A program made the position numbers and the translations under genes. This document shows, in pieces, positions 1 to 64,000 of a DNA stretch of 64,000 nucleotides; position 1 is the stretch's first letter, and each line of letters opens with the position of its first letter. This DNA comes from Ensifer adhaerens (GTDB lineage Bacteria > Pseudomonadota > Alphaproteobacteria > Rhizobiales > Rhizobiaceae): assembly GCF_020035535.1 (NCBI RefSeq), contig NZ_CP083349.1, positions 496,001 to 560,000 of the forward strand, read 5' to 3'. The notes beneath the pieces were generated by a model, which was given only the letters and a program-made list of their open reading frames with translations, ran no database searches and was not told the origin of the DNA.

Positions 1-14
1 GCCGAAGGAAGAGA

Positions 15-32
15 GGCGCAGCGACCTGCGCC
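15..32. other. Small hairpin upstream of the first gene
   Basis: The arms GGCGCAG and CTGCGCC are separated by CGAC. No T-run follows on either strand, so this is at most a weak terminator of whatever gene lies to the left of the window. I cannot identify that gene from the first 78 bases. Confidence 0.25.
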
Positions 33-78
33 GATCCCGCCCACGTGTTATAGGAGAGGCGGGCTGACGGGGTTTTGA

Positions 79-894
79 ATGTCTGACACAGCACCAACGG
101 GCGCAGACTGGAAGCCGGATCTCGCGCTGATCCGCGCCGCTGCGGTCATCGCCGGCGAAACGGCACTCGGCTATTTTCGCAAGGCTCCCGATGTGCGCTG
201 GAAGAACGAGGGCCGCTCGCCGGTCAGCGAAGCGGACCTGGCGGCCAACGATGTGCTGAAGACGCGGCTGCTTGCCGCGAAGCCCGATTACGGCTGGCTG
301 TCGGAAGAGACCGACGACGACTCCAGCCGCCTGACCCGAGAAACGGTCTTCGTCGTCGATCCGATCGACGGCACTCGTGCCTTCATCGCCGGCAAGGAGC
401 TTTGGTGTGTCAGCGTTGCCGTCGTCCACCGGGGTCAGCCCGTCGCAGGCGTCCTCTACGCTCCAGCGCTCGACGAACTCTTTGAGGCGGTCGCCGGCGG
501 TAGCGCATTGAAAAACGGCGCCGTGATCTCAGTGCGTGAAGCAAAGCCCGGGGAAACGCTGCATCTGGCCGCCGCCGAAGATACGGTCGGCAAGCTACCG
601 GCCGTGTATCGCAACACCGTCACGCGCGTGCCGCATGTGCCCTCGCTTGCCTATAGGCTGGCCATGGTGGCCGATGGGCGGATCGACGGCACCTTGGTGA
701 AGAAGAATTCCCATGATTGGGATCTGGCTGCGGCGGATCTCATTCTCGCCCGGGCCAATGGCGCACTTGTCGATCTCGACGATCGGCCCCTGTCCTACAA
801 CCGCCCGACTGTCGTTCACGGGGTTCTCTGCGCGGCGGCGAAGCCGCTCTTGCCAGGTCTGATCGCCGCATCGCGGTCGATGGAGCCCCATTGA
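79..894 (+). CDS. 3'(2'),5'-bisphosphate nucleotidase / inositol monophosphatase family protein (CysQ-like)
   Basis: A 271-residue soluble protein of the Mg-dependent, Li-sensitive phosphatase family. The family motif DPIDGTRAF lies near residue 94 and binds the metals, an acidic EE pair precedes it (near residue 76), and the C-terminal WDLAAADLI matches the second family signature. CysQ members dephosphorylate PAP/PAPS to keep sulfate assimilation running, and other members hydrolyse inositol monophosphate. Sequence reading alone does not separate these substrates. A small DUF4170 gene follows after a 59-base gap, then waaA, so it may be co-transcribed with the lipid A genes. The ATG at 79 follows a GGGG stretch at usable spacing. 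Confidence 0.85.
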   Translation: MSDTAPTGADWKPDLALIRAAAVIAGETALGYFRKAPDVRWKNEGRSPVSEADLAANDVLKTRLLAAKPDYGWLSEETDDDSSRLTRETVFVVDPIDGTRAFIAGKELWCVSVAVVHRGQPVAGVLYAPALDELFEAVAGGSALKNGAVISVREAKPGETLHLAAAEDTVGKLPAVYRNTVTRVPHVPSLAYRLAMVADGRIDGTLVKKNSHDWDLAAADLILARANGALVDLDDRPLSYNRPTVVHGVLCAAAKPLLPGLIAASRSMEPH

Positions 895-953
895 CCTTTG
901 GGGCTGAATGCCTCAAATCAACGCCCATACCCAAAAAGAAAAATGGAATTCCG

Positions 954-1190
954 ATGGCTCACGAATCTGAGAAGAAACAACTTCTGCACCTCGTCTTTGG
1001 CGGTGAACTCACCACGCTGACGGACGTCCATTTCCGCGACCTGGACAAGCTCGATATCGTCGGCATCTACCCGGACTACGAAAGCGCTCTTGTTGCCTGG
1101 AAATCCAAGGCGCAGATGACCGTCGATAACGCGCACATGCGCTATTTCATCGTCCACATGCACCGTCTGCTCGATCCGGAAAACGGCTGA
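954..1190 (+). CDS. DUF4170 family protein
   Basis: A 78-residue protein starting MAHESEKK. It has no signal peptide or membrane segment. It resembles the short DUF4170 proteins found beside waaA in many Rhizobiales. Its function is unknown. The recognisable homology (LHLVFGGEL...VGIYPDY...AQMTVDNAHMRYFIVHMH) begins only after the ATG at 954, so the longer open frame starting at 717 is an artefact overlapping the preceding phosphatase gene. It sits 59 bases after that gene and 91 bases before waaA, in the same direction, which suggests co-expression with lipopolysaccharide core genes. Confidence 0.8.
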   Translation: MAHESEKKQLLHLVFGGELTTLTDVHFRDLDKLDIVGIYPDYESALVAWKSKAQMTVDNAHMRYFIVHMHRLLDPENG

Positions 1191-1281
1191 TGCCGATGAG
1201 GTCGGGATGCGCGGCGCGTACCCGCATGCCAGTCGCCCCTAAGTTTCTCGCCGCTGAGACGGCTGGGGAAGGTGTCTCGTC

Positions 1282-2595
1282 ATGAGCAGCTTTCGCGCGC
1301 GCCTGGCGCTCTCCAGCTATCGCTGGATCGGCTCGGCCATTTATCCCCTGGTTTGGTCCTACCTTGCCATTCGCGCGGCGAAGGGCAAGGAGGATCCGGC
1401 GCGCCGTCGAGAGCGCTACGGCCATGCCAGCGCACCGCGGCCGCAGGGCCCGCTCGTCTGGTTTCACGCGGCGAGCGTCGGCGAGACCAATGCGGTCATC
1501 CCGTTGATCAAGGAAATCCGCCGGCGTGGCATCAACGTTGTGCTGACGACCGGAACGACCACCTCGGCCCGTGTCGTCGCCCAGCGCCTGGGCACGGGCG
1601 TCATCCACCAATACGTGCCGCTTGATTTCAAGCCGGCGGTCAGCCGCTTCCTGAACTATTGGGAGCCGGATCTCGCAATCATCGCCGAGTCCGAAATCTG
1701 GCCGATGACGATCCTGGAGCTCGGCCGGCGCCATATTCCCCAGGTTCTGGTAAATGGCCGCCTGTCGGATCGCACCTTCGCACGCTGGAAGCGACGGCCG
1801 GGACTGGCCGATGCGCTGTTCGAGAACCTGGCGCTCGTCATAGCCCAGTCCGATGTCGATGCGGAGCGCTTCCGCACGCTTGGCGCGCTGCCGGTCATGG
1901 TCTCCGGCAACCTGAAGGTCGATACGGATGCCCCTCCGCATGATCCGCAGGCGCTCCGCGAGTACGGCCAGCAGATCGGCACGCGCAAGACCTGGGCGGC
2001 GATCTCGACTTTTGACGGCGAGGAAAACGCCGCCGGCGTCGTGCATCGTGCATTGAAGGAACGAACCGGCCTGCTGACGATCATCGTCCCGCGCCATCCC
2101 GAGCGCAGCGATGCGATCGAGGCGGCGCTCACGGCCAAGGGCCTGAAGGTTGCGCGCCGCACCCGGCGCGATCCGTTGACGCCGGATGTCGATATCTTCC
2201 TCGGCGACACCATCGGCGAAATGGGCCTCTATCTTCGCCTGACCGAAGTCGCCTTTGTCGGCCGCTCGCTTTTTGCCGAAGGTGGACAGAACCCGCTGGA
2301 ACCGGCGATGCTCGGTTGCGCGATCCTGTCGGGCGGCAATGTCCAGAATTTTCGTGAGACCTATCAGACGCTCGCGAAGAACGGCAGCGCCAAGATCGTG
2401 CGCGACGTCGAGATGCTGGCCAAGGGCGTCAACTATCTGCTCGCCAACGACGATATGCGTCGCTCGATGATCGATGCCGGCCTTGAAACCGTGCAAGAGA
2501 TGCGTGGTGCTCTGTCGGCGACGATGAAGGGGCTAGAGCCCTACATCAATCCGCTCATCGTCAAGGCGCGTCTCAACCCGCCGACCGACAACTGA
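1282..2595 (+). CDS. waaA: 3-deoxy-D-manno-octulosonic acid transferase (Kdo transferase)
   Basis: A 437-residue inner-membrane glycosyltransferase of family GT30 that adds Kdo from CMP-Kdo to lipid IVA on the cytoplasmic face, starting the LPS core. An N-terminal hydrophobic anchor (about residues 12-28) is followed by FHAASVGE (about residues 67-74), which contains the conserved catalytic Glu. The C-terminal half carries GRSLFAEGGQNPLEPAMLG, the nucleotide-sugar binding segment typical of WaaA. Length is normal for the family. lpxK lies two genes downstream with a HAD phosphatase between them, the usual rhizobial order. Confidence 0.95.
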   Translation: MSSFRARLALSSYRWIGSAIYPLVWSYLAIRAAKGKEDPARRRERYGHASAPRPQGPLVWFHAASVGETNAVIPLIKEIRRRGINVVLTTGTTTSARVVAQRLGTGVIHQYVPLDFKPAVSRFLNYWEPDLAIIAESEIWPMTILELGRRHIPQVLVNGRLSDRTFARWKRRPGLADALFENLALVIAQSDVDAERFRTLGALPVMVSGNLKVDTDAPPHDPQALREYGQQIGTRKTWAAISTFDGEENAAGVVHRALKERTGLLTIIVPRHPERSDAIEAALTAKGLKVARRTRRDPLTPDVDIFLGDTIGEMGLYLRLTEVAFVGRSLFAEGGQNPLEPAMLGCAILSGGNVQNFRETYQTLAKNGSAKIVRDVEMLAKGVNYLLANDDMRRSMIDAGLETVQEMRGALSATMKGLEPYINPLIVKARLNPPTDN

Positions 2596-2620
2596 CAGAA
2601 GCAGGAGACGATCCCTCATC

Positions 2621-3325
2621 ATGACCGCATCCAAAGCCATCGCCGGTATCCTGTTCGACAAGGATGGAACCCTGCTCGACTACGCAAAGAGCTGGGTGCC
2701 GGTGAACTATGAGCTGGCACGGATTGCGGCAAGGGACGATGAGGCGTTGGCCCGCACGCTGCTGAAAGCGGGGGGCATGGATGCCGATACCGGGCATGTG
2801 CTGCCCGACAGCCTGCTTGCTGCCGGCAACACGGTCGAGATTGCGACCGGTTTCGTTGACGCGGGTGCGCCCTTCACCGTGGCCGAACTGACGGCCCTGC
2901 TGGACGGTCTGTTCGCACGCTCGGCGGAATATGCGGTGCCGGTCACCGATCTCGGCACCTTCTTCGCCGGCCTGCATGCCAAAGGCTATCTCCTCGGGGT
3001 CGCCTCCAGCGACAACGAAAAATCGATCCGCGAAACCGCGAAGCGCTTCGGCTTCGACGGTTATCTCCATTATGTGGCGGGCTATGACAGCGGCTACGGC
3101 GTCAAGCCGGAACCGGGCATGGTGCTCGGCTTTTGTGCGGCGACGGGCCTGGAACCGCATCAGGTGGTCGTCGTTGGCGACAACAATCACGACATGCACA
3201 TGGGCCGCAGTGCCGGCGTCGGCATGACGGTCGCGGTGCTGACCGGGACCGGTTCGCGCCAGTCGCTCGCCGCGGCCTCGGATCATTGCCTCGCCGACAT
3301 TACCGAACTTGAGGCCGTCCTCTAG
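2621..3325 (+). CDS. HAD-family hydrolase (phosphoglycolate-phosphatase-like)
   Basis: A 234-residue soluble haloacid-dehalogenase phosphatase. Motif I is FDKDGTLLDY near residue 12 (nucleophile Asp plus DGT), a helical cap follows, and motif IV is VVVGDNNHDM near residue 188. The family dephosphorylates small phosphate esters, and the substrate here is not evident. It lies 25 bases after waaA and about 200 bases before lpxK in the same orientation, so it is probably transcribed with lipid A genes, although it need not act in that pathway. Confidence 0.85.
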   Translation: MTASKAIAGILFDKDGTLLDYAKSWVPVNYELARIAARDDEALARTLLKAGGMDADTGHVLPDSLLAAGNTVEIATGFVDAGAPFTVAELTALLDGLFARSAEYAVPVTDLGTFFAGLHAKGYLLGVASSDNEKSIRETAKRFGFDGYLHYVAGYDSGYGVKPEPGMVLGFCAATGLEPHQVVVVGDNNHDMHMGRSAGVGMTVAVLTGTGSRQSLAAASDHCLADITELEAVL

Positions 3326-3525
3326 CCGAAAGCCAAGCGAAAGCGTGACGCGGTTGTCCGTGGCAGATCATCCTGGGTTCGGCTCAGACCGCTGCGATCG
3401 TATCCATAGCTTGCGTTTTTTCACATTCTGACGTTTTTTGGGCGATCCGCCGGCTTTGACGGCAGGAAAGACACGTGTCCTTCCGGAACGGCAGGACGAC
3501 ACCGGCTGGGGACTACGGAACGAAG

Positions 3526-4566
3526 ATGGTATCGGAAGCGCCGCCATTCTGGTGGACCAAGGCGGATTGGCGGGCTCGTGCACTGTGGCCGTTCTCATGG
3601 CTATATGGGCGGATTGCCGGCATGCGCATGGACCGCGCCCAACGCGCCTCGGTTCCCGTACCGGTCATCTGCATCGGCAACTTCACAGTCGGCGGTGCCG
3701 GCAAGACGCCGACCGCGATTGCGCTCGCCCGTGTCATTCGTCAGAAGGGCCTGAAGCCCGGGTTCCTGAGCCGCGGCTACGGCGGCTCGCTCGACGTAAC
3801 GACTGTCGTCGATCCGGAACATCATCGCGCCCGCGACGTCGGCGACGAGCCGCTGCTTCTGGCGCGTGAGGCGCTCACCGTCGTCTGTCGCCGCCGTGTT
3901 GATGGCGCCCGCCGGCTGGTGAAGGAAGGCGTCGATATCATCATTATGGATGACGGCTTCCAGAGCGCGCGGCTCGCCTTCGACTTTGCGCTTCTGGTGA
4001 TCGACTCGCGCCGCGGCATCGGCAACGGCTATCTGGTGCCCGCAGGTCCGGTGCGCGCGCCGCTGCCCAACCAGCTTCGCCACGCCACGGCGCTGCTGAA
4101 GATCGGCGGCGGCACAGAGGCCGATGCTCTGATCCGCCGCGCTGCCCGCGCCGGCAAGCAGATCTACGAGGCCGATGTCGTCAGACACGACGACGGATCG
4201 CTAGATGGCGTTAAGGTGCTGGCCTGGGCCGGGATCGCCGATCCCGAGAAGTTCTACCGTACGGTGCGTGAGACCGGTGCCGTGGTCGAGGAAACCCGCA
4301 GTTTTCCGGATCACCATCATTTCTCCGACGACGAAATCGCCGACCTGCTCGATCGTGCCACGGCTCTGGGTTGCACGCTGGTTACTACCGCCAAGGACAT
4401 GGTTCGGCTCGAGCCTGGCCATGGTCGGGCCGCTGAGTTGGCCGCGGCGAGCCGGGTGATCGAGATCGACGTGCGGTTCGATGATCCGATGGCACCGTCA
4501 AAAATCATCGAGACTGCGCTTGCCGCAGCGCGCGCCCGCAAGCTGCGCGAAGGCGCAGGCAAGTAA
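3526..4566 (+). CDS. lpxK: Tetraacyldisaccharide 4'-kinase
   Basis: A 346-residue inner-membrane P-loop kinase that phosphorylates the 4' position of the lipid A disaccharide to make lipid IVA. The Walker A is GGAGKTPTA (about residues 53-61), and the downstream DDGFQSARL (about residues 145-153) is an LpxK hallmark. The N-terminus is amphipathic ([21 protein letters not shown]), as expected for the membrane anchor. I chose ATG 3526 ([10 protein letters not shown]) because homology to LpxK begins there. The frame is open from a GTG at 3475, which would add 17 unsupported residues. Confidence 0.95.
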
Positions 4567-4605
4567 GGGCTTGGCAGTTCTGGGGTGAGACCTGCGGGTG
4601 TCGCC

Positions 4606-4839
4606 TTAGCGGCGCTGGTTCGGCAGTGCGCCGGCGCGCTTTTCCGCCTCGAGCGAGGCTTCCGCATCGACATAGGCCTCCTGCCGGGCGACGCTCCAGT
4701 AGCGCAACTCGTCGACGGGAATGGTCTTGCCGGTCATCGCGCAGATCACATGCGAGCCGGCGAGAATGATCTGAAAGTCGCCATCCAGGTAGCGGATCTT
4801 CGCTTCGCGCGACGTGCTTCCTTCAAACCGGTTCATCAT
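4606..4839 (-). CDS. DUF2093 domain-containing protein
   Basis: A small soluble protein of about 77 residues with the core RYLDGDFQIILAGSHVICA followed by a conserved TGKTIPVDELRYWSVARQEAY. This matches DUF2093, a short alphaproteobacterial family of unknown function. The start could be either of two adjacent Met codons (4839 or 4836), and an upstream Met at 4857 is less likely. It follows mutL by 89 bases on the same strand and converges with lpxK. Confidence 0.75.
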   Translation of the reverse strand: MMNRFEGSTSREAKIRYLDGDFQIILAGSHVICAMTGKTIPVDELRYWSVARQEAYVDAEASLEAEKRAGALPNQRR

Positions 4840-4928
4840 GTTCGTAGCCTGTAACATCCCTGTGGTCTGTTCTCTGGTCTAGCTCGCCATCAGGCAAATT
4901 GCCAGCCGCATTTCGCGGCCGCGCCAGA

Positions 4929-6737
4929 TCAGCTTCGGCCGAACAGCCGCTCAATATCGGAAAGCTTGAGCTCGATATAGGTCGGCCGCCCGTGGTTGCA
5001 TTGGCCCGAGCCGGGCGTTGCCTCCATCTGCCGCAAAAGCGCGTTCATTTCTTCGGTGCGCATGCGCCGGCCGGAGCGGACCGATCCATGGCAGGCCATC
5101 GTCGCTGCAAGATATTCGAGCCGGCTCGTGAGGCCGTTTGCCGTGTCCCATTCGGCAAGCTCGTCGGCCAGCTGGCGCACAAGGCCGACGGCATCCATCT
5201 CGCCGAGCATCGCCGGTGTCTCGCGCACGGCAATCGCACCCGGTCCGAAGCGCTCGATGGCAAGGCCGAGGCGGGTGAACTCCGCCGCATGCGCCATCAG
5301 CCGGTCGCAGTCGTCTTCCGGCAGGTCGACGATCTCCGGGATCAGCAGCGACTGCGCGGCGACGGGGCGAGAATGCAGCGCCGTTCGCATCGCCTCGAAC
5401 ACCAGCCGTTCATGGGCGGCATGCTGGTCCACGATGACGAGGCCGTCATTCGTCTGGGCGACGATGTAGTTTTCATGGAGCTGCGCCCGCACCGCGCCGA
5501 GCGGGAAGGATTGCGGCGCCGGTGCCTCCGGCTGCGATACCGCTGCCTCGCGCTCGATCGGGACGGCCGTGCGTGCCGACGGCGCCGCAAAGGCGGCGAA
5601 GCTTGCCTGTGGCGTTTCGTTGAGGCCGCGCAGGATGGCGTCGAATTGCGCCGGGCGGGAAGGGGACGTCTCGGGTGTCCAGGGCTGCGGGCGATAGGAT
5701 CCGGAGCGGAAGGCCTGCATCATGCCGCGTGCCCCGGTGGTCGCCGCGCGATCGCCGTCGCGCGTCAGTGCCTCGCGGATCGCGCCGATGATCAGCCCGC
5801 GAATGAGGCCAGGATCGCGGAAACGCACATCGGATTTCGCCGGATGAACGTTGACGTCGACCAGCGCCGGGTCGAGCGTGATTGATAGCACGGCGACCGG
5901 ATAGCGGCCACTCGGGATCGTTTCGGAATAGGCGGCCCGGATCGCCGACAACAACAGCTTGTCCTGTACCGGGCGGCCATTGACGAAGACGTACTGCTGC
6001 AGCGAGTTGCCGCGATTGTAGGTCGGCACGCCGGCAAAGCCGGTGAGCCCGACATCTTCGCGCTCGGCATCGATCTCGATCGCATTGTCGCGGAAATCCT
6101 TGCCGAGCACCTGGGCCATGCGCGCCAGGCGGTCGTCGCCGGTCGCGGGAAATTCGAGCGTAGAGCGGTCGCTACCGGACAGCACGAAACGGACCGCCGG
6201 AAAGGCGATCGCCATACGGCGCACGATCTCGGAGATCGCAGCCGCTTCGGCCTTCTCGGTCTTCATGAATTTCAGCCGCGCTGGTGTTGCGAAGAAGAGG
6301 TCGCGTACCTCGACGACCGTGCCGGTATTGGCGGGCGATGGGCGCACTGGATCGGTCTTGCCGCCAGTGACGGCTATGACGGCACCTTCGCTTGCGCCGG
6401 CCGTGCGCGTCGTGATCGAGAGGCGGGCGACCGAACCGATCGAAGGCAGCGCCTCGCCACGGAAGCCGAGCGTGCGGATGTCGAACAGGCTGTCGTCGAG
6501 CTTCGACGTGCAGTGTCTGCGGACGGCCAGTTCGAGATCGTTGGGCGTCATGCCCGAGCCGTTGTCGGTCACCCGCAGCAGCGTCTTACCGCCGCCGGCG
6601 GTTGCGATTTCGATGCGTGTGGCGCCGGCGTCGAGTGCGTTCTCGATCAGCTCCTTGGCGGCGCTGGCGGGGCGTTCGATGACTTCGCCGGCGGCGATCT
6701 GGTTGATGAGGGTTTCTGAAAGCTGCTTGATGGCCAT
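4929..6737 (-). CDS. mutL: DNA mismatch repair protein MutL
   Basis: A 602-residue mismatch-repair matchmaker. The GHKL ATPase motifs are [11 protein letters not shown] (29-39), DNGSGM (about 58) and [13 protein letters not shown] (about 94). A Pro/Ala-rich linker joins this to a C-terminal dimerisation domain. That domain carries [12 protein letters not shown] at about 437-448, which fits the DQHA(X)2E(X)4E endonuclease motif, and CNHGRP at about 580. This MutL is therefore predicted to nick DNA itself, as expected in bacteria lacking MutH. A DUF2093 gene follows in the same direction. Confidence 0.95.
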
Positions 6738-7115
6738 GTCCCATTTTCCCGGATTCGCTCGGGAAACGAAAGGGGCAATGACGTCTCGTCCCCGGCCTCA
6801 AATCCAGGCGGTCGTCGATCCGGAAAAATGAGCGGGGGGTTTAATTGCCCCTTAACACTCTGCTGCGATTTTCCACAACAACCTGAATGATCACGGGTTT
6901 TGTCTTTTGAGCATTGCGGCGTTGCTGGACGTCGTACTCCCTCCGCTCGAAGAGACGCCTGCCAAGGCCTTCCCAGCATGTCCCGAAATGAAACCGCCGC
7001 TGCAGCATCGCGTGTCCGACTGGCGCGTGAACGTCGCTGCAGCACTGTGAATGGCTGCATGTTTCCCAAGATCTGAGACGACTGAAGCATGCGGTAGGCG
7101 AGTGAGGACAGCGCA
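6738..7115. other. Divergent intergenic region, mutL / PAS-receiver gene
   Basis: These 378 bases separate the mutL start (minus) from the PAS-receiver gene start (plus). I see GGGG-TTTAATTG-CCCC (about 6836-6852), which can pair as a weak hairpin, and a TTAACA just after it. No clear sigma70 box or credible small gene was found. A GAGGA ribosome-binding site precedes the ATG at 7116. Confidence 0.4.
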
Positions 7116-8840
7116 ATGAGCGATGTGGCGTCGAACGGCGCGGACATCAACCGGATCATTCTGGAGTCGAGCTGCGACGCGCTCGGCATCGCTGTGCTTG
7201 TCTGCGGCCGGGACGACACCATTCTCTTTGCCAGCCGCACGATGCTGCAGTTTTTCCCGGTGCCGTCGGAAATGCTGATGCCCGGCACGCGCCTCAGGGA
7301 TTTTCTCGGTGCCGTCTATGATACCGGCGTTCGCCCGGGCACCGTTCCCGAAAGCAGCCGTCGCCGCACCAATCGCGAGGACTGGATCGCCGAACACATG
7401 GCGCTGCATTGGCGCGAGCGCTACGAGAGCGTCGAACGCGCCGGGCGTACGCGCTGGGTTTCGATGCGCAAGCGCCGGCTGTCGAGCGGTATCGGCATCC
7501 TCTCGCTTAGCGACGTTTCCGACCAGAAGAAACGCGACGAGCAGCTTCAGACGGATCTGGAGCGCGTCGAACTGACCGAACAGATCCTCGACGCCCAGCC
7601 CAATCCGGTCTGCGTCAAGGATCGCAACCTCAACTATATCGCCGTCAACAAGGCCTTCTGTCTGATCCATGATCTGCAGCAGGATGCGATCCTCGGCCGT
7701 TCCGCCTGGGATCTGGTCGAAAGCGAGCTTGCCGAACGTTTCGAGCAATCGGACCGGATGGTGCTCGAAACCGGCAAACCATACTCGCAGGCAGAACACA
7801 TCGTGCGCGCCGACGGCAGCGACCTCTGGGTGCTCGCGCGCAAATACCGCGTCGGCATGCCCGGTCGTCATTTCGTCGTGACCTGCATGAACGATGTGAC
7901 CGATATCGCCGTCTTGCATCAGAGCAGCGATGAACCTCAGGCCGAGGTCGGCCTGCAAATCCGCGACTACAGCATCTTCGCCGCGGCGCAGAATTTCTAC
8001 GACCCGTTCCGGGCGCTGAACGTCCAGCAGCTCGTGGAAGCGGGATCGATGATCGAGACCTTGCCCGCCCGCGGTCTTCGCGTTCTGGTCGCCACGGCCG
8101 ACCGGGCGATGGAAGATCGGCTGGTCACGCGTCTGCGCGGTTCCGGGCTCGACGCCTGTGCCGTTCGTGATGCCGGTGAACTGCGAGCCTTCGGTCAAGC
8201 GGTCGAAGATGCCGGCATCAAGCTCGATGTCCTGCTGCTCGACCTGGCATTTTCAGAGAGGCAGCAGGTCGCTTCGACCTGGCGCCATTGCCCGATCCTG
8301 CCGCTGTCTCAGCAGCAGGACGGCGCTGCGGTGCTCGCGGAAGTGTTCCGCGCCTGCTCCGAGCGGACAGCGGCTTCCCCGATTCAGCAGCCGGATTGGT
8401 CTCTGTCGTTTGAAGGCGAGGGGATTGCGGCCCCGCCGCCGACGCCGCAGGTCGACGTGCTTGTGGCCGAAGACAATCAGATCAACCAGTTCGTGTTTAC
8501 GCAGATCCTGGAGGGGCTCGGCGTTTCGCATCGGATCGCCGCCAACGGCCGCGAGGCCGTCGAGCTCTGGCACGAGCTGCAGCCGGCGCTGGTACTGATG
8601 GACGTCTCGATGCCGATCATGAACGGCTTCGATGCCACGGTCGCCATCAGGACGGCGGAAAACGCCAGGGGACAGAAAACGCCGATCATCGGGGTCACCG
8701 CGCAGGCGCTCGATATCGACCTGCAGCAGTGCAAGGCATCGGGTATGGACGACCATATCATGAAGCCCGTGAGCCCGGACATGATCGAGGCGGTGCTCAG
8801 GAAATTCATGCCGGCAAAGGCAATGCGAACGGCAGGTTGA
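7116..8840 (+). CDS. PAS-PAS-receiver hybrid signalling protein lacking a kinase domain
   Basis: A 574-residue cytosolic protein. A PAS-like N-terminus (about 20-145) is followed by a clear second PAS (about 155-275, QILDAQPNPVCVKDRNLNYIAVN). A degenerate receiver-like segment (about 325-420) keeps LLLDLAF but lacks the acidic pair and the conserved Lys. A good receiver sits at the C-terminus (about 448-565: VAEDNQINQ, phospho-acceptor Asp in LMDVSMP, and Lys in HIMKPVS). No histidine kinase or output domain is present. A GGDEF-EAL gene follows in the same direction after about 266 bases, so a role in a c-di-GMP circuit is possible. The start has GAGGA upstream. Confidence 0.8.
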   Translation: MSDVASNGADINRIILESSCDALGIAVLVCGRDDTILFASRTMLQFFPVPSEMLMPGTRLRDFLGAVYDTGVRPGTVPESSRRRTNREDWIAEHMALHWRERYESVERAGRTRWVSMRKRRLSSGIGILSLSDVSDQKKRDEQLQTDLERVELTEQILDAQPNPVCVKDRNLNYIAVNKAFCLIHDLQQDAILGRSAWDLVESELAERFEQSDRMVLETGKPYSQAEHIVRADGSDLWVLARKYRVGMPGRHFVVTCMNDVTDIAVLHQSSDEPQAEVGLQIRDYSIFAAAQNFYDPFRALNVQQLVEAGSMIETLPARGLRVLVATADRAMEDRLVTRLRGSGLDACAVRDAGELRAFGQAVEDAGIKLDVLLLDLAFSERQQVASTWRHCPILPLSQQQDGAAVLAEVFRACSERTAASPIQQPDWSLSFEGEGIAAPPPTPQVDVLVAEDNQINQFVFTQILEGLGVSHRIAANGREAVELWHELQPALVLMDVSMPIMNGFDATVAIRTAENARGQKTPIIGVTAQALDIDLQQCKASGMDDHIMKPVSPDMIEAVLRKFMPAKAMRTAG

Positions 8841-9106
8841 AAGAAAGACGTGTCAACTCGCTAGAATTGGGGAGGCTAATGGCAGATCTAGGAGCAGAGC
8901 GATATCGGATTGTTAACCGCCGATTGCGATCGTCTGCACCGAATTGCCGTTAAAGTGTAGAGCCCAACCCGAATGCATTGCGCCCATCCCGTTGCTCATG
9001 TCCGGACCGTGTCGGAACGACATTGCCGGTTCGCGCCATGGCGTTGGGTTTTGCCTGCAACGGAGCGGCGCCCGCATTGTCGCGATCATGCTGGGGAGGC
9101 GCGGTT

Positions 9107-10456
9107 GTGACGGCTGTTGAGACCCCCTATCACCGCATCGGCCTCGATATGCCCGCCGTGACGGGCAACATCGATCTGTTGACCGGGCTCGGCAATTCCC
9201 GCTGCCTGCGCCAGACCGTGCTTGATCTCGCCCGGGAGCGTGCCAGCGATCCCGCGCCCTTCACAATCGGCCTTGCCAACATCGATGGCTTCAAGCCGAT
9301 CAACGACCTGTTCGGGCCGGCGGCCGGCGACGAGATCCTCTGCCAGGTGGCCTATCGGCTGAAAGCCTGTGCGCCCGAGGGGGCGACGATCACCCGTTCG
9401 GATAGCGACGAGTTCGCCTTCGTCCTGCCTCTCGTCTTCGAGCGCAAGGGGGCGGAGAAGGTCGGGCAGATGCTGAAGGAGGTGCTGTCTGCGCCCTTCG
9501 ATCTCGGCGACCGCCATGTGCGTCTGTCCGCGTCCTTCGGTTTCGCTGTCTATCCCTTCGCCGGGGAAGTGTTTGAAGATCTGCTGAAGAGCGCCGATAC
9601 GGCGCTCTATCGCTCGAAGCGTCGCGGCCGCGGTCAGATCACCGTCTATTCGCAGGAAATCGCCCAGGAGATGAAGCGCGCGACGCAGCTCGAGCAGGCG
9701 CTGCGCAATGCCATCATCGCCAACGAAGTCGATGTGCATTTCCAGCCGATCGTCGATCTGCGCAACGACGCGGTCGTCGGTTTCGAAGCCCTGGCGCGCT
9801 GGTGCGATGCCGATCTCGGTTATGTCTCGCCGGCCGTCTTCGTGCCGCTGGCCGAAGAGCGCGGTTTCATCGAATCTCTGGCGGAAGTGCTGTTGCGCAA
9901 GGCGGCACATGCGGCGCTCTCCTGGCCGAAGGAGCTTTTCCTCTCCTTCAATCTCTCCTCGGCGCAGCTCATGGATCCGGCTACCAGCCACCGGCTGCTG
10001 TCGATCATCCATCAGATCGGTCTCGATCCGCGCCGGTTGGAGCTGGAGATCACCGAGACGGCTGTCATGGCCGATGCCGATATCGCCCAGAAGATCGTGT
10101 CGGAACTGCGCGCCGCAGGTGTTCGCGTTTCACTCGACGACTTCGGCACCGGGCAGTCGAGCTTGGGGCGGCTGCGCGATTTTTCCTTCGACAAGGTCAA
10201 GATCGATCGCGCCTTCGTATCGCGCATTTCGGCCGACCGTGCTTCCGAGCACATCATCAAGGCGATCGTCTCGATGTGCGAGGGTCTCGAACTGGAGGTG
10301 GTCGCCGAAGGCATCGAGGATTTCTCCGAGGCCCTGAAGCTGAAGGCCCTCGGCTGCGGCCTCGGGCAGGGCTATTTCTACGGAAAGCCGGCCGATGCCG
10401 TAGCGACGATGCGCTACCTTTCCGATCGCTATCGCGACGTCTCGGCCCAGGCCTGA
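9107..10456 (+). CDS. Soluble GGDEF-EAL protein, probable c-di-GMP phosphodiesterase
   Basis: About 449 residues, cytosolic with no membrane segment. The GGDEF domain (about 20-190) has SDSDEF in place of GGDEF, so cyclase activity is doubtful. The EAL domain (about 200-440) looks complete: EAL in GFEALARW, Asn in NLSSAQL, Glu in ITETAV, DDFGTGQSS, KIDRAF, a Glu in EGIE and GQGYFYGKP. It probably hydrolyses c-di-GMP, with the GGDEF-like domain perhaps acting as a GTP sensor. I chose GTG 9107 because GGGGAGG lies 7 bases upstream. The frame extends back to 8978, but the added residues look non-coding. Confidence 0.85.
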   Translation: MTAVETPYHRIGLDMPAVTGNIDLLTGLGNSRCLRQTVLDLARERASDPAPFTIGLANIDGFKPINDLFGPAAGDEILCQVAYRLKACAPEGATITRSDSDEFAFVLPLVFERKGAEKVGQMLKEVLSAPFDLGDRHVRLSASFGFAVYPFAGEVFEDLLKSADTALYRSKRRGRGQITVYSQEIAQEMKRATQLEQALRNAIIANEVDVHFQPIVDLRNDAVVGFEALARWCDADLGYVSPAVFVPLAEERGFIESLAEVLLRKAAHAALSWPKELFLSFNLSSAQLMDPATSHRLLSIIHQIGLDPRRLELEITETAVMADADIAQKIVSELRAAGVRVSLDDFGTGQSSLGRLRDFSFDKVKIDRAFVSRISADRASEHIIKAIVSMCEGLELEVVAEGIEDFSEALKLKALGCGLGQGYFYGKPADAVATMRYLSDRYRDVSAQA

Positions 10457-10462
10457 GCCGGT

Positions 10463-11401
10463 CTATTCACCGGTCGCCGACAGCGCCACGCGGTCCCGCC
10501 GCCCTTCTTCCAGCAGCCAGTCGCGAACCCTTTTTGCCTGCGCGTTGAGCTCGCGCGACCGCGGCCAGACGACATAGAAGGCAAGGCCGGTCTTGAGCAC
10601 ATGGCCGGCGACCGGCACCAGGGCGCCGGAGCGGATCTGCGGGTTGATCAGGTGTTCCCAGCCGAGCGCCACGCCTTCGCCCGCAAGCACCGCCTGGATC
10701 ACCAGGACATAATCGTTGATGGTCAGGCGGCGGGCCTGCTTCGGATAGGTGAGGCCGGCGCTCGCAAACCACTCGGTCCAGTCGCAGGCGCGCCGCACCG
10801 GCTCCTCGAGATGGATGAGATTGTGGCGCTGCAGATCGGCCGCAGTCTTCGGCAGTGCGTGCTCCTCGATATAGGCGGGCGTCGCGACGGCATTGACCAC
10901 CTCCTCGGCAAGCAGGGCAGCGTGATAGCGTGGCCAGTGGCTGGGGTCGCCGCCGCGAATGCCGAGCGGGATCGGCTCCTCTTCGAGATCGAGATCGCGC
11001 ACGGCCGTCTGGATGCGCAGATCGATCTCCGGCAGATCCTCGCGCAGGCGGTTGAGCCGTGGCAGCATCCACATCGAGGCAAAGGCGGTCGAGGCCGCAA
11101 GCGTCACGTTGGTCTCGCGGCCCTTGGCGCGGATATCCTCGGCCGACTTCTGGATGCGCGACAGGCCGACCGACACGTCGGCATGAAACTTCTCGCCCGC
11201 CTCCGTCAGTTCGACCGCCCGATGCACGCGGTGGAAGAGCGGCACGCCCAACTGTTCTTCCAGGCCGCGGATGGCGTAGGAGACCGCAGCCTGGGTCATG
11301 CCGAGCTCGTTTGCGGCGCGAGTGAAGTTCTGGTGACGGCCGGCCGCCTCGAAAACGATGAGGCTTGCGGCGGAGGGGAGCAGGCGGCGTAGGTTTTCCA
11401 T
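10463..11401 (-). CDS. LysR-family transcriptional regulator (GcvA-like)
   Basis: A 312-residue regulator with an N-terminal winged helix-turn-helix (about 12-70, containing NFTRAANELGMTQAAVSYAIRGLE split across helices) and a periplasmic-binding-like effector domain. It is divergent from the MttB-family methyltransferase gene at 11494, so it very probably controls that gene in response to a methylated amine or a related ligand. It ends only 7 bases from the convergent GGDEF-EAL gene. Confidence 0.9.
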   Translation of the reverse strand: MENLRRLLPSAASLIVFEAAGRHQNFTRAANELGMTQAAVSYAIRGLEEQLGVPLFHRVHRAVELTEAGEKFHADVSVGLSRIQKSAEDIRAKGRETNVTLAASTAFASMWMLPRLNRLREDLPEIDLRIQTAVRDLDLEEEPIPLGIRGGDPSHWPRYHAALLAEEVVNAVATPAYIEEHALPKTAADLQRHNLIHLEEPVRRACDWTEWFASAGLTYPKQARRLTINDYVLVIQAVLAGEGVALGWEHLINPQIRSGALVPVAGHVLKTGLAFYVVWPRSRELNAQAKRVRDWLLEEGRRDRVALSATGE

Positions 11402-11406
11402 AAACG

Positions 11407-11419
11407 ATGCTTATCGCAT
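11407..11419. promoter_or_regulatory. Possible LysR operator in the divergent promoter
   Basis: ATGC-TTATC-GCAT forms an interrupted dyad just upstream of the LysR start codon, within the 92-base divergent intergenic space. LysR proteins usually bind T-N11-A dyads in such places. This is inferred from position and symmetry only. Confidence 0.3.
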
Positions 11420-11493
11420 GGATCGAATTTTTCCAGCGTTACAAAGGAATTTTTCGCCAATAGCATCATCTCAGGTGATGGGAGGATGCGTGA

Positions 11494-13044
11494 ATGGATA
11501 CGGCACTGGCAGCAGGCGAGACGGCACCGAGACGGACGCGGGGTTCAAGGCCGCAACGGCGCGAAGGTGCAGGCCGGAGCCTCGGCGTTCCCTACATCAT
11601 CAGAAACATCCCGACCTACGACATTCTCGGCGAAGAAAGCCTGCTGCGGATCGAGGCGGTCGCCGATCGTATTCTTGCGGAAGTCGGCATCGAGTTCCGC
11701 GACGATCCTGAGGCGGTCGCCCATTGGAAGCGGGCCGGTGCCAGCATCGACGGCGTGCGCGTGACCTTCGAGCCCGGCATGCTCAAGGAAATCGTCGGCT
11801 CGGCGCCAAAGCAGTTCACCCAGCACGCCCGCAATCCCGCCCGCAATGTCGAGATCGGCGGCAACAACGTCGTCTTCTCGCCGGCTTATGGATCCCCCTT
11901 TGTCATGGATCTCGACAAGGGCCGACGTTACGGGACGATCGAGGACTTCCGCAACCTGATCAAGCTGGCGCAGTCGAGCCCGTGGCTGCACCATTCCGGC
12001 GGAACGATTTGCGAGCCGGTCGACGTGCCGGTCAACAAGCGCCATCTCGACATGGTTTACAGCCATATCAAATATTCCGACCGTGCCTTCATGGGCTCGA
12101 TCACGGCGGAAGATCGCGCCGAAGATTCGATCGAGATGGCGCGCATTCTTTTCGGTCGCGATTTCGTCGACAGCAACTGCGTCATCCTCGGTAACGTCAA
12201 CGTCAACTCGCCGCTGGTCTGGGATGGAACGATGACGAAGTCGTTGCGCGCCTATGCGCGGGCAAACCAGGCGGCGGTCATCGTGCCCTTCATTCTGGGC
12301 GGCGCCATGGGGCCGGTCACCAATGCCGGCGCCATCGCTCAGTCGTTTGCCGAGACGCTTGCCGGCTGTGCGCTGACCCAGCTCGAGCGCAAGGGCGCGC
12401 CGGTCATTTTCGGCAATTTCCTGTCGTCCATGTCGCTGCGCTCGGGATCACCGACCTTCGGCACGCCGGAACCTGCGATCGGCAGCATGGTCGTCGGCCA
12501 GCTTGCGCGCCGGCTCGGCCTGCCGCTGCGCTGCGCCGGCAATTTCTCCAATTCGAAGCTGCCGGACGCGCAGGCTATGCAGGAAGGCGCCATGTCGATG
12601 CTTTCGGCGGTGCATTGCGGCGCCAATTTCATCCTGCACTCGGCCGGCTTCGTCGATGGACTGTTGGCCATGTCCTACGAGAAGTTCGTCATGGACACGG
12701 ACTTCTGCGGCGCGCTGCATTCCTATCTCGCCGGCGTCGTCGTCGACGATAACACGCTGGCAATGGACGCCTTCCTGCAGGTCGGTCCTGGCAGCCACTT
12801 TCTCGGTTGCGATCACACCATGCGCAACTACCAGACCGCCTTCTGGGATTCAGCGCTCTCCGATAACGAGCCGTTCGAAAAGTGGGTCGAAGAGGGTGAG
12901 ACGGATATGGCAACGCGCGCCAACCGCGCCTGGAAGAAGACGCTTGCCGAATATGAAGCGCCGCCGCTGGATGTGGCGCTCGACGAGGCGCTGATCGATT
13001 ATGTCACGCGCTGCAAGGAGACCATGGCGGATGCCTGGTACTGA
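11494..13044 (+). CDS. MttB-family (trimethylamine/betaine-type) methyltransferase without pyrrolysine
   Basis: A 516-residue soluble protein of the MttB superfamily with a TIM-barrel fold. Archaeal MttB has an in-frame amber codon read as pyrrolysine. This gene is continuous with ordinary codons, as in MtgB-type glycine betaine methyltransferases and many rhizobial homologues. It presumably moves a methyl group from a quaternary or tertiary amine to a corrinoid protein, but no corrinoid protein or activating gene is adjacent. GGGAGG at 11480-11485 sets the ATG at 11494. A LysR regulator is divergent and a terminator follows at 13126. Confidence 0.8.
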   Translation: MDTALAAGETAPRRTRGSRPQRREGAGRSLGVPYIIRNIPTYDILGEESLLRIEAVADRILAEVGIEFRDDPEAVAHWKRAGASIDGVRVTFEPGMLKEIVGSAPKQFTQHARNPARNVEIGGNNVVFSPAYGSPFVMDLDKGRRYGTIEDFRNLIKLAQSSPWLHHSGGTICEPVDVPVNKRHLDMVYSHIKYSDRAFMGSITAEDRAEDSIEMARILFGRDFVDSNCVILGNVNVNSPLVWDGTMTKSLRAYARANQAAVIVPFILGGAMGPVTNAGAIAQSFAETLAGCALTQLERKGAPVIFGNFLSSMSLRSGSPTFGTPEPAIGSMVVGQLARRLGLPLRCAGNFSNSKLPDAQAMQEGAMSMLSAVHCGANFILHSAGFVDGLLAMSYEKFVMDTDFCGALHSYLAGVVVDDNTLAMDAFLQVGPGSHFLGCDHTMRNYQTAFWDSALSDNEPFEKWVEEGETDMATRANRAWKKTLAEYEAPPLDVALDEALIDYVTRCKETMADAWY

Positions 13045-13125
13045 CGAAGCCGGCATGTTCGGTCGCCTGCAACATCCATGCCGGCATCTATAATGCCCTT
13101 CGTTGTGGAGTGCTCGCCCGAGCAA

Positions 13126-13150
13126 GGCCCTTCTGAACAGGGCCCTTTTT
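13126..13150 (+). terminator. Terminator of the MttB-like gene
   Basis: GGCCCT, a seven-base loop and AGGGCC, then C and TTTTT, 80 bases after the methyltransferase stop codon. Confidence 0.65.
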
Positions 13151-13158
13151 GAACAGGG

Positions 13159-13190
13159 AAAGAGCGGCGGTGGATACCGCCGCCCTCTTT
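13159..13190 (-). terminator. Hairpin after the PRC-barrel gene
   Basis: AAAGAG-CGGCGG and CCGCCG-(CC)-CTCTTT pair around TGGATA, 27 bases beyond the stop of the minus-strand PRC gene. The T-tract is short, so termination efficiency is uncertain. Confidence 0.45.
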
Positions 13191-13217
13191 AGGCGCACTG
13201 AAACAGCCTGATACTGA

Positions 13218-13835
13218 TTACTGCTGCGGCTGAACCGGTGCCGTGCTGGTCGAGGAGGTCGTCGAGGTGTCGACCGGCTGGTTGGCGTTCTGCTCGGCGA
13301 TCTTTTGCGACTTGGTCTTGAATTCTGGAGCCGCCTTCAGCGTGTCGGCGGTTTCCGTCGTCGTCAGCTTCAGCTTGTCCGTGTTGGGCTGTTCGGCGAT
13401 CGCAATGCGATCGAAGGGAACTGCGACGTCCTTTTCACCGAGGCCCAGGAAACCACCGACGCCGATCACGGCCGCTTCAACGCCGCCATCCTTCTTCATG
13501 ATCAGGTCGTTGATCTCGCCTATGCTTTCGTCACCGGCATTGTAAACGGTCTGGCCGATATAGGTGCTGGCAGCGATCTGATCGCTTGTCTGCTCGGTCA
13601 GATAGGTGGCGTCCGACTGGGCGACATCAGCAGGGGCTTCGCCAGCCGCCGGTGGCGTCGTGGTCTGAGCCTCGTTCGTCGGAGCTGCGGTGCCCGGAGC
13701 CGGCTGTGCCGGCTGCATGGTCTGCGTCTGATCGGGCTGCGGCTTCGTCGCATCCTGCGAGTAAGCGACCGGGGCGACAGCAAGACTCGCGAAAAGCGCG
13801 CCAGCCGCGACGGTTGTTACGAATTTCTTAGTCAT
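13218..13835 (-). CDS. Secreted PRC-barrel domain protein
   Basis: A 205-residue protein starting MTKKFVTTVAAGALF, with a cleavable signal peptide ending near VAYSQ. A low-complexity Pro/Gln/Thr/Ala linker (about 27-75) follows, then a PRC-barrel domain (about 85-165: YIGQTVYNAGDESIGEIND..., FDRIAI) and a Gln/Thr/Ser tail. PRC-barrel proteins of this layout are common periplasmic or envelope proteins in rhizobia, and their role is poorly known. I chose the ATG at 13835 because GAAAGG precedes it and the signal peptide starts there. The open frame upstream to 13922 is not needed. Confidence 0.85.
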   Translation of the reverse strand: MTKKFVTTVAAGALFASLAVAPVAYSQDATKPQPDQTQTMQPAQPAPGTAAPTNEAQTTTPPAAGEAPADVAQSDATYLTEQTSDQIAASTYIGQTVYNAGDESIGEINDLIMKKDGGVEAAVIGVGGFLGLGEKDVAVPFDRIAIAEQPNTDKLKLTTTETADTLKAAPEFKTKSQKIAEQNANQPVDTSTTSSTSTAPVQPQQ

Positions 13836-14198
13836 GTCAAACTGCCTTTCCTTGACGTTTCCGATCAAGGTACGGGCCTGGCTGCTGTCGCCAGATCCAC
13901 CGCACCGGTGATATGACGTCAACGCCCAAGCGCCGAAACGGTTCCGGAAAAAACAGTCAAAATCTCATTGGGTAAGGCTGCGGTTGCGTTCTTCCCTCAT
14001 GTTTCTTGGAACTTCGCGAGAGGTTACCTGCAATTTTTCAGGGGAATTATTTCTATATTCTGCGCCTCTGTATTTTAGAGGTTTATAATGAGCTTCTATT
14101 CGTTGACGGATTCTTGATTGTTCTTACAGATACTTGAAGTGACACAGGATATAGAGCCGCGAAGCTGCTTCGTCCTGTCATCCTGGACGAGACCCGCT
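13836..14198. other. AT-richer intergenic region between divergent genes
   Basis: These 363 bases lie between the PRC-barrel gene (minus) and the membrane-protein gene (plus). The stretch at about 14030-14130 is clearly richer in A and T than its surroundings. It holds CCTCT-GTATTTT-AGAGG (near 14070), a small hairpin, and TTGACG (14103-14108) with a poor -10 match (ACAGAT) 17 bases later. No gene is recognisable. Confidence 0.4.
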
Positions 14199-15302
14199 AT
14201 GTTTCTGCCGCGTCGCTTTCTCTTTGTTTCCCTTCTGTCTGTGCTGGCGATGGCCGCTCTCGTTTCGATCGAGCGCAACCTTTTCGGCGCGCGCTATTTC
14301 TCCGAACGTGTGCCTCAGGTCCAACCCTATAACCTCTGGCATGGCTGGGTCGCCCTCAGCTTGTCGCTCGCCGCAGTTCAAGGTTTCACCCGCGATGTCT
14401 CCAGGTTTGGAGGGCCGGTTCTTCGGCTTGCCTCTAATCCCGAGCTGTGGATCTGCGTGGTGACATGGGCGTTTGCGACGTTCGTGGCATTGGTCTTCGC
14501 TATCGACCCGAACACCTTCAGTGTCCTGGCGCGTGAGGACGGCCTGGTCGAGTGGTCGTCCGCCCTCCTGATCTTTGCCGCCTGCGGGTTCCTTGCGATG
14601 GCAGCCATCGGGCAGTTTCGTGCAGCCCTCGCCGGGGCAGAGCGCCTCGCGTGGGTCGCCGCCTGCAGTGCGGCGGTTCTTAGTGCCGGCTTCTTCGTGA
14701 TTGGGATGGAGGAGATATCCTGGATGCAGCGCGTCTTCGGCATCGTTACGCCGGAAGGGCTGTTGGCCGTCAACAAGCAGCAGGAATTGAACCTGCACAA
14801 CATCGCAACCGGCTTCTCGGAACTGCTTTATTATACCGGCAGCTTCATGCTTCTGACGCTTGCCCCCTTCATTTGGCTCTATCTTCGCAAGGGCGTAAGC
14901 CTTGGCCGCCTCGGTGCCTTCGCCCCGAGCGTTCTGGTGCTGGTGGCAAGCGCGCCCATGGCCGCGTTCAACAGCGACAACTGGAGCATGTTGCCGACGC
15001 AGATGATGGTGATGATGACCGTCATCGTGCTGCTTGTAATTGCGGACATCGCATTGAGGGCAGGACACTGGCGCGAGTTCATCGTGCTGACAGTTGGCGC
15101 CGTTCTGATCGTCGCTATCCAGGAACTGTTCATCCTGCAGGCTTCGCTGCTCGTGCGGCTCTGGGATCCGACCGAGTACAAGGAGTTCTTCATTGCCTTG
15201 GGGCTTGCGATCTACGGCTTTCAGGCCTGGTCGCGTCTGCGTTCGCCTGTCACCGCATCTGCTGGCGCACGTCTCTTCAACTCGCACCCGCTTGCCGGAT
15301 AA
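14199..15302 (+). CDS. Uncharacterised polytopic membrane protein
   Basis: A 367-residue integral membrane protein. I count about nine or ten hydrophobic segments spread over its length. A conserved-looking loop reads GMEEISWMQRVFGI...NKQQELNLHN (about residues 170-206). I have seen an EEISWGQR/NLHN signature in uncharacterised bacterial membrane proteins, but no function is known to me. I prefer ATG 14199, with GGACGAG about 7 bases upstream, over a TTG at 14118. It stands alone and is followed by a bidirectional-looking terminator. Confidence 0.7.
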   Translation: MFLPRRFLFVSLLSVLAMAALVSIERNLFGARYFSERVPQVQPYNLWHGWVALSLSLAAVQGFTRDVSRFGGPVLRLASNPELWICVVTWAFATFVALVFAIDPNTFSVLAREDGLVEWSSALLIFAACGFLAMAAIGQFRAALAGAERLAWVAACSAAVLSAGFFVIGMEEISWMQRVFGIVTPEGLLAVNKQQELNLHNIATGFSELLYYTGSFMLLTLAPFIWLYLRKGVSLGRLGAFAPSVLVLVASAPMAAFNSDNWSMLPTQMMVMMTVIVLLVIADIALRAGHWREFIVLTVGAVLIVAIQELFILQASLLVRLWDPTEYKEFFIALGLAIYGFQAWSRLRSPVTASAGARLFNSHPLAG

Positions 15303-15304
15303 AA

Positions 15305-15329
15305 ATACCCCGCCGGAGTGGCGGGGTAT
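15305..15329 (-). terminator. Terminator of the galactose-pathway operon
   Basis: ATACCCCGCC and GGCGGGGTAT enclose GGAGT. On the minus strand the stem is followed by TTTTTAT, a textbook intrinsic terminator 37 bases after the dehydratase stop. It may also slow the convergent membrane-protein transcript. Confidence 0.85.
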
Positions 15330-15365
15330 CTGAACACTTCGACTTGCCGCTGTGACGAATGGTCG

Positions 15366-17090
15366 TCAGTGGCTTTCGCGCAGAACCTCGCTGCCGCTGC
15401 CGCCGACGAGGAAATCCAGGTCCGCGCCCTTGTCGGCCTGCAGCACCGTATCCTGATAGAGCTTGTAGTAGCCGCGTGTCCATTTCTGCGGCGGTGCCTG
15501 CCAGGCGGCCATGCGTGTCTGAAACTCTTCTTCTGTGATCATCAGGTTGAGTTCGCCCTTCATCGCATCGAGGCGGATGCGGTCGCCGGTCTTGACGATC
15601 GCGAGTGGCCCTCCGGCATTCGATTCCGGGCTGACATGCAGGACCACGGTGCCGAAGGCAGTGCCCGACATGCGGGCGTCGGAAACGCGCACCATGTCGC
15701 GCACGCCCTTTTCGACCAGCCGGCGCGGGATCGGCATGTTGCCGACCTCGGCCATGCCCGGATAGCCCTTCGGTCCGCAGCCCTTGAGCACCAGAATGGT
15801 GTCCTCGGTCACCGGCAGGTCCGGATCGTCGATTTTCGCCTTCAGTTCCTCGATGGTCTCGAAGACATAGGCCGGACCTTCGTGAACCAGGAGATGCTCG
15901 CTTGCGGCCGACGGCTTGATGACGGCGCCGTTCGGGGCAAGGTTGCCCTTGAGCACGCGAATGCCGGCGGCAGCCCGCAGAGGATTGTCGAGCGGGCGGA
16001 TGACGTCGTCGTTATAAACTTCGGCATCTTCCCAGTATTTGCTGATCGGCACGCCGAAGACCGTCGGCGCGTCGGCATGCAGCAGGTGCTGGATGCGGTT
16101 CATCACCGCCGGCAGGCCGCCGGCATAGGCGAGATCTTCGATCAGATACTTGCCCGACGGCATGCAGTTGACGATGCACGGCACCTGGCTGCCGACGCGG
16201 TCGAAATCCTCGAGACAGAGGTCGACGCCGGCGCGGCCGGCGATCGCCAGCATGTGAACGACGGCATTGGTCGAGCCGCCGACGGCGGCGTTGGCGATGA
16301 TGCCGTTTTCGAAGTTCTTCTTGGTCAGCACCTTCGACAGGCGCAGGTCTTCATGCACCATCTCGACGATGCGTTTGCCGGTCATGTGCGACAGCGCCAT
16401 GCGGCGTGCGTCGACGGCGGGCAGTGCCGCATTGGTCGGCAGCGACAGGCCCATGGCCTCGACGATCGACGCCATGGTGGTGGCGGTGCCCATGGTCATG
16501 CAGACGCCCGGTGAGCGCGACATGCCGCTTTCGGCCGCCATGAATTCCTGCATACTCATATCACCGGCACGCACGGCTTCGGAGAACTTCCAGACATCCG
16601 TGCCGGAGCCGATGTCCTTGCCCTTCCACTTGCCGTTCAGCATCGGGCCGGAGGAGACGACGATCGTCGGCAGATCGACGGAAGCAGCGCCCATCAGCTG
16701 GCCGGGCGTGGTCTTGTCGCAGCCGCCGAGCAGCACCACGCCGTCGATGCCGTAGGCGCGGATCGCCTCTTCGACGTCCATGGCGAGCAGATTGCGGAAC
16801 AGCATCGCGGTCGGACGCATCTGCGTCTCACCGAGCGAGGACACCGGGAACTCGACCGGAAAGCCGCCGGCCTCCCAGACGCCACGCTTCACTCCCTCTG
16901 CCAGAATGCGAAGGTGGCTGTTGCAGGGCGTCAGTTCGGACCAGGTGTTGCAGATACCGATGATCGGGCGGCCGTCGAAAACGTGGTCTGGAAATCCCTG
17001 GTTCTTCATCCAGGAGCGATGGATAAACCCATCCTTGTCGGTGCCGCCGTACCAGTGACGGCTGCGCAGTTCTTTCTTCTTGTCGCTCAT
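15366..17090 (-). CDS. IlvD/Edd-family sugar-acid dehydratase (galactonate/arabinonate type)
   Basis: A 574-residue [2Fe-2S] dehydratase close to the L-arabinonate dehydratase of Rhizobium. It has TWSELTPCNSHL (Cys near 56), GGCDKTTPGQLMGA (Cys near 124) and PGVCMTMGTATTM (Cys near 200), the cluster and active-site cysteines of the family, and GCGPKGYPGMAEVGN near the C-terminus. With dgoK and dgoA in the operon, the likely reaction is D-galactonate to 2-keto-3-deoxygalactonate. L-arabinonate or D-fuconate are possible extra substrates. The start at 17090 is preceded by GAGGAGG, and the frame upstream to 17255 is not supported. It is the last gene of the operon. Confidence 0.88.
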   Translation of the reverse strand: MSDKKKELRSRHWYGGTDKDGFIHRSWMKNQGFPDHVFDGRPIIGICNTWSELTPCNSHLRILAEGVKRGVWEAGGFPVEFPVSSLGETQMRPTAMLFRNLLAMDVEEAIRAYGIDGVVLLGGCDKTTPGQLMGAASVDLPTIVVSSGPMLNGKWKGKDIGSGTDVWKFSEAVRAGDMSMQEFMAAESGMSRSPGVCMTMGTATTMASIVEAMGLSLPTNAALPAVDARRMALSHMTGKRIVEMVHEDLRLSKVLTKKNFENGIIANAAVGGSTNAVVHMLAIAGRAGVDLCLEDFDRVGSQVPCIVNCMPSGKYLIEDLAYAGGLPAVMNRIQHLLHADAPTVFGVPISKYWEDAEVYNDDVIRPLDNPLRAAAGIRVLKGNLAPNGAVIKPSAASEHLLVHEGPAYVFETIEELKAKIDDPDLPVTEDTILVLKGCGPKGYPGMAEVGNMPIPRRLVEKGVRDMVRVSDARMSGTAFGTVVLHVSPESNAGGPLAIVKTGDRIRLDAMKGELNLMITEEEFQTRMAAWQAPPQKWTRGYYKLYQDTVLQADKGADLDFLVGGSGSEVLRESH

Positions 17091-17172
17091 GCGAGCTTCC
17101 TCCTCACCATGCGATGAAACGCCTGGCTGAATTGTATGACTTTTTATTGACGCTTCGCCAAGCCGTTTCCGC

Positions 17173-18057
17173 TCAGAGACGGAAAGACGGTTCAAACCGG
17201 CCCTTGACGCTGATCCCGAGATCGAAGGTCTTGCCGGCATGCGGATCGGCCGCACGCGTTGCTTCGTCCATGTCCTGCCAGGCCGATGTCACCAGCATGC
17301 GGTCGGCCTTCGGTCCGATGAATGCCGTGCAGCTCGGCTGGCCCGTCGGCACGGCGTAACGCGCGATGCGCGCACCGTCAGGCCGGTAGACATCGACCGT
17401 GCTGCTGCCCCAGCGGGCGTTCCAGATCAGGCCGTCGGCATCGCACACCGAGCCGTCGATGCCGCCGGCTTCGCCGCTGCCGTCGACGAGCAGAGTGGGT
17501 TCGCCCGTCGGCAGGCCCGTCTCGGCATCGATTTCGACGCGCATCAGGTGGTTGATGTCGGTATCGACGAAATAGGCGATGGTTCCATCCGGCGAGAAGC
17601 AGATGCTGTTCGGAATGGTGACGCTGTCATAGAGCTTCGTCACCTTGGTGCCGGCGACGTGGTAGATTGCGCCGGAGCCCTTTTCGGCGCTGCGGCCCAT
17701 GGTGCCGATCCACAGCGAACCGGAGGCATGGACACGGCCGTCGTTCGAACGATTGACGGGCTTGTCCTCGAGCGCGGTGAGCAGGCTGAAGGCACCCGTC
17801 TTCGTATCCCTGACAAAGAGGCCCTGGTCGGAAGCGATCAGTTGCCGGGCCGGATCGATGACGGCGAGCACGCTGCCGAGGAAGGGCAGGGCGTGCACGG
17901 TCTTGCGGCCGGTCTCAAGATGCAGTTCGTGCAGTTCCTGGCCCTTGATATTGAACCACCAGGCAGTGCCGGTGGCCGGGTCGTAGGTCGGGCCTTCGCC
18001 GAGGATCGACGTCGCTTCGCAAAGGATGCTGCCGGAAAAAGGAGTGGTATCGCTCAT
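17173..18057 (-). CDS. SMP-30/gluconolactonase-family sugar lactonase
   Basis: A 294-residue six-bladed beta-propeller hydrolase. Metal-ligand motifs are visible: LGEGPTYD (Glu near 20), IPNSICFSPDG (Asn near 148) and SVCDADGLIWNARW (Asp near 200). It should open the lactone made by the upstream sugar dehydrogenase, giving galactonate (or arabinonate). Its ATG overlaps the dgoA stop codon (ATGA), so the two are translationally coupled. An 82-base gap precedes the dehydratase gene. Confidence 0.88.
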   Translation of the reverse strand: MSDTTPFSGSILCEATSILGEGPTYDPATGTAWWFNIKGQELHELHLETGRKTVHALPFLGSVLAVIDPARQLIASDQGLFVRDTKTGAFSLLTALEDKPVNRSNDGRVHASGSLWIGTMGRSAEKGSGAIYHVAGTKVTKLYDSVTIPNSICFSPDGTIAYFVDTDINHLMRVEIDAETGLPTGEPTLLVDGSGEAGGIDGSVCDADGLIWNARWGSSTVDVYRPDGARIARYAVPTGQPSCTAFIGPKADRMLVTSAWQDMDEATRAADPHAGKTFDLGISVKGRFEPSFRL

Positions 18058-18692
18058 CAGCGTGCTCCGTAGACGGCGTCATAGGCCTTGATGGTTGCGA
18101 CGGCGCGTTCGCGGACTTCGGCGGCGCTCATGCCGGGCTTGTAGAGGCTCGAGCCGAGACCGAAGCTGCGGATGCCGGCCTGGGCGTAGTCGCCGAAGTT
18201 CGCGTCTGAAACGCCGCCGACCGCAGCGATCTCAAGCTCTGGCGGCAGGATCGCGCGGATCGCGGTGATGCCCGATGGCCCGAGCACGCTTGCCGGGAAG
18301 AACTTGAGGCCGGTGGCGCCGGCTGCCGCGGCCGAAAGCGCCTCGGTCGGCGTGAGCACTCCGGGCATGGTGACCATGCCCTTCTGTGCTGCGAGCGAGA
18401 TGACCGCCGGTTCGACATTCGGGCTCACCATCAAGCGACCGCCGACATCGGCCAGTTGCTCCACCTGCGCCGTCGTCAGCACCGTGCCGGCGCCGATCAG
18501 GCATCCCTCGGGTGCCATCTTCACGGCGGTCTCGATCGAGCGGAACGGATCGGGAGAGTTCAGCGGGATCTCGATTGCAGTAAAGCCAGTCTCGATCAGC
18601 GCGCCGACGACGCCTTCGGTCTCCTCGGGCTTGAGGCCACGCAGGATCGCGACCAGCGGATATTTCATCGACGGAAAGGGAATGCGGGTCAT
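18057..18692 (-). CDS. dgoA: 2-dehydro-3-deoxy-6-phosphogalactonate aldolase
   Basis: A 211-residue class I aldolase of the KDPG/KDPGal family, cleaving 2-keto-3-deoxy-6-phosphogalactonate to pyruvate and glyceraldehyde 3-phosphate. Visible motifs are LVAILRGLKPEE (Arg), AIEIPLNSP (catalytic Glu near 40) and GLKFFPASVLGP (Schiff-base Lys near 127). The IPLNSP form is typical of DgoA rather than Eda. It lies between dgoK (15-base gap) and the lactonase gene, with ATGA overlap to the latter. Confidence 0.93.
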   Translation of the reverse strand: MTRIPFPSMKYPLVAILRGLKPEETEGVVGALIETGFTAIEIPLNSPDPFRSIETAVKMAPEGCLIGAGTVLTTAQVEQLADVGGRLMVSPNVEPAVISLAAQKGMVTMPGVLTPTEALSAAAAGATGLKFFPASVLGPSGITAIRAILPPELEIAAVGGVSDANFGDYAQAGIRSFGLGSSLYKPGMSAAEVRERAVATIKAYDAVYGAR

Positions 18693-18707
18693 GTGCTTGT
18701 CTTTCGT

Positions 18708-19625
18708 TCAGAGGGGCCAGATCGCCTGGGCGGCGGTCGAGAGGCCGGCGCGGACCGCCGTGTCGGCGTCGACGACCTGAAGCGGGCAATCGAGGCTTGC
18801 GAGCGCGGCTTGATAAAGCGTGCCGAGGGAACCGGAGGCGACGAGGCAGATGCTGTCGATCGTCTTGGCCGAAGCCAGCGCGCCGGCGATCTCAAGGCCG
18901 ATCAAGGTGCCCGAGAGCAACGCCTTGGCGTCGGTCGCACTGGCGCCGTGCAGCAATTGCCCGGCGCGCGCGCCGAAGAGCAGGCTGGTTCCCAAGGCGG
19001 GATTGGTGCGTGCCTCGGCCACTGCCGCCGCAAAGGCGGGATGTTCGCCGGAAAACGCATGTGCGTCCGCGATCGAGTGGCTGAGGATCGAATGCTTCGA
19101 GATCACGTCGAACAGTTCGCCGGTCATGAAGGTGGAGAAGCCACTGACGGCGCCGTCTTCGAGGCGAACCCACTTGCTGTGCGTTCCCGGCATGCAGACG
19201 AGGTGCCGGCCGCGACCGAGTTCGCCTGCTGCGCCGAGCAGTTGTGTTTCTTCGCCGCGCATCACGTCCGGGTGCCGCCGGTCGCGCTGTGCGAGACCCG
19301 GCAGGATGCGAATGTCACGGTCGAGGTCCGGGACGGCCACGGCATGGGAGGCGATGGCCGCGAGTGCCGCCGGGGTATCGAGATAACCGGCCTCGACCCA
19401 GCCTTGCTTGGCGCCGGCCATGCCACAGATGATCGCCGGCAGATGGCTGGGCGCGTCGACGGCGTCGAGGTGCTTTTCCAGGATCGTATGAAAACCGGTT
19501 TTGCTGGCGGTCGTCATGCCTTCGCCGCTGCGGCGTTCGGCAAGCACGGAGCCGTCCTCGCCGATGATCCACAGCCGAAAGCTCGTCGTTCCCCAGTCCA
19601 CTGCGGCATAATAGGCTGCCGTCAT
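18708..19625 (-). CDS. dgoK: 2-dehydro-3-deoxygalactonokinase
   Basis: A 305-residue sugar-acid kinase that phosphorylates 2-keto-3-deoxygalactonate with ATP. DWGTTSFRLWIIGEDG at the N-terminus is the phosphate-binding loop of the DgoK family, and CGMAGAKQGW and CMPGTHSKWV are further family motifs. The start at 19625 overlaps the stop of the dehydrogenase gene as ATGA. The frame extends to 19742 inside the upstream gene but those residues are not DgoK-like. The next gene, dgoA, is 15 bases away. Confidence 0.93.
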   Translation of the reverse strand: MTAAYYAAVDWGTTSFRLWIIGEDGSVLAERRSGEGMTTASKTGFHTILEKHLDAVDAPSHLPAIICGMAGAKQGWVEAGYLDTPAALAAIASHAVAVPDLDRDIRILPGLAQRDRRHPDVMRGEETQLLGAAGELGRGRHLVCMPGTHSKWVRLEDGAVSGFSTFMTGELFDVISKHSILSHSIADAHAFSGEHPAFAAAVAEARTNPALGTSLLFGARAGQLLHGASATDAKALLSGTLIGLEIAGALASAKTIDSICLVASGSLGTLYQAALASLDCPLQVVDADTAVRAGLSTAAQAIWPL

Positions 19626-20404
19626 CAAAGTGCGCCTCCATCGATGATCATTGTTTGCGCGGTCATGCCTGCGGAGCAGTCCGACGCGAGGTAAAGGCAG
19701 GGCCCGACGAGATCGTCGGCAGTCAGGCTGCGTTTCAGGCACTGCCTTTCCTGCATCTTGGCGATTGCATCGTCGCTGAGCCAGAGCCGTTTCTGCCGTT
19801 CGGTGACGATCATGCCGGGCAGGATCGCGTTGACGCGGATATTGTCGGGACCGAGCCTACCGGCGAGCGACTTGGTCAGGCCGACGATGCCGGCCTTCGC
19901 CGTGGCATAGGCCGGTATCTCGCCCATATTCAGCAGGAAGGCGATCGAGGAGAAATTGATAATCGAGCCGCTGCCCGCTTGCCGCATGTGCGGCGCGACC
20001 GCCTGGCTCATGAAGAACAGGTGTCTGAGATTGACTGCCTGGCTCTCGTCCCAGGTTTCTTCGCTCACGACCTCCAATGCCTGGCGATCGTCGCGCGCCG
20101 CATTGTTGACAAGCACATGGATCGCACCGAGCGCTGCGGCCGCCGTTTCCGCAGCGTTCCGCACCACGTCGATGTCGCGCAGGTCGCCGGGAATGAAATG
20201 CGGCTTGTAGCCGGTTTGATCGTCAAGCCGCTCGCAGAGATCGGCGCCCGCCCGCTCGTCGATATCGACGAAGGCGACCCGCGCGCCCTGGCGCACGAAG
20301 CCTTCGACCAGGGCGGCGCCGATCCCCGAGCCGCCGCCTGTAATCAGCACGCCGCGGCCGGTGAGATCGTGAAATTGTACCTTGGGCGCCGGCATGTCCC
20401 GCAT
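19625..20404 (-). CDS. SDR-family sugar dehydrogenase (probable galactose 1-dehydrogenase)
   Basis: A 259-residue classical short-chain dehydrogenase. Visible motifs are TGGGSGIG (nucleotide binding), NNAARDD, Ser in NFSSIAF and the catalytic pair YATAK. As first gene of an operon with dgoK, dgoA, a lactonase and a dehydratase, it most likely oxidises galactose (perhaps also arabinose) to the lactone with NAD(P)+. Rhizobial galactose dehydrogenases of this family are known. Start uncertain: MRD at 20404 has GAGGG too close, while MPAPKVQ at 20395 has GAGGG at about 10 bases. Confidence 0.85.
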   Translation of the reverse strand: MRDMPAPKVQFHDLTGRGVLITGGGSGIGAALVEGFVRQGARVAFVDIDERAGADLCERLDDQTGYKPHFIPGDLRDIDVVRNAAETAAAALGAIHVLVNNAARDDRQALEVVSEETWDESQAVNLRHLFFMSQAVAPHMRQAGSGSIINFSSIAFLLNMGEIPAYATAKAGIVGLTKSLAGRLGPDNIRVNAILPGMIVTERQKRLWLSDDAIAKMQERQCLKRSLTADDLVGPCLYLASDCSAGMTAQTMIIDGGAL

Positions 20405-20436
20405 TCCCTCGTGAAAGCCGTTTCAGGATGTAATTT

Positions 20437-20453
20437 GTTCCATTATTTGGAAC
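20437..20453. promoter_or_regulatory. Probable IclR-family operator in the dgo/iclR divergent promoter
   Basis: GTTCCA-TTATT-TGGAAC is a perfect 6+6 dyad with a 5-base spacer, 33 bases from the dehydrogenase start and 94 bases from the regulator start. A further half-site TGTGGAATTAT follows at about 20466. The shape and A/T centre fit operators of IclR-family regulators. I infer that the adjacent IclR protein binds here and controls both directions. Confidence 0.6.
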
Positions 20454-20546
20454 TTGATTTTAATATGTGGAATTATCGGGTCGAAGCGGCTATCTTGTCA
20501 AGATCAGGCGCGACGGCGAAAGCCACTTGAAGACAAGCGAACGGCG

Positions 20547-21362
20547 ATGACGAGCGAGATGATAGCGACGGACGAGGGGCGCGGCGAGGCCGGCACGGGC
20601 ACGCTCGGCAAGGCAATCGCCGTGTTGGAAGCCGTGGTCACCGCAGATGGACCGCAGCGCTTTACAGATATTCTTGCCCGGTCCGGTCAACCGCGGGGCA
20701 CGTTGCATCGCCTGCTTAGCCACCTTGTCGAAGAGGGCTTGTTGATCCAGCGTCGCGATCTTTCCTACGAGCCCGGCCTTCGGCTGCTGACGCTTGCCTA
20801 TCGCTCCTGGTCTGCCAATCGCTTTCGTGACGTTGCCGAACCGCACCTGCAGCGTCTGCACGAATTGACCGGTGAGACCGTGCATCTCGGTATCCTGCGC
20901 GAAACGGAGATCGTCTATGTCGACAAGGTCGAGAGCCGCCAGACGGTGCGCATGAGCTCGCAGATCGGCAAGGCGTCGCCGGCCTATTGCACCGGCATCG
21001 GCAAGGCGGCGTTATCGCTGCTTGCGCCGCCGGAGCTGGAGCATGTGCTGGCCAGAACCGCGTTTCACCCTTTCACCCGGCACACGCATCGTTCGGCGGC
21101 GACCCTGCGCGCGGAAGTCGAAGAGATCAGTCGCGATGGTCATGCCTTCGATCGCGAAGAGCATGAAGCGGAAATCCGTTGCGTGGCTGCACCCATTGCT
21201 ATCCCCGGTAGCGAGCTTGCGGCCGGAATCTCGGTGACGGGGCCGGCCTACAGGGTCAGCATGGAGCAATTGGTGGCCTGGGCAGCGCCTGTGCGTGAGG
21301 CGGCTCGGGCGATCGCCGAGGAGGCCGCGATCCGGCTCGGCCCCGGGCGCGGTGGACCTTGA
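20547..21362 (+). CDS. IclR-family transcriptional regulator of the galactose-type operon
   Basis: A 271-residue regulator with an N-terminal winged helix-turn-helix (about 20-80: LGKAIAVLEAV...RFTDILARSGQPRGTLHRLL) and a C-terminal IclR effector domain (about 95-260), including SPAYCTGIGKAALS and the EAEIRCVAAPI loop. It is transcribed away from the sugar-catabolic operon, with a palindrome between, so it is the obvious pathway regulator and may sense a pathway keto-acid or galactonate. I start at ATG 20547. The upstream frame to 20454 runs through the operator region. Confidence 0.88.
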   Translation: MTSEMIATDEGRGEAGTGTLGKAIAVLEAVVTADGPQRFTDILARSGQPRGTLHRLLSHLVEEGLLIQRRDLSYEPGLRLLTLAYRSWSANRFRDVAEPHLQRLHELTGETVHLGILRETEIVYVDKVESRQTVRMSSQIGKASPAYCTGIGKAALSLLAPPELEHVLARTAFHPFTRHTHRSAATLRAEVEEISRDGHAFDREEHEAEIRCVAAPIAIPGSELAAGISVTGPAYRVSMEQLVAWAAPVREAARAIAEEAAIRLGPGRGGP

Positions 21363-21557
21363 ATTCACTTTACGGTAAATTAGAAACATCGACTGGACGT
21401 GACGCGTCAAGCTCGATAGTTTTTAATATATCAGACTCAGGTTCGTGGATGGTCTTAGTCTGGTTTGGTTTTGGTATTTGCAGAATTTTTGGCGTAATCT
21501 TCATGCGGCGTCAGCGGCCGGCCCTTCTGCGGTGCCGGATGTGGAGAAGGGCGGAAG

Positions 21558-22298
21558 ATGATCGATTTCAGTGCGAATTTGTCGTCGTTGAAGCTTCCTG
21601 ATGGGCGGAGCATCAGGGGGCCGATCTGTTGCGAAGAAGACTTTCGGCGAGTAATCGCCCAGGTGGCGGATGCTTACGGTTTCCGCGGCTTTCTGGTGCT
21701 TGCTGTTCCGGACACGGGTTGCAATAGCCTGTCGGCCAACGCGCTCGTGACCAATTACCCGACCGCGTTCCTGCAGGGGTATGACAGCGCCGGCCTGATC
21801 AATGGCAGTCCGGTGATCCAGCGCCTGCGCCGCAGCACCATTCCCTTCACCTATGACGCGCATCAGCTGGCGCGTCGCCGGTCGGATGGCAAGGGCGATG
21901 CGGCCATTTGCGTCTTTGAGCAGGCAAACATGCCGCGCGGCCTCTATCTGCCGGTGCATGATGCAAGCGGTCACCGCGCAGCCATCGCCTTTGGTGGCGA
22001 TCGCCCGGTCGTCTCCAACGACGAGCTGCAGGAGCTCAATCTGTGGGCCGGGCTGCTTTATAGCAAGTACATGGAAGTCCGCGAGCGTGACCGGCGTGGG
22101 GCGGGCAGCCTTTCGCGCCGCGAGGTGGAGTGCCTGCGTTGGGCGGCTGCCGGTAAGACCACCAGCGAGATGGCGAAAATCCTCACGTTGTCCGAATATA
22201 CGGTCAACCACTACCTCAACCGCGCGACACGCAAGCTGGACTCTGTCAATCGGGTTCAGACGGTCGCCAAGGCCGTGCGTGCCGGTCTCATCAATTGA
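21558..22298 (+). CDS. LuxR-family solo regulator with altered autoinducer pocket
   Basis: A 246-residue protein with an N-terminal autoinducer-binding-like domain (about 25-165) and a C-terminal GerE/LuxR helix-turn-helix (about 182-246, LSRREVECLRWAAAGKTTSEMA). Aligned with TraR/LuxR, the Tyr of the pocket is kept (Y75), but Trp57 is Phe (F71), Asp70 is Ser (S84, in NGSPV) and Trp85 is Tyr (Y99). Asp70 binds the amide of acyl-homoserine lactones, so classic AHL binding is doubtful. No luxI gene is in the window. A paralogue follows after 143 bases. Confidence 0.85.
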   Translation: MIDFSANLSSLKLPDGRSIRGPICCEEDFRRVIAQVADAYGFRGFLVLAVPDTGCNSLSANALVTNYPTAFLQGYDSAGLINGSPVIQRLRRSTIPFTYDAHQLARRRSDGKGDAAICVFEQANMPRGLYLPVHDASGHRAAIAFGGDRPVVSNDELQELNLWAGLLYSKYMEVRERDRRGAGSLSRREVECLRWAAAGKTTSEMAKILTLSEYTVNHYLNRATRKLDSVNRVQTVAKAVRAGLIN

Positions 22299-22441
22299 TG
22301 ACCGGTGCCGGCCGCGCCTGAAGAGGGCAGCCCTGCCTGTGCTTCGCGATGGAAATACACAGACTTTTGGGCCGAGTGGGCCGGGAATCTCGATCATCTG
22401 TTGGCATTGGCAGGCCGCTCGGTCTATTTGATACTTAATGA

Positions 22442-23215
22442 ATGCCATGGAACGCGCGAATGCAGGATACGATGACGGCCGGGATGACTGACGCAGATCT
22501 GCCCCGGGGCGGCGATTTCGCGTCCGAAATCGCAAAGCTTGAGACCCAGTTCGATATCATCCGCTATATGCGGCGGATTACGCAGGTCTTCGGTTTCAAG
22601 ACCTTTCTGATCTGCTCGATCCCTTCGATCGACGTGGAGCGTCTGGCCGCGAGCACCGTCATCTCCAACATGCCGGCCGAACTGCTGAACAAGTATGACA
22701 GCCTTTCGATGCTGCGCTTCAGCACCGGTGTGCGCCGCCTGCGCGAGACGACGACACCGTTCCAGGTAACGCTCGAAGCCTGGGAAGATGAGGGCGGCAA
22801 GCCGGATACGGCCGCAGAATACATCGCGATGCTGCGCGAAAACGGCATCTTCCAGGCAAGCTACTTCCCCGTTCATGATGCCGAGGGCGGCCGCGGCGCG
22901 GTCATCCTCATGGGCCCGCTGGTCGAGTTGCCGATGACGGTGACCATGGAACTGCAGATGATTGCAATCCATGTCTACAATCGTCTCGCCGAAATCGGTT
23001 CGGTATGGAAGAGCAGTGGCGCAACGCTTTCGGAGCGCGAGATCCAGTGCCTGAGCTGGACGGCGGCCGGAAAGACCAGTGCCGAAATCGCCGGCATCCT
23101 CGGGCTCTCCGAACACACGGTCAATCACTACCTAAACCACGTGACCAAGAAGCTCGACGCCGTGAACCGCACGCAGGCGGTCGTAAAGGCGATGAAGAAG
23201 GGCTACATCAGTTAG
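22442..23215 (+). CDS. Second LuxR-family solo regulator, further diverged pocket
   Basis: 257 residues or slightly fewer. It has the same architecture as its neighbour: a ligand-binding-like domain (about 35-175) and a LuxR helix-turn-helix (about 193-257, LSEREIQCLSWTAAGKTSAEIA). The DNA-binding halves are very similar, and the ligand halves differ more. Pocket positions read Leu (W57), Tyr (Y61), Ser-Thr for the Asp70-Pro71 pair, and Val (W85), so an AHL ligand is unlikely. Met codons at 22442, 22460, 22472 and 22484 are all possible starts and no ribosome-binding site decides. The pair looks like a tandem duplication. Confidence 0.82.
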   Translation: MPWNARMQDTMTAGMTDADLPRGGDFASEIAKLETQFDIIRYMRRITQVFGFKTFLICSIPSIDVERLAASTVISNMPAELLNKYDSLSMLRFSTGVRRLRETTTPFQVTLEAWEDEGGKPDTAAEYIAMLRENGIFQASYFPVHDAEGGRGAVILMGPLVELPMTVTMELQMIAIHVYNRLAEIGSVWKSSGATLSEREIQCLSWTAAGKTSAEIAGILGLSEHTVNHYLNHVTKKLDAVNRTQAVVKAMKKGYIS

Positions 23216-23468
23216 CCCTCACGGCCTCGAAGGGCCGTAACCTCCTTCCTGCACGCGCCTCTGTCTGCGCTGTGATTGCGAAGCCTGTCGCGCTAGTCGC
23301 GCCCGCGCTCCCTCCGGACCGAAATCGCCACTGCCGAGCCGATTTGCTCCATGATTGGACGATTTGCAGACGGCTGCTCAGAAACTGGGCAGATGCTCCC
23401 GTGCAATTCTACACCCAGAAATCGACTATCAGGTTGAAAATAATTGATATTCTGACAGAACTTGAATC

Positions 23469-23485
23469 TGGCACGCATCCTGCAT
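23469..23485 (+). promoter_or_regulatory. Sigma54-type promoter
   Basis: TGGCACGCATCCTGCAT has GG and GC exactly 10 bases apart and matches TGGCAC-N5-TTGCA/T with one mismatch (C for the first T of TTGC). It would start transcription near 23495. No gene begins nearby on the plus strand until mrp at 23688, but a long terminator-like hairpin ends at about 23617. This suggests an RpoN-driven short transcript. Confidence 0.5.
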
Positions 23486-23494
23486 TTCAAGTGA

Positions 23495-23617
23495 CATGTC
23501 CAGAGGGGACTAAAATAAGGACAGCGCCCACGAAGGTCGCGACCAAAAGGGCCACTGCCCGCTTCACGGTGATCCCGGATGTACGGACACCGAAGCGGGT
23601 GGTGGCCCTTCCTTTTT
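23495..23617 (+). ncRNA. Candidate small RNA ending in a long terminator hairpin
   Basis: The predicted transcript of about 120 nt begins 12 bases after the sigma54-like -12 element. It contains a small 5' hairpin GTCC-AGAGG-GGAC and ends in a 19-bp stem (23547-23565 with 23592-23610, two G-U pairs) whose 26-base loop can extend by GGTG/CACC. CCTTTTT follows. It lies in the 472-base gap between the second luxR gene (stop 332 bases upstream) and mrp. A distant terminator for luxR is the alternative. No open frame with a ribosome-binding site is present. Confidence 0.5.
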
Positions 23618-23687
23618 CCGATATGTCGCATTGGCGAAGCGCCCCGCCTCGACTATCTAAGGGATAACAAAAGAATGAGAGGGCGCG

Positions 23688-24851
23688 ATGCCGGAAGTCA
23701 CGAAAGAAGTGGTCCTTGAGAAGCTGCGTACGGTGCGTGGCCCGGGCATGGAAGGCAACATCGTCGATCTCGGGCTTGTGTCTGATGTCTTCATCTCCGA
23801 TGGCAAGGCGTATTTCTCGATTACGGTGCCGGCGGACCGCGCCAAGGAGCTGGAACCGATGCGGGCCGCAGCCGAGCGCGTCGTGCGGGATATCCCGGGC
23901 ATCACGGCCGCCATGGTTGCGCTGACCGCCGACCGCAAAGCGGCGCCTGCAGGCGCCCCGGTGCAACGTCCACAGCCGTCAGCAGCGCCGCATGCCGGCC
24001 ATTCCCATGCGCCGCGTCCCGCCGGTGGACCGCCCGCCAAGGCCGGGATTCCGGGTGTCGGCGCCATCATCGCCGTCGCTTCCGGCAAGGGCGGCGTTGG
24101 CAAGTCAACGACCTCGGTCAATCTGGCGCTTGCGCTGAAGGCCAACGGCCTGAAGGTCGGCCTGCTCGATGCCGATATTTACGGCCCCTCGATGCCGCGC
24201 CTTCTGAAGATTTCCGGACGGCCGCAACAGATCGAAGGGCGCCTCATCCGCCCGATGGAAAATTACGGCCTCAAGGTCATGTCCATGGGCTTCCTCGTCG
24301 ATGAGGAAGTGGCGATGATCTGGCGCGGACCGATGATCCAGTCGGCCCTGCTGCAGATGCTGCGCGAAGTCGCCTGGGGCGATCTCGATGTTCTGGTCGT
24401 CGATATGCCGCCCGGCACCGGCGACGCCCAGCTCACCATGGCCCAGCAAGTGCCGCTTGCCGGCGCCGTCATCGTCTCAACGCCGCAGGATCTGGCGCTG
24501 ATCGATGCCCGCAAGGGCCTTGCCATGTTCCGCAAGGTGGAGGTCCCGGTTCTCGGTATTGTCGAGAACATGAGCTACTTCATCGCGCCCGACACCGGCA
24601 AACGCTACGATATCTTCGGCCACGGCGGTGCCCGCAAGGAGGCTGAGCGCATTGGTGTTCCGTTCCTCGGCGAAGTGCCGCTGACCATGGGCATTCGCGA
24701 GACGTCGGACGCCGGCACGCCGCTGGTTGCATCCGACCCGACCGGCGAGGTCGCGCGTGTCTATCGCGATATCGCGACAAAGGTCTGGGAGCAGGTATCG
24801 GCCACGCAGCAGGACAAGAGCCGCGCCGCGCCGACCATCGTCTTCGAATGA
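23688..24851 (+). CDS. mrp: Mrp/ApbC-type P-loop ATPase, iron-sulfur cluster carrier
   Basis: A 387-residue protein. An N-terminal MIP18/DUF59 domain (about 5-80) is joined by an Ala/Pro/His-rich linker to a ParA/MinD-type ATPase with deviant Walker A ASGKGGVGKSTTS (about 130-142) and DMPPGTGDAQL. The protein is thought to carry Fe-S clusters to apoproteins. The ENMSYF motif is followed by IAPDTG rather than the CPxC cysteine pair of enterobacterial Mrp, so cluster binding must differ. AGAGGG precedes the ATG. Confidence 0.92.
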   Translation: MPEVTKEVVLEKLRTVRGPGMEGNIVDLGLVSDVFISDGKAYFSITVPADRAKELEPMRAAAERVVRDIPGITAAMVALTADRKAAPAGAPVQRPQPSAAPHAGHSHAPRPAGGPPAKAGIPGVGAIIAVASGKGGVGKSTTSVNLALALKANGLKVGLLDADIYGPSMPRLLKISGRPQQIEGRLIRPMENYGLKVMSMGFLVDEEVAMIWRGPMIQSALLQMLREVAWGDLDVLVVDMPPGTGDAQLTMAQQVPLAGAVIVSTPQDLALIDARKGLAMFRKVEVPVLGIVENMSYFIAPDTGKRYDIFGHGGARKEAERIGVPFLGEVPLTMGIRETSDAGTPLVASDPTGEVARVYRDIATKVWEQVSATQQDKSRAAPTIVFE

Positions 24852-24898
24852 TGGTCTCCGGGGCGTAATTCTCCCCGAGCGGGACGTGCGGCAAATCA

Positions 24899-24997
24899 AG
24901 GTGCTACGGCGAATTTGCGCGTCTGGCATGACGCGACGCGGGGGCACCGAATCGTTTTGCCCTTGATTCGATTTTGCTTTAAGCAAACATGCGGTAG
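24899..24997 (+). repeat. Degenerate rhizobial intergenic mosaic repeat, copy 1
   Basis: GGTGCTACGGCG...TTGCGCGTC-TGGCAT-GACGCG...GGGGCACC is an imperfect hairpin followed by CTTGATTCGATTTTGCTTTAAG and AAACATGCGGTAG. The same two modules (a CTACAGCG/GCGCGTCT hairpin and a CATGTTT...TTTAAGG...AAACATGC hairpin) occur better preserved at 62233-62333. I recognise them as a RIME-like rhizobial intergenic element. The repeat assignment rests on these two copies and memory of the family. Confidence 0.5.
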
Positions 24998-25376
24998 GGT
25001 GGAGCCGGCATGGCGGCACTCGCCCGCGTGCCGGATTGCAAGGGGGCATTGATTTTGCGTTTGCGTTGCGCCATATGCCTTGCCGCACTTGCGAAGGCGC
25101 CCAACTTGACGCCCTCTCGCCGGAGATTTTGGCCTCCCGCGATGACTGAGTTGAAGACTTTGTCCTGACTGGCGGAACGTTCGATCCGATGGATCTCTAT
25201 TGTGGGTATTTTGTGGCGCACGACCTTTCGCCTTCGCTGTTTGGCACACGGCATAGTTCCTTAAGTCGCGATCGATTTAGGGGCAAAATTGTGCAGCAAC
25301 TTCACGTGTCACAGCGGCCATTGCGCGACTTGGCAGACGCACAGCGCTGCAAGCTTCGTTTGACGAGGACGGTCGC
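24998..25376. other. Intergenic region upstream of corA
   Basis: These 379 bases follow the repeat and lead into corA. I find no recognisable gene. The open frames here have poor composition and no ribosome-binding sites. It may hold the corA promoter and leader, but no clear -35/-10 pair or metal-riboswitch-like structure stands out to me. Confidence 0.35.
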
Positions 25377-26354
25377 ATGATCACCGGCTATTGCGCCGAT
25401 GGGACTGCCGTCGTTCTGACGCCGGCCGAACCGCCCGAGAACCTGCGTCGCGACATCATCTGGCTGGATCTGGTCGAGCCCAGCAAGGCGGAAGACCTGA
25501 TGATGGAGAAGCTTCTCGGCATTTCCATCCCGACACGCGACGATCTGAAGGACATTGAACCTTCGAGCCGCCTTTATGTCGAAGAGAATGCCGTGTTCAT
25601 GACGGCGTCGTTGGTGTTTCGTTCGGATACGGAAATGCCTGGCCTTACGGATGTCGGCTTCATCCTCTCCGGTGGCCGGCTCGTGACCATTCGCTATGCC
25701 GAGCCTCGGTCCTTCACCCTTTTCAGGACATCCATGCATCGCTTCCCGGGCGGTTGCCGCGACGGTGCAGTCGTGCTCACCCGGCTGCTGGAAACGATCG
25801 CCGACCGGACTGCCGAAATTCTCGAGCAGGCGGTCACGAAGATCGACGATCTGTCGATCGACGTCTTCAGCGACAAGGCGGCAGGCAAGCGCCGGCCGCC
25901 GCACTATCTCGAAGCGCGACTGCGCGACGTCGCCGGTCACCACCGCCTGGTCGCCAAGACGCGTGACAGTCTTGCATCGCTGTCGCGCCTGCTGACCTTC
26001 GTCTATACCGTTCCCGTTGTGCAGGAAGACAAGGACACGCGCGAGCTCTGCCGCTCGATCTCGCGCGATATCCAGTCGCTGTCCGAACATGCAAGTTTCA
26101 TTTCCGGCAACATCACCTTCCTGCTCGATGCGTCGCTGGGCCTCATCAATGTCGAACAGAACGCTATCATCAAGATTTTCTCGATCGCGTCGGTCGTCCT
26201 GTTGCCGCCGACCCTGATCGCCTCGGTCTATGGCATGAACTTCCGCGTCATGCCCGAACTGGAATGGTACTTCGGTTATCCCTGGGCGCTTGCGGCTATG
26301 GTGATTTCGGCTGTCATCCCCTTTTTCTTTTTCCGCTGGAAAGGCTGGCTTTGA
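25377..26354 (+). CDS. corA: CorA-family magnesium/divalent cation transporter
   Basis: A 325-residue inner-membrane channel. A large N-terminal cytosolic domain is followed by two C-terminal transmembrane helices (about 262-285 and 300-320). The first ends in YGMNF, the GMN selectivity motif. The short basic tail RWKGWL lies in the cytosol. It forms pentamers for Mg2+ (or Co2+/Ni2+) uptake. The potassium transporter gene kup follows after 16 bases, so the two are probably co-transcribed. Confidence 0.93.
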   Translation: MITGYCADGTAVVLTPAEPPENLRRDIIWLDLVEPSKAEDLMMEKLLGISIPTRDDLKDIEPSSRLYVEENAVFMTASLVFRSDTEMPGLTDVGFILSGGRLVTIRYAEPRSFTLFRTSMHRFPGGCRDGAVVLTRLLETIADRTAEILEQAVTKIDDLSIDVFSDKAAGKRRPPHYLEARLRDVAGHHRLVAKTRDSLASLSRLLTFVYTVPVVQEDKDTRELCRSISRDIQSLSEHASFISGNITFLLDASLGLINVEQNAIIKIFSIASVVLLPPTLIASVYGMNFRVMPELEWYFGYPWALAAMVISAVIPFFFFRWKGWL

Positions 26355-26370
26355 ACGCCAGTAGGTTTGC

Positions 26371-28272
26371 ATGACCCAATCGCATGCCCCTTCCACCCAT
26401 GAGCCGAAGGATCTGCGCCGTCTGCTGGTCCTCGGGCTCGGTTCGATCGGTGTCGTCTATGGCGATATCGGCACCAGCCCGCTCTATGCCTTTCGCGAAG
26501 CGTTGCGCCCGGTTTCCCATGACGGCGTGACCGACGCGGAAATCATCGGCCTGATCTCGCTGATGATCTGGACGCTGACGATCATCGTCACGATCAAGTA
26601 CGTTTTGTTCCTGCTGCGTGCCGACAACCAGGGCGAGGGCGGAACACTGTCGCTGCTCGCCCTTCTGATGAAGTCGGCCAACGGGCACGCATCGATCCTC
26701 TTCTTCATGGGGATTGCCGGTGCTGCGCTCTTCATCGGCGACGCGATGATTACTCCGGCCCTTTCCGTTCTTTCGGCCGTCGAAGGTTTGAAGCTGGTGA
26801 CGCCAGCGCTATCGGAATATGTGGTGCCGATCGCCGTGGTGATCCTGCTCATGCTCTTTGCGGTGCAGTCGAAGGGGACGGCGGCAGTCTCGAATTTCTT
26901 CGGTCCGATCACGCTTGTCTGGTTCCTGGTGATGGGCGGCATCGGTCTCGTCCACATCTCCGACGACCTCTCGATCTTCAAGGCGTTCAATCCGCTCTAT
27001 GCCGTGAGCTTCATGCTCAGCGAAGGCTATGTCGGCATCATCGTGCTTGGCGCCGTGTTCCTGACGGTGACGGGGGCTGAAGCGCTCTACGCCGACCTCG
27101 GGCATTTCGGGCGCCGCCCGATCCAGTGGGCCTGGTTTCTGATCGTCTTCCCGGCGTTGACCCTCAACTATCTCGGCCAGGGCGCCTTCGTGTTGAAGAA
27201 CCCGGAAGCCATGTCCGACCCATTCTTCCTGATGTTCCCGAAATGGGCACTGCTGCCCGTCGTCATCCTGGCGACTGCGGCTACCATCATTGCCAGCCAG
27301 GCGGTGATAACCGGGGCTTTCTCACTGACGCGACAGGCGATCCACCTCGGCTTCCTGCCGCGCATGGCGATCTTCCATACGTCTGAAACTCACACCGGCC
27401 AGATCTACCTGCCGAACGTCAATACGCTTCTGATGTTCGGCGTCATGGCGCTCGTCTTCGTCTTCGGGTCGTCGGAATCGCTTGCTACCGCCTACGGCAT
27501 CTCTGTCACCGGTGCGATGGTGGTGACGACGGTGCTTTCCTTCGAGTTCCTGCGCACGCGTTGGAACTGGTCGGGAATCTGGGCGGCGGCCGTACTGCTG
27601 CCGCTGTTTGCGCTGGAATTCATCTTCCTCGGCGCCAACATGCTGAAGATCCACGACGGTGGCTACGTGCCGGTGCTGATCGCCGCCACCTTCATCATCA
27701 TCATGTGGACCTGGCGGCGCGGAACTGAAATCCTGCACGCCAAGACGCGCCACATCGACATTCCGTTGGCGAGCTTCATCAAGTCGATCGAACGCAAGAG
27801 CGAGCATGCGCCCGTGGCTGTGCCCGGCACGGCCGTGTTTCTGACCAGCGATCCAGAGTCTACTCCGGCGGCGCTGCTCCACAACATCAAGCACAACCAC
27901 GTGCTGCACAATCAGAACTTTATTCTGACGATCCGCACCGCCAACACGCCGAAGGTGCCGAAATCCGAGCGGGTAAGCATGCAGCCGCTCTCGGACCGCT
28001 TCACGCTGCTCGAGATGCGCTTTGGCTTCATGGAAACCCAGAACGTCTCGCAGGCGCTCGGTCTCTTCCGCAAGTCAGGGCTGAAGTTCGACATCATGTC
28101 GACCTCCTTCTATCTCGGTCGCCGCAAGCTGGTGCCCGACGCCGAATCCGGCATGCCGCACTGGCAGGACCGGCTCTTCATCGCGCTCGCCAATGCCGCG
28201 ATCGACCCGTCCGATTACTTCCGCCTGCCGACCAACCGGGTCGTCGAGCTCGGTTCGCACGTCATTATCTGA
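26371..28272 (+). CDS. kup: Low-affinity potassium transporter Kup
   Basis: A 633-residue K+ importer (KUP/HAK/KT family). The N-terminus shows [22 protein letters not shown], the family signature (about 20-42). Around twelve transmembrane helices fill residues 20-450, and a cytosolic tail ends the protein. It lies 16 bases after corA. A perfect 32-base palindrome follows the stop codon as terminator. Confidence 0.95.
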
Positions 28273-28330
28273 TCGTCTTGCCCCTCTGTCCGGTGTGCCG
28301 GGTAGGGTCCTCGCGTCCGCGAAGAGAAAT

Positions 28331-28366
28331 ACGGAGCCGTTCCCGGCCGGGAACGGCTCCGTTTGC
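28331..28366 (+). terminator. Terminator after kup
   Basis: ACGGAGCCGTTCCCGG and its exact reverse complement form a 32-base perfect palindrome, followed by TTTG. It lies 59 bases after the kup stop. Confidence 0.75.
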
Positions 28367-28395
28367 TTGTAATGCCCCTGCCGTTCAGCGCCATC

Positions 28396-28422
28396 GCATT
28401 AACCAAACATCAAGGTTAATGC
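28396..28422. other. Perfect TTAACC hairpin upstream of the wall-hydrolase gene
   Basis: GCATTAACC-AAACATCAA-GGTTAATGC has a 9-bp stem and a 9-base loop, followed by a T-rich stretch on the plus strand. It could be a second weak terminator after kup. It could also be two inverted TTAACC boxes, which resemble CtrA half-sites, 148 bases upstream of the hydrolase start. Confidence 0.4.
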
Positions 28423-28569
28423 TTCATTTTCAAAGCTCGAACGAAGCGGCTCCGGCGGGGTGTCCGGCCGCCTCATTGTCTTAGCTTCCCGTGCGGAATC
28501 TCCGACGCTGGCCTCCGGCCGGCGCGGGCGAAGCCGTGCCGTTCGTCAAGCGTTGCGTGGAGTCGGTTG

Positions 28570-29745
28570 ATGCGTAAGAGTCGGAACCTGCGTCAAAAGT
28601 CTCGCCTGAACGTGTCTGCGTGGATGGCGCCTGCAATCATCGGCCTCGCGCTCTATCTCGGCTTCCCCTCAGTTGCGGCCTATGCGGACCTGGCGACCTT
28701 TCTCTCCGGCATCAATCGCGGCGGCGAACGCTGGCGCATGTATATGACGCCGTCGCCGGCAGGCTCGATCCACGAAGTCGAGATGGTTTTTGCCGATCCG
28801 ATCACGACGGGTGGGCTTGATGGCGGCGCCGGCATCAACATGCCCGACGGCAGCCGCGTCGCACTCACCTCGGAGACCAAGCACTCCGGTACGCCCGACG
28901 AAGAGCGTGTCAATCGCCGCGCCAAGAAGGGGCGCATCGTCGCTGTCACGCCGGTGACGCCGCCGAAGGATTTCACCGCCGGCTCCATCCTGCAGCGCAC
29001 GAGCTCTTTGACGGAGCCGCGCTTCGAGGAGGGCGAGAAGATGGTCTTCGCCAAATCGCGCATCAAGGGCAAGGAGATCGAGATCGCCACGGCCTTCTAT
29101 AGAAAGAAGCCGCCAAAGGTGGATCCAGGCGTTTCGCCGATGCTGGCCAAGCTCGTGACGAACAACAAGCCCGACATTCTTGCGACTGCTTACGTCCGGC
29201 CCGAGCCGGACTATGCGCGTGAATCGCCCTTCGATTCGATCCTGCGCGAAGACGAGAATGCCGGTCGCTTCATTCCCGAGATCGCACCGGACGATCATGC
29301 CTGGGCAGCAACCGTGTTGCCGCCGGCCGTTTTCAGCAAGGAAGAACAGACCTGCCTTGCCGAAGGCATCTACTTTGAAGCGCGCAGCGAGTCGCTCAAG
29401 GGCCAAGCGGCGGTGGCGCAGGTGATTCTCAATCGCGTCCGCAATCCGACCTATCCGAAAACCATTTGCGGCGTCGTCTATCAGAACAAGACCTGGCGCA
29501 ATCGCTGCCAGTTTTCCTTTGCCTGCGACATGATCCGCGACCTGATCTATTCCCGCTCGCATTGGAAGACGGCCAAGGACGTGGCTATGGCGGTCACGGC
29601 GGGCAAGATCTGGCTGCCGGAAGTGGGGTCTGCCACCCATTACCATGCCACCTACGTCAATCCGCCGTGGGCGAAGACGATGAAGCGGGTCGGCAAGATC
29701 GGCATGCACATCTTCTACCGCACCTATGGTGGCGGCTGGAGCTGA
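28570..29745 (+). CDS. SleB-type cell wall hydrolase
   Basis: A 391-residue protein with an N-terminal hydrophobic segment (about 18-38, WMAPAIIGLALYLGF...), a long poorly conserved middle, and a C-terminal hydrolase_2/SleB domain (about 260-385: CLAEGIYFEARSESLKGQAAVAQVILNRVRNPTYP, with the active-site Glu). It should cleave peptidoglycan glycan strands (lytic transglycosylase or amidase type) in the periplasm. ATG at 28570. An in-frame TTG lies one codon earlier. The gene is monocistronic, between the kup terminator and the atp promoter. Confidence 0.85.
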   Translation: MRKSRNLRQKSRLNVSAWMAPAIIGLALYLGFPSVAAYADLATFLSGINRGGERWRMYMTPSPAGSIHEVEMVFADPITTGGLDGGAGINMPDGSRVALTSETKHSGTPDEERVNRRAKKGRIVAVTPVTPPKDFTAGSILQRTSSLTEPRFEEGEKMVFAKSRIKGKEIEIATAFYRKKPPKVDPGVSPMLAKLVTNNKPDILATAYVRPEPDYARESPFDSILREDENAGRFIPEIAPDDHAWAATVLPPAVFSKEEQTCLAEGIYFEARSESLKGQAAVAQVILNRVRNPTYPKTICGVVYQNKTWRNRCQFSFACDMIRDLIYSRSHWKTAKDVAMAVTAGKIWLPEVGSATHYHATYVNPPWAKTMKRVGKIGMHIFYRTYGGGWS

Positions 29746-29913
29746 TCGGCATCTGACGCGATTTCGCCGTCTTTGGCTTTCGGGCGTGGGGCGGAGATTC
29801 CTGCAGGCCGAGCGCGCGATTCCCGCATCCAACCTTGCAGAGGATCGCGTGATATGCGCCTAACCAATTGAATTACCGTGATAATATTGTCCACGGCGAA
29901 GCGGCCTGCATGC

Positions 29914-29942
29914 CTTGACTATGCGGGTGCCTAAAACTATGT
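29914..29942 (+). promoter_or_regulatory. Sigma70-type promoter of the F0 ATP synthase operon
   Basis: CTTGAC, a 17-base spacer and CTATGT match the rhizobial housekeeping consensus CTTGAC-N17-CTATAT with one change. Transcription would start near 29949 and give a leader of about 98 bases before atpI. Confidence 0.7.
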
Positions 29943-30046
29943 TGCGCGCGACTTCAAATGGGGCCGAAACGTGGCTTGAACGCTGGCCTATTGTATGACC
30001 GAAATCGCGGTCCAAGACCCGATGAGGACGGCAAGGGAGTAGCCAC

Positions 30047-30406
30047 GTGGCGGAGAAACCTGAAGAAAGTCTGGAAGCGCGGCTGAAGCAGCTCGGCGAG
30101 AAGATTGAGGCCAAGAAGCCTCATGCGCCTGATGCAGTGGAGGCCCGTGCCGCCGAAAGCCGCAAGGGCTATGCGGCGGCGATGAAGCTCTCGAGCGAAT
30201 TCATCGCCGCGATCGTTGTCGGGGCGTTTCTGGGCTATCTTTTGGACCACTTTGCGGGTACAGGGCCGTGGGGCATGATCGTCTTCCTGCTTCTTGGCTT
30301 CTGCGCTGGCGTGCTGAATGTGCTGCGCTCGGCCGGTATGGTGGCGACACCGGAAGCCGGAAGAGGCGGCCCTAGGAATGACAAGAAGGACGGAGACGCC
30401 CGCTGA
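30047..30406 (+). CDS. atpI: ATP synthase protein I (AtpI)
   Basis: A 119-residue small membrane protein. A charged N-terminus with coiled-coil character (about 1-40) is followed by two hydrophobic helices (about 48-68 and 75-95). AtpI assists c-ring assembly and/or Mg2+ supply for the ATP synthase. It is first gene of the F0 cluster, preceding atpB by 60 bases, with GGGAGTAGCC before the GTG start. Confidence 0.82.
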   Translation: MAEKPEESLEARLKQLGEKIEAKKPHAPDAVEARAAESRKGYAAAMKLSSEFIAAIVVGAFLGYLLDHFAGTGPWGMIVFLLLGFCAGVLNVLRSAGMVATPEAGRGGPRNDKKDGDAR

Positions 30407-30466
30407 GGCGTTGCCCCGAAGAAAACGGTTTCCGCTCTTGGGCGGGCAGAACGAAAGAGAAGCGCG

Positions 30467-31219
30467 GTGTCAAACGATCCGACCCACCAGTTCCTGGTCA
30501 ACAAGATTGTCCCGATCGAGATTGGCGGACTTGACTTTTCCTTCACCAATGCGTCGCTGTTCATGGTTGCGACCGTCGGTGCCGCTGCAGGCTTCCTTTA
30601 TCTGACGACGTCGCAGCGCGGTCTGATCCCGACCCGCATGCAGTCGGTTTCGGAAATGTCCTACGAATTCATCGCCTCGATGCTGCGCGAAGGCGCCGGC
30701 AGCGGCGGCATGAAGTTCTTCCCGATGGTGTTCTCGCTGTTCATGTTCATCCTGACGGCGAACCTGCTCGGCATGATGCCCTACTTCTTCACGGTGACCA
30801 GCCAGATCATCGTCACCTTCGCGCTGGCGCTCTTCGTTATCGGCACCGTTATTCTCTATGGTTTCTACAAGCACGGTTTCGGCTTCCTGAAGCTTTTCGT
30901 GCCGCATGGCGTACCCGGCGTGCTTCTACCGCTCGTCGTCGCGATCGAAATCATCTCGTTCCTTTCCCGCCCCATCAGCCTTTCGGTCCGCCTTTTCGCC
31001 AACATGCTGGCCGGCCACATCACGCTGAAGGTTTTCGCAGGCTTCGTCACCTCGCTCAGCGCCCTCGGCGCGCTCGGCATCGGTGGCGCCATCCTGCCGC
31101 TCATCATGACCGTTGCCATTACCGGTCTTGAATTCCTCGTCTGCTTCCTCCAGGCCTATGTCTTCGCGGTACTGACCTGCATGTACCTCAACGACGCTGT
31201 CCATCCCGGAAGCCACTAA
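30467..31219 (+). CDS. atpB: F0F1 ATP synthase subunit a
   Basis: A 250-residue integral membrane subunit forming the proton half-channels beside the c-ring. About six transmembrane helices are visible, and the segment [18 protein letters not shown] (about 165-182) contains the essential Arg. Length is typical of alphaproteobacteria. A hairpin lies between this gene and atpE. Confidence 0.95.
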
Positions 31220-31234
31220 GGAATACAGTCGCTT

Positions 31235-31261
31235 GCTTCCGGCCGGCCCTCCGTCGGAAGC
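31235..31261 (+). other. Intercistronic hairpin atpB-atpE
   Basis: GCTTCCG and CGGAAGC pair across a 13-base loop in the 81-base gap between atpB and atpE. No T-run follows, so it is more likely an RNA stability or translation element than a terminator. Confidence 0.45.
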
Positions 31262-31300
31262 GCAATCCTAAGCCGCAACACCATTCGAAGGAGTTCAATC

Positions 31301-31528
31301 ATGGAAGCGGAAGCAGCAAAGTACATCGGCGCAGGTCTGGCTTGCCTCGGCATGGCCGGCACGGCTCTCGGCCTCGGCAACATCTTCGGCAGCTACCTCT
31401 CTGGCGCTCTGCGCAACCCGTCGGCTGCTGACGGCCAGTTCGGCCGCCTCGTATTCGGCTTCGCCGTTACGGAAGCTCTGGGCATCTTCTCGCTGCTCGT
31501 AGCCCTGCTCCTCCTCTTCGCCGTCTAA
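31301..31528 (+). CDS. atpE: F0F1 ATP synthase subunit c
   Basis: A 75-residue proteolipid with two transmembrane helices joined by a polar loop containing RNP (about 42-44). The C-terminal helix carries the proton-binding Glu in [10 protein letters not shown] (about 56). It forms the rotating c-ring. GAAGGAG stands upstream of the ATG. Strong hairpins flank the gene on both sides, which fits the need for many c copies per complex. Confidence 0.95.
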
Positions 31529-31544
31529 TACCGGCTGGAGTTTC

Positions 31545-31572
31545 GGCCGCGGCCCGTCAAAAGGCCGCGGCC
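31545..31572 (+). other. Perfect intercistronic hairpin atpE-atpF'
   Basis: GGCCGCGGCC-CGTCAAAA-GGCCGCGGCC has a 10-bp all-GC stem 16 bases after the atpE stop. No U-tract follows. It is a likely RNA processing or partial-attenuation element separating the high-demand atpE from the b-type subunits. Confidence 0.55.
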
Positions 31573-31604
31573 GCGCATATTCTTGAGTGCACCTGGAGGT
31601 GAGC

Positions 31605-32222
31605 ATGTTTGTGACCGCGGCGTATGCCCAGCAGTCAACCACCACTGAAGGCGCCGAAGCACACGATGCCGCTGCGGCCGGTGAGGTGCACACCGAAACG
31701 GGTGTGGCCCACGAAGGCGAGGCTGGTTCCGGCGTGTTCCCGCCCTTCGATTCGACTCATTTCGCATCGCAGCTGCTCTGGCTCGCGATCACGTTCGGCC
31801 TCTTCTATCTTCTGATGTCGAAGGTCATCATTCCGCGGATCGGCGGAATTCTCGAAACCCGTCACGATCGGATCGCTCAGGATCTCGACGAAGCGTCCCG
31901 CCTCAAGGGCGAAGCAGACGCCGCCATCGCTTCCTACGAGCAGGACCTGGCAACGGCCAAGTCCAAGGGTCACAAGATTGCTGACGACGCTCGCGAATCG
32001 GCAAAGGCCAAGGCCAATGCAGACCGCACGGCCGTCGAAGCCGATCTCGCCAAGAAGATTTCGGCCGCGGAAGACCGCATCGCCGACATCAAGGCAAAGG
32101 CACTGGCCGACGTCGGCGCCATCGCCGAGGAAACCGCGACCGCTGTCGTTCAGCAGTTGATCGGTGGAACCGTCACCAAGGCCGAGATCACCGCTGCCGT
32201 CAAGGCATCGGCTGGCAACTGA
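31605..32222 (+). CDS. F0F1 ATP synthase subunit b' (AtpG/AtpF2)
   Basis: A 205-residue peripheral-stalk subunit. A polar N-terminal extension (about 1-45, Ala/Glu/Thr/His-rich) precedes one transmembrane helix (about 50-72, [15 protein letters not shown]). A long Ala/Lys/Glu helical coiled coil to the C-terminus reaches the F1 head. I start at ATG 31605 because GGAGGTGAGC precedes it, and the frame from 31587 adds six residues. It pairs with subunit b encoded 13 bases downstream. Confidence 0.92.
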
Positions 32223-32235
32223 GGAGCACTGAACC

Positions 32236-32721
32236 ATGCATCTTGATGCAACTTTCTATGCCTTCGTTGGCCTGATCCTGTTCTTCGTCCTGATCGCCTA
32301 TCTCAAGGTTCCGGGCATGATCGGCAAGGCGCTCGACGCCCGCGCCGAAAAGATCGGTAACGAGCTGACCGAAGCAAAGCGCCTGCGCGAAGAAGCGCAG
32401 AGCCTGGTCGCCGAGTACCAGCGCAAGCGTAAGGATGCCGAGGCGGAAGCTGCCGGTATCGTCGCTGCCGCTCAGCGCGAAGCCGAAATGCTGACGGCGG
32501 AAGCCAAGCAGAAGACCGAGGAATACGTTGCGCGTCGCACGGCTCTCTCGGAGCAGAAGATCAAGCAGGCTGAAAGCGACGCGATCAACGCCGTCCGTTC
32601 CGCTGCTGTCGATCTGGCGATTGCCGCTGCCGAGAAGGTCGTTGCCGCCAAGGCGGACGCCGGTGCACAGAGTGACCTGTTCAAGAAGGCGCTTGGCGAA
32701 GTCAAGGCACGCCTGAACTAA
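32236..32721 (+). CDS. atpF: F0F1 ATP synthase subunit b
   Basis: A 161-residue peripheral-stalk subunit with an N-terminal transmembrane helix (about 6-26, FYAFVGLILFFVLIAYL) and a long charged helix. With b' it makes the heterodimeric stator typical of alphaproteobacteria and cyanobacteria. It is the last gene of the F0 operon, and a strong terminator follows. The F1 genes are not in the window, as is usual in alphaproteobacteria. Confidence 0.93.
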   Translation: MHLDATFYAFVGLILFFVLIAYLKVPGMIGKALDARAEKIGNELTEAKRLREEAQSLVAEYQRKRKDAEAEAAGIVAAAQREAEMLTAEAKQKTEEYVARRTALSEQKIKQAESDAINAVRSAAVDLAIAAAEKVVAAKADAGAQSDLFKKALGEVKARLN

Positions 32722-32747
32722 GCCGCCAGGACATTCCCGATTGAAAG

Positions 32748-32774
32748 AGCCCCGCCTTGTGCGGGGCTTTTTGT
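32748..32774 (+). terminator. Terminator of the F0 operon
   Basis: AGCCCCGC-CTTGT-GCGGGGCT followed by TTTTGTTTG, 26 bases after the atpF stop. Confidence 0.9.
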
Positions 32775-33031
32775 TTGTACCATGCGCCGAGTGACGCCTT
32801 TCCAAGCGTGTGGTGGTCGAGCCCGGGTGGGCCTATGCCGGCAGTCGCGCTGCTGCCTGCCCGAGACACAGCCGGACGGCCGGGATGTCGTCGGCGCTTC
32901 CAGCCCGGTATCGTGTCCGATGGCGCGACTGTTGGCCGCGTAGGCGCGGTGAAGGTGCGTCGAGGTCAGCCATCCGCGCGTTTCGGAACCGGGCGCGTCG
33001 GGTTGATCGTCTATTGAGGATGGGGCAGGCG
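32775..33031. other. Gap between the atp terminator and rnhB
   Basis: I see no recognisable gene in these 257 bases. A plus-strand frame across most of the region (32757-33017) overlaps the terminator and encodes no family I know. Confidence 0.4.
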
Positions 33032-33697
33032 CTAGTCGTCTTGCCGCAACGGCCGGAAGCTCATGCGGTGAAGAGCGCAGGGGCCTTGGGCTTCAATGGC
33101 GCGGCGATGGGTCACGGTCGCATAGCCGGCATGGAGCGCGAAGCCGTAACCGGGATGGGCGAGATCGGCGCGGGCCATCATGCGATCCCGGGTAACCTTG
33201 GCGACAATCGAAGCAGCGGCGATCGACAACGACCGCGCGTCACCTTTCACGACAGCTTTGGCGTGGCATGAAAGCCCGGGCGGCACGTCACGGCCGTCGA
33301 CGAGCACGAAGCGGGCGGACGAGGTGAGGCCCGCCACCGCGCGCCGCATCGCTTCCAGACTTGCCTTGCGGATGTCGGTGGCATCTATCGTGCCGGCGGA
33401 AGCTGAGGCGATCGATACCTCCGATGTCGCGAGAATTGCTTCGAACAGCCTCTCGCGTGCCTGGGCGCTGAGCTTCTTGCTGTCATCGAGGCCTTCGGGA
33501 ATGGCGTCGGGATCCAGGATGACTGCGGCTGCTACGACCGGCCCTGCGAGCGGGCCGCGGCCAGCTTCATCGGCGCCGGCGACAGGCCAGAAACCGTCCC
33601 CCTTCGCCGAGAGTTCAAAACTGAAATCGGGTGCTTCGATGATATCGGGAAAAAGGGGAGAATCGGACGACCTGCGAGACATAAGTCTAATTCGCAT
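33032..33697 (-). CDS. rnhB: Ribonuclease HII
   Basis: 221 residues. It removes RNA from RNA-DNA hybrids and misincorporated ribonucleotides. [22 protein letters not shown] (about 41-62) gives the first acidic active-site residues, and [11 protein letters not shown] and [14 protein letters not shown] carry the rest. I favour ATG 33697 (MRIRLMSRR), with GAAGAG about 12 bases upstream. ATG 33682 is a second option, and the open frame to 33844 is unlikely. The radical SAM gene lies upstream on the same strand, 219 bases away. Confidence 0.9.
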
Positions 33698-33916
33698 GAT
33701 CGACCGATTCTCTTCAAGCCCCCAGGTCCGAGTGCGGCGGCGGACGGGGGGATGGCCGATGCCCCAGGCGGGGGCAGGGCATCGGAACTGTTTTGTGACC
33801 TCTGGGCGCCGGTTGCTTGAGGGAATGTGGTGGCGGTATCCCATCTCCCGGCATCGTCAGCGCGCAGCATCGGTCACGAACCCGGAATGGCCCTGCGCAG
33901 GCCACCCGGAAAATCG

Positions 33917-35074
33917 TCAAAGAAGCGAGAGTTGCACCCCCGTTCCCAGCGGCGGCACGAAGAGGTCGTCGCGAAGCTGCCGGCGTGTCGGGTTGAAGCC
34001 AAGGCGCTTGGTGGCGAGATCGAAGCGGCGGCCGATCTGCCACGCATAGGGACCGGCGCCTTTCATGCGCTTGCCGAATTCGGCGTCATAGTCCTTGCCG
34101 CCCCGCATGGAGCGGATGAGTGACATGACATGGCGATAACGGTCCGGATAGTTGCGCAGCAGCCAGTCGCGAAACAGCGGGCTAACTTCCAGCGGCAGCC
34201 GCAAGAGAACATAACTCGCTTCGGTCGCTCCAGCCGTCCTGGCCGCTTCGAGCACCCGCTCGATCTCATGGTCGTTGAGCGCGGGGATGATGGGCGAGAC
34301 GAGAACGCCGGCGGGAATGCCCGCCTCGGCGAGGGCGCGAACCGCCTCCAGGCGCTTCGGAGGAGTCGCCGCGCGCGGCTCCATCGTTCGTGCCAGTTTG
34401 CGATCGAGCGTCGTGACCGAGATGCCGACCCGGACCAGTCCCTTCTCGGCCATCGGCGCAAGAATGTCGATGTCACGGGTCACCATCGCCGATTTCGTGA
34501 CGATCATGACCGGATGGTTGGCCTCGCTGAGTACTTCCAGGATCTGGCGCATGATGCGCCATTCCTTTTCGATCGGCTGATAGGGATCCGTGTTGGTACC
34601 AATGGCGATTGGCCTGACCTTGTAATCCGGCCGCGCCAGTTCGCGCTCCAGGAGCCGAGCAGCATCCGGCTTGGCAAAGAGCTTGGCTTCGAAATCAAGG
34701 CCCGCCGAGAGGCCCATGAAGGCATGCGTCGGACGGGCGAAGCAATAGATGCAGCCGTGCTCGCATCCGCGATAGGGGTTGATCGAACGATCGAAGGAGA
34801 TATCGGGAGAATCGTTCCGGGTGATCACCGACCGCGGCTTCTCGACCTGCACTTCGGTCTTGAACGGTGGCAGGTCCTCCAGGCTCTCCCAGCCGTCGTC
34901 GAAGCTTTCCCGCGCCTGTGGCTCGAAGCGGCCGGACATGTTGAGTCCGGCACCGCGCCCGCGGCGACGGTCAATGTCGATCCGCAATCCGGTTGCGCTC
35001 ATCATCGCGTCGGCGACATCTGCCGTATTGGCGGGTGCGAGCGCACCCTGCCTGATCTGAGACAGCTCGGTCAT
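33917..35074 (-). CDS. PA0069-family radical SAM protein
   Basis: 385 residues. The radical SAM cluster motif CEHGCIYC (CxxxCxxC, about 88-95) follows INPYRG, as in the spore-photoproduct-lyase-like PA0069/Rv2578c family. A TIM-barrel core and a C-terminal region ending in VPPLGTGVQLSLL complete it. The reaction catalysed is unknown. DNA repair is sometimes suggested from the resemblance to photoproduct lyase. I start at ATG 35074 (MTELSQIRQG), preceded by GGGGAGAT. The frame to 35158 is not needed. Confidence 0.85.
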   Translation of the reverse strand: MTELSQIRQGALAPANTADVADAMMSATGLRIDIDRRRGRGAGLNMSGRFEPQARESFDDGWESLEDLPPFKTEVQVEKPRSVITRNDSPDISFDRSINPYRGCEHGCIYCFARPTHAFMGLSAGLDFEAKLFAKPDAARLLERELARPDYKVRPIAIGTNTDPYQPIEKEWRIMRQILEVLSEANHPVMIVTKSAMVTRDIDILAPMAEKGLVRVGISVTTLDRKLARTMEPRAATPPKRLEAVRALAEAGIPAGVLVSPIIPALNDHEIERVLEAARTAGATEASYVLLRLPLEVSPLFRDWLLRNYPDRYRHVMSLIRSMRGGKDYDAEFGKRMKGAGPYAWQIGRRFDLATKRLGFNPTRRQLRDDLFVPPLGTGVQLSLL

Positions 35075-35259
35075 TGGAATCTCCCCGGAATCAGATTTCT
35101 GATCCCGTTTTGTTCTGACTATTTTCCTATCGCGAAAACGAGAACAATTCAAGAACAAAAAGCAGGAGGTTTTCGTATGGATCCAAGATGCCTCCCAGCA
35201 GACCGCCGACGCCGGTCTGCGGATGTAGCAATTGTGACGGTGATGCGGTAGGACGGGCT

Positions 35260-35790
35260 ATGCTGACGATCATAATGGAAACACAGGACAACGAAGCCGA
35301 ACTGGTGCAGACGCTTTCGGTGCTCGTTGCCGGCGCCGTGGAGGGTCTCGTCAGCGATGTGATCATCCTAGACCATGGCTCCAGGGACGGTTCGTCGCGC
35401 GTGGCCGAGGCCGCCGGTTGCCGCTTTTGCCTCGATTGGGATCTCGGCGATGTCGTGCGCTCGGCACGCGGTGAATGGCTGATGTTGCTTGAGCCCGGCG
35501 CGCGCCCGATCGGTCGCTGGATTGACGAACTTGCCGAATACGTCTCGCTGAACAGGACGCCCGCGCGGTTCTCCGATTCCCGGATGCATCGCAAGCCGTT
35601 TTTCAGCCGTATGGTCCGGCGAAAGAAGCCGCTGGAAGCGGGTTTCCTGATGAACAAGAACGATGCCCTGGCGGCGGCGGCGGGCAACCGTTGCCTCGGC
35701 GACATGACGAACGTCCGGGCCGTTCGCAAGCTCCCTACCGAGCTCGTTCCGGCCTGGGTTGCCATCGAAGGCAGACCGGCGCGCCCTTGA
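35260..35790 (+). CDS. Short glycosyltransferase-family-2-like protein
   Basis: A 176-residue protein starting MLTIIMETQDNEAELVQTLSVL. The N-terminal half looks like the nucleotide-sugar fold of GT2 enzymes (DVIILDHGSRDGSSRVAEAAG, then a DLGDVVRSARGEWLMLLEPGARP strand), but the DXD motif and acceptor half are weak or missing, so activity is uncertain. ATG 35260 fits the start of homology. The frame continues back to 35188. It is divergent from the radical SAM gene. Confidence 0.65.
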   Translation: MLTIIMETQDNEAELVQTLSVLVAGAVEGLVSDVIILDHGSRDGSSRVAEAAGCRFCLDWDLGDVVRSARGEWLMLLEPGARPIGRWIDELAEYVSLNRTPARFSDSRMHRKPFFSRMVRRKKPLEAGFLMNKNDALAAAAGNRCLGDMTNVRAVRKLPTELVPAWVAIEGRPARP

Positions 35791-35806
35791 CCTCCACGCA
35801 CTAAAA

Positions 35807-35832
35807 AGGTGCCAGTCCAGGGGACGGCACCT
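35807..35832 (-). terminator. Minus-strand terminator-like hairpin
   Basis: AGGTGCC-A-GTCC-AGG-GGAC-GGCACCT forms an 11-bp stem with one bulge. On the minus strand it is followed by TTTTTAG. It would end a transcript coming from moaB with a 3' extension of about 250 bases, or an unseen minus-strand RNA. Confidence 0.55.
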
Positions 35833-35898
35833 CAAGGTGTCTCTCAAATGACCTTGTCTGATAAAGTTCTTGCCGGGCAGCATTCTGGCTGCACGTCG

Positions 35899-36001
35899 TA
35901 TCCCCTTGTTCTCCCCGCCCGGGGATATTGGCGGGGAGGCGTTTTTGCAGCCCGAAGAGAAACGTGCGGCGTCCGATCTTCGCTGGCTGGTAATCGGACG
36001 C
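35899..36001 (+). other. Structured intergenic RNA region with terminator and competing stems
   Basis: A plus-strand terminator CTCCCCGCC (35911-35919)/GGCGGGGAG (35930-35938) is followed by GCGTTTTT. An alternative stem TATCCCC (35899-35905)/GGGGATA (35921-35927) interleaves with it and excludes it. Another hairpin, GCGTCCGAT (35969-35977)/ATCGGACGC (35993-36001), lies just downstream. It could be the overlapping 3' end of the glycosyltransferase-like transcript, a small RNA, or an attenuator. Confidence 0.45.
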
Positions 36002-36015
36002 TAACGAGGCAAAAA

Positions 36016-36120
36016 ATGGCTGTCAGTTACAAAGGTAACAGACGCACCCGAAGAGCGATGGTTGCGCGTGGCGGGTTCCGGCTCAGCCGCGTTTCAGGTG
36101 CTCGTCGAGTCGGGGCATGA
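36016..36120 (+). CDS. Possible 34-residue basic peptide ORF
   Basis: ATG at 36016 with GAGG seven bases upstream opens a 34-codon frame rich in Arg (MAVSYKGNRRTRRAM...). It overlaps the 3' end of moaB on the opposite strand by 38 bases. I recognise no family. The ribosome-binding site and the structured leader just before it are the only support. Confidence 0.2.
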   Translation: MAVSYKGNRRTRRAMVARGGFRLSRVSGARRVGA

Positions 36121-36625
36121 TCTCGACGAAATTGCAGGGCATGTGCCGGTAGTCGAGCTGCTGCTTCAAGATGCCGTCCCAGGCGTCCCGGCAGGCCCCT
36201 GGCGATCCCGGCAGAACGAAGATGAAGGTGGCGTTGGCGACCCCGCCGGTCGCGCGCGACTGGATGGTCGAGGTGCCGATCTTTTCGTAGGAAATCCGGT
36301 GGAACACTTCGGAGAAGCCGTCCATGCGTTTTTCGAACAGCGGCTCCAGCGCCTCCGGCGTCACATCCCGGCCGGTGAAACCCGTGCCGCCGGTCGTGAT
36401 CACCACGTCGATCGTCGGCTCCAGCGTCCAGGCCTTTACCTGGTCGTAAATCTTGGCCCGATCGTCCGGCACGATCGCGCGGGCTTCGAGGCGATGACCG
36501 GCGTCACGCACGCGCGCTTCCAGCGTGTCGCCCGATTTATCGTCAGCGAGTGTGCGCGTATCTGAAACGGTCAGAACAGCAATTCCGATGGGAATGAAGG
36601 GACGTTTTTGGTCGATGCCGGCCAT
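36083..36625 (-). CDS. moaB: Molybdenum cofactor biosynthesis protein MoaB
   Basis: A 180-residue trimeric protein of the MogA/MoaB family that acts on molybdopterin (adenylylation) in molybdenum-cofactor synthesis. Visible motifs are VLTVSDTRT (about 19-27), TTGGTGFTGRDVTPEALEPLF (molybdopterin-binding GTG loop, split) and LPGSPGACRDAWDGIL. The ATG at 36625 starts 1 base after the ispE stop codon, so the two are co-transcribed. The frame continuing to 36718 overlaps ispE. Confidence 0.9.
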   Translation of the reverse strand: MAGIDQKRPFIPIGIAVLTVSDTRTLADDKSGDTLEARVRDAGHRLEARAIVPDDRAKIYDQVKAWTLEPTIDVVITTGGTGFTGRDVTPEALEPLFEKRMDGFSEVFHRISYEKIGTSTIQSRATGGVANATFIFVLPGSPGACRDAWDGILKQQLDYRHMPCNFVEIMPRLDEHLKRG

Positions 36626-36626
36626 T

Positions 36627-37541
36627 CTATTTGCCTCTTCCTGTCGTGTTGCAGGCGAGAACGTACCAGCCGGGTTGCGCCTCCGAAAGAGTGCGCGCTG
36701 TCGCAGCCGCATGCGCACCGTTGTCGAAAATGCCGAAGCAGGTTGCGCCTGAGCCTGACATCCGCACCAGCGTCGCGCCTGCTTCCGTCAGCACTTGGCA
36801 GACATCGCTTACCACCGGCTGCAACTGCTGCGCCGGCGGCTGCAGATCGTTGCGCATTGCCGCCATGGCCGCCAGCCATGCGTCGATCGTTCCAAGGTTC
36901 TGCGGCAGAACGAGCGGTGGATTGGTCTTGTTTGAAAGCGTCCGGAAGACCACAGGCGTCGAAACGGCAACGAGCGGATTGACGAGCACGAGGGACAGGG
37001 ATGGAAGGTGGGCGAGCGGCGTGATCTCCTCGCCGATGCCCTTCGCCACGAGGGGCATGCCGGCAAGACACATCGGCACGTCGGCGCCCAGCGCCAATGC
37101 CATCTCGTCGAGGCGAGAAGGTTCGATCGTGGCGCCCCAAAGTTCGAGAAGCCCGAGCAGCGTGGCCGCCGCGTCCGCAGATCCGCCACCGATACCGGAG
37201 GCGAGGGGCAAGTTCTTTTCGAGATGCAGGTGAACAGTGCCGGCGGCGGCGGGATCGCGCGCGCGCAGTTCCGCACGCAGGAGGTCCCGCGCCTTTAGCA
37301 CCAGATTGCCGCCCTCAGCGCTGGCATCCATGGGCAGTTCGGCAGCAAAAGGCCCCGAAACGGTGAAGAGATCGGCGTTTGCCGATGCAAGGCCGATGCG
37401 GTCGCCGCGATCGGCAAAGGTGACGAGGCTTTCGAGAAGATGATGGCCGTCGGCACGCTGGCCGACGACATGGAGCGCCAAGTTGATCTTTGCGGGCGCC
37501 GCGCGCGTCAGCGTGAAGCCAGCAATGCCGTCCTCGGTCAT
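36627..37541 (-). CDS. ispE: 4-diphosphocytidyl-2-C-methyl-D-erythritol kinase
   Basis: A 304-residue GHMP kinase of the MEP isoprenoid pathway. RAAPAKINLALHVVGQRADGHH (split; about 9-30) is the substrate-binding start, and LPLASGIGGGSADAAATL (about 112-129) is the ATP-binding glycine-rich motif. A secreted TPR-protein gene lies just upstream on the same strand (7-base gap) and a prenyl diphosphate synthase is nearby, so isoprenoid enzymes flank this segment. Confidence 0.94.
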   Translation of the reverse strand: MTEDGIAGFTLTRAAPAKINLALHVVGQRADGHHLLESLVTFADRGDRIGLASANADLFTVSGPFAAELPMDASAEGGNLVLKARDLLRAELRARDPAAAGTVHLHLEKNLPLASGIGGGSADAAATLLGLLELWGATIEPSRLDEMALALGADVPMCLAGMPLVAKGIGEEITPLAHLPSLSLVLVNPLVAVSTPVVFRTLSNKTNPPLVLPQNLGTIDAWLAAMAAMRNDLQPPAQQLQPVVSDVCQVLTEAGATLVRMSGSGATCFGIFDNGAHAAATARTLSEAQPGWYVLACNTTGRGK

Positions 37542-37548
37542 GGATCGA

Positions 37549-39384
37549 TCAGGACTTCTTGTCCGGCGCCGGTGCTTCCGGGGTCACTTTCTTCGGCGCG
37601 GTTTCCTTGGCATCGGCAGAGGCCGGAACCTCCTCCTTCAGCGGCGGCAGGCCGTTTTCGATCTTCGCCTTGATCTTCGGGATCTCGGCCTCCTCGGGCT
37701 TCAGCTCAAGCGTCTGCGTCCACTGGAACACGGCTTCGAGCTTGCGGCCGACGCGCCAGTAGGCGTCGCCGAGGTGATCGTTGATGGTCGGGTCGCCAGC
37801 CATCAGTTCAGCCGCCTTTTCCAGTTCCACCACCGCATCGTCGAAGCGGTTCATGCGGAAATAGGCCCAGCCGAGCGAATCGACGATGTAGCCGTCGTCC
37901 GGCTTCAGTTCGACCGCCTTGCGGATCATCTCGAGGCCTTCGTCGAGATTGATGTTCATGTCGACCCAGGAATAGCCGAGATAGTTCAGAACCTGTGGCT
38001 GGTCCGGATTGAGCTCCAACGCCTTGCGGAAGTTCGGTTCGGCCTTGTCCCAGAGCTTCTGGCGCTCATAGGCGATACCGCGCTGGAAGAAGACGGTCCA
38101 GTCGGTACGCTTCGGCACCGACCCGATCTGTTCGACAGCCTTGTCGTAGAGCGTTCCCATCTCCTTGTAGTCCTTGGCATCGGAAAGCACGCTGCCATAG
38201 GCGAGATAGTTGCGGATGTTCTTCGGGTCGACGTCGATCAGCGCCTTCAGGTGCTGCTTCGCTTCGTCGACCTTGCCGATGCTGGCGAGGCTCAGGCCGA
38301 GCTGCAGCTCCGAAACGCGCCGCATCGGCGAGTTTTCCGGGATAGCCTTGTAGAGTTCGATTGCCTCGTTCGGCTTCTTCAGGTTCTCGGCGATCCCGCC
38401 GAGCATCACCAGGATGTCGGCGCTGTCGGGGTCGAGCCGGCGCGCGGTCTGCAGATAGAGCGAAACGATATCTTCGGCGCCGTCGCGGTTGAGGGCAGCG
38501 CCAATCGAGAAGAGCACGGCTGCAGCACCCTGGCTGGCGTTCTTGACCTGCTGTTCCTGCGGAACACCATTCTCGATATCGGTCCTCAGCGCCTGCAGCG
38601 GCGTGTAGTTGTTGACCATGTTCTCGCCGACGGCGACGGTGTCGAGCGCCTTCTGCTTGTTGCCTTCGCGTGCCTCGAACCGGGCGAGCGCTTCGACCGC
38701 ACGCATGAAGGTATCGGGCGCAGCGCTTCCGCCTTCGCGATCGAGAATGGCGTCGTTGAGCCTGGTCCGGGCTGTCTGCTTGTCGCCGGCGGCAACTGCG
38801 ATCGCGCCTGCATGATAATTCTTGAACACGCGGAACCAGTCGGGACCTTGGAGGCCGTTGATCTCTGCCAGCGCTTCCTTCGGCTTGCCCTGACCGAACT
38901 TCGACCAGGCGGAAAGCAGTCCGTTCATCAGCCGGTCGAGATCGTTCGGACCCTGGTAGTTCAGGAGCTTCTGCGCATTGCGATACTCGCGCTTGCGGAT
39001 CGCTTCGATCGCGCGGATCACGGTGGTGATGCGCTCGACGGCCGGGTCGGACTTGAGCTGCTCGGCAACCTGCGCGCCCTCGTCGAACTGGCCAGCCATC
39101 AGCAGCGTGATCATCAGCCGCTGCTTGACGTCGTTGTTGTTCGGTTCGAACTGCAGTGCGATCCGGTAGAGCTGGGTGGCCGATGCGAAGTCGCGGTCCG
39201 TATCGGCGGTGCGAGCTGCAAGGAAGGCGCCGGCGAAGGTGTTCACCGACTTGATGTCGAAGGGTTCGCTTTCCTCGACGGGGGCGGCCTTGTCTTCCGC
39301 GAAGGCCTGGTGGCTGCCGCTGACTGCGGCGAGAGCCAACAGTGCTGCGCCGCTGAGGAGGCGGAGGATCGTCATTTGCCGCAT
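37549..39384 (-). CDS. Secreted tetratricopeptide-repeat protein
   Basis: A 611-residue protein. A signal peptide (MRQMTILRLLSGAALLALAAVSG..., cleavage near AFAED) is followed by many TPR/Sel-like helical repeats from about 70 to 580. The best is NFRKALELNPDQPQVLNYLGY, with repeated DxxIVDSLGWAYFRM-type units. A Lys/Pro/Glu/Ala tail ends it. Such proteins act as periplasmic or outer-membrane scaffolds, and no specific partner is evident. The start at 39384 was chosen for the signal peptide. It precedes ispE by 7 bases. Confidence 0.85.
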   Translation of the reverse strand: MRQMTILRLLSGAALLALAAVSGSHQAFAEDKAAPVEESEPFDIKSVNTFAGAFLAARTADTDRDFASATQLYRIALQFEPNNNDVKQRLMITLLMAGQFDEGAQVAEQLKSDPAVERITTVIRAIEAIRKREYRNAQKLLNYQGPNDLDRLMNGLLSAWSKFGQGKPKEALAEINGLQGPDWFRVFKNYHAGAIAVAAGDKQTARTRLNDAILDREGGSAAPDTFMRAVEALARFEAREGNKQKALDTVAVGENMVNNYTPLQALRTDIENGVPQEQQVKNASQGAAAVLFSIGAALNRDGAEDIVSLYLQTARRLDPDSADILVMLGGIAENLKKPNEAIELYKAIPENSPMRRVSELQLGLSLASIGKVDEAKQHLKALIDVDPKNIRNYLAYGSVLSDAKDYKEMGTLYDKAVEQIGSVPKRTDWTVFFQRGIAYERQKLWDKAEPNFRKALELNPDQPQVLNYLGYSWVDMNINLDEGLEMIRKAVELKPDDGYIVDSLGWAYFRMNRFDDAVVELEKAAELMAGDPTINDHLGDAYWRVGRKLEAVFQWTQTLELKPEEAEIPKIKAKIENGLPPLKEEVPASADAKETAPKKVTPEAPAPDKKS

Positions 39385-39545
39385 GTCAAACCTTTCGTGC
39401 CGATTGCTCGGCCAATCGCACCACTGAGGGTTGTTTTCGGAGTCAGCCACGTATAGCCCAGCACAACTCTTGAGGAACAGAATGGCTTTTTTGGCGCAAC
39501 GCGGCAAGAAATTCCTGTTGTTTGTCTCGGCTCTGCCGAAGTCCG

Positions 39546-40562
39546 TCAGCTTACCCGATCGATGCAGAAGTCGATGACTTCGGTGAGCGCCGATTTCCAG
39601 GGTGACGCCGGCAGCGGTGCCAGCGCATCGCGGGCAATCGTGCCGTAGTGCTGGGCGCGGGCGATGGTATCGCTGAGGCCCCCATAGCGCTTGATCAGCC
39701 CGAGCGCCTTGTCGAGATTCGCATCGCTGCTGTCGCCGCCTTCGATCGCCTCGCGCCAGAAGGCCCGATCTTCGGCCGTTCCGCGGCGGTAGGACAGGAT
39801 GACCGGAAGCGTGATTTTTCCTTCGCGGAAGTCATCGCCGACGTTCTTGCCGAGGTCGCTCGACGAGCCACCATAGTCGAGCACATCGTCGACGAGCTGG
39901 AAGGCGAGGCCGAGGTTCATGCCATAGGATTTCAGCGCGTTGCGGTCGGACTTGCTGGTCTGGGCGACGATCGGTCCGACTTCGGCAGCTGCGGCAAACA
40001 GGGCGGCGGTCTTCGCACGGATGACCTGGAGATAATCGTCCTCGGTCGTTTCCATGTTCTTGGCGACGGAAAGCTGCAGAACTTCGCCTTCGGCAATGAC
40101 GGAAGCGGCGGTCGACAGCACGTCGAGCGCGTCGAGCGAACCGACATCGACCATCATGCGGAAGGCCTGGCCGAGGAGGAAGTCGCCGACCAGAACGCTC
40201 GCCTGGTTGCCCCAGATCGTGCGTGCGGTGGACTTGCCGCGGCGAAGGTCGCTTTCGTCGACGACATCGTCGTGAAGCAGCGTCGCCGTGTGCATGAATT
40301 CGACGCTGGTTGCGAGCTTGACATGGGCGTCGCCCTCGTAGCCGAACATCGCTGCGGAAGCGAGCGTCAGCATTGGGCGCAGCCGCTTGCCGCCGGAAGA
40401 AATCAGGTGGTTGGCGACCTCGGGAATCATCTGAACGTCGGAGCCGGCCTTCGACAGGATGAGCTGGTTGACGCGCTCCATGTCCGGCGCTGTCAGGTCG
40501 ACGAGCGGCTTAACGGACGCCTGTTTGTTTTTGCTGTCTTCCAGCGGTATCACTACGCCCAC
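39546..40562 (-). CDS. Long-chain polyprenyl diphosphate synthase (octaprenyl/decaprenyl type)
   Basis: A 338-residue trans-prenyltransferase making the side chain of ubiquinone. The first Asp-rich motif is LHDDVVDESDLRRG (about 103-116) and the second is QLVDDVLDY (about 229-237), and SGGKRLRP binds diphosphate. Rhizobia usually make Q10, so decaprenyl is as likely as octaprenyl. I chose GTG 40562 because AGGAG lies 7 bases upstream and homology begins with VGVVIPLEDS. The frame to 40748 runs into the divergent gene. Confidence 0.9.
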   Translation of the reverse strand: MGVVIPLEDSKNKQASVKPLVDLTAPDMERVNQLILSKAGSDVQMIPEVANHLISSGGKRLRPMLTLASAAMFGYEGDAHVKLATSVEFMHTATLLHDDVVDESDLRRGKSTARTIWGNQASVLVGDFLLGQAFRMMVDVGSLDALDVLSTAASVIAEGEVLQLSVAKNMETTEDDYLQVIRAKTAALFAAAAEVGPIVAQTSKSDRNALKSYGMNLGLAFQLVDDVLDYGGSSSDLGKNVGDDFREGKITLPVILSYRRGTAEDRAFWREAIEGGDSSDANLDKALGLIKRYGGLSDTIARAQHYGTIARDALAPLPASPWKSALTEVIDFCIDRVS

Positions 40563-40669
40563 ACCGGGACTCCTGTTTTCATTGTCGCTTTCGACAATAG
40601 GAAGGGGTGCCACGTGCGGCAAGAGGCGAATTGTCCCGCTTGCTGAAATAGGACAGGAAAAACCGCCGG

Positions 40670-40891
40670 ATGAAGGAATTGATCCGTACCAACGATGCCG
40701 TCGTGCTCTCCTTTGCCGAGAGCCTGATGAAGGACGCCGGTATTGCAAGCCTCATCGCCGATCAGGGGATGAGCATTCTGGAGGGCTCGCTCGGCCTGCT
40801 GCCCCGCCGTTTTCTGGTCGCGGACGAGGACGCGGATGCCGCGCGGCGAATTCTGATCGACGCCGGGCTCGAGGCGGAGTTGCGGCCGTGA
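40670..40891 (+). CDS. DUF2007 domain-containing protein
   Basis: A 73-residue protein, MKELIRTNDAVVLSFAESLMK..., with the DUF2007 pattern (LIADQGMSILEGSLGLLPRRFLVADEDADAARRIL). These small ferredoxin-like folds resemble signal-transducing PII-like proteins, and their function is not established. It is divergent from the prenyl synthase gene and 7 bases before the methyltransferase gene, with which it is probably co-transcribed. Confidence 0.85.
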   Translation: MKELIRTNDAVVLSFAESLMKDAGIASLIADQGMSILEGSLGLLPRRFLVADEDADAARRILIDAGLEAELRP

Positions 40892-40898
40892 GGGTGCC

Positions 40899-41705
40899 AT
40901 GCAATCCGGTGATGCCGCAGGTGCGCGTATAATGGCTTCTGCCGCAACTGAAACCGTCGATGCCTTCCATCGCGGCAAGTTCCATGTCGTCCAGCCGTTG
41001 GGGCAGGGGCACCGCTCCGGTATGGACGCAATGATCCTGGCATCGCTCGTTTCCTCGGATCGCCCCTGCCGGGTCGCCGATCTCGGCGCCGGGGCAGGCG
41101 CCGCCGGCATGGCCGTCGCGTCTCGGGTGGAGGGTGCGGAAGTGGTGCTGGTAGAGCGCTCGCCTGTCATGGCGGAATACGCCCGCCGCAGCCTGGAACT
41201 CGCCGAAAACGCACGCTTTGCGTCGCGGGTCTCGGTGCTGGAGGCGGACGTATCGCTTGCCGGCAAGGCGCGTGTCTCGGCCGGCCTGGCGGATGACAGT
41301 TTCGATCACGTGATCATGAACCCGCCCTTCAACGATGCATCCGACCGCAAGACGCCGGACAGCCTCAAGGCCGAGGCCCATGCGATGAGCGACGGGCTCT
41401 TCGAGGTCTGGGTGAAGACGGCGGGCGCAATCATGAAGCCGGGTGGACAGTTGTCGCTGATCGCCCGGCCGGAGTCGATCGCCGAGATCATCGCCGCCTG
41501 CGGCCGTCGTTTCGGCGGCATCGAGATCACCGCGCTTCATCCGCGCGTCGGCGAAAATGCCGTGCGCATTCTGGTGACGGCGATCAAGCAGAGCCGCAAG
41601 CGGCTGGTCTTCCGCGCGCCGCTCGTCATGCACGAGGAGGGGCATCGCTTCGCCGATCATGTCGACGATCTCAACAACGGTCGCGCCGCGTACCACCGCC
41701 GATGA
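40899..41705 (+). CDS. TrmN6-type tRNA1(Val) adenine-N6 methyltransferase family protein
   Basis: A 268-residue Rossmann-fold SAM methyltransferase. FHVVQPLGQGHRSGMDAMILASL at the N-terminus is typical of TrmN6/YfiC. RVADLGAGAGAAGMA is the SAM-binding motif, and NPPFND (about 147-152) is the N6-adenine catalytic tetrad. It probably methylates A37 of a tRNA. It follows DUF2007 by 7 bases. Confidence 0.85.
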   Translation: MQSGDAAGARIMASAATETVDAFHRGKFHVVQPLGQGHRSGMDAMILASLVSSDRPCRVADLGAGAGAAGMAVASRVEGAEVVLVERSPVMAEYARRSLELAENARFASRVSVLEADVSLAGKARVSAGLADDSFDHVIMNPPFNDASDRKTPDSLKAEAHAMSDGLFEVWVKTAGAIMKPGGQLSLIARPESIAEIIAACGRRFGGIEITALHPRVGENAVRILVTAIKQSRKRLVFRAPLVMHEEGHRFADHVDDLNNGRAAYHRR

Positions 41706-41856
41706 TTTACCGTATGCGGCATTGCGTTTGTCGCGGCAGTGCATACATGCCATGGATGGGCCAATACATTTGGCATCGGAGCGGCATTCAGGAAGAATGT
41801 TGCGCGGTTTTTCGCCCGCATCCCGCTCTAACGTGACCCAGTAGGCAGGAGTTGAA

Positions 41857-42723
41857 ATGAAGGCGTTCCTGAGACGGTTGTTGCCGAGGCGATTTCGCAA
41901 GGAAGGCGTGACGATCCCCGTTGTCCGGCTTCACGGTGCGATCATGGCCGGCGGTGGGCAATTCCGACCCGCGCTCAACCTGGCAACGGCGGCACCGCTT
42001 CTGGAAAAGGCCTTCGCAATCAAGGAAGCGCCCGCTGTCGCAATCTCGGTCAATTCGCCCGGCGGCTCCCCGGTGCAGTCGCGCCTGATCTATCAGCGCA
42101 TCCGCGACCTCGCCCAGGAGAAAAAGAAGCGTGTGCTGATCTTCGTCGAGGACGTTGCAGCGTCTGGCGGCTACATGATCGCGCTTGCCGGCGATGAGAT
42201 CATCGCTGATCCGACGTCGATCGTCGGCTCAATCGGCGTCGTCTCCGGCGGCTTCGGCTTTCCAGAACTGCTGAAGAAGATCGGCGTCGAACGACGCGTC
42301 TATACGGCGGGTGAAAACAAGGTGATGCTCGATCCGTTCCAGCCGGAAAAGGAAAACGACATCGCCTTTCTGAAGAACCTCCAGCTCGATATCCACGATA
42401 CCTTCATCCAGATGGTGAAGGCGCGTCGCGGACAGTTGCTCGCCGACGATCCGGATATCTTCTCCGGCCTTTTCTGGACCGGCCGGCGTGGGCTGGAGCT
42501 CGGCGTCATCGATGGTCTCGGCGATCTGCGCGGCGAGGTGAAGAAGCGCTATGGCGACAAGGCGCGGCTCGAACTCATCCAGCCGGTGCGCAGCCTTTTC
42601 GGCCGCCGGCAGACCGGCGCGGCCGTTGCGGGCGCCATTGTCGAGCCCCTGGCTGCGTCGGCCGCAGCAGGTCTTGCCGAAGCAATCGAGGAAAGGGCAT
42701 TGTGGGCGCGGTTCGGGCTTTGA
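41857..42723 (+). CDS. S49-family peptidase (SppA-like)
   Basis: A 288-residue signal-peptide-peptidase-type serine protease. SVNSPGGSPVQS (about 65-76) and VEDVAASGGYMIALAGDEIIADP (about 98-120, nucleophile Ser in ASGGY) with SIVGSIGVVSGGFG are the family core. There is no clear signal peptide, and the N-terminus is basic (MKAFLRRLLPRRFRK). It probably works at the inner-membrane face on residual signal peptides. A small membrane-protein gene follows after 34 bases. Confidence 0.9.
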   Translation: MKAFLRRLLPRRFRKEGVTIPVVRLHGAIMAGGGQFRPALNLATAAPLLEKAFAIKEAPAVAISVNSPGGSPVQSRLIYQRIRDLAQEKKKRVLIFVEDVAASGGYMIALAGDEIIADPTSIVGSIGVVSGGFGFPELLKKIGVERRVYTAGENKVMLDPFQPEKENDIAFLKNLQLDIHDTFIQMVKARRGQLLADDPDIFSGLFWTGRRGLELGVIDGLGDLRGEVKKRYGDKARLELIQPVRSLFGRRQTGAAVAGAIVEPLAASAAAGLAEAIEERALWARFGL

Positions 42724-42757
42724 GCCCTGACCTGCGTGAGATGTCCTTGGAGGAACA

Positions 42758-42949
42758 ATGCCGCAACTCATCCTGCTCCTGATTGCAGGTTTCGTCTTCT
42801 GGCTCGGCTATCGCAAGTTCGTGGCCGATGCGCAGAAACTGACACGCCAGCGCGAACAGAGCCGCCGCGAAGAGCGGACCGGGGCGCAGGGCACGCTGGT
42901 CCAGGATCCGGAAACCGGTGAGTACAGGCTGAAACGCGACGACGAGTAG
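42758..42949 (+). CDS. Small single-pass membrane protein
   Basis: 63 residues with one N-terminal transmembrane helix (about 3-20, QLILLLIAGFVFWLGY), then a charged cytosolic helix and an ending QDPETGEYRLKRDDE. GGAGGAAC precedes the ATG. Similar short proteins follow sppA in rhizobia, and their function is unknown. Confidence 0.75.
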   Translation: MPQLILLLIAGFVFWLGYRKFVADAQKLTRQREQSRREERTGAQGTLVQDPETGEYRLKRDDE

Positions 42950-43074
42950 CGGGATCAATGAGGGTGGAGGCTCCGGCGCGTCTAATTGGCAGGCCGGCGC
43001 TGTAGTTGCTTGACCCCTGTCATCAGGCGTGGCACCTGTCCGGCACATTTTTAGAAGAAATCCGGACGCGATCC

Positions 43075-44031
43075 ATGACCACTCTGCCTGATCATATGAA
43101 CCCGAAGCGCTCGTTTCAGGCTCTGATCCTGACACTGCACAACTACTGGGCCGACAAGGGTTGCGCCGTGCTGCAGCCCTACGACATGGAAGTGGGCGCC
43201 GGGACCTTCCATCCGGCAACGACCCTGCGCGCGCTCGGGCCCCGTCCGTGGCGCGCCGCCTATGTTCAGCCGTCGCGCCGCCCGACCGATGGCCGCTACG
43301 GCGAAAACCCGAACCGCCTGCAGCACTACTACCAGTACCAGGTGCTGCTTAAGCCGAACCCGTCCAACCTGCAGGAGCTCTATCTCGGCTCGCTGGAGGC
43401 GATCGGCCTCGACCCGCTGCTGCACGACATCCGTTTTGTCGAGGACGACTGGGAAAGCCCGACGCTCGGCGCCTGGGGTCTCGGCTGGGAGTGCTGGTGC
43501 GACGGCATGGAAGTGTCGCAGTTCACCTATTTCCAGCAGGTTTGCGGCATCGAGTGCTCGCCGGTTTCCGGTGAGCTGACCTACGGTCTCGAGCGTCTCG
43601 CCATGTATGTGCAGGGCGTCGACAACGTCTATGACCTGAACTTCAACGGCCGCGAAGGCGCCGAGAAGATCAGCTATGGCGACGTCTTCCTGCAGGCGGA
43701 ACAGGAATATTCGCGCTACAATTTCGAATATGCCAACACCGCCATGCTGCATCAGCATTTCATTGATGCCGAAGCCGAGTGCCAGGCGCTGCTCGCCGCC
43801 GGCGCCCCGGGCGATCACAGCAACAACCACCTGCATAAATGTGTCTTTCCGGCCTATGACCAGTGCATCAAGGCGAGCCACGTGTTCAACCTGCTCGATG
43901 CCCGTGGCGTCATCTCCGTTACCGAGCGCCAGAGCTACATCCTGCGGGTGCGCACGCTGGCCAAGGCCTGCGGCGAAGCCTTCCTCTTGACCGACGCCGG
44001 CGGCGCGAACTTCAACCGGGACGCCGCTTGA
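43075..44031 (+). CDS. glyQ: Glycyl-tRNA synthetase alpha subunit
   Basis: A 318-residue class II synthetase catalytic subunit that partners with GlyS in an alpha2beta2 enzyme. [36 protein letters not shown] and [23 protein letters not shown] are alpha-subunit hallmarks (each split here from longer motifs). I start at ATG 43075. ATG 43096 (MNPKRSF) is an alternative, and the frame back to 43006 is not supported. The beta-subunit gene is about 5 kb downstream, with several other genes between. Confidence 0.95.
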
Positions 44032-44591
44032 CCCAGGAGCCTGCCGGCCTCGTCGTTCACATCAACGGCTGGCCGGGAACCGGTAAGCTCACGATCGCGC
44101 GCCATCTGGCTGAAAGGCTGGGCGCGCGCCTCGCCGACAACCACACGCTGATCAATCCCGCCGAGGCGCTGTTTTCGCGTGGCACGCCCCTCTATCGTTC
44201 GCTGCGTGCGGCCATCCGCGAAAGTGTGTTCGAACACATCGCCAAGGCGCCGGCCGAGCAATCCTTCGTCTTTACCGATGCGCTGTCGGATGATGCCGCC
44301 GATAACCGCGCCTTCGAAGACTATGCTGCACTCGCGCAAAGACGGGGCGCGCGCTTCGTCGCGGTCGTCATCGATTGCGGTCTTGAGGAAAACTTGAAGC
44401 GGCTAACGCGGGCGGGCAGAGCCAAGCAGCACAAGTTGACCGATCCCGAGGTGCTCCTCGGATTGCGGCGTGCTCACAGGCTGCTGCGGGGCAAAGGCGA
44501 CCAGTTGGTCGAGATCGACGTGACGGTGCTCGGCGCCGACGAAGCGGCGGAAGCGATCGCGGCTGCGATCGCCGGTCCCGTTGTCAGATGA
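44028..44591 (+). CDS. P-loop kinase-like protein (AAA_33 type)
   Basis: A 187-residue protein. The Walker A is [10 protein letters not shown] (about 13-22), with downstream helices as in small-molecule or shikimate-like kinases. The substrate is unknown. It starts with TTG at 44028, overlapping the glyQ stop (TTGA), so it is translationally coupled to glyQ. The ORF continues upstream in a second frame of glyQ, but those residues are a shadow. It ends 8 bases inside the minus-strand secreted-protein gene. Confidence 0.7.
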
Positions 44592-44781
44592 CCCGAGCTG
44601 CGTTGACGTCGTTCTTGCAGAACGGCTTCAAGGTGGGGTAGGCGCCGGTATAGACTTGGCCGGAATAGGTCTGCAAGGCGCGGCGAACACCGGTCGGCCG
44701 TTCGGCTGAGGCGACGCTCGCATAGGCAACGAAGAGCGCCGTAAAGGCGGTCACGTTGATGAGGGTTGCGAGCGTTTTCAT
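44584..44781 (-). CDS. Small secreted protein
   Basis: 65 residues, MKTLATLINVTAFTALFVAYASVASA then a mature part of about 40 residues with one Cys ([15 protein letters not shown]). The signal peptide is clear. I recognise no family. It converges with and slightly overlaps the kinase-like gene. Upstream, a perfect dyad separates it from lemA. Confidence 0.6.
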   Translation of the reverse strand: MKTLATLINVTAFTALFVAYASVASAERPTGVRRALQTYSGQVYTGAYPTLKPFCKNDVNAARVI

Positions 44782-44903
44782 GGACTTCACTTCGGTTTCG
44801 GGTTGTTCGTTGGGGGGACTATCGCCCATCGACCGCCCGGTCGCCGTTACCATTGGAACAGGAATCGAGATGTATCGGCGTGAGGACGCATTGCTGCGGT
44901 GAA

Positions 44904-44919
44904 CAGTGTGTTCACACTG
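44904..44919. promoter_or_regulatory. Perfect dyad between secreted-protein gene and lemA
   Basis: CAGTGTG-TT-CACACTG is a perfect 7+7 inverted repeat in the 247-base divergent region. It is symmetric enough to be a protein-binding operator. No regulator gene is adjacent, so the binder is unknown. Confidence 0.4.
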
Positions 44920-45028
44920 CGAATGGCAATTGGGGAGGAGTGCGTTTCTCGGCCCGAATGCTGCAGAAAGCGCTATGAAGCTGAGACGCGGATGTTAATC
45001 TCTGCGCGAATTCTTTGGAGGGTGCCCT

Positions 45029-45577
45029 ATGATCGGTCTGGCAATTGCCGTCGTCGTGATCCTGTATCTGGTTTTCGTCTATAACGGTCTCGTCAAGGCG
45101 CGGCAGATCGCCGAGGAGGCGTGGTCGGGCATCGATGTGCAGTTGAAGCGCCGTGCCGATCTCATTCCCAACCTGATCGAGACGGTGAAGGGCTATGCCG
45201 CACACGAGAAATCGACGCTGGAAGAGGTGATTGCCATGCGCAACCGCGCCCAGGCGGTGCCATCCGGCGACGTCGAGGGGCGGGCCCAGGCCGAGGGTGC
45301 GCTTTCCCAGGCGCTCGGCAAGCTGTTCGCGCTGGCGGAAGCCTATCCGGACCTGAAGGCCAACGAAAACTTTGCCGAGCTGCAGCGTTCGCTGGAGACG
45401 ATCGAGGGCGAGATCCAGATGTCGCGCCGTTACTACAACGGTGCGGCCCGCGACCTCAACGTCAAGGTCGAGAGCTTCCCGTCCAACCTGATCGCCAACG
45501 CCTTCCGCTTCGTCAAAGCCGGCTATTTCGAGATCACCAACGAAGCCGACCGCGCGGTGCCGCAGGTCAAGTTCTGA
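45029..45577 (+). CDS. lemA: LemA family protein
   Basis: A 182-residue membrane-anchored helical protein. An N-terminal transmembrane helix (about 1-20, MIGLAIAVVVILYLVFVYNG) is followed by the LemA bundle with VDVQLKRRADLIPNLIETVKGYA-type sequence (about 37-60) and a conserved NAFRFVKAGYFEI near the end. Its function is unknown. A DUF2207 partner usually follows directly, but here an EPSP synthase gene sits between them. GGAGG precedes the ATG. Confidence 0.92.
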   Translation: MIGLAIAVVVILYLVFVYNGLVKARQIAEEAWSGIDVQLKRRADLIPNLIETVKGYAAHEKSTLEEVIAMRNRAQAVPSGDVEGRAQAEGALSQALGKLFALAEAYPDLKANENFAELQRSLETIEGEIQMSRRYYNGAARDLNVKVESFPSNLIANAFRFVKAGYFEITNEADRAVPQVKF

Positions 45578-45656
45578 CCATATTCAATCGATCGCCAAAC
45601 ACATTCCGGCCGCGGGCTCCCATCGCGGCTCAATTCGCATCAAGAGACCCCATTCG

Positions 45657-46928
45657 ATGACCACCGACAGCATGAAGAAACTGACCATCCTGCCGACCGA
45701 CCATCCGCTCCGCGGCCATGTGCGCCCGCCGGGTTCGAAGTCGATCACCAACCGCGCGCTTTTGCTTGCCGGCCTTGCGAAGGGCACGAGCCGGCTGACA
45801 GGCGCGCTGAAGAGCGACGACACGCGTTACATGGCGGATGCGCTGAGGGCGATGGGTGTCGAGGTGAGCGAGCCGGATGAAACCACCTTTGTCGTAACAA
45901 GCACGGGCGAACTTCTCCCGCCGGCCGCACCGCTGTTCCTCGGCAATGCCGGAACTGCTACGCGTTTCCTGACCGCCGCTGCGGCGCTCGTTGATGGCAC
46001 CGTCGTCGTCGACGGTGACCAGCACATGCGCAAGCGCCCGATCAAGCCGCTGGTCGAAGCGCTCGGCGCTCTCGGCGTCGAGGTCACCTCCGAAACCGGC
46101 TGCCCGCCGGTGACCGTCAAGGGCACCGGTGGCTTTCCGGCCGGGCGCGTCGTCATCGATGCCGGCCTCTCCAGCCAGTACGTTTCTGCCCTGCTGATGG
46201 CGGCACCGGGCGCCAAGGGGCCGGTCAGCATCGAGCTTGCCGGCGACGAGATCGGCGCGCGCGGCTATATCGACCTGACGGTCGCCGCCATGCGCGCCTT
46301 CGGCGCCGAAGTTGAGCAGGTGAGCCCGTCCGTCTGGCAGGTCGCGCCGACCGGCTACAAGGCGGCCGACTACGTTATCGAGCCGGACGCTTCGGCCGCC
46401 ACTTATCTCTGGGCGGCGGAAGTGTTGACCGGTGGCGCCATCGATCTCGGCGTCCCGGCGACGGCCTTTTCGCAACCGGATGCGCGCGCCCATGCGGTGA
46501 TTTCAAGCTTCCCGAACCTGCCCGCCGTCATCGACGGTTCGCAGATGCAGGACGCGATCCCGACGATCGCGGTACTTGCCGCCTTCAACAACACGCCGGT
46601 GCGCTTCGTCGGCCTCGCAAACCTTCGCGTCAAGGAATGCGACCGTGTGCGCGCGCTGTCGCTCGGCCTGACGGCGATCCGGCCCGGCCTGGCGCACGAG
46701 GAGGGTGACGATCTGATTGTCTCCTCCGATCCCACGCTCACCGGCCAGACCTTGCCCGCCTCGATCGATACCTTCGCTGACCACCGTATCGCCATGAGCT
46801 TCGCGCTTGCCGGCCTGAAGATCCACGGCATCACGATCGAGGACCCCGGCTGCGTCGCGAAAACCTACCCGACCTATTGGGACGCGCTCGCTTCGCTGGG
46901 CGTCGATTTCACTGGCGACCGGCCTTGA
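45657..46928 (+). CDS. 3-phosphoshikimate 1-carboxyvinyltransferase (EPSP synthase), class I-like
   Basis: A 423-residue enzyme of aromatic amino acid synthesis. The catalytic set is intact: PGSKSITNRALLLA (Lys/Arg), GNAGTATRFLT, RKRPI, SSQY, QDAIPT (Asp), RVKECDR (Glu), ADHRIAMS and AKTYP. The type is not the class II (CP4-like) form usual for rhizobial aroA next to cmk and rpsA, and position 101 (E. coli Pro) is Phe. It is probably a second EPSP synthase. It sits 79 bases after lemA and 100 bases before DUF2207. Confidence 0.85.
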   Translation: MTTDSMKKLTILPTDHPLRGHVRPPGSKSITNRALLLAGLAKGTSRLTGALKSDDTRYMADALRAMGVEVSEPDETTFVVTSTGELLPPAAPLFLGNAGTATRFLTAAAALVDGTVVVDGDQHMRKRPIKPLVEALGALGVEVTSETGCPPVTVKGTGGFPAGRVVIDAGLSSQYVSALLMAAPGAKGPVSIELAGDEIGARGYIDLTVAAMRAFGAEVEQVSPSVWQVAPTGYKAADYVIEPDASAATYLWAAEVLTGGAIDLGVPATAFSQPDARAHAVISSFPNLPAVIDGSQMQDAIPTIAVLAAFNNTPVRFVGLANLRVKECDRVRALSLGLTAIRPGLAHEEGDDLIVSSDPTLTGQTLPASIDTFADHRIAMSFALAGLKIHGITIEDPGCVAKTYPTYWDALASLGVDFTGDRP

Positions 46929-47028
46929 TACCGGGCGGGATGCGGGTCCGTGTCTGCGGTTTCTGCGCGCATCCCGTTCTCAGCCATAAGAACCGATCCC
47001 GTGTCTTGAACCTCAACCGGAAGAAAGC

Positions 47029-48978
47029 TTGATCCGCATGGTCCGTTTCGCTGCCGCATTTGCCGTTCTGGTGTTTTTGCTGGCATCGGCGGGCGTCGGT
47101 CGGGCGGAGGAGGTCTTCTCCGCCTATCGCTCCGTCATCGATGTCGCCAAGGACGGCACGATGACAGTGACCGAGACGATCACGGCGACGGTTGAGGGTA
47201 ACAAGATCCGTCGCGGTATCTATCGCGACCTGCCGTTGACTTTCACCGATGCCAAGGGCAAGCGCAGCAAGGTCGATTTCAAGCTGCTCTCTGTCGAGCG
47301 CGACGGTGAGGAGGAGCCCTACCGCACCGAGACAATCAACGGCGGCATCCGTATCTACACCGGTTCGGCCGAGGTCTTTCTGGAGCGGGGCGAGCATACC
47401 TTCCAGTTCACCTATGAAACCGGCCGGCAGATCCGCTTCTTCGACGATCACGACGAACTCTACTGGAACGTCACCGGCACTGAGTGGGACTTCCCGATCG
47501 ACGAGGCGAGCGCGACCGTGACGCTGCCGGAGGGTGTGCGGGCCGAAGCGCTCGACTACTTCACGGGCGGCTATGGCGCGACCGGCAAGGACGCGCGTGC
47601 ATCCAGGGATGGTAGCGAGATCTTCTTTGCCACCACCCGCCGTCTCGAACCGCGCGAAGGGCTGACGATCGCGATCAAGATGCCGAAGCGCAGCATCGAC
47701 AGGCCCACCTCCAGCCAGGAAAATGCCTGGTGGCTGCACGACCATCTGGCGCTCGTCATCGCCGGCGCCGGCCTGGCCGTCGTCCTTCTCTACTATAGCC
47801 AGGCCTGGCTCAGGGTCGGACGTGATCCGAACCGCGGCGTCATGGTGCCGCGCTGGGATCCGCCGGAAGGCATCTCGCCGGCGCTGGTCAACTATATCGA
47901 CAACAGGGGCTTTTCCGGCGAGGGCTGGACGGCGCTGTCGGCGGCCGCACTCAATCTTGCGGTCAAGGGCCATGTCGTTCTCGAAGACCTGAAGAACGCC
48001 ATCGTCATTGCCGCCACCGGCAAGAAAGCCGACGAAAAACTGCCGACCGGCGAGGCGGCCGTGATGAAGGCGGTCAATGCGGCGGGTGGCAAGCTCACCA
48101 TCGACCGTGCCCATGGCACCCGGGTGCAGGCGACCGGAGCGGATTTTCGTAACGCCATGGAACGCGAGCATCGCGGCAAATATTATCTGTCGAACACCGG
48201 CTATGTGGTTGCCGGCGTCATCCTGTCGGTGTTGGCGGTCGCAGCCGTATTCTTCTTCGGCGACCTCAGCGAGGACAGCCTGCCGCTGGTGATCGTTCCC
48301 GTTTTCATCGCCTTCTTCGTATCGATCCTCGCCGTCTCCTTCGGCAAGTCGCTTCGGCGCGAAAAGAGCCTGATGAGCCGGATCATGTCGATCGTGGTGG
48401 TCGCCTTCATCGGCTTCGTCGCGTTCACGATCTTTTCGGCGATCCTGGCCGCCGTCTTCTATTCCGCGGCTGAGACCGACGAATTGCCGTTGCTGTTCGT
48501 CATTGGCGCCATTGTCCTCGTGAATGTGCTGTTCTTCTTCCTGATGGGCGCACCGACGCCACTTGGCACGCGGATGATGGACGGCATCGACGGGCTCAGG
48601 CAATACATGACGCTCGCCGAAAAGGACCGGATGAACATGCAAGGGGCGCCCGAGATGTCACCCCGGCATTTTGAGACGCTGCTCCCCTATGCCGTGGCGC
48701 TCGGCGTCGAAAAGCCCTGGACCGAGACTTTCGATCGCTGGTTGCTTGCCGCCGCGGCAGGCGCTGCTGCGGCCGCGGCCTATCAGCCGAGCTGGTATCA
48801 CGGCGACAATTTCGGCTCGAGCACTTTCGGCGACCGCATCGGCGGCTTTGCTGGCTCGATGGCGGACACGATGACGTCGTCCCTGCCGCCTCCACCCAAG
48901 TCGTCATCGTCAGGCTTTTCGTCCGGTGGCGGCTTTTCCGGCGGCGGCGGCGGTGGTGGTGGTGGCGGCGGCTGGTAA
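47029..48978 (+). CDS. DUF2207 membrane protein
   Basis: A 649-residue protein with a signal peptide ([22 protein letters not shown]), an extracytoplasmic DUF2207 beta domain (about 28-230), and transmembrane segments near 242-260, 392-412, 418-435, 455-480 and 490-510. The tail is Gly/Ser-rich ([12 protein letters not shown]). It is commonly paired with LemA. TTG 47029 has GGAAGAAAG close upstream, and ATG 47038 (MVRFAAAF) is the alternative start. Confidence 0.85.
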
Positions 48979-49089
48979 GCGCCGGCGTATGCGCGCTGAG
49001 ACAGCCAAATTCATCGACGGGCTTGGTGACATTCTTGCCAGAGATTGCTAAGTCCGCCGCAACCGTCCGGAACAGAAAAAGTCACGCCT

Positions 49090-51255
49090 ATGCCCGATCT
49101 TCTTATCGAACTCCGCTCCGAGGAAATTCCTGCCCGCCTGCAGCGCAAGGCGGCCGGCGACCTCAAGAAGCTGCTGACCGATGCCCTGGTCGAAGCGGGC
49201 CTGACCTATGAGGGTGCGCGCGAATACTGGACGCCGCGCCGGTTGACGCTCGATATCCGTGGCCTCAACGCCCGCTCGGCCGATATCCGCGAAGAGCGCA
49301 AGGGCCCGCGCACCGACGCCAACGAAAAGGCGATCGAAGGCTTTCTGCGCGGCGCCGGCCTCTCCTCGATCAGCGAGGCGCATGTCCACAGCGACCCGAA
49401 GAAGGGCGATTTCTACGTCGCCCACATCGTCAAGCCGGGTCGTGCCGCCGAAGAGATCATCGCCGAGGCGATGCCGGGCATCATTCGCAATTTCCCCTGG
49501 CCGAAGCCGATGCGCTCCGGCGTCGCCTCGGCAAAGCCCGGTGCGCTTCGCTGGGTCCGCCCGCTGCAGTCGATCGTCTGCACCTTCGGTTCGGAAACCG
49601 AGGAAACCCACGTAATCGCGTTTGAGGTCGACGGTATCGTCGCCTCGAACGTCACCTATGGTCACCGCTTCCACGCGCCGGAAGCAATCACCGTTCGCCG
49701 CTTTGCCGACTACGCCGAGAAGCTGGAAAAGGCGAAGGTCGTTCTCGACGGCGAGCGCCGCAAGGAAATGATCCTTGCCGATGCGCGCAACGTGGCCTTC
49801 GCCAATGGCCTGGAGCTCGTCGAAGACGAAGGTCTGCTCGAAGAGGTCTCGGGCCTCGTCGAATGGCCGCAGGTGCTGATGGGCAGCTTCGAGGAGGCCT
49901 ATCTCGAAATCCCCTCGGAAATCATCCGGCTGACCATCAAGACCAACCAGAAGTGCTTCGTCACCCGCGCGCCGGGTGCCGAAACGCTCTCCAACAAGTT
50001 TATCCTCGTTTCGAACATCGAGGCCAAGGACGGCGGCAAGGAGATCGTGCACGGCAACGGCAAGGTCGTGCGCGCTCGCCTTTCGGATGCGGCGCATTTC
50101 TGGCATCGCGACCAGGGCAACCTGCCGGATCTCGAAACGCTGGAAGCGTCCGCGAAGAAGTTCAGCCTGGATCTCAAGAAACCGCTCGACCAACGCATGG
50201 CCAAGCTCGACGCCCTGAACGTTACCTTCCACGCCAAGCTCGGCACCCAGGGCGAACGCGTCGCCCGCATCCGGGCGCTGGCCGCTGAACTCGCCAAGGT
50301 CACCGGCGCCGACCAGAGGCTCGTCGATCGCGCCGTTGTGCTCGCGAAGGCGGACCTGCGCACCGAAGCGGTTGGTGAATTCCCCGAGCTTCAGGGCATC
50401 ATGGGCCACAAATACGCGCTGCTTCAGGGCGAAGAGCAGTCGGTCGCCGATGCGCTCGAGGATCACTACAAACCGCAAGGTCCGTCCGACCGCGTGCCGA
50501 CCGAACCGGTCGCAGTGACGGTCGCGCTTGCCGACAAGCTCGACACGCTCGTCGGCTTCTGGGCGATCGACGAAAAGCCGACCGGCTCCAAGGATCCCTA
50601 TGCGCTGCGCCGCGCGGCACTCGGCGTCATCCGTCTGATCCTGGAAGGCAAGGCGCGTCTGGCGTTGCTGCCGGCTTTTGAAACGGCACTCGTCGCGCTT
50701 CGTGCGCAGAAGCCGGCGCTTGCGGATGATGTTTCCGCCGATCTGCTCTCCTTCTTCCACGATCGCCTCAAGGTCTACCTGCGAGATCTCGGCGCCCGTC
50801 ATGACCTGATCGACGCCGTGCTGACGTCGGATTCGGACGACCTGCTGATGATCGCCCGCCGCGTCGAGGCACTCACGGCCTTCATCACCGACGAAGAGGG
50901 CAGGAACCTGCTCGCCGGCACCAAGCGCGCGACGCAGATCCTGGCGGCCGAGGAAAAGAAGGGCACGACCGTCGCCGACGCCGTCGACGCCGGCCTCTTC
51001 CGTCTCGATGCCGAAAAGGCGCTGCACCAGGCCGTCGAAGCCGGCTCCGGCGAAGCGCGCGCGGCGATCGCCAAGGAGGATTTCCGCTCCGCAATGGAAG
51101 CGTTGGCAAAGCTGCGCCAGCCCGTCGACCAGTTCTTCAACGACGTACTGGTCAATGACGACGATGCGGCGATCCGCGGTAACCGCCTGGCACTGCTCGG
51201 CCTCATCCGCTCGGCCACCGGCACGGTCGCGGACTTCTCGAAGATCGCCGGCTAA
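49090..51255 (+). CDS. glyS: Glycyl-tRNA synthetase beta subunit
   Basis: A 721-residue tRNA-binding subunit of the alpha2beta2 glycyl-tRNA synthetase. [15 protein letters not shown] at the N-terminus is the family signature, an HD-like domain lies mid-protein, and the C-terminal part is an anticodon-binding DALR-like domain ([16 protein letters not shown]). ATG 49090 ([10 protein letters not shown]) was chosen over 49045. It is separated from glyQ by about 5 kb and at least six genes, all but one in the same direction. Confidence 0.95.
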
Positions 51256-51361
51256 AGCGGAGGGGCGGCCGCCCGTTCGCGGTCGTGGTCGCACAAACGT
51301 TCAAGCAGGTCGCCGCTGAGCGCCCTATATCCTGTCTCCATCAAGCAGATGGAGACAGCCG

Positions 51362-51742
51362 ATGGATATTGCGCAGAAGACCTACAAGCCGATCAATTTC
51401 GCCGAAAAGCTCGCGCTCTTCAACGATCGGTGGCAACCGCGCGTCATTGCCGAACTCAATGACTACCAGTTCAAGATCGTGCGCATCGAGGGCGACTTCA
51501 TCTGGCACGATCACAAGGATACCGACGAGGCCTTCATCGTCCTTGAGGGCACATTGCGCATCGACTTTCGCGATGGCGCGGTGACGCTTGGGCCGGGCGA
51601 GATGTACGTCGTGCCGAAGGGCGTAGAGCACAAGCCCTATGCCGAGCGCGAGGTGAAGATGCTGCTGATCGAGCCGCGCGGCACGCTCAACACCGGTCAT
51701 GAGGGCGGGGAGCGTACAGCCGAGAGCGACCGCTGGATCTGA
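51362..51742 (+). CDS. Cupin domain-containing protein
   Basis: A 126-residue single-domain cupin. Motif 1 is WHDHKDTDEAFIVLEGTLRI (His, His, Glu ligands; split) near 48-65, and motif 2 is PGEMYVVPKGVEHKP (His ligand) near 80-95. It probably binds a metal, and its substrate is not evident. GGAGACAGCC precedes the ATG. The DUF523 gene follows in the same direction. Confidence 0.85.
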   Translation: MDIAQKTYKPINFAEKLALFNDRWQPRVIAELNDYQFKIVRIEGDFIWHDHKDTDEAFIVLEGTLRIDFRDGAVTLGPGEMYVVPKGVEHKPYAEREVKMLLIEPRGTLNTGHEGGERTAESDRWI

Positions 51743-51807
51743 CGCGTCCGCCTGCTGGTGCTTGGATCGCGCTTGATGGATGAGGGAACCTCGGAGTAGA
51801 GGAAGAT

Positions 51808-52308
51808 ATGTCCGAAAAGATCCTCGTCAGCGCCTGCCTCATGGGCCATGCCGTCCGCTATGACGGTCAGTCGAAGCCGCTCGTTCATCCAGCGATCGAC
51901 CGCTGGCGGGCCGAAGGCCGCCTTGTGACCATCTGTCCGGAAATGTCGGCCGGCATGCCGGTGCCGCGCCCGCCGGCCGAAATCGCCGCCGGTGCCGTGG
52001 GCAAAGACGTTCTGGCAGGTAGCGCAAGGGTGGTGGAGATCAACGGTCGCGACGTCACCGAAAGTTTCGTGCGGGCCGCCGAAAATGCGCTTTCGCTGGC
52101 GAAGGAAACCGGCTGTCGCTTCGCGCTGCTGATTGATGGCAGCCCGTCCTGCGGATCCGGCTTCGTCTATGACGGCAGCTTTTCCGGCGCGCGCCATCCG
52201 GGCGAGGGCGTAACCGCAGCCTTGCTCGCCGGCAATGGCATCGAAGTCTATTCGGACAGGGAAATCGACGCGCTTGTCGCGCGGATCGAAGAATTGGAAG
52301 ACCCCTAA
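51808..52308 (+). CDS. DUF523 domain-containing protein
   Basis: A 166-residue soluble protein with SACLMGHAVRYDGQSK (about 8-23), CPEMSAGMPVPRPPAEI (about 46-62) and DGSPSCGSGFVYDG (about 110-123), the conserved Cys-containing stretches of DUF523. Some members act on 2-thiouracil-related or sulfur chemistry, but the function here is not assigned. GAGGAAG precedes the ATG. A hairpin separates it from the convergent gene. Confidence 0.88.
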   Translation: MSEKILVSACLMGHAVRYDGQSKPLVHPAIDRWRAEGRLVTICPEMSAGMPVPRPPAEIAAGAVGKDVLAGSARVVEINGRDVTESFVRAAENALSLAKETGCRFALLIDGSPSCGSGFVYDGSFSGARHPGEGVTAALLAGNGIEVYSDREIDALVARIEELEDP

Positions 52309-52312
52309 AAGA

Positions 52313-52350
52313 AGATTGCGCCCCTGCTTCTCTCAGGGGCGCAATCTCTC
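52313..52350 (-). terminator. Terminator of the HPE1-like gene
   Basis: AGATTGCGCCCCTG-CTTCTCT-CAGGGGCGCAATCT is a perfect 14-bp stem. On the minus strand TCTTTTAGG follows, 81 bases after the secreted-protein stop. It may act on both strands because the DUF523 stop is only 5 bases away. Confidence 0.75.
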
Positions 52351-52427
52351 GCTCTTGCAGCGATACGCCCGTCAGCCTTGCAAGCAGGGGACGGCTGAGC
52401 GGGGCAGGGAACTTTCCCGATAGAAGA

Positions 52428-52961
52428 TCAGTCTAGCCGAAGTTCGAGGGAGGACGGATCAAAATGCCGTGAGGCGATGTCGGCGTCTGGTGTGGAGGCG
52501 GCCGGGCCTGCCATGGAAGCGCCGATCGGCGTGACGGCGGCGGTCTTTGCCGTCCGGTCGATAGCGATCAGCTTTGCGTCGTCGGCTACCGCGTTCTGGT
52601 CGTTCGCATTCGTCGAGACGATGACCGTCGGGGAGGCATCGCCCTCGGCGGCGGCAGCCTTGACGATCTCCTGCGAAGGCTTGCTGACGAAGACGACCGG
52701 CGAGCCACCGAGCCAGGCTTCGGTGCGCACCATCTTCATCTCGCCGTTGATCTTCTTGAGCTCGATCGTTTCGTCGCCCGTCGCAATCGTGGGTACGACA
52801 TAGGTCACCTTCTTCTTCGACTGCAGCGGCGGGCATGCGGCGCAAGAGACCGTGGCGACACTGGCATTGTCGGTCGTGCCGGAAGCGATCGCCTCGATCG
52901 ACGATGCCGCTGCGTTGCCGGCGGCAAGCCCGAGGACGGTGGTGATCAGCAACAGGCGCAT
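52428..52961 (-). CDS. HPE1-like secreted protein
   Basis: 177 residues. It has a signal peptide (MRLLLITTVLGLAAGNAAAS), a CAACP motif (about 40-44), and a core reading ELKKINGEMKMVRTEAWLGGSPVVFVSKPS (split). This resembles proteins annotated in rhizobia as plant virulence effector HPE1-like, a name inherited by homology only. It is likely periplasmic. There is no evidence of effector function. Confidence 0.6.
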   Translation of the reverse strand: MRLLLITTVLGLAAGNAAASSIEAIASGTTDNASVATVSCAACPPLQSKKKVTYVVPTIATGDETIELKKINGEMKMVRTEAWLGGSPVVFVSKPSQEIVKAAAAEGDASPTVIVSTNANDQNAVADDAKLIAIDRTAKTAAVTPIGASMAGPAASTPDADIASRHFDPSSLELRLD

Positions 52962-53068
52962 ACGCTTTCTCCCGCAATTGTTAGCGGTGAGAATATGCGC
53001 GCTCCCTTACTTTCCCGTCAGGAGAATTGGTAAAAATAGAATGATCCGGGGATGAGTTGCGCTCCGGA

Positions 53069-54340
53069 TCACGCTTTCTCGCGGGCAACCGCGCGCCAGC
53101 CGATATCGTGGCGGTAGAAGCCGTTTTCCCAGGAAACCGCCGAGACCGCCGCATAGGCCCCGTCCTTCGCCGCGCCGGCGCTTTCACCCGTCGCGGTGAT
53201 GTTGAGCACGCGGCCGCCGGTTGCGACCAGGGCGCCGTCCTTCATCGCTGTGCCGGCATGGAACACCTTGGTGGTAGCCGAGGCCGCAGGAAGGGCATCG
53301 ATCGGGGTGTTCTTCGTGTAGCTGCCCGGATAACCCTTGGAGGCCATGACCACGGTGAGTGCCGTTTCGTCGCGCCATTCCGCAGTCATGCCGGCGAGCG
53401 TACCGGTCGCGGCGGCATAAAGCAGCGGCAGCAAGTCGCTCTTCATCCGCATCATCAGCACCTGGCATTCCGGGTCGCCGAAGCGGACATTGTATTCGAT
53501 GAGTTCGGGTCCCTTGGCGGTGATCATCAGACCGGCAAAGAAGACGCCGGAGAAGGGGTGGCCGCTTTCCGCCATACCGCGCATCGTCGGCTCGATGATT
53601 TCCTTCATCGTCCGATCGATCATTTCGGTGGTCATGACCGGGGCTGGAGAGTAGGCGCCCATGCCGCCGGTGTTCGGTCCGGTATCGCCGTCGCCAACGC
53701 GCTTGTGATCTTGGGCAGAGGCGAGCGCCAGCGCCGTCTTGCCGTCGCAGAGACAGAAGAAGCTTGCTTCCTCGCCATCGAGATAGGCTTCCACCACCAC
53801 TTCGGCGCCGGCGGAACCAAAGGCGCCGGCAAAACAATCGTCGACGGCAGCGAGCGCCTCGTCGAGCGCCATGGCGACGGTCACACCCTTGCCGGCAGCC
53901 AGACCATCGGCCTTGATGACGATCGGCGCACCCTGTTTGCGCACATAGGCCTTCGCCGTCTCGGCATCGGTGAAGCGGCCATAGGCGCCGGTCGGGATGT
54001 CGTAGCGGGCGCAGAGATCCTTGGTGAAGCCCTTGGAACCTTCAAGCTGGGCGGCGGCGGCAGACGGGCCGAAGACGGCGATGCCGGCTGCGCGCAGCAC
54101 GTCGGCGAGACCGGCGACCAGCGGACCCTCAGGTCCGACGACGACGAAATCGATCGCTTCCTTACGGCAGAAGGCGGCGACGGCCGCATGGTCCTCGGTG
54201 TCGAGGGCGACGATGACAGCTTCTTCGGCGATCCCGGGATTGCCCGGTGCCGCATAGAGCTTCGTCAGTTTGGGAGACTGCGCAATCTTCCATGCAAGGG
54301 CATGCTCGCGCCCACCCGATCCGATCAGAAGAACCTTCAT
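53069..54340 (-). CDS. purD: Phosphoribosylamine-glycine ligase
   Basis: A 423-residue ATP-grasp enzyme of purine synthesis (GAR synthetase). [20 protein letters not shown] is the N-terminal signature, [15 protein letters not shown] follows, [16 protein letters not shown] is the ATP-grasp Lys motif, and [12 protein letters not shown] (metal-binding) is near 290. It lies on the same strand as the GGDEF-EAL gene, 107 bases downstream of it, but probably has its own promoter. Confidence 0.96.
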
Positions 54341-54447
54341 TGCAGCCCCCGATATCCTGAAATTGCTGCGCTGCGGTTAAGACGGCAGGGCGGCAAGGTC
54401 AAGGGAAAAGCGGGAGCGGGGCGGCGATTCCCGGCAGTTGCTGCCGT

Positions 54448-56817
54448 TCAGGCGATTGCCTGCCGGCTTTGGAGTTCGTCCCGCCCATCGTCGCGCGCGT
54501 ATCGAGCGGTGCGCGTGAGCGCCCAGATTGCGAGGTCTTCGATCGGCAGCGGCTTGCTGATGAGATAGCCCTGGAACAGGTCGCAGCCGGCAGCAGTCAG
54601 CATGGAGAGCTTCTCCGGCGTGTCGATGCCTTCGCCGACGACCGCAACGTCCTTGGCGTGGCAAAGGGCGATCAGGGCCCTGAGCACGGGCAGCGACTGC
54701 GATGCGGTAAGGTTCGACACCAGCGCCCGGTCTAGTTTGATGGTGTCTGCCGTGTATTCGATGATCTGCTGCACGGAGGTGTAGCCTGCGCCGAAATCGT
54801 CGATCGAAAGGCGGAACCCCCTCTGCCGCAGGGCATCGATGTTGCGGCGAAGCTGATCGCTGAACTTCACGGCGAAGGTCTCGGTCAGTTCGATTTCGAT
54901 TGAGCTCGCCTCGAGGCCATGCCGCTCCAGGCACTCGGCAAAATGGTCGGCGATCGCCTTGGAATGCAGTTCGGCCGAGGAGATGTTGATCGCCAGCACC
55001 GTTTCCGGACCGAAGAGCGCTTTGAGCTGCCCGCAATCGGACATCGCCTTGTTGATCACCCACCAGTCGATCTTGGTGAAAAGGCCGGAGCTTTCTGCGA
55101 TCGGTACGAATTCGTCCGGGGTAACGTTGCCGAGGACCGGCGAGTACCAACGCAAGAGCGCCTCGCAGCCGGTGACGCGGCCTTCGGTGTCGACCATCGG
55201 CATGTAGACGAGGTGGAACTGCTCGTCCGGATCGAGCGAGCGCAGCTCGTCCTGGATCTGGCGCAGCCGCGTGCGCTTGTCGTGGAGCGCGCGCGAGAAA
55301 CGGGCGGAACGGTTCTTGCCGCTGGTCTTTGCCTGATACATCGCGGCATCGGCGTTGGAAATCAGCTCGGCAAGGTTGGTGGCATCGTCAGGGCAGATCG
55401 CCGCGCCGATGCTTGCCGTCACCGGATAGCGCTTGTCGGACACCTCGAAACCGTCTTCGAACAGCCCCAGAATGGCGGCGGAGATTTCACGGACCGTTCC
55501 GTCGCCGGGTCGAGACCGCACGAACACAGCGAATTCGTCGCCGGAGAGGCGTGCCAGGATGGCCGGCTTCTGGCCGCGCCGCTCGGTGATCGCGTCGACA
55601 CGCTCGCCAATGCGAACGGCCAGCGTCTTCAGCAGTTCGTCGCCGATCTCGTGTCCGTGCTTGTCGTTGACGAATTTGAAGTTGTCGATGTCGATGAACA
55701 GCAGGCTGCACTTCTCGCCGGCGGCGATCGCCTCGCGCACGGCGCCGGCGGCAAGCGCGTTGAAATGGCCGCGGTTGCTGATTCCGGTCAAGGTGTCGGT
55801 CCAGGAACTGCGTTGCACGAGTTTCAACGACTGCACCGATTGCCGATGCAGTTCGCGGATATTTTCCGTGAGGCGCCCGATCTCGCCCTTTTCCTCCATG
55901 TCGCGGATCTCGTCGCGCGCGCCAACCATCACCGCCATCACATTGGCGTCGAGCGCGGCGATCGGGTCGGTGATGAAGCGGCGGATCAGCACGATGATCA
56001 GCCAGATCGAGAACAGGCTCATGGCGACGGCGCCGAGCGCCAGCAGGAACTTCTGCCGGGCCATGAGTGCATCGAAATGCTCGCTCGAAACCGTGAGCGT
56101 CGCATAGAGCGAGGGCCCGAGATGGACACTCGCCGAAAGATCATCGGTGATCGCCAGCGGCCAGGGCTGCAACATGATGTCGGAGCCGTATTCCTTCTTC
56201 AGGGCCTGCTGCATGTCGAGGAAGCGGTCCGGCTGGATTGCGACCTGTACGAGCAGGGCGCTCGACTTCTTGCTCGGCAGCGGCCGGGTAAAGGCCACCG
56301 GATCGAGGAAGAAGGAATAGACGATGCGTGGTCTCTGCCCGGCTTCGTAGAGATAGGTCCAGTCGACGAGCTTGTCTTCGCGGATCAGGCGGCGCGCAAG
56401 GTTGAGCTGGGCCCCGTCGATCTGGGCGAAGGGGTCCCAGCTGTTCTCGAAATAATAGTCCGTCTTCAGATCGGAATTCAGCAGCGCCAGCGAGACGTAA
56501 CCTGTCGGGTCATCGAGAAGCGATTTCAGGCTTTCCTGCAACCTGACACCGAGGGCATTGGCGCGGTAGTCCTCATCCGTTTCGGACACATACTGGCGCA
56601 GCGAATTGCCGTTCAGGAGCGCATTGAGGAAACCCTTGCTGCGGCCGATTTCGTTCTGGAAGACGGCGGCGGCATGTTCGAGACGTTGCGACAGCTTGGC
56701 GTGCTCGAGCGCGCGAATGGAGCGACTCTGTGTGACGTGGACCGAGACTGCTGCCAGCAAGTAGCCAGCGAGAACGACGGGAAAGATCAGGATGAGCGCG
56801 CGTTTGCCGAGGTTCAC
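54448..56817 (-). CDS. Membrane GGDEF-EAL protein with periplasmic sensor domain (MbaA-like)
   Basis: 789 residues. TM1 (about 8-28), a periplasmic domain of about 225 residues (29-255), TM2 (about 258-279), a HAMP-like linker, then GGDEF with SGDEF at 425-429 and EAL from about 530. EAL catalytic residues appear intact: EAL 552-554, Asn 611, Glu 646, DDFGAG 673-678, KLD 694-696 and FQGY 748-751. It may make or degrade c-di-GMP under control of a periplasmic signal. It overlaps the upstream PotD-like gene (ATGA), as NspS and MbaA lie together in Vibrio cholerae. Confidence 0.88.
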   Translation of the reverse strand: MNLGKRALILIFPVVLAGYLLAAVSVHVTQSRSIRALEHAKLSQRLEHAAAVFQNEIGRSKGFLNALLNGNSLRQYVSETDEDYRANALGVRLQESLKSLLDDPTGYVSLALLNSDLKTDYYFENSWDPFAQIDGAQLNLARRLIREDKLVDWTYLYEAGQRPRIVYSFFLDPVAFTRPLPSKKSSALLVQVAIQPDRFLDMQQALKKEYGSDIMLQPWPLAITDDLSASVHLGPSLYATLTVSSEHFDALMARQKFLLALGAVAMSLFSIWLIIVLIRRFITDPIAALDANVMAVMVGARDEIRDMEEKGEIGRLTENIRELHRQSVQSLKLVQRSSWTDTLTGISNRGHFNALAAGAVREAIAAGEKCSLLFIDIDNFKFVNDKHGHEIGDELLKTLAVRIGERVDAITERRGQKPAILARLSGDEFAVFVRSRPGDGTVREISAAILGLFEDGFEVSDKRYPVTASIGAAICPDDATNLAELISNADAAMYQAKTSGKNRSARFSRALHDKRTRLRQIQDELRSLDPDEQFHLVYMPMVDTEGRVTGCEALLRWYSPVLGNVTPDEFVPIAESSGLFTKIDWWVINKAMSDCGQLKALFGPETVLAINISSAELHSKAIADHFAECLERHGLEASSIEIELTETFAVKFSDQLRRNIDALRQRGFRLSIDDFGAGYTSVQQIIEYTADTIKLDRALVSNLTASQSLPVLRALIALCHAKDVAVVGEGIDTPEKLSMLTAAGCDLFQGYLISKPLPIEDLAIWALTRTARYARDDGRDELQSRQAIA

Positions 56818-57854
56818 TGGAAGTTCGCCAATGTGCTGATGATGCGCCGGCGCAATTGCACCGACTCTGTGGACAGTTCCTGTTGATACTGGCTCTTGGC
56901 CAGGATGTCGGGTGAGGGGTAGATCGCGGGGTCGGTGCGGACGTCTTCCGGCAGGAGCTGATAGGCTGCCCGGCTTGCCGTCGGCATGTTGAGCGCCAGC
57001 GCGTTGGCGGCAGCACTGCCGGGCGAGCCGAGATAGTCGAGGAGCGCCAGCGCCCGGTCCTTGTTCGGGGAATTCGCGACGACGGACATGCAGTCGAGCC
57101 AGGAAAGGGTGCCTTCCTTGGGAACGGCGTAGCGCCAGGCGCCGGGTGTGCCGGCCTTGTCGTTCAGCACGTGCTGATCGCCGCTATAGCCGAGCGCCAT
57201 GTAGATGTCCTTGCTGACCGTCGGGTTCTGGATCGCGCTGATGATGTATTCGTAGGTAAGCACCGAAGGCGCCTGCTCTTTCATCAGGCTAAAGGCGGCC
57301 TTCAGCGTCGCGCTGTCGTTGGTGTTGATCGACTGGCCGAGAAGCATCAGAGGTGCGACGAAGGCTTCGTTGTGGTCGTCGTACATGGCGACATGCTTGG
57401 CGAGCGCCGCGTCTGGACGCATGAGATCCTGCCAGGAGGTCGGCGTCGTCGATACGACGTCCGACCGGTAGAGAATGCCCATCGTGCCCCAGAGATAGGG
57501 CAAGCCTCGGTTTGAGCAGCGGTTGCGCCAGGTTTCGTCATAGTCCCGGAGCGAGGCGACGTTGGTCTCGTCGAGCTTTTCGAGCACGCCCTTTCGGCCG
57601 AAGAGGGCAGCGCTGTTTTCGCCGGTTACCACCAGGTCGACGCGGCTGTTCGGATCGGCCAGCACCTCATCGCGGGTGTCGCCGCTGTCGTAATAGACCT
57701 GGTGCACCGCGACGCCTGTTATTGACGTCCAGCGCTCGAGGATCTTCTGGTCGATGTAGGATTCCCAGATCAGCAGGTTCAGGGTTTCGGCCTTTACCGC
57801 CGTCGCAAGAAGCAACGTCGCCAGAAAGGCCGGAATCGCCGTTCGCCCCTGCAT
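56814..57854 (-). CDS. PotD-like periplasmic polyamine-binding protein (NspS-like)
   Basis: A 346-residue solute-binding protein with a signal peptide (cleaved near VKAET). Aligned with E. coli PotD, polyamine-contact residues are mostly kept: Trp30 and Tyr33 (IWESYI), Asp160 and Glu163 (DDHNEAF), Trp252 and Asp254 (SWLDCM) and Gln324. Trp229 becomes Tyr223. No ABC permease or ATPase gene is nearby. Its 3' end overlaps the start of the GGDEF-EAL gene by 4 bases, so it probably feeds a signal to that protein rather than a transporter. Confidence 0.85.
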   Translation of the reverse strand: MQGRTAIPAFLATLLLATAVKAETLNLLIWESYIDQKILERWTSITGVAVHQVYYDSGDTRDEVLADPNSRVDLVVTGENSAALFGRKGVLEKLDETNVASLRDYDETWRNRCSNRGLPYLWGTMGILYRSDVVSTTPTSWQDLMRPDAALAKHVAMYDDHNEAFVAPLMLLGQSINTNDSATLKAAFSLMKEQAPSVLTYEYIISAIQNPTVSKDIYMALGYSGDQHVLNDKAGTPGAWRYAVPKEGTLSWLDCMSVVANSPNKDRALALLDYLGSPGSAAANALALNMPTASRAAYQLLPEDVRTDPAIYPSPDILAKSQYQQELSTESVQLRRRIISTLANFQ

Positions 57855-57970
57855 TGTATACCCCTGCCCAAGCCCGTCGGACGACCGTAGCGCGCAAAAA
57901 TTGATGAATGATTACGTAGGGCTGCGACGAGTAGTAGGGGTCTCGCGTGCTGCTTGCGGCGCAAACGAAA

Positions 57971-58001
57971 ACCGGGCGCCGCATGACGGCGCCCGGTGAA
58001 A
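57971..58001 (-). terminator. Terminator after the MFS gene
   Basis: ACCGGGCGCCG-CATGA-CGGCGCCCGGT is a perfect 11-bp stem. On the minus strand TTTTCG follows, 45 bases after the transporter stop. Confidence 0.75.
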
Positions 58002-58041
58002 AATAAAGTGATAACGGAAAGCGATTTCGGGGCGACGAGCC

Positions 58042-59238
58042 TTATCTCGCGGGGATCTTCGGTAGCAGGATCGTGAGGATGCCGAGCAGCGGAAGATAGG
58101 AGCAGATGGTGTAGACGAATTCGATGCCCTGCCGGTCGGCGAAGATGCCGAGCACGGCCGCGCCCATGCCGCCGAAGCCGAAGGCGAAGCCGAAGAAGAC
58201 ACCGGCGATCAGCCCCACGCGCCCAGGCACCAGCTCCTGGGCAAAGACGACGATCGCCGAGAAGGCAGAAGAGAAGATCAGGCCGATGATGACGGAGAGA
58301 ACCCCAGTCCAGAACAGGTTCGCATAGGGCAGCAGCAAGGCGAAGGGGATGACGCCGAGGATCGAGAACCAGATGACGAAGCGGGCGCCGTAGCGATCGC
58401 CGATCGGGCCGCCGAGGAAGGTTCCGGCCGCCGCCGCGCCGAGGAACAGGAACAGCATCAGCTGAGCCTGCTGTACGTCGATACCGAACTTCTCGATGAC
58501 GAAGAAGGTGAAGTAGCTGGAGATGCTCGCCATGTAGACGTTCTTCGTGGCTGTCAGCAGCACAAGCACGGCAACCGCCCACATCACCCGACCCTTCGGC
58601 AGGGGGAGGGCACGGCTCGGTGCCGCCCGGCTCATCGTCGTGCGGCGGTGGCGGACATACCAGGTGCTGACCCAGGAAAGCACGAAGAAGCCGATGATCG
58701 CGACGATCGAGAACCAGCTGAGGCTTCCCTGACCGAAAGGAATGACGATGAAGGCGGCAAGCAGCGGCCCCATGGCGCTGCCGGCATTGCCGCCCACCTG
58801 GAACAGCGACTGCGCCAGGCCGTGGCGACCGCCGGAGGCGAGGCGGGCGATGCGGGAGGATTCCGGATGGAAAATGGCCGAACCGACACCGATCAGGCTC
58901 GCTGCGACCAGGAGCACCCAGAAATCATGCGCATTCGCGAGCAGGATCAGGCCGCTGCAGGTGGAAAGCATGGCGAGCGGCAGGGAATAGGGCAGCGCCC
59001 AGCGGTCGGTGATGATGCCGACGGCCGGCTGCAGCATCGACGCCGTCAGCTGGAAGGTAAAGGTCAGGAGGCCGATCTGCACGAAGTCGAGCGAATAGTT
59101 CGCCTTGAGCAGCGGGTAGAGCGCCGTCAGCAGCGACTGCATGATGTCGTTCAGCATATGGCAGAAGCTGACGGCCAGGATGACGGAGAAAGCCGTCTTC
59201 TCCGGGGAGATCCCGGAAGTTGAAGTCACGGTAGACAT
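58042..59238 (-). CDS. MFS transporter, fosmidomycin-resistance (Fsr) type
   Basis: A 398-residue major facilitator efflux protein with about 12 transmembrane helices. The N-terminal FSVILAVSFCHMLNDIMQSLLTALYP (split) and IGVGSAIFHPESSRIARLASGGRHGLAQSLFQVGGNAG are distinctive for the Fsr family. It exports small drugs, with fosmidomycin as the reference case. The true substrate here is unknown. An AraC-family regulator is divergent and a terminator follows. Confidence 0.9.
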   Translation of the reverse strand: MSTVTSTSGISPEKTAFSVILAVSFCHMLNDIMQSLLTALYPLLKANYSLDFVQIGLLTFTFQLTASMLQPAVGIITDRWALPYSLPLAMLSTCSGLILLANAHDFWVLLVAASLIGVGSAIFHPESSRIARLASGGRHGLAQSLFQVGGNAGSAMGPLLAAFIVIPFGQGSLSWFSIVAIIGFFVLSWVSTWYVRHRRTTMSRAAPSRALPLPKGRVMWAVAVLVLLTATKNVYMASISSYFTFFVIEKFGIDVQQAQLMLFLFLGAAAAGTFLGGPIGDRYGARFVIWFSILGVIPFALLLPYANLFWTGVLSVIIGLIFSSAFSAIVVFAQELVPGRVGLIAGVFFGFAFGFGGMGAAVLGIFADRQGIEFVYTICSYLPLLGILTILLPKIPAR

Positions 59239-59347
59239 GGGTGATTCCTTGCCGTCTCGAAGGTTGTATGCGGCGTGGGCTATCTGTACTGAGGTTGCGG
59301 TTGGCCTGCTTTTGTGATCTGGTCGATTTCTTTCGTGAGTGGGCCAA

Positions 59348-60163
59348 ATGCCGATCCGCCGATTTCCCTTGCCGCAGCTTCCCGATGACGACCACTTCCG
59401 GAACCTCGACTGGGTCGAGACGGGAAATGCCCCGGTGTTGGCGCTTGGGCGAGACTACAGCGCCGGCCTCCTGGTTCCTTTTCACAGCCATACGCGCACG
59501 CAGCTCTGGTGGGCACGCGGCGGCGTGGTGCTGATGCGCACCGAACGCGGGCGGTGGATGGTTCCGCCCGGCCACGCCTTGTTGATCCCGGCCGGTATGG
59601 AGCACTCGGCCGAAATGATCAGCGACGTGCGCATGCATTCGATCTATTTCGCGCCGGACCTTTTGCGCGCCGAGCGGCCGATGGTCATGGAAATCAACCC
59701 GCTTGCCGGCAGCCTCGTCGATGCGCTCGTCAGCGTCGAGAACGAGGCGATGTCGGAGCGGCGCGAACAACTGGTCACGGATCTCTTGCTCGAGGAAATC
59801 GGACGGTTGCGGGAGCGCCCGCTCGGCCTGCCTTTCCCGCGCGACGAGAGGCTTGCGGCCCTCTGCCGGCAGTTCCTGCAGGCGCCGTCGGCAGCCTCAA
59901 GCATCGATCAGTGGGCAGATCGGATGGGCCTCAGCCGGCGATCGTTCACCCGGTTCTTTCGCAAGGAGACGGGCGTCAGCTTCGTCACCTGGCGGCAGCA
60001 GGCCTGCATTTTCGCGTCGCTGCCGCTCCTGGCCGATGGCGAGCCGATCACCAATGTCGCGCTCGACGCCGGCTATGAGAATGTGGCGGCCTTCACCACC
60101 ATGTTTCGCCGCATGCTCGGCAGCCCGCCGAGCGTCTATCTCAAGACCTATCTCGGCCAGTGA
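59348..60163 (+). CDS. AraC-family transcriptional regulator
   Basis: 271 residues. A cupin-like N-terminal sensor (about 20-130, with VPFHSHTRTQLWW and RWMVPPGHALLIPAGMEHSA) and a C-terminal AraC double helix-turn-helix (about 160-270: MGLSRRSFTRFFRKETGVSFVTWRQQ split, then NVALDAGYENVAAFTTMFRR). It is divergent from the Fsr-type pump and probably controls it. I prefer ATG 59348. GTG 59339 is an in-frame alternative. Confidence 0.88.
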   Translation: MPIRRFPLPQLPDDDHFRNLDWVETGNAPVLALGRDYSAGLLVPFHSHTRTQLWWARGGVVLMRTERGRWMVPPGHALLIPAGMEHSAEMISDVRMHSIYFAPDLLRAERPMVMEINPLAGSLVDALVSVENEAMSERREQLVTDLLLEEIGRLRERPLGLPFPRDERLAALCRQFLQAPSAASSIDQWADRMGLSRRSFTRFFRKETGVSFVTWRQQACIFASLPLLADGEPITNVALDAGYENVAAFTTMFRRMLGSPPSVYLKTYLGQ

Positions 60164-60334
60164 TCCACGTCGGCCGGACGGGTATGGCAAAAGAATGTTG
60201 AATTGACCTGGTTAACGGAATCGTAGGAACAAGCCGCAATAAGTCGCCCGGTGCCGTTCCAGTCCATCTCCCTCCCTCGGCCTGCCGGCACGGTCAAACT
60301 TCGCCCCGGCGAATGATTCTTCCGGAGTTGTTTC

Positions 60335-61141
60335 TTGCGTATCCGTTATCTCGCTTTCCTTTCTGGAACCCTTTTGTTGTCGGCGAATGCCGCCTCTGCC
60401 GGTGACGGCCAATATTTCTGGTCCGGTGACTGGTATCTGAAGGTCGGCGCCACCGGCTTTTATGGACCGAAATACGAAGGCGCCTCCAAGCGCATGTTCC
60501 AGGCAGCCCCCCTGATCTCCCTTGGAAAGGCCGGCAGCACCGTCCGCTTTTCCTCGCGTAACGACAACATGTCCTATGCGTTGGTCGACCAGGGAAGCTT
60601 CCGTGCCGGTCTCGTCGGCAAGCTGATCTTCGAGCGCGACTCCGGCACTTCCCGCGACCTCAAGGGTCTGGATCCGGTCAAGTTCGGCGGTGAAGTCGGC
60701 GGTTTCGCTGAAGTCTACCCGACGGACTGGCTGCGCGTTCGCGCCGAAGTGCGCCAGGGCATTCGCAGCCACCATGGTGTCGTTGCCGACGTCGCGGCTG
60801 ACGCTTTCACCGATGTCAGCAGCAACGTCCGCATTTCCGGCGGCCCGCGTCTGAGCGCGGCCACGAGCGGCTACTATTCGGCCTATTATGGCGTCAATGA
60901 TCGCGAATCGGCAGCATCCGGGCTCAACACCTACAGCCCCCATGGCGGCGTCGGTTCCGCCGGCGTCGGTGCTGCGATCACTTGGCAGGCAACCGAAAAG
61001 CTCGAGACGAGCGCCTATGCCGAGTACCGGCGCCTGCTTGGTCCTGCTGCCGATTCCAGCCTCGTTCAGGAGCGCGGCAGTCGCAATCAGGTCCTCGTCG
61101 GCCTGTCGGCAACCTACCGCTTCGACTTCACTCTTCCCTGA
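60335..61141 (+). CDS. MipA/OmpV-family outer-membrane protein
   Basis: A 268-residue outer-membrane beta-barrel protein. A signal peptide (LRIRYLAFLSGTLLLSANAASA) is followed by alternating-hydrophobic strands and a C-terminal SATYRFDFTLP, an outer-membrane insertion type ending with aromatic residues. It begins with TTG at 60335, with GGAG 8 bases upstream. MipA scaffolds lytic enzymes in E. coli, whereas OmpV members are general barrels. The gene is monocistronic before ubiA. Confidence 0.85.
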   Translation: MRIRYLAFLSGTLLLSANAASAGDGQYFWSGDWYLKVGATGFYGPKYEGASKRMFQAAPLISLGKAGSTVRFSSRNDNMSYALVDQGSFRAGLVGKLIFERDSGTSRDLKGLDPVKFGGEVGGFAEVYPTDWLRVRAEVRQGIRSHHGVVADVAADAFTDVSSNVRISGGPRLSAATSGYYSAYYGVNDRESAASGLNTYSPHGGVGSAGVGAAITWQATEKLETSAYAEYRRLLGPAADSSLVQERGSRNQVLVGLSATYRFDFTLP

Positions 61142-61214
61142 TCGGGTGCTTGGTCCCAAGGTCTGCGGCGATCTCGCCGCTTGACCGGCCGGATGCGTGG
61201 CGTCAAACAGGGAC

Positions 61215-62174
61215 ATGAACACGATCTCTGCCGATTCCGGCCGCGTCCAGGACGCACCGTCGAACAACTGGGTCTATCGCGTGCTGCCGCGTGCGCTCTG
61301 GCCCTATGCGCAGCTTGCCCGTTGGGATCGCCCTATCGGCTGGCAATTGCTGCTGTTGCCCTGCCTCTGGTCCGTGGCCCTGGCCGCGGGCGCAGCCGCT
61401 GGCACCGATCAGTTCTCGTTCGGTCGCTTCCTGTTTCATTGCTTCCTGTTCACCGCCGGCGCGATCGCCATGCGCGGTGCCGGCTGCACCTACAACGACA
61501 TCGTCGACCATGACATCGACATGGAAGTTGCCCGCACCCGCTCGCGGCCGCTGCCATCGGGACGCGTCTCGCGGCTCCAGGCCAAGGTGTTCATGGTGCT
61601 GCAGGCGCTCGTCGGTCTCCTTGTGCTGCTGCAGTTCAACACCTTCTCGATCGTGCTCGGCATCCTGTCGCTGGCGATCGTGGCGATCTATCCCTTCGCC
61701 AAGCGGTTTACCGACTGGCCGCAATTCTTCCTTGGCCTTGCCTTCTCCTGGGGTGCACTGATGGGCTGGGCGGCCGAGTTCGGCACGCTGTCGCTGGCCG
61801 CCGTGTTGCTCTACGGCGCGGCGATTGCCTGGACGATTGGTTATGACACGATCTACGCCTATCAGGACCGGGAAGACGACGAGTTGATCGGCGTGCGCTC
61901 GACGGCGCGTCGGTTCGGGGAAAACCCGCGGCCGTGGCTGATCGGCCTCTATGGCATCGCGACGCTGCTATTGCTTCTGTCCTTCGCGGCTGCCGGTGCC
62001 GGCGCCGTTGCCTATATCGGACTTTTGATCGCGGCAGCGATGCTGACCTACCAGATTCTGGTCCTGAATATCCACGACCCGGCGCAGTGCCTGGCGCTGT
62101 TCAAGTTCAATGGGGTGGTCGGCCTGATCATCTTTGTCGGCCTGGTGCTGGCGTTTCTCGTTCGCCTGATGTGA
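61215..62174 (+). CDS. ubiA: 4-hydroxybenzoate polyprenyltransferase
   Basis: A 319-residue integral membrane prenyltransferase of ubiquinone synthesis. The two Asp-rich motifs NDIVDHDIDMEVARTRSRPLP (split; about 88-108) and YDTIYAYQDREDD (about 211-223) bind Mg-diphosphate, and about eight helices are present. It uses the chain made by a prenyl synthase such as the one at 39546-40562. ATG 61215 is favoured, and a GTG at 61197 would add six residues. Confidence 0.94.
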   Translation: MNTISADSGRVQDAPSNNWVYRVLPRALWPYAQLARWDRPIGWQLLLLPCLWSVALAAGAAAGTDQFSFGRFLFHCFLFTAGAIAMRGAGCTYNDIVDHDIDMEVARTRSRPLPSGRVSRLQAKVFMVLQALVGLLVLLQFNTFSIVLGILSLAIVAIYPFAKRFTDWPQFFLGLAFSWGALMGWAAEFGTLSLAAVLLYGAAIAWTIGYDTIYAYQDREDDELIGVRSTARRFGENPRPWLIGLYGIATLLLLLSFAAAGAGAVAYIGLLIAAAMLTYQILVLNIHDPAQCLALFKFNGVVGLIIFVGLVLAFLVRLM

Positions 62175-62232
62175 AAAATCCTCCGTCGCGGCGGAGGATC
62201 TCGTCTTCACGCATTCGGTCCGTCCCGCTCCG

Positions 62233-62333
62233 GCATGTTTCCTTAGATCCTAGCCGATTTAAGGGTAAAAACATGCGGCCATGAAGGTACTACAGCGACC
62301 TTTGCACGTCTGATAAGACGCGCGGCGCTGTAG
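62233..62333 (-). repeat. Rhizobial intergenic mosaic repeat, copy 2
   Basis: The first module, GCATGTTT...TTAGATCCTAGCCGATTTAAGG...AAACATGC (62233-62276), is a long imperfect hairpin. The second, CTACAGCG...GCACGTCT-GATA-AGACGCGC...CGCTGTAG (62290-62333), is another. Both modules also occur, less well preserved, at 24899-24997 with module order inverted. I recognise them as a RIME-like rhizobial intergenic element just after ubiA. Confidence 0.6.
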
Positions 62334-62351
62334 TGGCGGGGCGGGAAAGTC

Positions 62352-62456
62352 TCAGGCCCAGCTGATGTCGCGGGCGGCCTTGCGCTTCTTCGCTTCGTGA
62401 CGCGCACGGAAGCTGGACAGAATGACGGCAACGGCGGCGGCGATATGCTTGCGCAT
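62352..62456 (-). CDS. 34-residue small protein
   Basis: MRKHIAAAVAVILSSFRAR then HEAKKRKAARDISWA. A short hydrophobic N-terminal segment is followed by a strongly basic tail. AAGGAG lies 7 bases before the ATG, an ideal ribosome-binding site, which is the main reason to accept so short a gene. The open frame continues upstream to 62621 without support. It may be a small membrane-associated peptide, but I know no family. Confidence 0.5.
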   Translation of the reverse strand: MRKHIAAAVAVILSSFRARHEAKKRKAARDISWA

Positions 62457-62618
62457 CGGGTTTCTCCTTCTTTCGTGTTCTGGGCTATGAACGCGATATG
62501 GCACGAAGAAGGCGGCCGAGCTGTTTCCGTGGGAACATCGCAAACGATCCCGGAAAATCTGTGCGGTGGCTTGTCGGCCGCAGCGCCCCCAAAGAGCCGG
62601 CGGACGGAGATCGAACGA

Positions 62619-62651
62619 CAACAGCCGGCCGCAGGGAACGGCCGGCTGTTG
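62619..62651 (-). terminator. Hairpin after the DUF6101 gene
   Basis: CAACAGCCGGCCG-CAGGGAA-CGGCCGGCTGTTG is a perfect 13-bp stem 23 bases after the DUF6101 stop. The T-run on the minus strand is poor, so it could be a stability element. Confidence 0.55.
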
Positions 62652-62673
62652 CGCTGGAGGTACTGCTGCGGAA

Positions 62674-63240
62674 TTAGCTGCGGGCGATGATCTCGCGCCC
62701 GTCGATCTTCATGTGAACGCCAAGCGTGCCGGTGGAGCGGCGCACGAGGAAGCGCGGCCGGCGCTCTGCGAAGAAGGAGTGGCGGCGCCGCGGCTTGACC
62801 GGCGCGGTGCGCACGTCGCCGAGATGCTCTTCGAGCGGCCGTGCGACACCGTCGGCTTCGACCATCAGCATCGGAATGCGATAGGCCTCCGCCCAGGCGC
62901 GCCAGTCGGCGGCGATGTCGGACAGGTCGTGTGCGACGAGCAGCGGAACGCAGAGGTCCGGGTCGTCGTGATGAAGTTCCAGCGTCACTGTAACGTCTCC
63001 GTCGCCGTGATCGATCGCGCGAGCCGCGACCCCTTTGAATGCCCGCGCCGGCAATGCGATCGAAAGCGGCAGGCCGCTCGATGGTAGCACCTTGCGCAGA
63101 ACTGCGCCACGCTCGTCCAGGCTGATCGTGACATTACCCGTGTGACCGCGCAAAGCGTAGCTTGCCTGCTGTGGAAAGCGCTTCGGATCAAGACGGAGCG
63201 TGTTTTCGACCCATGCGGGTTGAGAGAGTGTGTTGCGCAT
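62674..63240 (-). CDS. DUF6101 family protein
   Basis: A 188-residue soluble protein with no signal peptide. It is predominantly beta strands, with a basic stretch near the end (KPRRRHSFFAERRPRFLVRRS). It matches my recollection of DUF6101, a family almost confined to Rhizobiales with no assigned function. It is transcribed away from the DUF1217 gene. Confidence 0.7.
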   Translation of the reverse strand: MRNTLSQPAWVENTLRLDPKRFPQQASYALRGHTGNVTISLDERGAVLRKVLPSSGLPLSIALPARAFKGVAARAIDHGDGDVTVTLELHHDDPDLCVPLLVAHDLSDIAADWRAWAEAYRIPMLMVEADGVARPLEEHLGDVRTAPVKPRRRHSFFAERRPRFLVRRSTGTLGVHMKIDGREIIARS

Positions 63241-63576
63241 TTCAATCGCCCTTGTTTTTCCTTGAGAGCCGGTTTCCGGTCTTCTCGTCGGGACTTTTTC
63301 GTCCTCTATGGGCTGGAGAATAGGCGCCCCCCTTTCCGAACGGCTTAAGAATCGCGGTTAAGAAAACTTTGCGTTTTTCGATGGTTAGCAAAAGCCGACC
63401 GCTCAGGGTTTCCGTTTCGTCAACGGCTTCGGCGGTGTTGTTCCGATCGGGCGCAACAGGCGGCGTGCCGGCCGCCGGCGAAAAGCCACACACAAGCCAG
63501 TGCTGCAATCATGACGCGTCAGAATTCTGTTTCGGGGTTGGATCGGCCGCCCCATGGGTAACCGACGGGGCCAGGC
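63241..63576. other. Divergent intergenic region DUF6101 / DUF1217
   Basis: In these 336 bases I see TTAAGAATCGCGGTTAAG (near 63347), two TTAA boxes 9 bases apart, close to but not matching the CtrA consensus spacing of 7. I found no sigma70 or sigma28-like promoter I would defend, and no gene. Confidence 0.35.
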
Positions 63577-64000
63577 ATGGTATCGACCTATCTCGACTAC
63601 AGTCGCATCACACGTGATTTGCGCAGCAGCCTCAATCGCGTTGCCCAGCAGCCGCAGATCGCGCGCGAAGCCGAGTACTATCGGGAAAACATCGGCAGCG
63701 TGAAATCCGTCGACGAGTTCCTCGACGACTACCGGCTCTACTCCTACGCGATGAAGGCGCATGGCCTGGAGGACATGACCTATGCCAAGGCCTTCATGCG
63801 CAAGGTCCTGGAGAGCGACCTCAAGGACGACAACAGTTTTGCCAACCGTCTCACGGATGAACGCTACCGCAATTTCGCGCAGGCCTTCAATTTCAGTTCC
63901 GCCACTGCGGTGGCCCAAACCAACGCACAGCAGGACGCGCTGATCGGCCTCTACAACGACCGCATCACGAATCTCGATACAGTCATGCGGCAGGAGATGG
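63577..64000 (+). CDS. DUF1217 domain-containing flagellum-associated protein (cut by window end)
   Basis: The first 141 codons read MVSTYLDYSRITRDL...KSVDEFLDDYRLYSYAMKAHGLEDMTYAKAFMRKVLESD. This matches the DUF1217 repeat family, which in rhizobia is encoded in flagellar gene clusters. The gene is open at the window's right edge, so length and repeat number are unknown. It suggests that a flagellar/motility region lies beyond 64 kb. The ribosome-binding site is poor (GGGG about 9 bases upstream). Confidence 0.75.
   Translation, partial: MVSTYLDYSRITRDLRSSLNRVAQQPQIAREAEYYRENIGSVKSVDEFLDDYRLYSYAMKAHGLEDMTYAKAFMRKVLESDLKDDNSFANRLTDERYRNFAQAFNFSSATAVAQTNAQQDALIGLYNDRITNLDTVMRQEM

Follow-up and report, generated by a model that had tools for sequence, protein, structure and literature searches.

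A probable NspS-MbaA polyamine-sensing pair in Ensifer adhaerens, with a conserved cysteine pair in the binding protein and a predicted double-Cache domain in its partner

Two overlapping genes of Ensifer adhaerens most probably make up the NspS-MbaA orthologue of this genus, a system in which polyamine binding in the periplasm would tune the c-di-GMP output of the membrane protein MbaA; we put the probability of this reading at roughly 0.8. They lie in the 64,000-nucleotide stretch of DNA analysed here (the window), from a genome of 8.13 Mb in 3 contigs. The tree, the gene order, the motifs and the fold together support membership of the pair in the NspS-MbaA family, the assignment that the preliminary description of this DNA had made. 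Because NspS-MbaA has already been described in print for this group of rhizobia, we regard the window pair as an instance of a known system; our additions, a cysteine mark, a Cache assignment, mbaA loci lacking nspS and a pocket difference, are modest. Through this system, root-associated bacteria couple the switch between sessile and motile life to an amine signal from outside. The features considered below are as follows.

53069..54340, minus strand: purD, the downstream neighbour; conserved in order, not a functional part
54448..56817, minus strand: mbaA-like gene for a membrane GGDEF-EAL protein of 789 residues, with a GTG start (ORF, Pfam)
54550..55227, minus strand: EAL domain, MbaA residues 531-756, motif EALLRW (Pfam)
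55309..55803, minus strand: GGDEF domain, MbaA residues 339-503, motif SGDEF (Pfam)
56038..56760, minus strand: MbaA residues 20-260, comprising the periplasmic domain and part of the membrane helix on either side (predicted double-Cache)
56814..57854, minus strand: nspS-like gene for a PotD-type periplasmic binding protein of 346 residues (ORF, Pfam, fold, tree)
57090..57092, minus strand: Cys255 codon of NspS, directly after the ligand-site Asp254 (WLDC; alignment)
57516..57518, minus strand: Cys113 codon of NspS, before the PYLWGT strand (alignment)
57971..57997, minus strand: terminator-like hairpin with a stem of 12 pairs, in the gap separating nspS from fsr (pattern scan)
58042..59238, minus strand: MFS exporter (fsr by synteny), the upstream neighbour; conserved in order, not a functional part

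The PotD-type binding-protein gene stands directly upstream of the GGDEF-EAL gene, as in NspS-MbaA pairs. Both open reading frames have the extents reported earlier, and the reported 4-base overlap is the shared GTGA, which holds the GTG start of mbaA (56817-56815) and the TGA stop of nspS (56816-56814). Pfam assigns SBP_bac_8 (95 bits) to NspS, and GGDEF (116 bits) and EAL (204 bits) to MbaA, whose EAL domain has the usual catalytic residues by eye. That MbaA is a membrane protein with a periplasmic domain, as first described, agrees with the order of its parts, in which this domain is flanked by two membrane segments, read from the helices of the structural model and from analogy with PMC9993111, and is followed by the SGDEF and EAL domains. 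Among the matches listed, Ensifer supplies the nearest named relatives of NspS, of MbaA and of the locus. The S. meliloti pair (smc00991/smc00992; PMC9993111) has the same gene arrangement with a short overlap, the same SGDEF and EAL motifs and fsr upstream, its overlap being 3 bp as counted in that paper versus the 4 shared bases of the window. In the comparison with S. meliloti, residues 1-330 of the window MbaA are 75% identical to entry P0161, and the window NspS is 64% identical to the S. meliloti-like P0045. In V. cholerae, too, the gene for the binding protein immediately precedes one for a membrane protein of the SGDEF-EAL type (PMC9993111, PMC8079147), but that pair differs in a 16-bp overlap, in EVL for EAL and in its other neighbours (PMC9993111). 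According to the survey in PMC9993111, the pair occurs in 222 of 16,076 complete proteobacterial genomes, Ensifer included.

An mbaA reading follows nspS in all 50 related loci, uninterrupted in 48, and the pairing is therefore far beyond chance. The phylogeny against NspS and PotD that had been proposed at the outset places the binding protein with NspS and apart from transporter PotD/PotF: in a tree of 29 rows, 21 NspS proteins lie on one side of a branch with support of 100/100 and 8 PotD/PotF-type proteins on the other, with a long-branch warning attaching to the transporter-type rows and to some of the NspS rows. The NspS side, which spans two or more classes with V. cholerae NspS outside the tree, comprises the window protein, 10 named relatives, 3 database proteins (one from Stutzerimonas) and 7 from genomes that have no rank below the phylum in common with that of the window; the transporter side comprises E. 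coli PotD, E. coli PotF and 6 paralogs from the window's genome. The nearest solved folds to NspS are PotF and PotD, and NspS falls short of the curated cut-offs of both families (132.1 against 582 bits for PotD, 94.1 against 636 bits for PotF); the PotD-like, transporter-type paralogs of the same genome miss the PotD cut-off too, and for that reason the miss is weak evidence. Irregular copies occur among the related loci: mbaA is fragmented in L040 and L053, and in L053 and L061 the match to nspS ends early, at residues 313 and 328, through either decay or sequencing error.

The periplasmic part of MbaA matched no Pfam family, and hence no Pfam sensor domain, at E-values up to 5. Its AF2 model, with a mean pLDDT of 85.3, matches the folds of solved Cache sensor domains, the periplasmic part of LuxQ among them, and we predict a double-Cache domain of the fold class of LuxQ. 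A literature search for MbaA with Cache and polyamine, with most subscription papers outside its scope, found one paper, which has MbaA and Cache in its reference list only. Like LuxP-LuxQ, the window pair combines a periplasmic binding protein with a membrane receptor; LuxP, however, belongs to a different binding-protein family and has AI-2 as its ligand, and LuxQ acts as a kinase rather than on c-di-GMP. We envisage that NspS would be exported to the periplasm, would hold an extracellular polyamine between the lobes of its fold, two in number, and would dock in a ligand-dependent manner on the double-Cache domain of MbaA, much as LuxP does on LuxQ. Docking would move MbaA between c-di-GMP synthesis by its SGDEF domain and c-di-GMP breakdown by its EAL domain. 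In rhizobia the balance probably tips towards breakdown, and putrescine-type ligands would then lower c-di-GMP, EPS and biofilm. For S. meliloti 1021, a 2023 paper reports that an nspS mutant lacks the drop in biofilm and EPS that putrescine or spermine causes (PMC9993111); the insertion in that mutant very probably abolishes mbaA expression too. For the organism of the window, the genes, their domains, the family membership, the joint inheritance of the pair and the predicted folds come from the present analysis, whereas we infer the ligand, the docking and the direction of the effect, and the role on the root surface suggested in the preliminary description would be a conjecture; the predicted fold of the sensor part makes the LuxP-LuxQ-like docking model testable.

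What the ligand might be is best considered from the pocket. Trp30, Tyr33, Asp160, Glu163, Trp252, Asp254 and Gln324 of NspS align with residues that we take to be ligand contacts of PotD. The claim that these contacts are preserved stands for the window protein, in which all seven are present and aligned, but not for Gln324 across the family, since it is found in 156 of 169 distinct close relatives and in none of 10 other NspS; we discarded it as a family mark. Two further positions, presumably PotD contacts as Ser83 and Tyr85, correspond to Gly78 and Asn80 in the window. The aromatic and acidic contacts kept are Trp30, Tyr33, Asp59, Asp160, Glu163, Tyr223, Asp226, Trp252 and Asp254, and Tyr203, Tyr223 and Asp226 are invariant in 205 NspS rows (duplicates included). 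PotD and PotF share with NspS the fold and most amine-contact residues, and differ in lying on the other side of the tree and in lacking the cysteines described below in all 8 proteins compared.

The eight norspermidine contacts predicted for V. cholerae NspS are reported as all conserved in S. meliloti (PMC9993111). By an alignment without the V. cholerae sequence, through which the numbering was carried over, the window NspS would keep six, and the equivalents of D90 and F131 would be Gly78 and Leu121. The S. meliloti-like form has Asp and Phe at these positions, as seen in P0045 (Sinorhizobium sp. KGO-5, taken as S. meliloti-like) and in P0066 (S. medicae). Among the 169 close relatives, Gly occupies position 78 in 106, with Asn in 39, Asp in 18 and Ser in 6; at position 121, 146 have Leu and 23 have Phe. 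Ligand preference may therefore differ from that of the V. cholerae system, and with two predicted contact positions departing from the S. meliloti-like form, the ligand should not simply be copied from V. cholerae. This pocket difference within Ensifer/Sinorhizobium is testable for ligand choice.

A sharper form of our preferred reading, whose odds overlap with those of that reading, holds that the pair signals but that its ligand in this lineage is a diamine (putrescine or agmatine) or another plant- or rhizobium-derived amine, and not norspermidine or spermidine. We hold this version tentatively, at somewhat below even odds. The replacements at positions 78 and 121 would fit it, as would Asp226, which is present in 179 of 179 distinct NspS and is Asp in E. 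coli PotF, Ser in E. coli PotD and Asp in 4 of 8 transporter-type controls. It is also consistent with the report that nspS transcription in S. meliloti 1021 goes up with putrescine and spermine but fails to respond in this way to spermidine or norspermidine (PMC9993111). On the other hand, most of the aromatic and acidic contacts are kept, so that longer polyamines may still fit, and norspermidine is reported to raise biofilm in S. meliloti Rm8530 (PMC9993111).

NspS also differs in its cysteines from the transporter-type proteins compared. The window protein has exactly two cysteines, at 113 and 255, and both are present in 179 of 179 distinct NspS (169 of 169 close relatives, alphaproteobacterial where named, and 10 of 10 other NspS), a set that cannot reveal more distant NspS without the cysteines, because its members were chosen for their resemblance to the window protein, or to alignments containing it, from the best 120 proteins per list. 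No NspS row was left out of the count beforehand, and identical stretches were counted once. Further cysteines in the compared stretch are absent from 177 of the 179 and number one or two in the other 2. Neither position is Cys in any of 8 transporter-type controls (E. coli PotD and PotF and 6 paralogs of the window's genome), 5 of which carry two cysteines at other places within the stretch compared. Judging by their joint occurrence in NspS, Cys113 and Cys255 likely form a disulfide next to the aspartate of the ligand site, which for a protein of the periplasm would be the simplest interpretation. More speculatively, and with slightly worse than even chances in our judgement, this disulfide might be a lineage-specific device of the sensor-type binding proteins, tying the ligand-site strand to the segment before PYLWGT and setting the open/closed balance that MbaA reads. 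If so, NspS would depend on periplasmic oxidation, and the two residues would be a simple sequence mark by which to recognise, in any genome, an NspS of the sensor kind as distinct from a PotD of the transporter kind. Such a candidate mark matters for annotation, as only two of the best 120 relatives, from S. alkalisoli and S. sojae, are named NspS. The words cysteine and disulfide do not occur in the main text of PMC9993111 and PMC8079147 nor the word cysteine in PMC8967002, and a literature search for NspS with disulfide, with most subscription papers outside its scope, returned no paper with an NspS structure as its subject.

We sought the periplasmic domain of MbaA across three genome samples. 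The family sample gave 33 carriers among 297 genomes; the phylum sample gave 10 among 398, two of which the family sample had already supplied; and the class sample gave a single one among 385, the genome of the window. This last sample missed some carriers, because the 50 related loci include a Chelatococcus and a Methylopila. NspS adjoins MbaA in 38 of the 41 distinct MbaA-positive genomes, having been sought with alignment A3 in 40 of them (23 + 17), the 41st being that of the window. The three exceptions (G471, G541 and G637) all belong to one family, f53, outside the family of the window, and have mbaA directly after pheA with no adjacent nspS. Two other f53 genomes, G359 and G389, have the order pheA-nspS-mbaA, and pheA was confirmed by Pfam in all five. 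This looks like loss of nspS in the three, gain in the others being a less favoured alternative, and genomes with MbaA but without adjacent NspS offer a natural comparison. Elsewhere in G471 and G637 there are only transporter-level relatives of NspS, scoring 173-179 bits versus at least 413 for NspS. G541 and G359 each have a second NspS-like gene elsewhere, unlinked in G541. This second gene encodes both cysteines and is followed after 3 bases by a gene for a GGDEF-EAL protein of 808-809 residues, which in L093 has a degenerate GGDEF motif (GGNQF) and ECL as its EAL motif; the two genes (L093:5074-8538 in G541, L094:5041-8502 in G359) have the look of a paralogous pair of sensors whose output is altered.

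The loci without adjacent nspS, above all in the two genomes with only transporter-level relatives, raise the question of whether MbaA might sense the ligand through its own Cache domain, with NspS a mere modulator. Cache domains often bind small ligands directly, and ligand-bound examples appear among the titles of the Cache fold matches to the periplasmic part of MbaA. We nevertheless consider this arrangement unlikely, given that the pair is kept together in all but three of the positive genomes and that MbaA of V. cholerae is reported to detect polyamines via NspS (PMC8967002, PMC8079147).

That NspS is instead an ordinary transporter binding protein with its permease encoded elsewhere, placed beside a c-di-GMP enzyme by accident, would accord with its PotD/PotF fold and low-scoring family matches and with the transporter-type names of most of its other relatives among the best 120, but is highly improbable and was rejected on the tree and on the constancy of mbaA behind nspS, the more so as no permease or ATPase is encoded nearby and four transporter-type paralogs of the same genome have adjoining permease genes (Pfam), with ATPase- and permease-like ORFs visible by eye only beside the fifth and closest paralog (L077). 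In E. coli, potD and potF sit in operons with permease and ATPase genes. Around the window nspS, in contrast, none of the nine neighbours scanned (49045-62174) is an ABC permease or ATPase, as the preliminary description had observed; they are the glyS beta gene, a cupin, a 2-thiouracil-desulfurase-type protein, a 177-residue protein without a family, purD, the MFS protein (fsr), an AraC-type regulator, MipA and UbiA.

Returning to the pair as an NspS-MbaA system, its surroundings are conserved as well. Among the 50 related loci, the flanks fetched contain fsr in 41 and purD in 47, purD following mbaA in a tight gene order. To our knowledge there is no functional reason for purD to be next to mbaA. 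Conservation of the order fsr-nspS-mbaA is also reported in PMC12095868. A simple sigma-70 pattern found no promoter-like site near nspS. The hairpin between fsr and nspS is GC-rich with a T-rich tail; the terminator-pattern scan that picked it out gave 6 sites on both strands of 53000-59400 versus 4.5 expected, the other five having stems of 5 or 6 pairs. Its position suggests that nspS-mbaA is probably a transcription unit of its own, a pattern scan being no proof by itself.
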